From assembly GCA_016190485.1 (NCBI GenBank), contig JACPQN010000132.1:1-36338 (forward strand): a stretch of DNA of 36,338 nt, in the 5' to 3' direction. Position 1 is the first letter of the stretch. Each line of letters begins with the position of its first letter. Positions 1 to 36,338 of this stretch are shown in pieces. A model generated the notes under the pieces. That model saw only the letters and a list, made by a program, of their open reading frames with translations. It had not been told where the DNA came from and made no database searches. This DNA is from Chloroflexota bacterium. GTDB lineage: Bacteria; Chloroflexota; Dehalococcoidia; SHYD01. A program made the translations under genes and the position numbers.

Positions 1-69
1 GACCGCGCCCCGCGGTATGTGCAGATGGGCGGCAGCATTCTTGCCAGGGAGCCCGTGGGCTTGTCCTGA
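1..69 (+). CDS. Possible 3' end of an upstream CDS (…DRAPRYVQMGGSILAREPVGLS*), truncated by window edge
   Basis: Frame 1 is open from base 1 to TGA at 67-69; too short to assign a family. Confidence 0.25.
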   Translation, partial: DRAPRYVQMGGSILAREPVGLS

Positions 70-108
70 GCCTGCCGAAGGGGTGTCCCCTCGAAAGATT
101 TCTCTCTT

Positions 109-136
109 CCCCCACTTCCTGGCCAGGAAGAGGGGG
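109..136. repeat. Palindromic hairpin (REP-like) CCCCCaCTTCCTGG/CCAGGAAGaGGGGG
   Basis: Perfect 16-bp palindrome CTTCCTGGCCAGGAAG at 115-130, extended by C5/G5 arms. Confidence 0.6.
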
Positions 137-187
137 TCAGGGGGTGATGGTCGGGGGGTGCTCGGGTGGAGCTCGCCTCCGCAAGTC

Positions 188-260
188 TGAACAGTAGGTC
201 ATGGCCAGAGGCCACCACCGCGAATGAAAATGGGGCAGATAGCCGGTATTTCAAGGCAGT
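188..260 (+). repeat. 73-bp direct repeat, copy 1
   Basis: TGAACAGTAGGTCATGGCCAGAGGCCACCACCGCGAATGAAAATGGGGCAGATAGCCGGTATTTCAAGGCAGT; matches 2566-2638 with 3 mismatches. Confidence 0.9.
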
Positions 261-356
261 ACCCTTGGCTACCAGGATGGACACGGCGCTGGGGAAGGGA
301 CATAATACGCGGCAATCTACGATGAGACCGCAGCAGCGCAGACAGGAGGTAAGGCT

Positions 357-2378
357 ATGGCCGATCGACGTCGTCCCTTCACCCCGGAGGACCTCTACGG
401 GATCCGCTGGATCAGCGACCCTCAGATAGCGCCCGACAGCCGCCGCGTCGCCTTTACCGTGACGCAAATGGATCAGAAGGCCGACGATTATCGCTCCCAG
501 GTGTGGCTGGTGCCCACCTCGGGGCGGGTGCGCCATGCCCGCCCCGTCACCTTCGGCCCGAAGCGGGATAGTAGCCCCCGCTGGTCGCCCGATGGCCGCA
601 CCCTGGCCTTCGTCTCGGACCGCGCCGGCAAGGCCCAGGTGTGGCTCCTGCCCGTGGACGGCGGCGAGGCGCGCCAGTTGACGAATCTGTTCGGGGGCGT
701 CCAGTACCTCTCCTGGGCGCCGGACGGCCGCCAGGTGGCCGTGGTCTCCCGGGTGGGCGACGATGAGCAGCGCCCCAAGATCCGCGAGATTACCACCCTG
801 AAGTACAAGTTCAATGGAGAGGGCTTCCGGGAGGGCCGCCGCCACATCTACGTCGTCTCGGTGGCCAGTGGCCGTGCTCGCCAGCTCACTGATGGTGACT
901 GGGACGACGCCTATCCCGTCTGGTCACCAGACGGCGCCCGGATTGCCTTCGCCTCGGCCCGCCATGAGAGTCGGGACCTGGACAGCACCATGGACATCTG
1001 GGTGGTGGAAGCCCGGGGTGGCGAGCCGGCCCGGATCACCCCGGGCAGGGGGCCAGCCACCGCCCCCCTCTGGTCGCCGGATGGCCGCACCGTCGCCTAC
1101 CTGGGGCACGACCACCCCATGGCCGGGCTCTCCAAGAACACCTGCGCCTGGGTGGTGGGCGCCTCGGGCGGGCGGCCCCGCAACCTCTCGGCCGCGCTGG
1201 ACCGCTGCGCCAGCACCGCCTCGTGGCCGGCCCAGTACCATACCCTGGCCTGGACGCCCGATGGCTCCGGCCTCCTCTTCCTGGCTATGGACCAGGGGAA
1301 CGTGAGCCTCTTCCGGACCTCCCTGCGCGGCGGGAGGGTGACGCCCGTGGTGGCTGGCGACGCGCAGATCGCCCAGTTCAGCGTGGCGGCCAATGGCGCC
1401 ACGGCTTACGCGCTCTCCAGCCCCACGAACCCTGGCGAGGTGTACTTCCGCGGCCCCAGGGGAGGCCAGCGCCGCCTTACCAACCTCAACGGCCGTTTCG
1501 CGGGCAGGTTCGGGCTGCAGCCGCCGGAGCGGCTGGCCTTCGCCAGCGCCGACGGCACACCCCTGGAGGGGTGGGTGGTGAAGCCCAACGGATTCCAGCC
1601 CGGCCGGCGGTACCCGGCGCTGGTGAACGTTCACGGGGGCCCTCATGCCCAGTACGGCAACGTCTTTTTCGACGAGTTCCAGACGCAGGCTGGGCGGGGC
1701 TATGTGGTCTTCTACCCCAACCCCAGGGGCAGCCAGGGCTATGGCGAGGCCTTCGCCTCCGCCGTCTGTGGCGACTGGGGTGGCAAGGACTACGAGGACG
1801 TGATGGCGGGTGTGGAAGCCCTGGCGCGGCTGGACTATGTGGATCCCGAGCGCTTGGGCGTGCTGGGGGGCAGCTATGGCGGCTACATGGCTAGCTGGAT
1901 CGTGGGCCACACCGACCGCTTCAGAGCCGCCTGCTCCGAGCGGGCTGTGAACAACATTCTCAGTATGTTCGGCACCAGCGACATCGGCTCCTACTTCCAG
2001 GAGTTCGAGATGGCAGGCGCTCGGCCCTGGGAGAACCCCCAGTTCTACCTGGAGCGCTCCCCCATCTCCTATGTGGCCAAGATGCGCACGCCGCTCCTCA
2101 TCCTGCACAGCGAGCAGGACCTGCGGTGTCCCATGGAGCAGGGGGAGCAGCTCTACGTGGCGCTGAAGAAGCTGGGGCAGGCAGACGTGCTCTTCGTTCG
2201 CTTCCCAGAGGAGAGCCACGAGATGTCCCGCAGCGGTAAGCCCAGCCGGCGGGTGCGGCGCTTCCAGTACATCCTGGACTGGTTCGACAAGTACCTCAGC
2301 CAGGGGGCTCAACCCGCTCGTCGCCGGCGTGGGCGTCCCGCGGGCCGGGCGCGCGCCGCTGCGGCGGCGCGAGGATGA
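357..2378 (+). CDS. S9 family peptidase (prolyl oligopeptidase / acylaminoacyl-peptidase-like, N-terminal WD40-like/TolB-type propeller)
   Basis: Repeated 'SPDGRTLAFVSDR' propeller motifs; C-terminal alpha/beta hydrolase with GGSYGGYMASW nucleophile motif and SHEMSRSGKPSRR; SD aggaggt upstream. Confidence 0.95.
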   Translation: MADRRRPFTPEDLYGIRWISDPQIAPDSRRVAFTVTQMDQKADDYRSQVWLVPTSGRVRHARPVTFGPKRDSSPRWSPDGRTLAFVSDRAGKAQVWLLPVDGGEARQLTNLFGGVQYLSWAPDGRQVAVVSRVGDDEQRPKIREITTLKYKFNGEGFREGRRHIYVVSVASGRARQLTDGDWDDAYPVWSPDGARIAFASARHESRDLDSTMDIWVVEARGGEPARITPGRGPATAPLWSPDGRTVAYLGHDHPMAGLSKNTCAWVVGASGGRPRNLSAALDRCASTASWPAQYHTLAWTPDGSGLLFLAMDQGNVSLFRTSLRGGRVTPVVAGDAQIAQFSVAANGATAYALSSPTNPGEVYFRGPRGGQRRLTNLNGRFAGRFGLQPPERLAFASADGTPLEGWVVKPNGFQPGRRYPALVNVHGGPHAQYGNVFFDEFQTQAGRGYVVFYPNPRGSQGYGEAFASAVCGDWGGKDYEDVMAGVEALARLDYVDPERLGVLGGSYGGYMASWIVGHTDRFRAACSERAVNNILSMFGTSDIGSYFQEFEMAGARPWENPQFYLERSPISYVAKMRTPLLILHSEQDLRCPMEQGEQLYVALKKLGQADVLFVRFPEESHEMSRSGKPSRRVRRFQYILDWFDKYLSQGAQPARRRRGRPAGRARAAAAARG

Positions 2379-2514
2379 CCCAAGCCACAAGGAGCTACGT
2401 AGTTGTTCAGTCTTGAGGGGAAAGAGGAGTTGGCGGCAGCGCGCGTAGGGTGGGGGCTTGTCCCCCGCCTCACGATCTCGGCGTGGTAGGCGGCGGGCCA
2501 CAAGGACCCGCCCT

Positions 2515-2529
2515 ACGGGCAACGCCCGT
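2515..2529. repeat. Short hairpin ACGGGC-AAC-GCCCGT in palindrome-rich intergenic DNA
   Basis: Perfect 6-bp stem; adjacent palindromic segments at 2449-2515. Confidence 0.5.
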
Positions 2530-2565
2530 CCGCATACCCTGCCCGCAGATTCAGCACCTCGATTG

Positions 2566-2638
2566 TGAACAGTAGGTGATGGCCAGAGGCCACCACCGCG
2601 TATGAAAATGGGGCAGGTAGCCGGTATTTCAAGGCAGT
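2566..2638 (+). repeat. 73-bp direct repeat, copy 2
   Basis: 70/73 identical to 188-260. Confidence 0.9.
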
Positions 2639-2640
2639 TA

Positions 2641-2666
2641 CGGAGCCCCAGCGCGGAGCCCCAGCG
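2641..2666 (+). repeat. Tandem duplication of CGGAGCCCCAGCG (2 x 13 bp)
   Basis: Perfect two-copy tandem repeat. Confidence 0.85.
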
Positions 2667-2745
2667 TGATTGACACGCCTGCCGAAGGGCGCTACAGTAC
2701 GGCATGATGTGGCCGGTAGGAGGCCATGTTTTTTGGGCGCATAAA

Positions 2746-2760
2746 TGAGACTAGGTGTCA
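2746..2760. promoter_or_regulatory. Putative Fur/Zur-type operator TGAGACT-A-GGTGTCA
   Basis: 7-1-7 imperfect inverted repeat just upstream of the Fur-family start codon; related to the 3245-3259 site. Confidence 0.5.
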
Positions 2761-2764
2761 ACAC

Positions 2765-3202
2765 ATGACCACTGAGACCGACACCGCCGAGGAGCTGCTC
2801 CGGCGGCTGGAGGATGGCGGTCATCGTCTCACCGCCCCCCGGCGGTCGGCCCTTGCCGCGCTGGCCCAGCGCCCGGAGGGTTTCACGGTGGAGGAACTCT
2901 GCCGGGAGGTCCCCTGGGCGGGCCGTGCCACCATCTACCGCACCGTCCGCCTGCTGGTGCGCATGGGGCTGGTGTGCAAGCTCTCCATGCTGGACGGCAA
3001 GCCGCTGTACAATCTGGCCCAGGCGGGCCACCACCATCACGCCATCTGCCTCACCTGCGGCAGCGTGGCCGACGTCTCCCGCTGCGGCGTAGACCACCTG
3101 CTGGAGAACATCCAGCTCCTGACTGGCAGCCAGGTCATGGGCCACCGGCTGGAAGTCTACGTGCTCTGCGCCTCCTGTAGAGCCACGGCGCCCCAGCGCT
3201 AG
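2765..3202 (+). CDS. Fur family transcriptional regulator (Zur/PerR/Mur-like)
   Basis: MTTETDTAEELLRRLEDGGHRLTAPRRSALAAL..., HHHHAICLTCGSVADVS and CASC motifs typical of Fur-family Zn sites. The start at 2765 is preferred over 2726 because the operator lies between them. Confidence 0.92.
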   Translation: MTTETDTAEELLRRLEDGGHRLTAPRRSALAALAQRPEGFTVEELCREVPWAGRATIYRTVRLLVRMGLVCKLSMLDGKPLYNLAQAGHHHHAICLTCGSVADVSRCGVDHLLENIQLLTGSQVMGHRLEVYVLCASCRATAPQR

Positions 3203-3233
3203 CACTGAGTGTCAGGTAGCGAGGGAGGTTTCT

Positions 3234-4187
3234 TTGCCTGTTAATGATACTAAGTCTCATACTGCGCCTGGCCGGATCCTCCTCCCGGTACTGGCGGTGG
3301 TCTCGGTCGCGGCCCTTTCCTGCGGTGCGCCGCTGACCGGCGACTCTGGTAAGGTGCGGGTGGTCGCCAGCTTCTACCCCGTGGCCTTCTTCTCGCAGCA
3401 GGTGGGCGGCGACCTGGCGGAGGTGACCAACCTCATGCCGCCGGGCATCGAAGCCCACGAGTGGGAGCCGGCGCCCCGGGACATGGGCCGCATCGAGCGG
3501 GCGGACCTGCTGGTCTATAACGGCGCAGGCTTCGAGCCGTGGGTGCCGCGGGTCTTGGGGACCCTCAAGGGCCAGCGGCCTCTGCCGTTGAACACTACCG
3601 AGGGCCTCCAGCTACTGCAGGCCTCGCAGGATCACGACGAGCCGGCCCAGCCGGCGGACAGCCCTGACCCCCACGTGTGGCTCGACCCCGTCCTGGCCCA
3701 GCGGCAGGTGGAGAGGATCAGGGAGTCCCTGGCCAGGGTGGACGCCCGCAACCAGAGTGTCTACGAAGAGAACGCCCGGCGGCTCACCCAGAAACTGGAG
3801 GCCCTCCATAGCCGCTATCTCTCGGGCCTTCGGGAATGCCGGCATCGGACCATCCTGACCGCCCATGCGGCCTTCGGCTACATGGCGGCGCGCTACAGCA
3901 TCGACGTGGTGGCCATCGCGGGGCTGAGCCCGGAAGCGGCGCCCACCCCCAGCCGTCTGGCCGAGCTTTCCAGGTTGGCCCGGGACAAAGGGGTGCGCTA
4001 CGTCTTCTTCGAGACTCTTTCCAGCCCGGCGCTGGCCGATGTGCTGGCCCGGGAGGTGGGGGCCAGGACTCTGGTCTTCAACCCCATCGAAGGACTCACC
4101 CAGGAGCAGGCGCGGGCCGGCAAGGACTACTTCTCCCTCATGGAGGAGAATCTGGCCAGCCTGCGGACCGCCATGGAGTGCCGCTAG
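3234..4187 (+). CDS. znuA: Metal ABC transporter substrate-binding lipoprotein (ZnuA-like, cluster 9)
   Basis: Lipobox AALSC; ASFYPVAFFSQQVGGDLAEVTNLMPPGIEAHEWEP; DPHVWLDPV; HAAFGYMA; TTG start with gggagg SD. Confidence 0.9.
   Translation: MPVNDTKSHTAPGRILLPVLAVVSVAALSCGAPLTGDSGKVRVVASFYPVAFFSQQVGGDLAEVTNLMPPGIEAHEWEPAPRDMGRIERADLLVYNGAGFEPWVPRVLGTLKGQRPLPLNTTEGLQLLQASQDHDEPAQPADSPDPHVWLDPVLAQRQVERIRESLARVDARNQSVYEENARRLTQKLEALHSRYLSGLRECRHRTILTAHAAFGYMAARYSIDVVAIAGLSPEAAPTPSRLAELSRLARDKGVRYVFFETLSSPALADVLAREVGARTLVFNPIEGLTQEQARAGKDYFSLMEENLASLRTAMECR
3245..3259. promoter_or_regulatory. Putative Fur/Zur-type operator TGATACT-A-AGTCTCA
   Basis: 7-1-7 inverted repeat (6/7 arm pairs) overlapping the first codons of the znuA-like gene. 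Confidence 0.5.
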
Positions 4188-4189
4188 GC

Positions 4190-4936
4190 ATGCCTACCCC
4201 CGCCATCGCCTTCGAGCAGGTGAGCTACGGCTACGACGGTGAGCCGGTGGTGGAAGACGTCAGCTTCTCTGTGGCCGAGGGAGAGCTCTTTGTGCTGCTA
4301 GGGCCCAACGGCAGCGGCAAGACGACCCTCATCAAGCTGGCCCTGGGCCTGCTGCGGCCCCTGTCCGGTACGGTGCGGCTCTTCGGGGTGGAGGCCAGCA
4401 GCTTCCGCGCCTGGGACAGCGTGGGCTACGTGCCCCAGCGGGCCACCGGCTTCGAGTCGCAGTTCCCGGCCACCGTGGCGGAGGTGGTGGCGCAGGGCGA
4501 GTACACCGGCGCCAGCCCCCTGGCCTTCTTCCGCCCCAGCCTCTCGCCGGCCGTGGCCGAGGCGCTGCGCACTGTCGGCATGTGGGCTGCCCGCAACGAA
4601 CGCATCGGCAGCCTGTCCCGGGGGCAGCAGCAGCGGGTGCTCATCGCCCGCAGCCTGGTGCGGCGTCGCACGCTGCTGGTGCTGGATGAGCCGACTGCCG
4701 GCATCGACCAGGCGGGGCAGCAGAGCTTCTACGGGCTGCTCCAGGAGCTGCACGAGGCGCGGGGCGTCACCGTCATGCTCATCTCCCACGACGTGGGTGT
4801 GGTGTTGCGGATGGCCACGCGCGTCGCCTGCATCAACCGCAGCCTCGTCTTTCACGGGTCTCCGGCAGACCTGACGGAGGAGGAGCTGTCCCGGCTCTAC
4901 GGCGTGCCCGTTGGCCTCTGGACGCACCGGCACTAG
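4190..4936 (+). CDS. znuC: Metal ABC transporter ATP-binding protein (ZnuC-like)
   Basis: Walker A GPNGSGKTT, signature SLSRGQQQRV, Walker B LLVLDEPTAGID; ATG 2 nt after the upstream stop. Confidence 0.92.
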   Translation: MPTPAIAFEQVSYGYDGEPVVEDVSFSVAEGELFVLLGPNGSGKTTLIKLALGLLRPLSGTVRLFGVEASSFRAWDSVGYVPQRATGFESQFPATVAEVVAQGEYTGASPLAFFRPSLSPAVAEALRTVGMWAARNERIGSLSRGQQQRVLIARSLVRRRTLLVLDEPTAGIDQAGQQSFYGLLQELHEARGVTVMLISHDVGVVLRMATRVACINRSLVFHGSPADLTEEELSRLYGVPVGLWTHRH

Positions 4937-4953
4937 AAGAGCGTATCGGTACC

Positions 4954-5823
4954 ATGCCCGAGATCTTTCAGTACGGCTTCATGGTGCGGGCCTTCATCGC
5001 GGGGGCCACCGTGGGCGTGCTGTGCCCCGCGCTGGGCACCTTTCTGGTGCTGCGGCGCCTCTCCCTCATGGCCGACACCCTCTCCCATGTGGCCCTGGCC
5101 GGCGTGGCCGTGGGCCTCTTCTTCCACACCTACCCGGCCGTGGTGGCCATCCTGGCCTCGGCCCTGGCTGCGGCGGCCATCGAATGGCTGCGGACCACCG
5201 GCCGGCTCTACGGCGAGGCGGCGCTGGCCATCTTCCTCTATGCTGCCCTGGCCCTGGCCGTGGTGGTCATCAGCCTGGGGCAGGGCTTCAACGCCGACCT
5301 CTTCAGCTACCTCTTCGGCAGCATCGTCACCGTCAGCGAGCTTGACCTGTGGCTGATCTCCGGCGTGGCCCTGGCGACCCTGGCCATGGTGCTGTTCTTC
5401 TATCCGGAGCTGGTCCAGACCACCTTCGACCAGGACCTGGCCCAGACCAGCGGGCTGCCGGTCAACCGGGTGAACCTGCTGCTGGCGGTGCTCACGGGCA
5501 TTGCGGTGGCGGTCTCCATGCGGATCGTGGGAGTGCTCCTGGTGGGCGCGCTCATGGTGATTCCCGTGATTACCAGTCTCCAGGTCAGCCGCGGCTTCCG
5601 GGTTACTTTGCTGGTGGCCGTGGGCCTGGGGTTGCTCTCGGTGCTGGCGGGCCTGACTCTGGCCTTCTACTGGGGACTGGCCGCCGGCGGCGCCATCGTC
5701 CTTACGGCGCTACTGCTGCTGGCCGCCGGTGTTGGTGGCAGAGAGATCCGAGGCCGCTCGGCACGGTTCCGGCGGAGGAGGACGGGCCCGCCTGCCGGAC
5801 GGGCAGGCGCGCCTGCGCCGTAA
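4954..5823 (+). CDS. znuB: Metal ABC transporter permease (ZnuB/ABC-3 family)
   Basis: MPEIFQYGFMVRAFIAGATVGVLCPALGTFLVLRRLSLMADTLSHVALAGVA...; multi-TM. Confidence 0.93.
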   Translation: MPEIFQYGFMVRAFIAGATVGVLCPALGTFLVLRRLSLMADTLSHVALAGVAVGLFFHTYPAVVAILASALAAAAIEWLRTTGRLYGEAALAIFLYAALALAVVVISLGQGFNADLFSYLFGSIVTVSELDLWLISGVALATLAMVLFFYPELVQTTFDQDLAQTSGLPVNRVNLLLAVLTGIAVAVSMRIVGVLLVGALMVIPVITSLQVSRGFRVTLLVAVGLGLLSVLAGLTLAFYWGLAAGGAIVLTALLLLAAGVGGREIRGRSARFRRRRTGPPAGRAGAPAP

Positions 5824-5846
5824 GGCTGCCCGAAGGCCGCCCCAGA

Positions 5847-7067
5847 CTACCGATCTTCCGCGGTGACCTGGACGCGCTCCGGCGCTGGCAGCGCGCCCGC
5901 GCTGAGGCTCACCCCCAGGGCCAGGAAGGACAGGGCGGCCAGCGCCGGCAGCACGCCTCCCCACAGCTCGATCAGGACGCCCGCCATGGCCGGCCCGAAC
6001 ATCCCGCCCAGGCTCCCCACGGTGTGCAGGAAGGAGGAGGCGACGGCCACCTCCCTGGGCTGCACCTGGGGCAGCTCGAAGGGAAGGCTGCTCATCACCG
6101 GGACAAAGCCCCAGCCGAAGCCGCCCAGCATGCAGATCACCAGGAGTAGGGGCACCGAGTCTGTCAGCAACATGGCCAGCGCGGTGAGGCAGAGGTCCAA
6201 GCCGCAGGCCCAGAGCAAGGGGCGCCGCAAGCCGGGGTGCCGGGAGCTGAGCCAGCCCACCACCAGCCCGGCGGGCGCCATGCCCAGGGAGGTGAGGCCG
6301 AAGAGAAATCCGGAGGTGCCCAGGGGCAGGGCGTAGCGGTCCAGCATGTAGCTGGGCCAGAAGGTGGCGTAGGCCCACCAGAAGGCGGGCGCGCCGAACT
6401 GCCCCATCGCCAGAACCCAGAGCGCTGGCCGCTGGAGTAGCACCTGCATCGGGGATCCCGCCTGCGCGGCCGCCTGCTGCCCTGTGACGGCGCCTGGCCG
6501 CTCTCGTCCCAGCCCTATCCACAGCGCCGTCACGGCCAGCCCCATCCCGCCGAAGGTCAGGAGCACGTTGCGCCAGCCGCCCACCTGGAGCTGGAGCAGC
6601 GGCGTCAGGGACAGGGTCGCTGACTCCACCACCCCGATGACAGCGATCTGGATGCCGCTGATGAGGACGATCTCCCGCAGCGGGAACCATTGCTGCACCA
6701 GGAGGGTTCGGGCGGGCGAGAAGATGACAAAGACCAGGCCCGTCACGACCCTGGTGGTCAGGAGCAGCCAGAAGGATCCGGCCAGACCCTGGGCCAGCAC
6801 CAGCAGGGCCGCCAGGGCCGAGGAGGCGCCCAGGAGCAGGTTGGGGTTGAAGCGGGAGAAGTACCAGGCCGCCGGGACGCCCAGCAATACGTTGCCCAGG
6901 TTCATGGCCGAGCCCAGCCAGCCCTGCTGCACCGCGCCCAGCTCGAAGGTGGCCGTGATGTCGGGCAACAGGACGCCCAGGGAGACACCCACCGGCACCC
7001 GCGTCGCGATGGCCGCGGCCATGAGGGAGAAGATCACCCAGCGGTAGCGGGGAGCTATGTCTTGCAT
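5847..7067 (-). CDS. MFS transporter
   Basis: About 400 aa with 12 TM-like hydrophobic segments; convergent with the znu operon. Confidence 0.9.
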   Translation of the reverse strand: MQDIAPRYRWVIFSLMAAAIATRVPVGVSLGVLLPDITATFELGAVQQGWLGSAMNLGNVLLGVPAAWYFSRFNPNLLLGASSALAALLVLAQGLAGSFWLLLTTRVVTGLVFVIFSPARTLLVQQWFPLREIVLISGIQIAVIGVVESATLSLTPLLQLQVGGWRNVLLTFGGMGLAVTALWIGLGRERPGAVTGQQAAAQAGSPMQVLLQRPALWVLAMGQFGAPAFWWAYATFWPSYMLDRYALPLGTSGFLFGLTSLGMAPAGLVVGWLSSRHPGLRRPLLWACGLDLCLTALAMLLTDSVPLLLVICMLGGFGWGFVPVMSSLPFELPQVQPREVAVASSFLHTVGSLGGMFGPAMAGVLIELWGGVLPALAALSFLALGVSLSAGALPAPERVQVTAEDR

Positions 7068-7190
7068 CTTGCTATTGTACGGGACGGGTCAACCCGATGA
7101 CATGGAGGCTGTGCTACAATGCCTCCCGCAAGACCGCCGACTCTGGTACAGCATAGATCGGCCCTGAACCATCGACGGTAGAGGCAGAGT

Positions 7191-8009
7191 ATGGCTGAAG
7201 GCACCACGGAAGAGCGCACCACGATTGACCTGGGCACGCCGGACCTGATCTTCGAGCAGGAGGGGCCGCTGGCATGGCTCACCTTCAACCGGCCCCAGGC
7301 CCGCAACGCCATGACCTTCGACATGTACGAGGGGCTGGTGCGGGCCTGCGACTGGATGGAGCAGCAGCCGGAGGCGCGGGTGCTGCTGCTGCGGGGCGCA
7401 GGCGGCCGCGCCTTCGTCGCCGGCACCGACATCAGCCAGTTCCAGAGCTTCCGCACCGAAGAGGACGCGCTGGGCTACGAGGCCCGCATCAGCCGGGTGC
7501 TGGAGCGGGTGGAGCGGGTGCGACAGCCCACCATCGCGCTGGTGGAGGGCTACGCCTTTGGCGGCGGCATGGCCATCGCCCTCACCTGCGACCTGCGGCT
7601 CTGCACCCCCGACGCTCAGTTCGGCATTCCCACGGCCCGTACCCTGGGCAATTGTCTCAGCATCGGCAACTATGCCCGCCTGGTGGACCTGCTGGGGCCA
7701 TCCCGGGTCAAGGAGATCCTGTTCACCGCCCGCTCCATCGGCGCCGAAGAGGCCAGGCAGATCGGCCTGGCCAACGAGGTAGTAGTCACGGAGCTGCTGG
7801 AGGCCCGGGCCCGAGAGCTGGCAACCACCATCGCTGGGCATGCGCCCCTCACCATTCAGGTGACCAAAGAGGCGGTGCGCCGCATCCAGGAGCACCGTCG
7901 CTTCCCCAAGGCCGACGACCTGGTGCTCACTGCCTACATGAGCCAGGACTTCCGGGAGGGGGTGCAGGCCTTTCTGGAGAAGCGGCCGCCCCGCTGGCAG
8001 GGCCGGTAG
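7191..8009 (+). CDS. Enoyl-CoA hydratase/isomerase family protein
   Basis: FNRPQARNAMTFDMYEGL, GAGGRAFVAGTDISQF, GYAFGGGMAIALTCDLRL crotonase motifs. Confidence 0.93.
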   Translation: MAEGTTEERTTIDLGTPDLIFEQEGPLAWLTFNRPQARNAMTFDMYEGLVRACDWMEQQPEARVLLLRGAGGRAFVAGTDISQFQSFRTEEDALGYEARISRVLERVERVRQPTIALVEGYAFGGGMAIALTCDLRLCTPDAQFGIPTARTLGNCLSIGNYARLVDLLGPSRVKEILFTARSIGAEEARQIGLANEVVVTELLEARARELATTIAGHAPLTIQVTKEAVRRIQEHRRFPKADDLVLTAYMSQDFREGVQAFLEKRPPRWQGR

Positions 8010-8101
8010 CAAAGGGGGAGGAACACGATTCTCCTCCTTTCCAGGGAGGGGCTAGGGAAGGGTGACGGCAGGTATAGGGCGACGCGTCAACCTCTTCCTA
8101 A

Positions 8102-8155
8102 CCTCCCCCTGGGTAGGGGGAGGGATGGGGCATTCCCCTCCCTGGCAGGGAGGGG
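8102..8155. repeat. Two adjacent G/C-rich hairpins (CCTCCCCC-N6-GGGGGAGG and CCCCTCCCT-GGC-AGGGAGGGG)
   Basis: Perfect 8-bp and 9-bp stems in the gap between convergent genes. Confidence 0.65.
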
Positions 8156-8329
8156 GTTGGGGGAGGGTTGGCATTGTCGCAGCGAAGTGTCATCCCGCTC
8201 ATGGCCTGCCTGCCGTGCCTGTCTGCCGGTAGGCAAGGGGAGGCTCGCAGAAGGGCTCACTATAAGCGGCGCCTTCCGCTGTTCTCCAGAAGCCTCATTC
8301 AGTGGTCGCCGCGTGCGCCACTTGACTCC

Positions 8330-10228
8330 CTACTCCGCCGGAATAACCGGCAGCACTACGTGGGACGGGTGCGCGGCGCTGTGGTGTACCGTGTTCTCCG
8401 CCACCTGGGTGTGGGTGTGCATCCCGATGTGCTCTCCAGTGTTGGGGTTCACGTCGAAGCGGGGAAAGTTGCTGGATGAGACGTCCAGCCGGATGCGGTG
8501 CCCCGCCTTGAAGAGGTTGGACGTGGGGTAGAGGGTGATGGTCACCGGGTGCACCGCTCCCTGCCGCATCAGCTCCGGGTGGGTCCAGGAATCGCGGTAG
8601 CGCATGCGCATGATGGAGTCCGTCAGGTTCAGCGCGTAGCCCTCGGGGTAGTCGGCGCTGGGAGGATAGACGTCGATGAGCTTGGCGGTGAAGTCGGTGT
8701 CGGGCGCCGTGGACTCGATGTACAGCCGCACCTCGATGGGCCCCGTCACCTCGGTGTCCTCCGCCAGAGGCTCGGTCTGGAAGACCAGCACGTCGTGGCG
8801 GGAGGCCAGGGGCAGGTAGGGTGGATTCGCCCCGAAGATATCGGGCCGCTCCCGCTGGTCATAGCCCCCGGGCGTCACGATCTGCTCCACCCGCATGGTC
8901 TGTGGCAACGTTGTGGGGTCGGCCACCCCGGCGGGCACCGGCCTTAGCGCCGAAAGGGATGAGACGTTGCCACCGATGGTGGGCACTGGGTCTGTGGGGT
9001 CGAACACGTAGCGGCTGTACGACTCCTGCGGCGGCGGGCGGTGGGACGAGAGGCCGCCGCCCGGCTGGAGGTAGTAATTGGTGGAGCGAGTGCGGGCCAG
9101 CGGCCACTCCTGCTCGGCCCGCCAGCGCCCGCCGTGGAAGAGGCGTCCCGACTTTGTCCTGTGCCCCCCGCCCCCGCCCATGACGAAGAGCTTCAGCGGC
9201 GGCTCGCTCGCGATGCCCGTCTCCTCCCCCTTCAGCCACTGGTCGAACCAGGCAAGCTGGAGCTCCCGGAAGTCGGGCACCGCCGCCTCCGGCCCGAACT
9301 CCACGTCCCCCGCGTAGGGCTGCTCCGGGGTCCGGCCGCCGTGGGTCCAGGGTCCCATGATCACCTTCACAGGCCCCTTCTTGCGTGCGGTCAGGCCCAC
9401 GAAGTTCTCTAAAGTGGCCCGGGTGTAAGAGTCGTACCAGCCGCCGGAGAGGTAGATGGGCACGTCGGCATGGCCGTCCCAGTGCTCGGCGATGCCCAGG
9501 CTGGGCTGCTTCCAGAAGTCGGAGTAGTCGGACCGGGTGTAGATGTCGAAGAGCCAGCGCTGGTAGTTGGGCGCCAGGGCCAGGGGCGACTGCCCTGGCT
9601 TGATGGGGAGCCGGGTCAGCCAGGCGCGGATGTCCGCGCTGTTGAGGGCCGCGGTCGCGCCGGGCCGCCCGCGCAGCGCCGCGTTGGTGTTGACGGCCGC
9701 GTGCCAGAAGGCCCAGCAGAAGAAGCGTAGCTCCAGCGCGCCGCCCTGCCGCACGGAGGAGAAGTAGGCGTGGGAGCCGCCGAAGTTGGGCCACATAGCC
9801 GCCAGGTGAGGCGGGTTGAGGCAGGCTGGGGCGCTCTGGGTCCAGGCGGCGTAGGAGGTGCCATGAGTGCCTACCTTGCCGTTGCACCAGGGCTGGCTCC
9901 CAATCCAGGCCAGGGTGTCGTAGCCGTCCTCCGCCTCCTGGGTCAGGAAGTTCAGCTCCCCTTCGGAAGCGTGGCAGCCCCGGCAGTCCTGGAGCACCGC
10001 CGCGTAGCCCCGGCGCGCCCAGTACTCGCCGGAGTCTCGTCGGCGGGTGAGGTCGTGCTTGCCGTAGGGCGTGCGCTCCAGCATCACGGGAAAGGGGCCT
10101 GGCAGCGGCTCGCCGTCCCGCGCGGGGCGGTAGACGTCGCAGACCAGGCGGACGCCGTCCCGCATGGGGATCAGCAGATCCAGGGATACCACCACGTCAT
10201 ACTCGGGTTTGGAGACCTGGAATGCCAT
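8330..10228 (-). CDS. CocE/NonD family hydrolase (X-Pro dipeptidyl-peptidase S15-like)
   Basis: MRDGVRLVCDVYRPA..., GTHGTSYAAWTQ nucleophile region, LSGGWYDSYTRATLENF, C-terminal jelly-roll-like DLTDSIMRMRYRDS. Confidence 0.92.
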   Translation of the reverse strand: MAFQVSKPEYDVVVSLDLLIPMRDGVRLVCDVYRPARDGEPLPGPFPVMLERTPYGKHDLTRRRDSGEYWARRGYAAVLQDCRGCHASEGELNFLTQEAEDGYDTLAWIGSQPWCNGKVGTHGTSYAAWTQSAPACLNPPHLAAMWPNFGGSHAYFSSVRQGGALELRFFCWAFWHAAVNTNAALRGRPGATAALNSADIRAWLTRLPIKPGQSPLALAPNYQRWLFDIYTRSDYSDFWKQPSLGIAEHWDGHADVPIYLSGGWYDSYTRATLENFVGLTARKKGPVKVIMGPWTHGGRTPEQPYAGDVEFGPEAAVPDFRELQLAWFDQWLKGEETGIASEPPLKLFVMGGGGGHRTKSGRLFHGGRWRAEQEWPLARTRSTNYYLQPGGGLSSHRPPPQESYSRYVFDPTDPVPTIGGNVSSLSALRPVPAGVADPTTLPQTMRVEQIVTPGGYDQRERPDIFGANPPYLPLASRHDVLVFQTEPLAEDTEVTGPIEVRLYIESTAPDTDFTAKLIDVYPPSADYPEGYALNLTDSIMRMRYRDSWTHPELMRQGAVHPVTITLYPTSNLFKAGHRIRLDVSSSNFPRFDVNPNTGEHIGMHTHTQVAENTVHHSAAHPSHVVLPVIPAE

Positions 10229-10274
10229 GAGCGCACCTCCGCAGCCACAGGAGTCGGCACGAGGTAGTATAGCG

Positions 10275-10360
10275 AATGCGGCCGCGCCCGCACAGGCGCG
10301 ACGCCCGCTTCGTTTCCGCTTCGTATTGCAGAATAAATGCGGTCACGCCCGCACAGGCGC
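10275..10360 (+). repeat. Two direct copies of AATGCGGYCRCGCCCGCACAGGCGC (10275-10299 and 10336-10360)
   Basis: 25-bp units with 2 mismatches, 61-bp period. Confidence 0.8.
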
Positions 10361-10444
10361 CGGCCTGCCCATCGCCATCCCTCCCTCCGATCCGATACAA
10401 TGCGAGCATTCGGAGCCATACACTCCCGCCAGAAAGGAACCGCC

Positions 10445-11299
10445 ATGGTCGAAATCAAGAAAACACCCGACGGCATCGAGATCCCTCCTCCAGGGCCCGA
10501 GGATGTCCTGTACGAGCAGGGGGAAGGCTTCGCTCGCATCGTCTTGAACCGCCCGACCATCCTCAATGCCCTGAACAAGAACATGCACCGGCTCCTCCAT
10601 GCGGCGCTCATCCGGGCCGAGGAGGACGATGAGGTCAGGGCTGTGCTGCTGACGGGCGCAGGACGCTCCTTCTCCGCGGGAGGCGACCTCTATTCTTCCC
10701 TCTACCCGGACGACGAGCCGGCCCCCAGCACCCTGGATGTCCAGCTCCTCATCTGGAGCCTTACCAAACCGGTCATCGCAGCGGTGCGGGGCAACGCCGT
10801 GGGGCAGGCCTGCGAGCTGGCGGGCATCTGCGACTTCACTATCGCGGCGGAGGGGGCCCGGCTGGGGGAGATCCAGATCCGGCACGGCTTCAACCCGCCG
10901 GTGCTTATCACGCCTTTTCTGGTGGGCCTCAAGAGCGCCAAAGAGCTGCTGCTGCTGGGGGAGACGGTGGATGCCCACGAGGCGCAGCGTCTGGGCCTGG
11001 TGAACCGGGTGGTGCCGGAGGACCAACTGGATGCCGCCGCCGAAGCCATGGCCCGCAAGCTGGCTGCTCTGCCCCAGACCACGGTGCGGCTGAACAAGCT
11101 GCTGGTCAATCGGGCCTACGAGCTGGCGGGCTTCCGGGAGGCGCTGAACTACCGGGACGATCCGGCCATTGCCGAGCTGGCCGGCCGCACCCGAGATGAT
11201 GCCCGGGCCCAGGAGCGCTTGAAGGTGCTCCACGAGGGCGGCTGGTACGCGTTCCTGAAGAACCGCGATGCCATGTACAAGAAGGAAGACGCGCCGTAA
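10445..11299 (+). CDS. Enoyl-CoA hydratase/isomerase family protein
   Basis: MVEIKKTPDGIEIPP...LNRPTILNALNKNMH...GAGRSFSAGGDLYSS...GNAVGQACELAGICDFTIA. Confidence 0.93.
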   Translation: MVEIKKTPDGIEIPPPGPEDVLYEQGEGFARIVLNRPTILNALNKNMHRLLHAALIRAEEDDEVRAVLLTGAGRSFSAGGDLYSSLYPDDEPAPSTLDVQLLIWSLTKPVIAAVRGNAVGQACELAGICDFTIAAEGARLGEIQIRHGFNPPVLITPFLVGLKSAKELLLLGETVDAHEAQRLGLVNRVVPEDQLDAAAEAMARKLAALPQTTVRLNKLLVNRAYELAGFREALNYRDDPAIAELAGRTRDDARAQERLKVLHEGGWYAFLKNRDAMYKKEDAP

Positions 11300-11316
11300 G
11301 CAATGCTGGAGCGTCC

Positions 11317-11438
11317 GAGAGTGTTTAAGAATCCGCTCACCCTTGTCGAAGGGCGAGCGCCGTGGTTCGACAAAGCCTGTCCTGAGCCTGCCGAAGGGCT
11401 CACCACGAGCGGCCAAACACGTTGTTAAACACCCTCTC
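11317..11438. mobile_element. MITE-like repeat element (122 bp) with imperfect terminal inverted repeats and flanking GCGTCC
   Basis: Left end GAGAGTGTTTAA, right end TTAAACACCCTCTC; flanked by GCGTCC at 11311-11316 and 11439-11444; the interior carries the TGTCCTGAGCCTGCCGAAGGG core. Confidence 0.55.
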
Positions 11439-11642
11439 GCGTCCCGCTGGCCGGCGGGCGGTAGGGTCCCGCCACCAAGCGCGGTCGCCATTGCCATGCC
11501 GCGGCAGGGGATGTAATATGCACTAACCTTATAGGCTCGATAGCCTCATGCCGTAGCGAGCACAAGGCGAGCGCCGCGCGCAGGGCTCGGATCGTTGCCG
11601 GATAGGTTCGCGGCCGGTGCTTGTTTAGTGAAGGAGGGTCAG

Positions 11643-13289
11643 ATGGCCAGGGTAGCATATCGGCGGGTCATCGCGTTTATCCTGGCTGGCGCTACAGCCG
11701 CCATCCTGGGCTGTGCGCCCGCGGCCCAGCCGTCGGCCCAGCCTGCGCCCGGGGCGGAGCAGAAGCCCCAGTACGGCGGCGTCTTTGTTACCCACCGGGC
11801 CGAATCCGACACACCGAGCTTCGATGCCCACCGGGAGAACACCTTCAACCTCATGCGTCCCCTCAGCTCGATCTGGGACAACGTGGTCCGGTATTCTCCG
11901 GAGGACCGTGACAAGATCGTCCCGGACCTGGCGGAGAAGTGGGACTTCTCCCAGGACGGCAAGACCCTGACCTTCTCCATCCGCAAGGGTGTCAAGTTCC
12001 ACAGCGGCGACCCGCTGACCGCCACAGACATCAAGTTCACCCTGGATCGGATCCGCGGGGTGGTGACCCAGGGACCAGGCGCACTCGCCAACTCCTCCCG
12101 CAAGGACCTGCTGCGCTCCATCGACCGGATCGAGACGCCGGATGGCACTACGGTGGTGCTCCGGCTCAAGAGCCCTCAGGCCTCGTTGCTGGAGGTGCTG
12201 ACGGACCACCTGAACCCGGTCTATAGCAAGACCTGGGTAGAGGCCGGCCACGATCTGGCCAAGGAGGTGAACGGCACCGGCCCTTTCAAGTTCAAAGAGT
12301 ACATCCGGGGCACCAGCACCGAGGTGGTGAAGAACGAGAGCTACTGGAACCCCGGACTGCCCTACCTGGACGGCATCAAGACCTACATCATCCCCGACAG
12401 CAGCACGGCGCTGGCGGCGCTACGGACCGGACAGATGATGTTCATGACTATGACCGCAGAGCAGGAGACCACCCTGCGACCCCTGGTGGAGAAGGGAGAG
12501 GTGCCGCTCGACCTGATCCGGGTCCCGGCGGGGCGGTCCGGAGCCTCCCTCTTCCTCAACACCACCCGTAAGCCCTTCGACGATCCCCGGGTGCGCAAGG
12601 CCGTGACTTTGGCCACGAACCGGGAGGACTTCCTGAAGCTGACTGGGCGGGACGGCTCGGTGGTGGCGGGGTGGGTGATCCCCGGGAGCTTCTGGGGGCT
12701 CCCGCCGGGGGAGCTGGAGAAGATCCCCGGCTACAAGAAGGACAAAGAGGCGGAGCGGGCCGAGGCCCGGAAGCTCCTGGCGGAGGCTGGGTACCCCAGC
12801 GGGCTGACCGTCAAGGGTATGACCCGCACGGAGCAGAACTACATCGACACCGCCATCCGCTGGGCCGACCAGCTCGGGAAGGTGGGCATCACTCTGAAGA
12901 TCGAGCCGGTGGACCTCTCCATCGCCTATGAGCGGTTTGCCAAATACGACTATGAAGCGGGACCCTTCGGCGCGGGCGCCGGCACCACGCCGGACCCCGA
13001 CACCTTCTACGGCCAGTTCATCCTGTGCGGCTCGCCGCGCAACTACAGCGGCTGGTGCGACTCCAAGTTCGAGGAGCTTTACAGCAGGCAGCAGCAGGCG
13101 CTGGACCCTGTGGAGCGCCGGAAAATCGTCTGGGAGATCGAGAAGTACGTGCTGGAGCAGGCGCCGACGCTGCCCGGCGGTGTATCGAGCCCCTCCGTGT
13201 GGGCCGTCAACAAGCAGGTGCGGGGCTGGATTCCCCAGTACAGCGAGTACAACCACTCCCGCCTGGACACCGTGTGGCTAGCCCGCTAG
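11643..13289 (+). CDS. ABC transporter substrate-binding lipoprotein, peptide/nickel type (SBP_bac_5)
   Basis: Lipobox AAILGC; YSPEDRDKIVPDLAEKWDFSQDGKTLTFSIRKGVKFHSGDPLTATDIKFTLDRI. Confidence 0.93.
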   Translation: MARVAYRRVIAFILAGATAAILGCAPAAQPSAQPAPGAEQKPQYGGVFVTHRAESDTPSFDAHRENTFNLMRPLSSIWDNVVRYSPEDRDKIVPDLAEKWDFSQDGKTLTFSIRKGVKFHSGDPLTATDIKFTLDRIRGVVTQGPGALANSSRKDLLRSIDRIETPDGTTVVLRLKSPQASLLEVLTDHLNPVYSKTWVEAGHDLAKEVNGTGPFKFKEYIRGTSTEVVKNESYWNPGLPYLDGIKTYIIPDSSTALAALRTGQMMFMTMTAEQETTLRPLVEKGEVPLDLIRVPAGRSGASLFLNTTRKPFDDPRVRKAVTLATNREDFLKLTGRDGSVVAGWVIPGSFWGLPPGELEKIPGYKKDKEAERAEARKLLAEAGYPSGLTVKGMTRTEQNYIDTAIRWADQLGKVGITLKIEPVDLSIAYERFAKYDYEAGPFGAGAGTTPDPDTFYGQFILCGSPRNYSGWCDSKFEELYSRQQQALDPVERRKIVWEIEKYVLEQAPTLPGGVSSPSVWAVNKQVRGWIPQYSEYNHSRLDTVWLAR

Positions 13290-13398
13290 TGCGCAGGCCT
13301 GCGCACCGCGTAGCTGAGTAAGGAGGTGGAAGCAATCAGAGGAGCCGCCCAAGGGCTATCTAGCCTTTCGTCTTTATGTTCAAAGGAGGGTTGGTGAC

Positions 13399-14172
13399 AT
13401 GCCTTACGAGAACCTCATCTACGAGAAGCAGGACCGCATTGCCACGGTCACCCTCAACCGGCCCGAGTATCTGAACGCCTTTTCGCCGGGCATGGGGACC
13501 GATATTGCCAACGTCTTTGATGAGATCGCCGGCGATGACGAGGTGCTGGTGACCATCCTGACCGGCGCAGGCAGAGGCTTCAGCGCAGGAGCCTTCGTGC
13601 GGGACCCCAACACCCACGCGGTGAACAGCGCCGGAGAAGGTCTCCGCGGACGGGCGGGGCGAGGATCCTTCCCCTGGGAGCACCCGAAGCCCATCATTGC
13701 GGCCGTTAATGGCCCGGCTTACGGCGCGGGGCTCAATCTGGTGCTCTCCTGCGACATCATCCTGGCTGCGCCGGAGGCCCGCTTCTGCTTCCCCATGGCC
13801 CGGCTGGGCATCCTTCCGGCGTGGCCGGGCGCGCCCGCGCTGGCCCTCTACGTGGGGAAGGCGAAGGCGGCAGAGATGACGCTCATGGCCCGCCCCGTGG
13901 ATGGCGAGGACGCCTACCGCTGGGGCTTGGCCAACAAGTGCGTGCCCCTGAGCGAGCTGATGGACGAGGCCCGGGCCTGGGCGCAGGAGATCGCTGCCTT
14001 GGCGCCGCTGTCTACCAAGCTGATCAAGGATGACCTGCGGGAGAGCTTTGAGGGCCATTTCAACCGGAGCGCCAACCGCCTGCGCTTCATGGCCCTGGGG
14101 ATGACCGAAGACCGGGAGGAAGGCCACCGGGCCTGGCGGGAGAAGCGGGCCCCGGTGTTCAAAGGCCGCTAG
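13399..14172 (+). CDS. Enoyl-CoA hydratase/isomerase family protein
   Basis: TLNRPEYLNAFSPGMG, GAGRGFSAGAFVRD, GPAYGAGLNLVLSCDIILA. Confidence 0.92.
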   Translation: MPYENLIYEKQDRIATVTLNRPEYLNAFSPGMGTDIANVFDEIAGDDEVLVTILTGAGRGFSAGAFVRDPNTHAVNSAGEGLRGRAGRGSFPWEHPKPIIAAVNGPAYGAGLNLVLSCDIILAAPEARFCFPMARLGILPAWPGAPALALYVGKAKAAEMTLMARPVDGEDAYRWGLANKCVPLSELMDEARAWAQEIAALAPLSTKLIKDDLRESFEGHFNRSANRLRFMALGMTEDREEGHRAWREKRAPVFKGR

Positions 14173-14197
14173 TGTCCTGAGTCAGAGATTGGGTGAA

Positions 14198-14280
14198 ATT
14201 GTCATTCTGAGCGTTAGCGAAGAATCTGGGGTGGCTGGGCCTCCCCCAGCCAGATGCTTCACTTCGTTCAGCATGACAGT
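14198..14280. repeat. Long imperfect inverted repeat (TGTCATTCTGAGCG…GAATCTGG…CCAGATGCTTC…CAGCATGACA)
   Basis: Arms pair over about 30 nt with few mismatches; intergenic, MITE/REP-like. Confidence 0.7.
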
Positions 14281-14354
14281 GTACATGCCACGTTGTTCAG
14301 CGAACTAACGATTCGGGCCGCTAGCTCCTCAAGAGTTGCCGGTTGGTAGTTGGT

Positions 14355-14390
14355 AGGGGCGCCTTCTTTGGCAAAGGGGAAGGCGCTCCT
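14355..14390 (+). promoter_or_regulatory. Strong leader hairpin AGGGGCGCCTTC-N12-GAAGGCGCTCCT
   Basis: 11/12 paired stem about 50 nt upstream of the HMA selenoprotein start. Confidence 0.5.
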
Positions 14391-14439
14391 TCACCTAGTT
14401 TCTCATAACGCTGGCAGACCTGTGCGAGGTGGTACATCC

Positions 14440-14694
14440 ATGAGCGACGAGTCCCTGACCCTGGCCACCCCCAACGCGTACTGAGAGAGCTGAGCCAGGT
14501 TCGTTACCCGTGAGGTAACGCCTCTGCCAGGCATCAAGCGCGTGGCCTTCGAGCTGCGCAGCAAGTCCGTTACTGTCACCTTCGACCCGCAGCAGGTGGC
14601 CGCGGAGGAGATCAGCCAGGCCATCCAGCGGGCCGACCAGGCCATGGCCGGCTCTCCCAGCAACCCCAAGAACCAGCGCTCGCCGCGCGGCTAG
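14440..14694 (+). CDS. Candidate selenoprotein: HMA-domain heavy-metal-binding protein/metal chaperone with UxxU in place of CxxC (84 aa; UGA at 14482-14484 and 14491-14493)
   Basis: In-frame translation MSDESLTLATPNAY[TGA]ES[TGA]ARFVTREVTPLPGIKRVAFELRSKSVTVTFDPQQVAAEEISQAIQRADQAMAGSPSNPKNQRSPRG*. It aligns to the HMA fold with both TGAs at the CxxC positions. SD-like GAGGTGG upstream of ATG. The stop overlaps the convergent gene's stop. Confidence 0.8.
14494..14532 (+). promoter_or_regulatory. Candidate bacterial SECIS element
   Basis: Immediately 3' of the second UGA: GCC AGG UUC GUUACC-CGUGA-GGUAAC G CCU. Perfect 6-bp apical stem, 5-nt loop containing G-U, U-rich internal bulge, AGG/CCU lower stem. 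Confidence 0.55.
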
Positions 14695-15548
14695 AGCAGC
14701 GTGGCCCTGGGGGTGCGCCGCAGCCGCCACAGGCTGGGGAAGCTGGCCCGGTCCACCTTCAGGATGGCCGCGTACTTGCGAGCCTGGTCCAGGTGGCTGG
14801 GGTCTCCGGTCCGCCGGTACCGGTTGAAGCAGTCCAGCATCTTGTCGGCGATGAGGTTCATGTCGAAGCCGAGAATGTAGCGCTCGCTGGCCTCGTTCAT
14901 GGCCGACATGTAGATCTCGAAGTAGGAGGCCAGCTTGGCCAGCAGCGCGCGCTGCTGGGTGGCCTCCGCCAGCTCGTGTCTCGAGGCCATCTCGTAGTAG
15001 CTGCGGCCGGTGGACACGTGATAGGGGATGTCCACCGTGGGGGCAGTCGTGTAGGACCTGCGCCAGCGGTTCCGGCGGCGGCGCCGCAGGCTGGCGGGAA
15101 AGACCCCGGTGATAAAGAGAGAGTAGTCACCCAGCTTGCGGTACGCCTCGAAGCGGTTGGGAAAGCGGGCGGCGCTCTGCATCTCGTCGAGCAAATCCGA
15201 GAGCATGTGGCCGGCGCGCCGGTTGTCCCGCACCAGGGGGAAGAGGTCCCGGGTGAGGAGGAACCCGGCCATCATGCCGGAGAGATAGTCGATGACGGAG
15301 CCGTCGGTGCTATGACGGTTGACATAAAGTGTCTTTATGAGGAACAGATCGAAGAGGCTGCGTAGGGGAATGCTCTTGATCTCGCCGATGTCGTCGTAGA
15401 AGGCGCTCAGCAGCGCCTCCACCTCGGCGCTGAAGGCGGCGTCGGCCACGTTCTTTCCCGTGTGCTGGAGGATGGCGCCCTTAAGGCGCTGAATCCTCTC
15501 CTCTAACACCCACATCGGCCCGTCGGCTCGTCGCGCGTATTCTCCCAT
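14691..15548 (-). CDS. Hypothetical protein (285 aa)
   Basis: Long ORF with sensible composition, 3-nt gap from the upstream gene; no family recognised. Confidence 0.75.
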   Translation of the reverse strand: MGEYARRADGPMWVLEERIQRLKGAILQHTGKNVADAAFSAEVEALLSAFYDDIGEIKSIPLRSLFDLFLIKTLYVNRHSTDGSVIDYLSGMMAGFLLTRDLFPLVRDNRRAGHMLSDLLDEMQSAARFPNRFEAYRKLGDYSLFITGVFPASLRRRRRNRWRRSYTTAPTVDIPYHVSTGRSYYEMASRHELAEATQQRALLAKLASYFEIYMSAMNEASERYILGFDMNLIADKMLDCFNRYRRTGDPSHLDQARKYAAILKVDRASFPSLWRLRRTPRATLL

Positions 15549-15551
15549 AAA

Positions 15552-16322
15552 TTATGAGGTGGACTGGGCCGCGACCGCAAGACATCGCCGGAGCTTGCCC
15601 AGGCGGGCAAGCGCCCGCCGAAGGTGGGGGAGCAGGAGCTGCGTCGTGGCGTCCATGACGCAGTAGCCCGCCCCGATGGCCGAGGGCGGATTGGCCGCGG
15701 AGATGCCCAGCACCGGCGCCTGTGTCGCCCATGCCCAGGTGCCGATGGCGGTCCCGTAGTACTCCAGCGCCATGGTGGCCACGAAGGAGATGGCAAAGAA
15801 GAGGGGGTCTCTGCCCCGGACGAGGAAGGCCGCGAGGAGGAACCAGGCGTAGAGGCCGAGCCGGTCCGGGTGCGGCGCCAGGAGCGCCCCGTAGATCGCC
15901 CAGAGCGCGCTGCCCAGCAGCACACCCGACACCAGCGTGCGGGCCCTGCTGCGCAGAGCGGGCAGCCCCGCCAATCGGAACGCGGCCAGGTAGAAGAGGC
16001 CGTGGCCGGGCGGCACGTACAGCGGCAGGTTGCCCATCCTGTACTCGTACATCCGCCACACCAGGGAACCGAAGCACTCGTAGAGGGTGGCGACGCCGAT
16101 CATGGTGCCCACGGCCAGGCGCTCCTCTGGGCGCGCCCGCCAGAGGGCGGCCACCACAAACAGCCACGTGAGCCCACCGACGACGTTCTGCCAGAAGAGG
16201 TCGCCCAGCACCGCGTCCAGCTTCCCGGCCACCAGGACGTACGCCGTCAGCGCGCCCACGTACACCAGCGCCGGGCGGCTCTGCGTACCACGGAGAGCAA
16301 CACCGACGCCCGGGGGCGTCAC
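15552..16322 (-). CDS. Hypothetical polytopic membrane protein (contains YVPPGHGLFYL)
   Basis: Multiple TM segments; 4-nt overlap with the upstream methyltransferase gene. Confidence 0.8.
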   Translation of the reverse strand: MTPPGVGVALRGTQSRPALVYVGALTAYVLVAGKLDAVLGDLFWQNVVGGLTWLFVVAALWRARPEERLAVGTMIGVATLYECFGSLVWRMYEYRMGNLPLYVPPGHGLFYLAAFRLAGLPALRSRARTLVSGVLLGSALWAIYGALLAPHPDRLGLYAWFLLAAFLVRGRDPLFFAISFVATMALEYYGTAIGTWAWATQAPVLGISAANPPSAIGAGYCVMDATTQLLLPHLRRALARLGKLRRCLAVAAQSTS

Positions 16323-16999
16323 CGATCCGGCGCCTTGTAGAGATAGATGGTGAAATCGTTGTGCAGGTAGCCCTCCCGCAGCACCGCCCGCGGGCAGAGG
16401 GTGCGGCAGTAGCGCAGGACGGCGCCGGGGTCTGCGCCGTAGTAGATGCTTTCGGCCTGGGAGCCCCCGCCAGCAGGCCCCAGGAAGTTGAAGGCTACGG
16501 CCCTCCGGCAGCCCGCATACATGGCCGCGATCATCTCCCGGAAGAAAGCGTCGTGGTCGGCCACCCGGATGTTGAAGGTGCCGGAGGCCACCACGTAGTC
16601 ACAGGGCGCCTGTAGCCCCTCCTCCAGGATGTCCCGCACCAGAAAGGCGCCACCCGGATACTTCAGGCTGGCGGCCGCGGCCATCCTGGGCGAGAGGTCG
16701 TAGCCGGCGTAGCGAACGCAACCATCGGGCTGGGCGCCCCCTGCTCCGGGGTTCGCCTGATCATGGAGGGGCAGCAGCCGGCAGCCCTGCTGCTGGAGGT
16801 AGCCGTAGAAGTCCCCCAGGCCGCAGCCGATGTCGGCCACGGAGCGGCCCTGCCACGGGCCTACCTGATGGAGCATCCGGAAGCGCACCTGCTGGGTGTG
16901 TGCCCCCAGCCAGTGGAGGGATCGGGGGTCCTGGGGGCCGTAGGTGGCCAGCTCCGCCTCGTAGAAGGCGACGAGCTTGGTTTTGTCAGCAGCGCGCAT
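16319..16999 (-). CDS. Class I SAM-dependent methyltransferase
   Basis: VADIGCGLGDFYGYLQQQG motif I; VRYAGYDLSPRMAAAA; DYVVASGTFNIR. Confidence 0.88.
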   Translation of the reverse strand: MRAADKTKLVAFYEAELATYGPQDPRSLHWLGAHTQQVRFRMLHQVGPWQGRSVADIGCGLGDFYGYLQQQGCRLLPLHDQANPGAGGAQPDGCVRYAGYDLSPRMAAAASLKYPGGAFLVRDILEEGLQAPCDYVVASGTFNIRVADHDAFFREMIAAMYAGCRRAVAFNFLGPAGGGSQAESIYYGADPGAVLRYCRTLCPRAVLREGYLHNDFTIYLYKAPDR

Positions 17000-17033
17000 G
17001 GCGGACGATGTGTCTATTCACCATCATGCAGCC

Positions 17034-17045
17034 CATGTATACATG
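17034..17045. repeat. 12-bp perfect palindrome CATGTATACATG
   Basis: Self-complementary; in the intergenic region upstream of the DUF5678-like gene. Confidence 0.6.
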
Positions 17046-17107
17046 AGATACAATAAGAGCGCAGCCATTGCAACAATCACGTATCTCAACAATAAGCTGG
17101 TAACGAG

Positions 17108-17395
17108 ATGTCCACAAGAATGCGAAAACGAGAGGCGCTCAGGGGCCTGTCTCCAAGAGCACTCAGTAAACTGCGCGACCAAGCGACCCGAGAGGGCGCA
17201 TTCCTTGAGAAGATCAGGAGAGACTACACCGAAAAGTATCCCCATAGGTGGATTGCGGTAATCGATTCTGAGGTCATTGGCCCAGCACAATCAACCGCTG
17301 ACCTGCTTGTGCTCCTTAGGGAGCGAGGGATCGATCCCGCCAAGGCGATGTTGGCATACCTCGACCCAGGCTTCCAGCGCTCGCTTCTTCTGTGA
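17108..17395 (+). CDS. DUF5678-like small protein
   Basis: …FLEKIRRDYTEKYPHRWIAVIDSEVIGPAQSTADLLVLLRERGIDPAKAMLAYLDPG…. Confidence 0.7.
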   Translation: MSTRMRKREALRGLSPRALSKLRDQATREGAFLEKIRRDYTEKYPHRWIAVIDSEVIGPAQSTADLLVLLRERGIDPAKAMLAYLDPGFQRSLLL

Positions 17396-17820
17396 TCATC
17401 GGGCATTTCGTACCTCGGGACCTACCGGAACCTACTGCGCCCTGGCCTGTGGTTGGGGCGCTGGTTTTTCTTCCACGACTGAACGTGCGGGGATGGGTAA
17501 ACTTCATCATCACAGATACTGGCGCTGACAGCACCTGTTTGCACGTGCCAGACTCCACCAGGTTGGGTATCGATTACTCCCAACTTGTAGACGTGGTCCC
17601 GGTTGGTGGGGTCGGGAGCGGAAGCGCGTACTACGGGCGAGAGTCAGCCGGACTTATCTTCCTCGATACCGATCAGAGGACGGTTCTGGAGGTTCTGCCC
17701 AGACTGTACGTTGGAGTTCTCGATCAGTCTCCCAATGCGCCCTCATTATTGGGACGCGACATTCTCTCTCGTTACCAGCTCATAATGGACATAAAGGCTA
17801 ACACAGTTGCCCTTCTTTAG
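17392..17820 (+). CDS. Retropepsin-like aspartic protease family protein
   Basis: FIITDTGADSTCLH (DTGA catalytic motif) and SLLGRDILSRYQLIMD; 4-nt overlap with the upstream ORF. Confidence 0.8.
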   Translation: MIIGHFVPRDLPEPTAPWPVVGALVFLPRLNVRGWVNFIITDTGADSTCLHVPDSTRLGIDYSQLVDVVPVGGVGSGSAYYGRESAGLIFLDTDQRTVLEVLPRLYVGVLDQSPNAPSLLGRDILSRYQLIMDIKANTVALL

Positions 17821-17843
17821 CGTCCACATCTTCACCCCTCCAC

Positions 17844-18650
17844 CTACACCGGGTACTCCACCCGCTTGAAGCGCTCCAGCATGCGGCCGTTCTCCTCGCC
17901 CTGGCGTTCCTGGCGGCGGGCCAGCCAGCGCTGGCGCATCTCCTCCGGCGGGCCGAACTGGCTCACGTGGCAGGCCAGCGCGTTCAGCTTGGTCTCCCAG
18001 AAGTCGGTGATGTCCTCCTCCACATCCGCGTCGGCGCCGTCGAACCCCGCAAACAGGTACACCTCCGGTACCTTGTGGGGCGTCAGGCCCTCCTGGGCCA
18101 GCTCCGGGTAGTGGAGGCGGTCCCGGCAGTAGGGCCAGACCGCGTCCAGCACGCCCTGGCCGGTGATGCGGTGGTCCCGGTGCTGCCAGCGGTAGGGATT
18201 ATGGGTCACGATGCGGTCCGGCCGGTACCGGCGGATGAGGCGCACCAGTTGGCCGCGGAACTCGTAGGTGTCCGCCAGCTCGCCGTCCTTGTTGGGGAGG
18301 ATGACCACCTCCCGAATGCCCATGACCTTGGCGGCAGCCCGCTGCTCCCGGTCCCGGATGGCCTCCAGGCGGGCGGAGTCCATGGTGGGGTCGCCAGAGC
18401 CCTTGTTGCCGTTGGTGGCCACGCAGAGGATGACGCGGTGGCCCTGGGCGGCCCACTTGGCGGCGCTGCCGCCGCAGCCCGCGTCGCCGTCGTCCGGGTG
18501 CCCGGCCACAATCAGGATGGTCTTGGGTGTATCGGCGGTGTCTGCCATGGCGGCGGCCAGCTCCTCCTCAGCTATGCGCTCTCCATAAAAAGAGCGGAAT
18601 GGGTCGTGGGTGTGGGTCCAGGTAGTGGGGAAGGGTGGTTGATCAGCCAT
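17844..18650 (-). CDS. PIG-L/LmbE family deacetylase
   Basis: ILIVAGHPDDGDAGCGGSAAKWAAQGHRVILCVATNGNKGS; THNPYRWQHRDHRITGQGVLDAVWP. Confidence 0.92.
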   Translation of the reverse strand: MADQPPFPTTWTHTHDPFRSFYGERIAEEELAAAMADTADTPKTILIVAGHPDDGDAGCGGSAAKWAAQGHRVILCVATNGNKGSGDPTMDSARLEAIRDREQRAAAKVMGIREVVILPNKDGELADTYEFRGQLVRLIRRYRPDRIVTHNPYRWQHRDHRITGQGVLDAVWPYCRDRLHYPELAQEGLTPHKVPEVYLFAGFDGADADVEEDITDFWETKLNALACHVSQFGPPEEMRQRWLARRQERQGEENGRMLERFKRVEYPV

Positions 18651-18696
18651 CGGGCACCCCCGGCTCTGCGCTTCATGGTAACGCGTGGCGGGTTGC

Positions 18697-18725
18697 TTGA
18701 CAAGAAGCGAACGTCTGTCTATGAT
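18697..18725 (+). promoter_or_regulatory. Sigma-70-type promoter TTGACA-N17-TATGAT upstream of pyrG
   Basis: Consensus -35, near-consensus -10, 17-bp spacing. Confidence 0.75.
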
Positions 18726-18830
18726 GTTTCTGTTAGTCGGCATCCCCTGTGTGAGCATGGCGCTCACCCCTGGTAAGCCCCTTATGGAAGGCGCTCAAGA
18801 GAAGGAGCACGCGCGGTCTTAGCCGTTGGT

Positions 18831-20456
18831 ATGACGAAGTATATCTTCGTTACAGGCGGCGTGGTTAGTTCTGTCGGCAAAGGGATTACGGTAGCCTCCA
18901 TTGGCCGGATTCTCAAAAGCCGAGGGGTGACCGTCTCCCTCCAGAAGCTCGACCCCTATCTCAACGTCGACCCCGGCACCATGTCTCCCTACCAGCATGG
19001 GGAGGTTTTCGTCACCGAGGATGGCGCCGAGACGGACCTGGACCTGGGCCACTACGAGCGCTTTATCGACGAGAACCTGACCAGCGCGGCCAGCGTCACC
19101 ACGGGCCAGATCTACGGCTCGGTGCTCATGCGAGAGCGACGGGGAGACTTCCTGGGCGGCACCATCCAGGTGGTGCCCCACGTGACCAACGAGATCAAGA
19201 GCCGCATCACGGGCCTGGCCCAGAAGACCAAGCCCGAGGTGGTCATCGTGGAGGTGGGCGGCACCGTCGGCGACATCGAGGGGCAGCCCTTCTTGGAGGC
19301 CATCCGCCAGATGCGGAACGACGTGGGGCGGGACAATGTCCTCTATATCCATGTGACCTACCTGCCCTTTATCAGCGCGACCGGGGAGTTGAAGACCAAG
19401 CCCACCCAGCACAGCGTCCATGAGCTGCGGCGCATCGGCATCCAGCCCGACGTGATCCTGTGCCGCAGCGACTACCTGGTGACCCAGGATATCAAGGACA
19501 AGATCGCGCTCCACTGCGACGTAGAGAAGCGAGCGGTCATCGCGGTGCCCACGGCCCAAACGGTCTACGAGGTGCCCCTCATCCTGGAGGAGGCGGGGCT
19601 GGGGGCCTTTGTGGCGGACCGTTTCGGCTACGCCGACGCCGCTCCCGATCTCACGGAGTGGCAGGCTATGGTGGACCGCATCATGCAGCCCAAGGAGCCG
19701 CTGGCCATTGCCCTGGTGGGTAAGTACGTGCAGCTCAAGGACGCCTACCTCTCGGTGGTGGAGTCGCTGCGCCACGCCGCCCTGTACCACGGGCTGGAGG
19801 CCGACATTCACTGGATCATGGCAGAGGACCTGGAGCAGGAGGGCGGAGAGGCGCTGCTGAAGAATGTGAAGGGGATCGTGATACCGGGTGGTTTTGGCTC
19901 CCGGGGGGTCGAGGGCATGGGCGTCGCGGCCCGCTATGCTCGGGAGAACTGTATTCCCTACCTGGGGCTGTGTCTGGGTTTCCAGGTCATGGTCATCGAA
20001 TTCGCCCGCTATGCCCTGTGCAGCCCCAACGTGAACTCCTCGGAGTTCGACCAGGATACCGAGCATCCCGTGATCGACCTCCTACCGGGCCAGCGGGCCG
20101 TCGAGGCCATGGGGGGCACCATGCGCCTGGGCACCTACCCCTGCCACCTGACGCCCGGCACCAAAGCCGGCCAGGCGTACGGTGTGGACGTGGTGACGGA
20201 GCGCCACCGGCACCGCTTCGAGGTGAACAACAAGTACCGGAGCCTGCTGGAGGCCCACGGCCTGGTGTGCAGCGGCCAGTCGCCGGATGGTTCCCTGGTG
20301 GAAATCGCCGAGCTGCGAGACCACCCCTGGATGCTGGGATCGCAGTTCCACCCGGAGTTTCTTTCCCGGCCGACGCGGCCCCATCCCCTCTTTCGAGAGT
20401 TCATCGCCGCCACCGCCCGGGTGAAGCGGGAAGGCGAGCAGTTTTCGCTCGTGTGA
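18831..20456 (+). CDS. pyrG: CTP synthase
   Basis: MTKYIFVTGGVVSSVGKGITVASIGRILKSRG; GGFGSRGVEGMG; YLGLCLGFQ; SQFHPEFLSRP. Confidence 0.98.
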   Translation: MTKYIFVTGGVVSSVGKGITVASIGRILKSRGVTVSLQKLDPYLNVDPGTMSPYQHGEVFVTEDGAETDLDLGHYERFIDENLTSAASVTTGQIYGSVLMRERRGDFLGGTIQVVPHVTNEIKSRITGLAQKTKPEVVIVEVGGTVGDIEGQPFLEAIRQMRNDVGRDNVLYIHVTYLPFISATGELKTKPTQHSVHELRRIGIQPDVILCRSDYLVTQDIKDKIALHCDVEKRAVIAVPTAQTVYEVPLILEEAGLGAFVADRFGYADAAPDLTEWQAMVDRIMQPKEPLAIALVGKYVQLKDAYLSVVESLRHAALYHGLEADIHWIMAEDLEQEGGEALLKNVKGIVIPGGFGSRGVEGMGVAARYARENCIPYLGLCLGFQVMVIEFARYALCSPNVNSSEFDQDTEHPVIDLLPGQRAVEAMGGTMRLGTYPCHLTPGTKAGQAYGVDVVTERHRHRFEVNNKYRSLLEAHGLVCSGQSPDGSLVEIAELRDHPWMLGSQFHPEFLSRPTRPHPLFREFIAATARVKREGEQFSLV

Positions 20457-20489
20457 CCACGGGCGCCGCGCGTTGAAGGGAGGCAGACC

Positions 20490-21149
20490 ATGCGGCTGTG
20501 GCTGGACACCGCCAACATAGAGGAGATCCGCCAGGGGGTGCGCCTGGGCGTCATCAGCGGAGTGACTACCAACCCCTCCCTGGTGGCCAAAGAGGGGGAT
20601 GGCAACCTGCAGCGGGTGGTCACGGAGATCTGCGAGCTGGTGGGAGGGCCTGTCAGCGCCGAGGTGGTCGCCACCGAGGTGGAGGGCATCCTGGCGGAGG
20701 CCCGTCGCATCGCCCGCTGGCACCAGCATGTGGTGGTGAAGATCCCCTGCACCGAAGCGGGCGTGCAGGCCATCTCCATCCTCGCCAAGGAGGGGGTGCG
20801 CATCAACATGACCCTCACCTTCTCCCCCAACCAGGGGCTGCTGGGGGCCCTGGCCGGCGCCACCTACGTGAGCCCCTTCCTGGGCCGGCTGGACGACGTG
20901 GGCCACGATGGTATGCAGGTAGTGGCGGACCTGGTGGAGATCTACGACAAGTACCATCTGCCCACCCAGGTGGTGGCGGCCAGCGTCCGGCACCCGCTCC
21001 ACATGGTGGCGGCCGCCAAGATCGGCGCCCATATCGCCACCGTTCCCTACAAGGTGCTCCAGCAGATGCTCCAGCACCCGCTGACCGACGTTGGTCTGGC
21101 CCGCTTCTTGAAGGACTGGCAGCAGGTGGCGGGCGCCGCCGTGCTCTAG
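20490..21149 (+). CDS. fsa: Transaldolase / fructose-6-phosphate aldolase family
   Basis: MRLWLDTANIEEIRQGVRLGVISGVTTNPSLVAKEG; VVVKIPCTEAGVQAI; NMTLTFSPNQ. Confidence 0.92.
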   Translation: MRLWLDTANIEEIRQGVRLGVISGVTTNPSLVAKEGDGNLQRVVTEICELVGGPVSAEVVATEVEGILAEARRIARWHQHVVVKIPCTEAGVQAISILAKEGVRINMTLTFSPNQGLLGALAGATYVSPFLGRLDDVGHDGMQVVADLVEIYDKYHLPTQVVAASVRHPLHMVAAAKIGAHIATVPYKVLQQMLQHPLTDVGLARFLKDWQQVAGAAVL

Positions 21150-21152
21150 CCC

Positions 21153-21182
21153 TTGACAAGCTCGTTCCATGACTGCTATAGA
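21153..21182 (+). promoter_or_regulatory. Sigma-70-type promoter TTGACA-N18-TATAGA upstream of rho
   Basis: Consensus -35, good -10, 18-bp spacing. Confidence 0.7.
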
Positions 21183-21253
21183 AAGACGAATGTACTCCAA
21201 GCTTTATCACATACCCCCCACCCCGCAACACCATTCTCCCGCCGGTAGGTCCC

Positions 21254-22546
21254 ATGACGACGAGTAAACTCACCGAGTCCCAAGTGAACATCGCAGAGCT
21301 GGAAGCCAGGACGCGCGAGGACCTGCTGGACATCGCGAAGGAGCTGGGCATCTCCGGCTACAGCACCCTGAAGAAACAGGACCTGATCTTCCGGCTGCTC
21401 CAGGCCCACACCGAGAAGCAGGGCCACATCTTCAGCGGCGGCATCCTGGAGGTGGTGGACGACGGCTACGGCTTCCTCCGGGGCGACACCCTGCTGCCGG
21501 GCCTGAACGACATCTACGTGTCTCAGTCCCAGGTACGCCGGTTCGGCCTGCGTACGGGCGACATGGTGACCGGCCAGATACGCCCCCCTAAGGAGGGGGA
21601 GAAGTACCACGGGCTACTACGGGTGGAGGCGGTCAACGGCCTGGACCCGGAGGTGGCCCGCCGGAGACCCTACTTCGAGAGCCTCACCCCCATCTTCCCC
21701 AACCAGCTCATCAACCTGGAGACCGCCCCGGATAACCTCTCCACCCGGCTGCTGAACCTCATCGCCCCCATCGGCCGGGGCCAGCGCGGCCTCATCGTGT
21801 CACCGCCCAAAGCTGGCAAGACCATGCTGCTGAAGGCCATCGCCAACGGCATCACCTCCAATTGTCGGGACATCCATCTGATGGTGTGCCTCATCGGTGA
21901 GCGGCCAGAAGAGGTGACCGACATGAAGCGCTCCGTCCGGGGCGAAGTCATCAGCTCCACTTTCGACGAGCCAGTGGAAGACCATACCCGGGTGGCCGAG
22001 ATCGCCCTGGACCGGGCCAAGCGCCTGGTGGAGGGTGGGCAGGACGTGGCGATCCTCCTGGATAGCATCACCCGGTTGGCCCGGGCCTACAACCTGGCTA
22101 TGCCTCCCAGCGGCCGCACCCTCTCCGGCGGCATCGATCCCGTTGCCCTCTATCCGCCAAAGCGCTTCTTTGGCGCCGCCCGGAACACCGAGGAAGGTGG
22201 CAGCCTCACTATCGTGGCCACCTGCCTCATCGACACCGGCAGCCGTATGGATGACGTGATCTACGAGGAGTTCAAGGGCACCGGGAACATGGAGTTGCAC
22301 CTGGACCGCCGTCTGGCAGAGAAGCGGATCTGGCCGGCCATGGACATCCAGCGGAGCGGCACCCGCCGCGAGGAATTGCTACTTGACGAACCGACCATGA
22401 ATCGTGTATACCTGCTGCGGCGAATGGTCGCCATGGTGGCATCCAACACGCAGACCCCGACGGAAGCGACGGAGCGTGTGCTGGAGCGAATGGCCAGAAC
22501 CAAGAATAACGCAGAGTTCCTGGCAACACTCAACAGGGAGGTCTAA
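21254..22546 (+). CDS. rho: Transcription termination factor Rho
   Basis: [92 protein letters not shown]. Confidence 0.98.
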
Positions 22547-22577
22547 CCGCTGGTTCTGGCTAAATACCTCAGAGGGG

Positions 22578-22661
22578 GTGCGTCCTGCTTTACGGTGAAA
22601 AGCCGGGTAGGCTGCCCGCAACAGCGAAAGCAAGCTACCCTAGACCGCAAAGACGTGGCAC
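22578..22661 (+). ncRNA. Candidate structured RNA leader / riboswitch-like element
   Basis: Nested pairings GTGCGTC/GACGTGGCAC, CGGT/ACCG, GGGTAG/CTACCC, GCTG/CAGC. The GGTGAAAAGCCGGG…GCCCGCAAC string is reminiscent of a cobalamin-riboswitch core, but the upstream conserved box is not seen. Confidence 0.35.
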
Positions 22662-22800
22662 TTTCAGAACGTTAGACGAGACTACAGCTTCTTCTCCGCG
22701 TCTCTTCACGCGGCTTGCGTCACACGGTTTTGTCCTCTCCATTGCTCTAGCGGCCCTTCTAGCTAGTGGGCAGGGTGTAGCCTACCTTATTCCAGGCCAG

Positions 22801-23721
22801 GTGCTGGGTGGTGAGGCCGAACTGCCCCGGTGGGCCCAGGCGCCGCGGGTGCTGTTGCCAGTGGACGTGGAACTGCAGTACCTACGCCAGGCGCCTGTGC
22901 CCCTGACCAAAGCGTCGGCGCCGGTCACCCCACAGACACCCAAGAACAAGTTCCCCGGCCGCCAGAGCGTGGTGACCTACACCGTCCTGGCTGGCGACAC
23001 CCTCTGGGACATCGCGGCCAAATTTGGTGTCACCGCCAGCACCCTGTCGTGGAGCAACAATATCTCCGACCCCCATAGCATCAAGCCTGGGCTGGAGCTA
23101 AAGGTTCCTCCTACTTCGGGCGTGCTCCACGTGGTGAAGGAAGGCGACACCCTGGGCGGGTTGGCCGCCAGATATAACGTGGCGGTGGAAGACATCGAGG
23201 GCTTTGAGCCCAACAGGATCACCGATCGCAATGCCCTGGTGTTGGATATGGAGCTGACTATCCCCGGCGGTGTCAAGCCGGTCGAGGTCTCCGGAGCCAG
23301 GCTGGCGGCCAGCGCGCCCGTGCCACCGCCTGCAGCGCCGGCTGCGCCCGTCGCCAGCGGCGGGCAGCTCCAGTGGCCCACCTATGGCCCTATCTACGGG
23401 AGCTTTACGGCCGGCCACCGGGGTCTGGACATCTCTCCGCCCTACGGTACGCCGATATACGCCGCAGAGTCCGGGGTGGTGGCCTGGGTCCAGTACATCA
23501 ACTGGGGCTATGGTTACCACTTTCTGGTGGACCACGGCAACGGGGTGCAGACGATGTATGCGCACCTCTCCGAGATCCTGGTGGAGCCGGGTGAACGAGT
23601 CACCCGAGGGCAGCACATCGGCCGGGTGGGCACCACCGGCCGGGCCACCGGGCCGCACCTCCACTTTGAGGTGCACCAGAACGGCGTTGCCGTGAACCCG
23701 TTGAACTTCCTGCCACGCTAG
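22801..23721 (+). CDS. LysM-domain M23 family metallopeptidase (cell-wall hydrolase); true start probably upstream of 22801
   Basis: Two LysM repeats (YTVLAGDTLWDIAAKFGVTASTL; HVVKEGDTLGGLAARYNV) and M23 motifs HRGLDISPPYGTPIYA…THLHF-like TGPHLHFEV. The upstream in-frame extension encodes a TM segment. Confidence 0.9.
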   Translation: MLGGEAELPRWAQAPRVLLPVDVELQYLRQAPVPLTKASAPVTPQTPKNKFPGRQSVVTYTVLAGDTLWDIAAKFGVTASTLSWSNNISDPHSIKPGLELKVPPTSGVLHVVKEGDTLGGLAARYNVAVEDIEGFEPNRITDRNALVLDMELTIPGGVKPVEVSGARLAASAPVPPPAAPAAPVASGGQLQWPTYGPIYGSFTAGHRGLDISPPYGTPIYAAESGVVAWVQYINWGYGYHFLVDHGNGVQTMYAHLSEILVEPGERVTRGQHIGRVGTTGRATGPHLHFEVHQNGVAVNPLNFLPR

Positions 23722-23745
23722 ACCACCGCGCATAAGGCACGCACA

Positions 23746-23773
23746 AAGGCCCCGATAGACCGATCGGGGCCTT
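23746..23773 (+). terminator. Intrinsic-terminator-like hairpin AAGGCCCCGAT-AGACCG-ATCGGGGCCTT
   Basis: Perfect 11-bp stem shortly after the M23 gene stop; only a short T tract. Confidence 0.7.
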
Positions 23774-23849
23774 GCGCTGTCTGCCGCTACCACGAGTGGC
23801 GCGGCGCGCCTGCCCGCCAAGCCTTCAACGACTCTTTGTGCACCGGCGG

Positions 23850-25058
23850 CTACCAGGCCGCTTCCAGCACCTTCATCAGCTCAGTGGGAGTCGTCTCGCC
23901 CCGGGGGTTCTGGGTGAACCCAGGCTCTGCGACGCTGGTCTCCGCCAGTATCGTGAAGTCCTCTCGGGGCACGTTCAGGTCCCGCAGGCGCGTCGGCATG
24001 CCGACGGACCGGAGGAAGCTGCTCACCGCCTCCTCCAGCGCCTCGGCAGCCGCCCGGTCCGACACGCCGGGCTTCCGCACGCCCATGATCCCGGCGACGT
24101 GAGCTTGAGCCTCCAGGTTCTCGTCCCGGTTGAGGCGCAGGTCGGCCAGGAGCATCACCGCTCCGGAGGCGCCTTGACCGATGTGGCGATAGCGATAGCG
24201 GAGCTGCCGCCCCAGACCGCCGGCGCTACGCCCGCCGCGCGGCCCGAAGGCGTAGGTGGACTGAGACGCCCGGTTGGCCAGGAGGGCCGCCGTGACAATC
24301 TGCATCCGTGGCAGTGCATCGTTGGGACGGGCCACCACCTGAGGGAAGTGCTCCAGGCACAGCTCGAACCCCTGGCGCAGGTCGGCGTACTGAAAGGGGC
24401 TGAGACTGGGCGTCTGAAGCGATCCGATAAAGCCGCTGAAGGTGGACATGGAGGTGTCCCGGAAGAGGTCCAGGGGCGCGGTCAGCAGCGCCTCCCCGTC
24501 CACAAAGATGGCAGCCGGGCGGGTCCTGGGGTCATACAGCTCCTTGCGGTGCGGCGGCTGCTCATCGTAGACGGCCGCGCCGCCCCGGTCGGCGCCGGTG
24601 GTGGGCGTGGTCATCACCAGCATCTGGGGGAGCTTGGGTTTGAGCATCCGCTGCACCTGGGGTGGCTGCCCGGGCACGTGGCGGGTGTAGTGGTCGTAGA
24701 CGGTGCCACCTTCAGCCAGGAGGATGCCGATGGCACGGGTGGTCACGATGGCGCTGCCCCCACCCACTGAGATAAGCGCTTCCGGGTTGGCCGCCCTAGC
24801 CGCCTCCACGCCCGCCATGACCTTGGGGATGGGCGACTCTCGCACCGCGCCGTCATAGGAGCCCACGAAGAGGTCACCCAGCGCCTCCTTCACCCGGTCC
24901 AGCAGGTTGGTATGGTGCGCCACGGTGTTGCTGCACACCACGAAGGCGCGCATGGCGCCCGCCCGGCGCACCTCTCCGTAGAGCTGGGAGAGCGCGCCCA
25001 TTCCCACGTGGATGCGGGAAGCGGGCGCCAGGTATCTCCAGGATGTGGCCAGTTCCAT
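23850..25058 (-). CDS. Iron-containing alcohol dehydrogenase family protein (divergent metal site)
   Basis: MGALSQLYGEVRRAGAMRAFVVCSNTVAH…, ISVGGGSAIVTTRAIG, TTPTTGADR; overall Fe-ADH layout. Confidence 0.82.
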   Translation of the reverse strand: MELATSWRYLAPASRIHVGMGALSQLYGEVRRAGAMRAFVVCSNTVAHHTNLLDRVKEALGDLFVGSYDGAVRESPIPKVMAGVEAARAANPEALISVGGGSAIVTTRAIGILLAEGGTVYDHYTRHVPGQPPQVQRMLKPKLPQMLVMTTPTTGADRGGAAVYDEQPPHRKELYDPRTRPAAIFVDGEALLTAPLDLFRDTSMSTFSGFIGSLQTPSLSPFQYADLRQGFELCLEHFPQVVARPNDALPRMQIVTAALLANRASQSTYAFGPRGGRSAGGLGRQLRYRYRHIGQGASGAVMLLADLRLNRDENLEAQAHVAGIMGVRKPGVSDRAAAEALEEAVSSFLRSVGMPTRLRDLNVPREDFTILAETSVAEPGFTQNPRGETTPTELMKVLEAAW

Positions 25059-25229
25059 GATAGGCTCCTCGGATTGGTGTCGGTAGCCATCTGCGAAAGC
25101 CCTTCGCCGGTGTGCCGCAGGCAGAGTATACACCAGGATGAGCGGGCTTGTTCAGCACGCTGCGTGCCTGTTGGAAGGCCACGTCGTAACACCCCGCCCC
25201 CTTCCCACGTTGCTCACTGTGCAACGCTT

Positions 25230-27581
25230 ATGACAAGAACCCGTGGCCCAGCCCCGGTGCGGTCCCCGTACGCCCAGGTGCGCCGATTGCCCCTGCGGCG
25301 TCCGGCGCGCCGCAGGGGCTTCCGCCTGCCCGCGCTGCCCCTGGGGCTCCTGGTGCGTCCCTTGGCCTTCCTCCTGTTGGGCGGCGCGGCCTTCGCCCTT
25401 GCGGCGGCGCTCGTTACGTGGGTCCTTCCCTTCCTGGCCCGCAGCGTCCTCAGCCTGCTGGGGCTTGGCCTCGCGGCGCTGGCGCCGGCTCTGGGTGTGA
25501 CAGCCTGGCGCTGGCGCAGCCTGGGAACAGGCCAGTTTCTCCGGACTCACGGGCGCCAGGCGGTGGGGGGACTCCTTCTCTTTGCGGGAGGGCTGGGGCT
25601 GCTGGCCTCCCTGCGCCCTGGAGCGTCTTTCTGGGAGGTAAGCTGGGCCGAGGTGTCCCTGGGAGGACTGCTGGGCCAGCTTATCCTGGGCGAGCCGGCC
25701 TTCCTGAGTGGGTTGCGGACTGCTGCGCTGGCCGCCCTGGGCCTCGGCGTAGTAGTTCCCACGGTCTACGTCAGTGCGTGGCGCTGGCTGCGTCACGGCT
25801 GGCGGAAGCTCGCGTTCCTCCGCCTGCCCCAACGAGCCCTGGCCCTTGCCAGGAGGGGCGTGAGCCGACTGAGAGCCGCCGGCAGCGCCGGCGCAGCCCA
25901 GGTCGCTGCGTCTCAGGCGTCCGGCCAGGTTCTGGCGGTGGAGCGGCCTGAATCGGACGTTGGGATGGAGGGCGATGAGGGCTCTGAAGCCCATCTCCCG
26001 CCGTCTCAACCTATCCAGAGCACTCTCTTGCCCCTGGTCGCTACCGGTGAGACCGAGGCCGAAGGGGAGGAGTCACTGGCGCCGGCGGAGCCGGTCTGGA
26101 ACCGCTGGGAGCTGCCCGCCCTGGACCTCTTGGAGCAAGCCCAGGAAGCGGAACCACTGGATCAGACTCAGCGCGCCCGCCAGATCGAGGAAGCCTTGGC
26201 CAGCTACGGCGTGGAGGGCAAGGTGGTGCAGATCCACGTCGGTCCGGCTGTTACTCAGTTCGGCGTGGAGCCAGGGTGGGACCGGAGGTTCCGGGAGGTC
26301 AAGGAGCGTGACCCCGCCGGCCGGATCAAGCTGGACAAGGATGGCAACGCCAAGGCGCGGCTGGAGGAGGTCTCCCGCACCCGGGTGAAGGTGGAACGCA
26401 TCACGGGGCTGGCCAACAACCTGGCCATGGCCTTGGCCGCCCCCTCGGTCCGCATCGAGGCGCCGGTGCCCGGCAAGCAGATGGTGGGCATCGAGGTGCC
26501 CAACCACGTGCCCAGCCTGGTGGCCCTGCGCAGCGTCATCGAGAGCCCGGGTTTCCAGCGCCTCAGGTCCCGCTCCAAGCTGGCCCTGGCCCTGGGTAAG
26601 GGCGTCTCCGGCGACGCCGTGGTGGCCGACCTGGCCCGCATGCCCCACCTGCTCATCGCCGGCGCCACCGGCAGCGGCAAGAGCGTCTGCATCAACTCCA
26701 TCATCTGCTGCCTCCTGATGCACGCCAGCCCGGAGGACGTGCGCGTCCTGATGGTGGACCCCAAACGAGTGGAGCTGGTGCCCTACAACCCCATCCCCCA
26801 CCTCCTGGGCCCCGTCATCGTGGACGCTGACAAGGTGGTGGGCACTCTCCACTGGGTGCTCAAGGAGATGGACGGGCGCTACCGCAAGTTCGCCTCCGCC
26901 GGCGTGCGCAATATCGAGGGGTACAACCGCAGCCCCAAGTTGAAGGAGCGTATGCCCTACTGGGTGCTGGTCATCGACGAGCTGGCCGACCTGATGATGG
27001 TGGCCCCCTACGAGGTGGAGCGAGGGCTCTGCCGCCTGGCGCAGCTCGCCCGGGCCACGGGCATCCACCTGGTGGTGGCCACCCAGCGCCCCTCGGTGGA
27101 CGTGGTGACCGGCCTGATCAAGGCCAACTTTCCCACCCGCATCAGCTTCGCCGTGACCTCCCACATCGACTCCCGCACCATTCTGGACAGCTCCGGCGCG
27201 GAGAAGCTGCTGGGCCGGGGCGACATGCTCTACATGCCGACCGACGCCGCCAAACCCAAGCGAGTGCAGGGCGCCTTCGTTTCCGACGACGAAGTGGAGC
27301 GCCTGGTCCAGTTCTGGGGCAGCGAGCGCTTCCGCCTGCTACGGCCCGCCCAGTTCGCCGAGGAGATGGAGCTGGCCACGGTAACTCCCACCGGCGCCCA
27401 GGAAGACGAGCCAGACGCCCTGCTGGAGCGGGCCCGAGAGCTGGCCGAGAGCTCCGAGCGCATCTCCGCCTCCTTCCTCCAGCGCCGGCTACGCATCGGC
27501 TATCCCCGGGCGGCCCGCCTCATGGAGGTCCTGCGGGACGAGGGCTACGGCGAGCCCGGCGCACTGGACGACGGTTACTAG
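25230..27581 (+). CDS. ftsK: DNA translocase FtsK/SpoIIIE
   Basis: N-terminal TM segments; MPHLLIAGATGSGKSVCINSIICCLL; VLVIDELADLMM; ATQRPSVDVVTGLIKANFPTRISFAVTSHIDSRTILD; C-terminal gamma winged helix SASFLQRRLRIGYPRAARLMEVL. Confidence 0.97.
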   Translation: MTRTRGPAPVRSPYAQVRRLPLRRPARRRGFRLPALPLGLLVRPLAFLLLGGAAFALAAALVTWVLPFLARSVLSLLGLGLAALAPALGVTAWRWRSLGTGQFLRTHGRQAVGGLLLFAGGLGLLASLRPGASFWEVSWAEVSLGGLLGQLILGEPAFLSGLRTAALAALGLGVVVPTVYVSAWRWLRHGWRKLAFLRLPQRALALARRGVSRLRAAGSAGAAQVAASQASGQVLAVERPESDVGMEGDEGSEAHLPPSQPIQSTLLPLVATGETEAEGEESLAPAEPVWNRWELPALDLLEQAQEAEPLDQTQRARQIEEALASYGVEGKVVQIHVGPAVTQFGVEPGWDRRFREVKERDPAGRIKLDKDGNAKARLEEVSRTRVKVERITGLANNLAMALAAPSVRIEAPVPGKQMVGIEVPNHVPSLVALRSVIESPGFQRLRSRSKLALALGKGVSGDAVVADLARMPHLLIAGATGSGKSVCINSIICCLLMHASPEDVRVLMVDPKRVELVPYNPIPHLLGPVIVDADKVVGTLHWVLKEMDGRYRKFASAGVRNIEGYNRSPKLKERMPYWVLVIDELADLMMVAPYEVERGLCRLAQLARATGIHLVVATQRPSVDVVTGLIKANFPTRISFAVTSHIDSRTILDSSGAEKLLGRGDMLYMPTDAAKPKRVQGAFVSDDEVERLVQFWGSERFRLLRPAQFAEEMELATVTPTGAQEDEPDALLERARELAESSERISASFLQRRLRIGYPRAARLMEVLRDEGYGEPGALDDGY

Positions 27582-27596
27582 AGGCCCCCGCCGGGT

Positions 27597-27625
27597 TTGA
27601 CCCCCCTCTGCCCCTTTGCTATACT
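27597..27625 (+). promoter_or_regulatory. Sigma-70-type promoter TTGACC-N17-TATACT upstream of the sigma factor gene
   Basis: Near-consensus boxes with 17-bp spacing. Confidence 0.7.
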
Positions 27626-27697
27626 CAGCCCGTATCTTTTTCCCCTTTGCAGTGTTTTCCCTATTGGCACTCGTAGTGTGGGGACGACGGTGGCCGT

Positions 27698-28255
27698 GTG
27701 ACGGATGACGATGCCCTGCTGGTGGAGCGTGCCAAAGCCGAACCGGAAGCCTTTGGCGAGCTGTACCAGCGCTATGTGGGGCGCATCTACGGTTACATCT
27801 ACCACCGCACGGGGAGCGTCTGCGACGCCGAGGACCTGACGGAGCGGGTCTTCTTTCAGGCGCTCACACACCTTTCCGGATACAGCCAGCGGGGGTTGCC
27901 CTTTTCCGCATGGCTGTTCCGGATAGCCCACAACGTACTGGCCAACTGGTACCGGGACCGCCATCACAGCAGGCTCCTCCCCCTGGAGGAGGTGACCGCC
28001 TCCTCCGAGGACGTAGACATCCTGGAAGCGGTGGAGGAGAAGGCGCAGGTGCGCCGGGCCGTGGCCCGGCTCTCGCCAGAGCGGCAGCAGGTGCTCTTGC
28101 TCAAGTATGTGGAAGAGCTTCCGCATGCGGAGATCGGGCACATCATGGGGCGGAGCGAAGGAGCGGTAAAGGCCCTGCTGCACCGGACCCTGAAGGCCCT
28201 GAAAAAGGAGTTACAGGAGAGTCTCCATGACGGCAACAGGTCTGTATCCCCCTAG
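27698..28255 (+). CDS. RNA polymerase sigma-70 family (ECF-type) factor
   Basis: DDALLVERAKAEPEAFGELYQRYVGRIYGYIYHRTGSVCDAEDLTERVFFQALTHL; sigma4 region ARLSPERQQVLLLKYVEELPHAEIGHIMGRSEGAVKALLHRTL. Confidence 0.93.
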   Translation: MTDDDALLVERAKAEPEAFGELYQRYVGRIYGYIYHRTGSVCDAEDLTERVFFQALTHLSGYSQRGLPFSAWLFRIAHNVLANWYRDRHHSRLLPLEEVTASSEDVDILEAVEEKAQVRRAVARLSPERQQVLLLKYVEELPHAEIGHIMGRSEGAVKALLHRTLKALKKELQESLHDGNRSVSP

Positions 28256-28559
28256 CTCCTCGCTGGACGGACCGCCCCTGGATCCGGAGCTAGCTGTCTT
28301 GATCCGCCGGCTCAAGGGGGCTTACACGCCGGCCAGGCTTTCGGCCGCCTTCCAACAGGTCCTCGGTGAGCGGCTCGTGGCCGAAGCCAGACGGCTCCAG
28401 GCGGAACCCGCCGCCAGCGCACGGGCGCCGCTATTGCGGCGGGCCATGGTGGGAGCCGCGGCCCTCTCCGTTGCGGGAGTCGCCCTGGTGGTGCTGAAGA
28501 GCCGCCTGCTCTCGGACCTCCTCTCCCAAGAACAGCTCCCGGCAAGCCAGGGAGGCTAG
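28227..28559 (+). CDS. Small single-TM protein, candidate anti-sigma/regulatory partner
   Basis: Overlaps the sigma-factor gene by 29 nt; central TM AMVGAAALSVAGVALVVL. Confidence 0.6.
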   Translation: MTATGLYPPSSSLDGPPLDPELAVLIRRLKGAYTPARLSAAFQQVLGERLVAEARRLQAEPAASARAPLLRRAMVGAAALSVAGVALVVLKSRLLSDLLSQEQLPASQGG

Positions 28560-28595
28560 GCAGGAACAGCAACGTTCACTGCGGAGGTTGAGCGG

Positions 28596-29600
28596 GTGGA
28601 GCGCTTCGCTCGCATCGCCGGCTGGGGTAGGTACCTGCCCGCCCAGGTAGTGGCCAACCGAGACCTGGAGGGCCGGCTAGACACCTCCGACGAGTGGATC
28701 TTCTCCCGCACCGGTATCCGGGAGCGCAGAATCGCCGCCCCGGAGGAGACGGCCTCCAGCATGGGGCTGGCCGCGGCCCGTGGGGCCCTGGCCATGGCGG
28801 GCGTGCATCCCCAGGAGCTGGACCTCATCATCGTCGCCACCTGCAGCGCAGAGCGGGTCTTCCCCGCCTGCGCATCCCTCATCCAGCACGGCCTAGGCGC
28901 GCGTACCGTCGGCGCCTTCGACGTGAACGCCGCCTGCAGCGGCTTTGTGTATGCCCTGAGCGCCGGGCACCAGTTTATCGCCAGCGGTCTCCACCGCACG
29001 GTCCTGGTAGTGGGGAGCGAGGTGTTTTCCCGCCTGCTGGACTGGGATGACCGGGCCACCTGCGTCCTCTTTGGGGATGGCGCGGGCGCCGTGGTGCTCC
29101 AGGCCTCTGAGGAGCCGGGCGGCATTCGGAGCTGCGTGCTGGGTAGCGATGGTTCCGGCGCCGACGCCCTGTACGTACCCGGCATCTGTGCCAGCCCCCT
29201 GGAGGCGCAACGGAATGGCCATCACTTCCTGGCCATGAACGGTCCCCAGGTTTTCAAGTTCGCCGTGCGCACCGTGGCCGAGGCCACCCGCCAGGCGGCC
29301 TGGCAGGCCGGCATCCTCCCAGAGGAGATCGATCTCTTCATCCCTCACCAGGCCAACGCCCGCATCATCTCCGCCGCGGCCGAGGCTCTAGGTCTGTCCC
29401 AGGAGAAGGTGTTCACCAACGTGGAGCGCTACGGCAATACCTCCGCGGCATCCATCCCTATCGCCCTCAGCGAGGCGGCCGAGGCCGGGCGTCTACGTGA
29501 CGGCGACCGGGTGGCCCTGGTGGGCGTGGGTGGCGGCCTCTCCTGGGCCGCCATGGTGCTGGAGTGGGGTCCCGGCGCGCCCTCCTACAACCCCGAGTAA
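28596..29600 (+). CDS. fabH: 3-oxoacyl-ACP synthase III (FabH)
   Basis: IAGWGRYLPAQVVANRDLEGRLDTSDEWIFSRTGIRERRIA; DVNAACSGFVYAL; IPHQANARI; NVERYGNTSAASIPIAL. Confidence 0.97.
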   Translation: MERFARIAGWGRYLPAQVVANRDLEGRLDTSDEWIFSRTGIRERRIAAPEETASSMGLAAARGALAMAGVHPQELDLIIVATCSAERVFPACASLIQHGLGARTVGAFDVNAACSGFVYALSAGHQFIASGLHRTVLVVGSEVFSRLLDWDDRATCVLFGDGAGAVVLQASEEPGGIRSCVLGSDGSGADALYVPGICASPLEAQRNGHHFLAMNGPQVFKFAVRTVAEATRQAAWQAGILPEEIDLFIPHQANARIISAAAEALGLSQEKVFTNVERYGNTSAASIPIALSEAAEAGRLRDGDRVALVGVGGGLSWAAMVLEWGPGAPSYNPE

Positions 29601-29621
29601 CACCACCTCCGGAGGGTCTCC

Positions 29622-30200
29622 TTGCAGTACAGTGCTTCCCCACGTCTCACGCTGTCCCAGGCGGTGCTACCCCAGACCGGCCTGGCCAAGGATGCGCTGC
29701 TGGTGCTGGGATTCAGCGCCCTGGTCGCCCTGAGCGCGCAGGTCACCCTACCGCTGCCCTTCACGCCGGTTCCCATCACCGCCCAGACCTTCGGCGTGCT
29801 CCTCACCGGCGCAGTGCTGGGCAGCAGACGGGGTGCGCTGAGCCTGGGGATCTACCTGGGTATCGGCGCGCTGGGCGCGCCGGTCTTTGCCCGCTCAGGT
29901 GGGCCCGCCACCTGGGGCTATCTGGCGGGCTTCGTGTTGGCGGCCTTCGTGGTGGGCTGGCTGGCAGAGCGAGGATGGGACAGGAGCTACCGGCGGAGTC
30001 TGGTGGCCATGCTGGCGGGCAACGTGGCGCTCTACGTTCCGGGCCTGCTCTGGCTGGCCCAGTACGTGGGCGCAGACAAAGCCATTCCCCTGGGCCTGCT
30101 TCCCTTTATTCCCGGCGACATCGCAAAACTGCTCCTGGCAGCGGCGACCCTGCCCTCGGCCTGGAGGTTGCTTGGCTGGCGGAACCAGGGTACTCTGTAA
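29622..30200 (+). CDS. bioY: Biotin transporter BioY
   Basis: VTLPLPFTPVPITAQTFGVLLTGAVLGSRRGALSLGIYLGIGALGAPVFA; TWGYLAGFVLAAFVVGWLAERG; TTG start. Confidence 0.95.
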   Translation: MQYSASPRLTLSQAVLPQTGLAKDALLVLGFSALVALSAQVTLPLPFTPVPITAQTFGVLLTGAVLGSRRGALSLGIYLGIGALGAPVFARSGGPATWGYLAGFVLAAFVVGWLAERGWDRSYRRSLVAMLAGNVALYVPGLLWLAQYVGADKAIPLGLLPFIPGDIAKLLLAAATLPSAWRLLGWRNQGTL

Positions 30201-30239
30201 GAGACCCTTTCTCAACCCGTCCGCAAGGTAACGCGCCAT

Positions 30240-30878
30240 ATGGAAATCACCTGGTTCGGCCACTCCTGCTTCCGTGTCCGCAGCCGAGAAGCCATCATCC
30301 TCCTGGATCCCCCAGGGCCCGAATGGGGTTCTCTGGGCCGGCTCCAGGCCGACATCGTGACCGTCAGCCATCCCCACGCCGGCCACAACAACGTGGCCGC
30401 GGTCGGCGGGAACCCCTACATCATCAACGGCCCCGGCGAGTACGAGCTGAAGGACGTGCTGATCCTGGGCATCGGCACGCACCACGATGCCGCCAAGGGC
30501 GAGCAGCGGGGCAAGAACACGGTTTTCATCCTGGAGCTGGAAGATCTGACGGTGTGTCACCTGGGCGATTTAGGCCACGTCCCCTCGACCAGCCAGGTGG
30601 AGGACGTAGGCGAGGTGGACGTGTTGCTCATCCCCGTGGGCGGTGTCACCACCCTGAACGCGGCCCGGGCGGTGGAGACCATCAACCTCATCGAGCCCCG
30701 GATCGTGATCCCCATGCACTACTGGGACGAGAAGCGCCGGGCCGACCTGGACCCGCTGGACCGGTTTCTGAAGGAGGTTGGCATTAGCGAGGCGCAGCCT
30801 CAGCAGCGCCTCAATGTCACCCGAAATTCGCTGCCACAGGACCGGCAGGTGGTGGTGCTGGAGGGCCGCCTGCCCTGA
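30240..30878 (+). CDS. MBL-fold metallo-hydrolase (UlaG/YtkL-like)
   Basis: MEITWFGHSCFRVRSREAIILLDP; VTVSHPHAGHNN; HLGDLGHVPS; IVIPMHYWDEK. Confidence 0.88.
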   Translation: MEITWFGHSCFRVRSREAIILLDPPGPEWGSLGRLQADIVTVSHPHAGHNNVAAVGGNPYIINGPGEYELKDVLILGIGTHHDAAKGEQRGKNTVFILELEDLTVCHLGDLGHVPSTSQVEDVGEVDVLLIPVGGVTTLNAARAVETINLIEPRIVIPMHYWDEKRRADLDPLDRFLKEVGISEAQPQQRLNVTRNSLPQDRQVVVLEGRLP

Positions 30879-30918
30879 GCCCTTCGGCTTCGCTCAGGAC
30901 AGGCCTGCCGAAGGGCTC
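30877..30918. repeat. Inverted repeat GAGCCCTTCGGC-N18-GCCGAAGGGCTC
   Basis: Perfect 12-bp arms starting within the stop codon of the MBL gene; shares CCTGCCGAAGGGCTCACCAYGAGCGG with the 11317-11438 element. Confidence 0.8.
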
Positions 30919-31000
30919 ACCATGAGCGGATTTCTGTCCGCGGTGGCGGCCTGAAGAGGCAATCGATCGCTTCATTGGCCTCCGGGGACTCGCAAGGATG

Positions 31001-33268
31001 TCACAGCTTGCCCATTGCCCTCAGGATGCGCTCGGCGGTGGCGGGTACCTGGGCCACTCGCGCGCCGGTGGCCTGGGCTACCGCGTTGGCGATGGCGGCG
31101 GCGCCGGCCACGATGGGTGGTTCGCCTACGCCCCGCACGCCGTACAGCGGGTCGGTGGAGGGCACCTCCACGATGAGCGCCTGAATGCGGGGCAGGTCCA
31201 GAGCGGTGGGCATGCGGTAGTCTAGCAGGCTGGGGTTGCGCAACACCCCCTGCTCGTCGAACTGGAGCTCCTCGGTGAAGCCAATGGCCAGGGACTGGGC
31301 CACGCCACCCTGGATCTGTCCCTCCACCAGCATGGGGTTCACCGCAAAGCCCACGTCCTGCGCGCATACGGAATCCAGCACCGTCAGCGCGCCGGTGTCG
31401 GGGTCCACCTGGACCTCCACGGCCTGGCAGGTGAAGCCGGGCGCCTGAGGCGGCGACGCAGCGCTGCCCCGGCCCACGATGGGGGAGTAGCCGCCTCCCA
31501 TGCTGGTGGTGAGAGTGGCCATGAGATCAAAGCCGATGGCCTTCTCCGGCGAGCCCTTGACCCTGATCTTGCCCTCCGTGGCCTCCAGGTCGCCGGGGGC
31601 GGCCTCCAGCTTCTCCGCCGCGATGCGTGTCATCTGCTCCAGCATGTCTGCGGCGGCCAACTGGATGGCCCGGCCCACGGTGCGCAGGGTCTTGCTGCCG
31701 CCGCTCTGGCCTGCGTAGGGCGCGCTGCTGCTGTCGCCGGTGCGCACCCGGATGGAGGAGAGGGGCAGCCCCAGGGCTTCCGCCGCGATCTGGGTGAAGG
31801 AGGTGTTCACCCCCGTCACGTCCACAGATCCCACTTGCACTGAGACCGTGCCGTCCAGGTTCAGGGTCATAGTGGCGCCGGCGGGTTGCATGCCGCCCAG
31901 CCAGCCGCCCACGGCCACGCCGATGCCTCGGTTGGGCAGCCGCTGGCTCCGGCGCTGCCACAGCGCCGACTCCTTCACCCGCTCCAGGCACTCCCGCAGC
32001 CCGATGCGGGGGTACTGGCGATTGTTGGGCAGCAGGTCGCCCTGGGCTACGGCGTTCTTCAGCCGGAAGTCCATGGGGTCCAACCCCAGGGCCTCGGCCA
32101 TCATGTCCATTTGGGACTCGATGGCGAAGGTGACCTGGGGGGTGCCCGGCGCCCGCAGTGCGCCCACGCTGACTTTGTTGGTCAGCACCTCGAAGCCGTC
32201 GATGTGGAGATTGGGCCACCGGTAGTAGCCTCCGATGAGGCTGCACCCCGCCAGGAGCGGGCCGCCGGGGAAGGCGCCCGCGTCGAAGATCACCTTGGCC
32301 TGGATGGCGGTAAGAGTGCCGTCCTTTCTGGCGCCGGTCTTCAGTTCCACGATGGCCTGGGGAGCGGGAATGGCGGCCTTCAGGTCCTCGCTGCGGCTCA
32401 TGGTCAGCTTAACCGGCCGGCGGGTAATGCGGGCCAGGGTGGCCGCGATCCCCTCGGTGAGGGGGGTGATCTTGGAGCCGAACGCGCCGCCGGGCTCCAC
32501 GCCCACCACCCGGATGCGGGTCTCGGGCACGCCCAGGATCCGCCCCAGCTCGGCCCGCAGGGGGAAGATGCCGCGGTTGCTGCTCCACACCGTGAACTGG
32601 CCGGTGATGTCGTAGTCCACCAGGGTGTTGTGGGTCTCGATGTAGCCCTGGTGCACCATGGAGGAGCGCCAGGCGTGCTCCATCACCAGGTCGGCCTCGG
32701 CGAAACCCTGCTCCACGTCGCCGCGGCTGAACACCAGGTGCTGGGAGATGTTGGGGTTAGCTTCCTGCTTCTCCTCGCCCGAGGCGTCGATGGTGGCGTG
32801 TTCCTGCTCCTCGGAGCGGTCCACCTCGTGGAGGGGCGCCCGCACCCGGGGCGACCCCGGCCGCATGGCCTCCGCCGGATCGATCACCGCCGGGAGCTCC
32901 TCGTACTCTATCCGAATCAGGTCCAGCGCCTCTTCTGCCGCAGAGAGATCAGTGGCAGCGACCGCAGCGACGGGCTGCCCGTAGAAGAGCGCCTCGCCGG
33001 GGGCCAGCACGGCCCGCCCCCGACTGGTCACGTCTCGTCCCAGGTTGGGCACGTCCTCGGCCGTGATGACGGCCACGACGCCTGGATAGGCCCTGGCGCG
33101 AGCGGTGTCAATGCCCTTGATGCGGGCATGGGCGTGGGGGCTGCGGAGGACTTTGGCGTAGAGCATGTGGGGCAGCGAGAGATCCGAGGCGTATTGCAAC
33201 TCCCCGGTAACCTTCTCCGCCGCCTCGACCCGGGTGGCCCGGGTGCCAACGATAGACGTGGTGGCCAT
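31001..33268 (-). CDS. Xanthine dehydrogenase/aldehyde oxidase family molybdopterin-binding subunit
   Basis: ATRVEAAEKVTGELQYASDLSLPHMLYAKVLRSPHAHARI; GVEPGGAFGSK; GALRAPGTPQVTFAIES; YGVRGVGEPPIVAGAAAIANAV. Confidence 0.95.
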   Translation of the reverse strand: MATTSIVGTRATRVEAAEKVTGELQYASDLSLPHMLYAKVLRSPHAHARIKGIDTARARAYPGVVAVITAEDVPNLGRDVTSRGRAVLAPGEALFYGQPVAAVAATDLSAAEEALDLIRIEYEELPAVIDPAEAMRPGSPRVRAPLHEVDRSEEQEHATIDASGEEKQEANPNISQHLVFSRGDVEQGFAEADLVMEHAWRSSMVHQGYIETHNTLVDYDITGQFTVWSSNRGIFPLRAELGRILGVPETRIRVVGVEPGGAFGSKITPLTEGIAATLARITRRPVKLTMSRSEDLKAAIPAPQAIVELKTGARKDGTLTAIQAKVIFDAGAFPGGPLLAGCSLIGGYYRWPNLHIDGFEVLTNKVSVGALRAPGTPQVTFAIESQMDMMAEALGLDPMDFRLKNAVAQGDLLPNNRQYPRIGLRECLERVKESALWQRRSQRLPNRGIGVAVGGWLGGMQPAGATMTLNLDGTVSVQVGSVDVTGVNTSFTQIAAEALGLPLSSIRVRTGDSSSAPYAGQSGGSKTLRTVGRAIQLAAADMLEQMTRIAAEKLEAAPGDLEATEGKIRVKGSPEKAIGFDLMATLTTSMGGGYSPIVGRGSAASPPQAPGFTCQAVEVQVDPDTGALTVLDSVCAQDVGFAVNPMLVEGQIQGGVAQSLAIGFTEELQFDEQGVLRNPSLLDYRMPTALDLPRIQALIVEVPSTDPLYGVRGVGEPPIVAGAAAIANAVAQATGARVAQVPATAERILRAMGKL

Positions 33269-33348
33269 TATGTCCTCCTCCTGATGTATCAGAACCGGCA
33301 GGGTCGGAGCCCGCGCGCCGACTCCTGACGGTCAAGGCAGATTCTATG

Positions 33349-33445
33349 GAGGGTGTTTATCAACCCCCCACCTCAGGCTCAAGCCTGAGGCATTCTGAGC
33401 GGCATGCTACCGGCTTCAGCCCACAGTGGAGTTGATAAACGGTCT
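33349..33445. mobile_element. MITE-like element (97 bp) with 10-bp subterminal inverted repeats and 9-bp flanking duplication
   Basis: GTTTATCAAC (33355-33364) / GTTGATAAAC (33431-33440); direct repeats GATTCTATG at 33340-33348 and 33446-33454; internal hairpin CCTCAGGC-TCAA-GCCTGAGG. Confidence 0.7.
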
Positions 33446-33460
33446 GATTCTATGTCCGGT

Positions 33461-33904
33461 TCACACCTCTAGCGCGTACTCCACCAGATTGCCACGGCGA
33501 AAGTCCTGGCTGCTGAAGAACCGCTGCAGCCGGTCGTCGCCGTCTCGTGTCCACGCGTGGACCGACCTTATCTTCTGCTCCCGGCACTGCTGCACGAAGG
33601 CTGCGATGAGCTGTCGCCCCAGGCCCCGGCCCTGATAGTCGGGATCCACACCCATGATGTCTATCCAGGCGCCGGAGGGCATGCCGTACTCCCAGCCCCG
33701 CACGTCGCCGATGATGAAACCGACCACTCTCCCCTGCACTTCGGCCACGTGGCTGATGGGGGGATAGTAGCGCTCCAGGTAGGCGAAGACCCGCTGGGGC
33801 CAGCTCTCGGCGCGCTCCGCGCCCACGATCTTCTGGTCAATGGCGATCACATACTTCTCGTCCCGGGGCTCCATGCGCCGGATAGTGACCTGCGCTTCGG
33901 TCAT
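33461..33904 (-). CDS. GNAT family N-acetyltransferase
   Basis: MTEAQVTIRRMEPRDEKYVIAIDQKIVGAERAE…IDIMGVDPDYQGRGLGRQLIAAFVQQCREQ. Confidence 0.92.
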   Translation of the reverse strand: MTEAQVTIRRMEPRDEKYVIAIDQKIVGAERAESWPQRVFAYLERYYPPISHVAEVQGRVVGFIIGDVRGWEYGMPSGAWIDIMGVDPDYQGRGLGRQLIAAFVQQCREQKIRSVHAWTRDGDDRLQRFFSSQDFRRGNLVEYALEV

Positions 33905-34057
33905 AGTAGCTTCCTCCCGTCTTCGGTTGGGCCAGAGGCACCAGCAAGTGTACACGATGCGCTGGCCCTGGGCAAAGCGTGGGAGCCCCTGTGGTAGAAT
34001 AGCCCACGGCCTGGACGAGCGTCCTGCGGCCAGAACCCTGTGTTCAAGGAGGCCCGC

Positions 34058-34828
34058 GTGCGTAAGAACCTCACCAAAGAGAAGCTGAAGAACGGGGGAG
34101 TCGTCTTCGGTGGTTTCTGCAACATCAACGCCCCGCCGGCGGTGGAGGCGCTGGGGCACCTGGGCTTCGACTTCATCATCATCGACGGCGAGCACGGCCC
34201 CATGGACCTGGAGTCCTCCAAGCACCTGGTGCGGGCCGCCGATGCTGTGGGCATCACACCCCTGGCCCGGGTGGCGGTGAACCATCCCCAGGTCATCCTG
34301 CGCTACCTGGACATGGGCTGCCTGGGGGTACAGATCCCCATGGTCAACACTGGGGCCGAGGCCGAGGCTGTAGCCAACGCGTGTCGCTACCCGCCGGTGG
34401 GTCGCCGTGGCCTGGCCGGAGTGCGGGCCAACGAGTGGGGGCTCACCGGGCCTCTGGGGGAGTACACCCGGGTGGCCAACCAGGAGGTGCTCTCTATCGT
34501 CCAGGTGGAGACCTTGCAGGCGGTGGACAACGTGGATGACATCCTGGCGGTGCGGGAGATCGACATGGTCTTCGTGGGGCCCACGGACCTCTCCAGCGCC
34601 ATGGGGCACCCAGGAGAGGTGACCCACCCGGAGGTGCTGGCCGCTCTGGAGCGCCTGGGTAAGGCCATTCGGGCACACGGCAAGGCCGCAGGCACCATCG
34701 GGGCCAACCCCCAGGCCGTGAAGATGCTCAGCGCCTGGGGCTACAACTACTTCGCGGTGAACGTCCTGGGCCTCTTCGCCTCGGCGGCCCGCTCCTACAT
34801 CACCGAGTCTCGGGCGGCCACCGCCTAG
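34058..34828 (+). CDS. HpcH/HpaI aldolase family protein
   Basis: MRKNLTKEKLKNGGVVFGGFCNINAP…DFIIIDGEHGPMDLE…MVFVGPTDLSSAMG; AAGGAGG SD before GTG 34058. Confidence 0.93.
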   Translation: MRKNLTKEKLKNGGVVFGGFCNINAPPAVEALGHLGFDFIIIDGEHGPMDLESSKHLVRAADAVGITPLARVAVNHPQVILRYLDMGCLGVQIPMVNTGAEAEAVANACRYPPVGRRGLAGVRANEWGLTGPLGEYTRVANQEVLSIVQVETLQAVDNVDDILAVREIDMVFVGPTDLSSAMGHPGEVTHPEVLAALERLGKAIRAHGKAAGTIGANPQAVKMLSAWGYNYFAVNVLGLFASAARSYITESRAATA

Positions 34829-34856
34829 CCCTTCGCTCCCTGGGGCAGCCCTGGCG

Positions 34857-36215
34857 ATGTTCATCCAAAACTTCGACCAGCTTGCCACCACCCGGGCGCG
34901 CCGGCTGGCCCTGGAGACGGGCGTCGCAGCGGTGGAGGCCGTGCAGCCCGCCCGCCTGATGGGGCATGCGTTGCGCTTGCGGGGCGATGTGCTGACGGTG
35001 CGTGGACGCCGCTACTCCCTGCGGCGCCGCCGGGTGTGGGTCCTCGGCGCAGGCAAGGCGGCCCGCGCCATGGCCGCGGCGGTCGAGACCGTGCTGGGAC
35101 CGGGGCGCATCCACGCCGGCGCGGTCATCGCGCCGGCGGACGCGCCCGGACCGTCCCCCCGAAAGGTGCGGGTGCTGCAAGGTGAGCACCCCGTGCCGGG
35201 CCCGGGCAGCTTTGCCGCCACGCGCGAGCTACTGGGCGTGATCGAGCAGGTTGGCCCAGACGACCTGGCGCTGTGGCTCATCTCCGGGGGCGCCTCAGCC
35301 CTGCTGGCGGCGCCCGCGCCGGGTATCTCCCTTGAGGACAAGCGCGCGGCAAACCGGGCGCTGCTGGGCAGCGGCGCGTCCATCGACGAGATGAACGTGG
35401 TGCGCAAGCACCTCTCCGCGGTGAAGGGAGGCTGGCTGGCCCGGCGCCTTTCCCCCGCGCGGGTGGTGACCCTGGCCCTCTCCGACGTGGCCAGCGGGCG
35501 CTGGGACACCCTCGGCTCCGGCCCCACCCTGCCCGACCCCACCACTTTTGGCGATGCCCTGGAGGTGGTGGAACGATACGGCATCGCGTCGCAGGTGCCG
35601 GCGGCGGTGCTGCGGCACCTGGAAGCCGGCGCCCACGGCCAGCGGCCCGAGACGCCCAAACCGGGGGACCCCGTCTTCGGCCGCGCCCGCGTCCACCTGC
35701 TGGGGGAGCCGGGCACGGCCGCGGCCGCCGCAGCGCGCGCGGCCAGGGTGTCTGGCGTCCCTCGCGCCGCGGTGCTCACCGACCAGCTCCAGGGCGAAGC
35801 CCGCCTGGCGGCGAAGGTGCTGGGAGCTATCCTCCGCTACCGGGCTGCCGCGGCGCCGCGCCGCACCCAGGCGCTGGTGGCCGCGGGTGAGACCACGGTG
35901 ACGGTGCAGGGTGGTGGCCGGGGTGGACGCTGCCAGGAACTGGCTGCGGCCCTCATCCCAGAGGTGGCCGGCCTGCCCGGCTGCGCAGTGCTCTGTCTGG
36001 CCACCGACGGGCGGGACAATCTGCCGGGCACAGGCGGCGCGCTGGTGGATGGCGAGACCGCGTCCCGCGCCGAGGCCCTGGGCCTCTCCGTGGCGGCGCA
36101 CCTGGCTGGCAACGACACCGCGGCGCTTCACCAGCGCCTGGGCACACTCCTGGAGACCGAGGCCACGGGCACCAACGTGGCCGACCTGGTGGTCTGCGTG
36201 CTGGGCTGCCGGTGA
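34857..36215 (+). CDS. Glycerate 2-kinase (GckA/TtuD, DUF4147-MOFRL)
   Basis: VWVLGAGKAARAMAAAVE; LWLISGGASALLAAPAPGISLEDK; VRKHLSAVKGGWLARRL; LSDVASGRWDTLGSGPTLPDPTTF; ATDGRDNLPGTGGALVD. Confidence 0.95.
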   Translation: MFIQNFDQLATTRARRLALETGVAAVEAVQPARLMGHALRLRGDVLTVRGRRYSLRRRRVWVLGAGKAARAMAAAVETVLGPGRIHAGAVIAPADAPGPSPRKVRVLQGEHPVPGPGSFAATRELLGVIEQVGPDDLALWLISGGASALLAAPAPGISLEDKRAANRALLGSGASIDEMNVVRKHLSAVKGGWLARRLSPARVVTLALSDVASGRWDTLGSGPTLPDPTTFGDALEVVERYGIASQVPAAVLRHLEAGAHGQRPETPKPGDPVFGRARVHLLGEPGTAAAAAARAARVSGVPRAAVLTDQLQGEARLAAKVLGAILRYRAAAAPRRTQALVAAGETTVTVQGGGRGGRCQELAAALIPEVAGLPGCAVLCLATDGRDNLPGTGGALVDGETASRAEALGLSVAAHLAGNDTAALHQRLGTLLETEATGTNVADLVVCVLGCR

Positions 36216-36308
36216 GGCGCCGCCGGCCTCCCTTGCATCGCCCCAGGCGCGGGTGCTATAACATACGACAGCCAGCAGGCCTCACATCCGTCCAAGGAGT
36301 CATTCGCC

Positions 36309-36338
36309 ATGGCCGATCTCCCCCGGCCCCTCACCGAC
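36309..36338 (+). CDS. 5' end of a truncated CDS (MADLPRPLTD…)
   Basis: ATG preceded by aaggag at 36294-36299; runs off the window. Confidence 0.5.
   Translation, partial: MADLPRPLTD

Follow-up and report, generated by a model that had tools for sequence, protein, structure and literature searches.

A predicted selenoprotein gene with two UGA codons at the metal-binding motif of an HMA-like protein in a Chloroflexi genome

The short reading frame at positions 14440 to 14694 of a 36,338-nucleotide stretch of Chloroflexota DNA (contig JACPQN010000132.1, referred to as the window in its full length) contains two TGA codons precisely where HMA proteins carry the two cysteines of their CxxC motif. 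This raises the question whether the frame encodes a protein with selenocysteine (Sec, U) at both positions or is a decayed or differently decoded gene. Proteins whose whole metal site consists of two selenocysteines are rare, and none was found characterised. The locus would also provide a compact test system in which to ask whether a single SECIS can serve two UGAs this close together, and whether soft metals are bound more tightly by a diselenol site.

The reading frame and its UGA codons

The features of the gene are as follows.

14440..14694, plus strand: predicted gene of a UxxU HMA selenoprotein, 84 codons and a TAG stop (sequence, Pfam and homologues)
14482..14484, plus strand: UGA at the first CxxC cysteine, predicted Sec15 (translation and alignment)
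14491..14493, plus strand: UGA at the second CxxC cysteine, predicted Sec18 (translation and alignment)
14426..14432, plus strand: Shine-Dalgarno-like GAGGTGG, 7 nt 5' of the ATG (from sequence)

The frame runs from the ATG at 14440 to the TAG at 14692-14694 and, as the initial annotation had described, sequence and translation contain exactly two in-frame TGAs and no other internal stop. Read with Sec, the product is MSDESLTLATPNAYUESUARFVTREVTPLPGIKRVAFELRSKSVTVTFDPQQVAAEEISQAIQRADQAMAGSPSNPKNQRSPRG. The gene is missed by annotation because the standard frame stops after residue 14, which shows how UxxU genes escape notice. In the alignment with CxxC HMA proteins, U15 and U18 fall on the two cysteines, so that the in-frame UGAs stand at residues which are Cys in homologues, as had been proposed. 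The accompanying assertion of an M-x-C-x-x-C signature has to be corrected, as the Met is absent (A-Y-U-E-S-U), with Ala instead and an aromatic residue before the first U. The CTAG common to the gene and the convergent ORF 14691-15548 on the minus strand is present as reported. A Shine-Dalgarno sequence precedes all three window-type genes introduced below and reads AAGGAG in the homologues.

HMA homology and predicted fold

With Cys at the positions of U, the protein matches the Pfam HMA profile PF00403 at 42.5 bits against a cut-off of 24.8, which was the first check proposed for this locus, and the match is also recovered when the stops are read through. UxxU lies in the aligned CxxC columns and places two chalcogen ligands at CxxC spacing in the first loop. 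AlphaFold2, run on six sequences with Cys modelled in place of Sec, predicts for the window protein (mean pLDDT 84.6) strands at residues 4-9, 32-38 and 43-48 and helices at 16-26 and 55-70. The model is therefore b-a-b-b-a, in comparison to the beta-alpha-beta-beta-alpha-beta order of HMA domains, since it forms no fourth strand, and its tail has low confidence. The top Foldseek match in the PDB is MerP (1osd, E 5e-6, TM 0.70/0.81), followed by Cu chaperones. An HMA-like fold is supported by Pfam, by PDB profile hits and by this structural resemblance to MerP and Cu chaperones. The protein also lacks the conserved Met of GMxCxxC and the GY near the end which, together with the missing fourth strand, means that classic Cu-chaperone behaviour is not to be assumed.

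Selenocysteine machinery

The genome is a Chloroflexi MAG of 2.9 Mb that is 84% complete. It encodes SelA (559.5 bits), a full-length SelB (364.9 bits against a cut-off of 242; 656-aa open frame), tRNA-Sec with the anticodon UCA (72.4 bits) and SelD (389.5 bits), the last of which has a single in-frame TGA at SCAGU, its conserved Sec site. The initial annotation had named a genome without Sec machinery as the main ground for abandoning its reading, and this objection falls with the finding of selA, selB, selC and selD. Directly upstream of selB lies a gene (L009:64-1260) whose protein resembles, by eye, the DUF3179 family in its Cys form; DUF3179 is a listed selenoprotein family.

Other UxxU genes and their distribution

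An HMA search of the same genome returned seven matches, of which the window gene and two others have TGA-N6-TGA at the motif. One is a paralogue of the window gene on contig 113 (L006) with UKGU (...AAFUKGUFEYVTREV...), the other, on contig 126 (L007), is a fusion of a MerT-like part and HMA with UAGU (...DKMTUAGUATAV...), giving the genome three UxxU genes of two types.

L007:985-1719, equal to contig 126:4524-5255 of the same genome: MerT-HMA gene, predicted UxxU selenoprotein of the second type

The fusion scores 35.6 bits for HMA and 24.9 bits for MerT, the latter below the MerT cut-off of 32.9. It comprises a membrane part resembling MerT, which contains a CC pair, and a C-terminal HMA domain with UAGU. 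Both types recur in G004, a groundwater MAG ('Chloroflexi bacterium', contig JACQUQ010000128.1) that belongs to a different family of the order, where the window-type homologue is 54% identical and has UKGU and the MerT-HMA homologue (L116) is 67% identical and has UAGU. The proposed search for homologues thus yielded UxxU in this second MAG and CxxC in the nearest homologues outside the order. No UxxU match was obtained in G001-G003, the three remaining genomes of the order, which is weak evidence of absence as they are only 57-81% complete. Among 394 genomes sampled from the class, only the three window-type genes match a DNA pattern built on the TGA-N6-TGA-VTREV-PG core with one mismatch allowed. 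Outside the order, searching 399 genomes of the phylum with a profile and scanning 85,462 genomes with patterns yielded only HMA proteins that are CxxC where the motif was read. One alignment behind the profile searches (A4) includes a sequence with a partial N-terminus (L060). Because the scan patterns are tight and may miss distant members, the restriction to the order holds as sampled.

A SECIS-like hairpin

14502..14520, plus strand: bSECIS-like hairpin CGTTACC-CGTGA-GGTAACG, loop 14509-14513 (relatives and randomisation tests)

The loop of this hairpin begins 15 nt past the second UGA and 24 nt past the first, and a single element could therefore serve both. The other two window-type genes have the same loop at the same distance of 15 nt, within TTACC-CGTGA-GGTAA in the paralogue and GACC-CGTGA-GGTC in the second MAG, and the MerT-HMA genes have a CGTGTC loop on a stem of 5-7 bp at 23 nt, which is kept in the second MAG. 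All five UxxU genes thus carry a hairpin whose xGUG loop starts 15-23 nt past the second UGA, and they share this loop with selD, whose UGA is followed, in the five genomes of the order, by a strong hairpin with an xGTGC-type loop. Val codons that pair within the stem change jointly from GTT/GTA to GTG/GTC, which turns a U-A into a G-C pair and keeps both the pairing and the protein.

The hairpin was tested by synonymous-codon randomisation with the xGTG loop taken from SelD as prior. When this loop is required, the observed stem arises by synonymous recoding with P values of 0.0024 (window gene), 0.013 (paralogue), 0.012 (second MAG) and 0.001 (MerT-HMA fusion, L007), and none of 29 CxxC HMA controls from relatives has an xGTG-loop hairpin of at least 4 pairs. 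Without the loop requirement and in fixed register, the window-type genes give P values of 0.04, 0.17 and 0.18 against synonymous shuffles and the fusion 0.007; as the loop-free values are weak, the sharing of the loop carries much of the hairpin argument. Minimum free energies compared with synonymous shuffles give P values of 0.3-0.7 and are uninformative. A SECIS-like stem-loop is hence found 3' of the UGAs of the window gene, though the loop-free test is weak and Rfam SECIS models have no match in 14400-14700. The single SECIS_1 match in the genome (L008, contig 29:21626-21685) scores 31.3 bits, below the gathering threshold of 35, and lies on the opposite strand to a long ORF.

Taken together, the full Sec machinery, the kept UxxU homologues, the SECIS-like hairpin and the Cys-containing relatives support the reading as a UxxU selenoprotein. 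Very probably, the window gene is a genuine selenoprotein gene, and selenocysteine is in all likelihood inserted at its UGAs.

Selection and gene neighbourhood

The 51 codons after the UGAs are free of indels, and dN/dS is 0.42 between the window gene and the second MAG, 0.46 between the paralogue and the second MAG and 0.88 between the window gene and the paralogue. These values are compatible with a functional protein and are not strong alone, so that they do not make a strong case for purifying selection; the high-GC codon bias may limit synonymous change.

The window copy is flanked by an enoyl-CoA hydratase gene (13399-14172) and by the convergent ORF 14691-15548, which has no Pfam match. 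No metal-resistance gene adjoins it, and the window contains no DUF169 gene. The intergenic stretch 14199-14290 (CATTCTGAGCGTTAGCGAAGAATCTGG...CCAGATGCTTCACTTCGTTCAGCATGACA) resembles a dispersed palindromic repeat; the repeat search at its thresholds returned no inverted pair there, and exact copies of the right half occur only here among the fetched loci. The paralogue and its counterpart in the second MAG each adjoin a DUF169 gene, and the two DUF169 proteins are 58% identical.

L093:7053-7790 and L060:4329-5060: DUF169 genes beside the UxxU HMA paralogue and homologue, possible partner

The DUF169 gene is divergent from the paralogue and downstream in the second MAG, and the link therefore comprises two loci in two genomes with different arrangements. 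To our knowledge, DUF169 has no known function and no known metal role. Among the five genomes of the order, DUF169 is present only in the two that carry UxxU genes, and no UxxU HMA gene was seen beside the other three DUF169 genes of these two genomes. Another DUF169 gene of the window's genome (L112, contig 141 near 32062-32661) lies near a gene resembling, by eye, an ArsR-type regulator. DUF169 is also mentioned in a table that lists genes associated with those for selenium (PMC5322559).

Proposed function and alternative readings

In the proposed mechanism, ribosomes would decode the UGAs at 14482 and 14491 as selenocysteine via SelA, SelB, SelD and tRNA-Sec of the same genome, with a single SECIS hairpin just past the second UGA lying within reach of both. 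The product would be a small cytosolic selenoprotein of HMA fold whose diselenol site may bind, buffer or pass on a soft metal, in line with the site that the initial annotation had put forward as inference. This role is the likeliest because the UxxU loop sits where HMA proteins hold Cu(I) or Hg(II) between two thiolates. Mercury or another soft metal is most clearly indicated by the UxxU MerT-HMA genes of the same two genomes. A small cytosolic HMA selenoprotein with Sec at both UGAs, acting as a diselenol soft-metal binder or chaperone, is considered the probable overall reading. Metal binding itself, given a selenoprotein, is rated at least as probable.

The main rival, owing to the loss of the classic HMA features around the motif, is a genuine UxxU selenoprotein with a redox role, in which a diselenide/selenol pair would reduce a partner or a peroxide and the HMA-like scaffold would have ceased to carry metal. 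A redox function is assumed for most known selenoproteins of prokaryotes, many of which have UxxC or CxxU (PMC9312934), and a redox role would suit the loss of the Met before the motif, of the GY turn and of beta-4, as well as the location of the paralogue and its counterpart beside DUF169. However, the predicted fold is that of HMA/MerP and not thioredoxin-like, and both genomes also have a second, separate UxxU HMA domain joined to a MerT-like mercury transporter domain, which points to metals. A redox role is accordingly rated as unlikely, if still a serious contender.

That the frame is an HMA pseudogene carrying two chance nonsense mutations is highly improbable, even though the dN/dS of 0.88 between the two paralogues is high and no metal genes lie beside the window copy. 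Two random TGAs in 84 codons would be placed in this way about once in 3,486 cases, in agreement with the initial argument against chance, and the same placement occurs in two further genes of the same genome and two of another MAG. In these five genes TGA is found only at the two Cys codons, with no frameshift and no other stop, and Shine-Dalgarno sequences in the three window-type genes, the full Sec machinery, the conserved hairpin and the UxxU kept in another family of the order all contradict decay. A change of code that makes UGA a codon for an ordinary amino acid is more improbable still, as nothing was found in its favour, UGA is apparently a normal stop (it ends the homologue in the second MAG, for instance, in line with the earlier view that general recoding is unlikely), selD has its UGA at the conserved Sec site and the genome has tRNA-Sec and SelB. 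Since UxxU is conserved in five genes of two MAGs, decay to a pseudogene and a change of code were rejected, and sequencing error is considered improbable.

A wider hypothesis may be attached to the diselenol soft-metal reading, namely that the window-type proteins form a separate free-standing diselenol HMA family, with one SECIS for two UGAs nine bases apart, which together with DUF169 would serve selenium-dependent handling of soft metals or selenium in the order. This is put forward as a tentative possibility, with the balance against it.

Relation to known families

UxxU HMA selenoproteins are already described as a kind, which answers a question posed in the initial annotation. NF041115 (UxxU_metal_bind, 'metal-binding (seleno)protein') is listed as a UxxU protein with 2 Sec and as 'putative mercuric reductase' (PMC13188914), a family that is predicted only, and the same entry is carried by PMC9312934. 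Like NF041115, the window protein is a small HMA protein with Sec at both CxxC cysteines. At 33.7 bits it falls well short of the cut-off of 95 and is therefore a divergent branch rather than a member; the window-type motifs AYUESU and AFUKGU lack the Met of GMxCxxC, and the window model has no fourth strand. This branch probably works in the same way as NF041115, and what appears to be new is a divergent, unannotated UxxU HMA branch in a poorly known Chloroflexi lineage.

NF045683 (MerT_CopZ_Se, 'MerT/CopZ fusion-like heavy metal transport selenoprotein') also has an HMA/CopZ domain in a selenoprotein, and its architecture resembles the MerT-HMA fusion (L007), which scores 40.2 bits against a cut-off of 375. 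In contrast, the window protein has no MerT part, is only 84 aa long and scores 19.2 bits. The CxxC metallochaperones MerP and CopZ share the fold and motif position but differ by Cys in place of Sec, and the window protein scores 30.3 bits for MerP TIGR02052 (cut-off 92.55) and 37.6 bits for CopZ NF033795 (cut-off 91). MerP has a signal peptide, whereas none is evident by eye in the window protein. As all of these scores fall below the profile cut-offs, assignment to NF041115, NF045683, MerP or CopZ was rejected. Sec in soft-metal transport has further precedents in MerP and MerT-like selenoproteins reported from ocean metagenomes (PMC2398784) and in the UxxC cation-transporting ATPase E1-E2 selenoprotein and the MerT selenoprotein (PMC13188914); these last two are membrane proteins with one Sec each, whereas the window protein is predicted to contain two.
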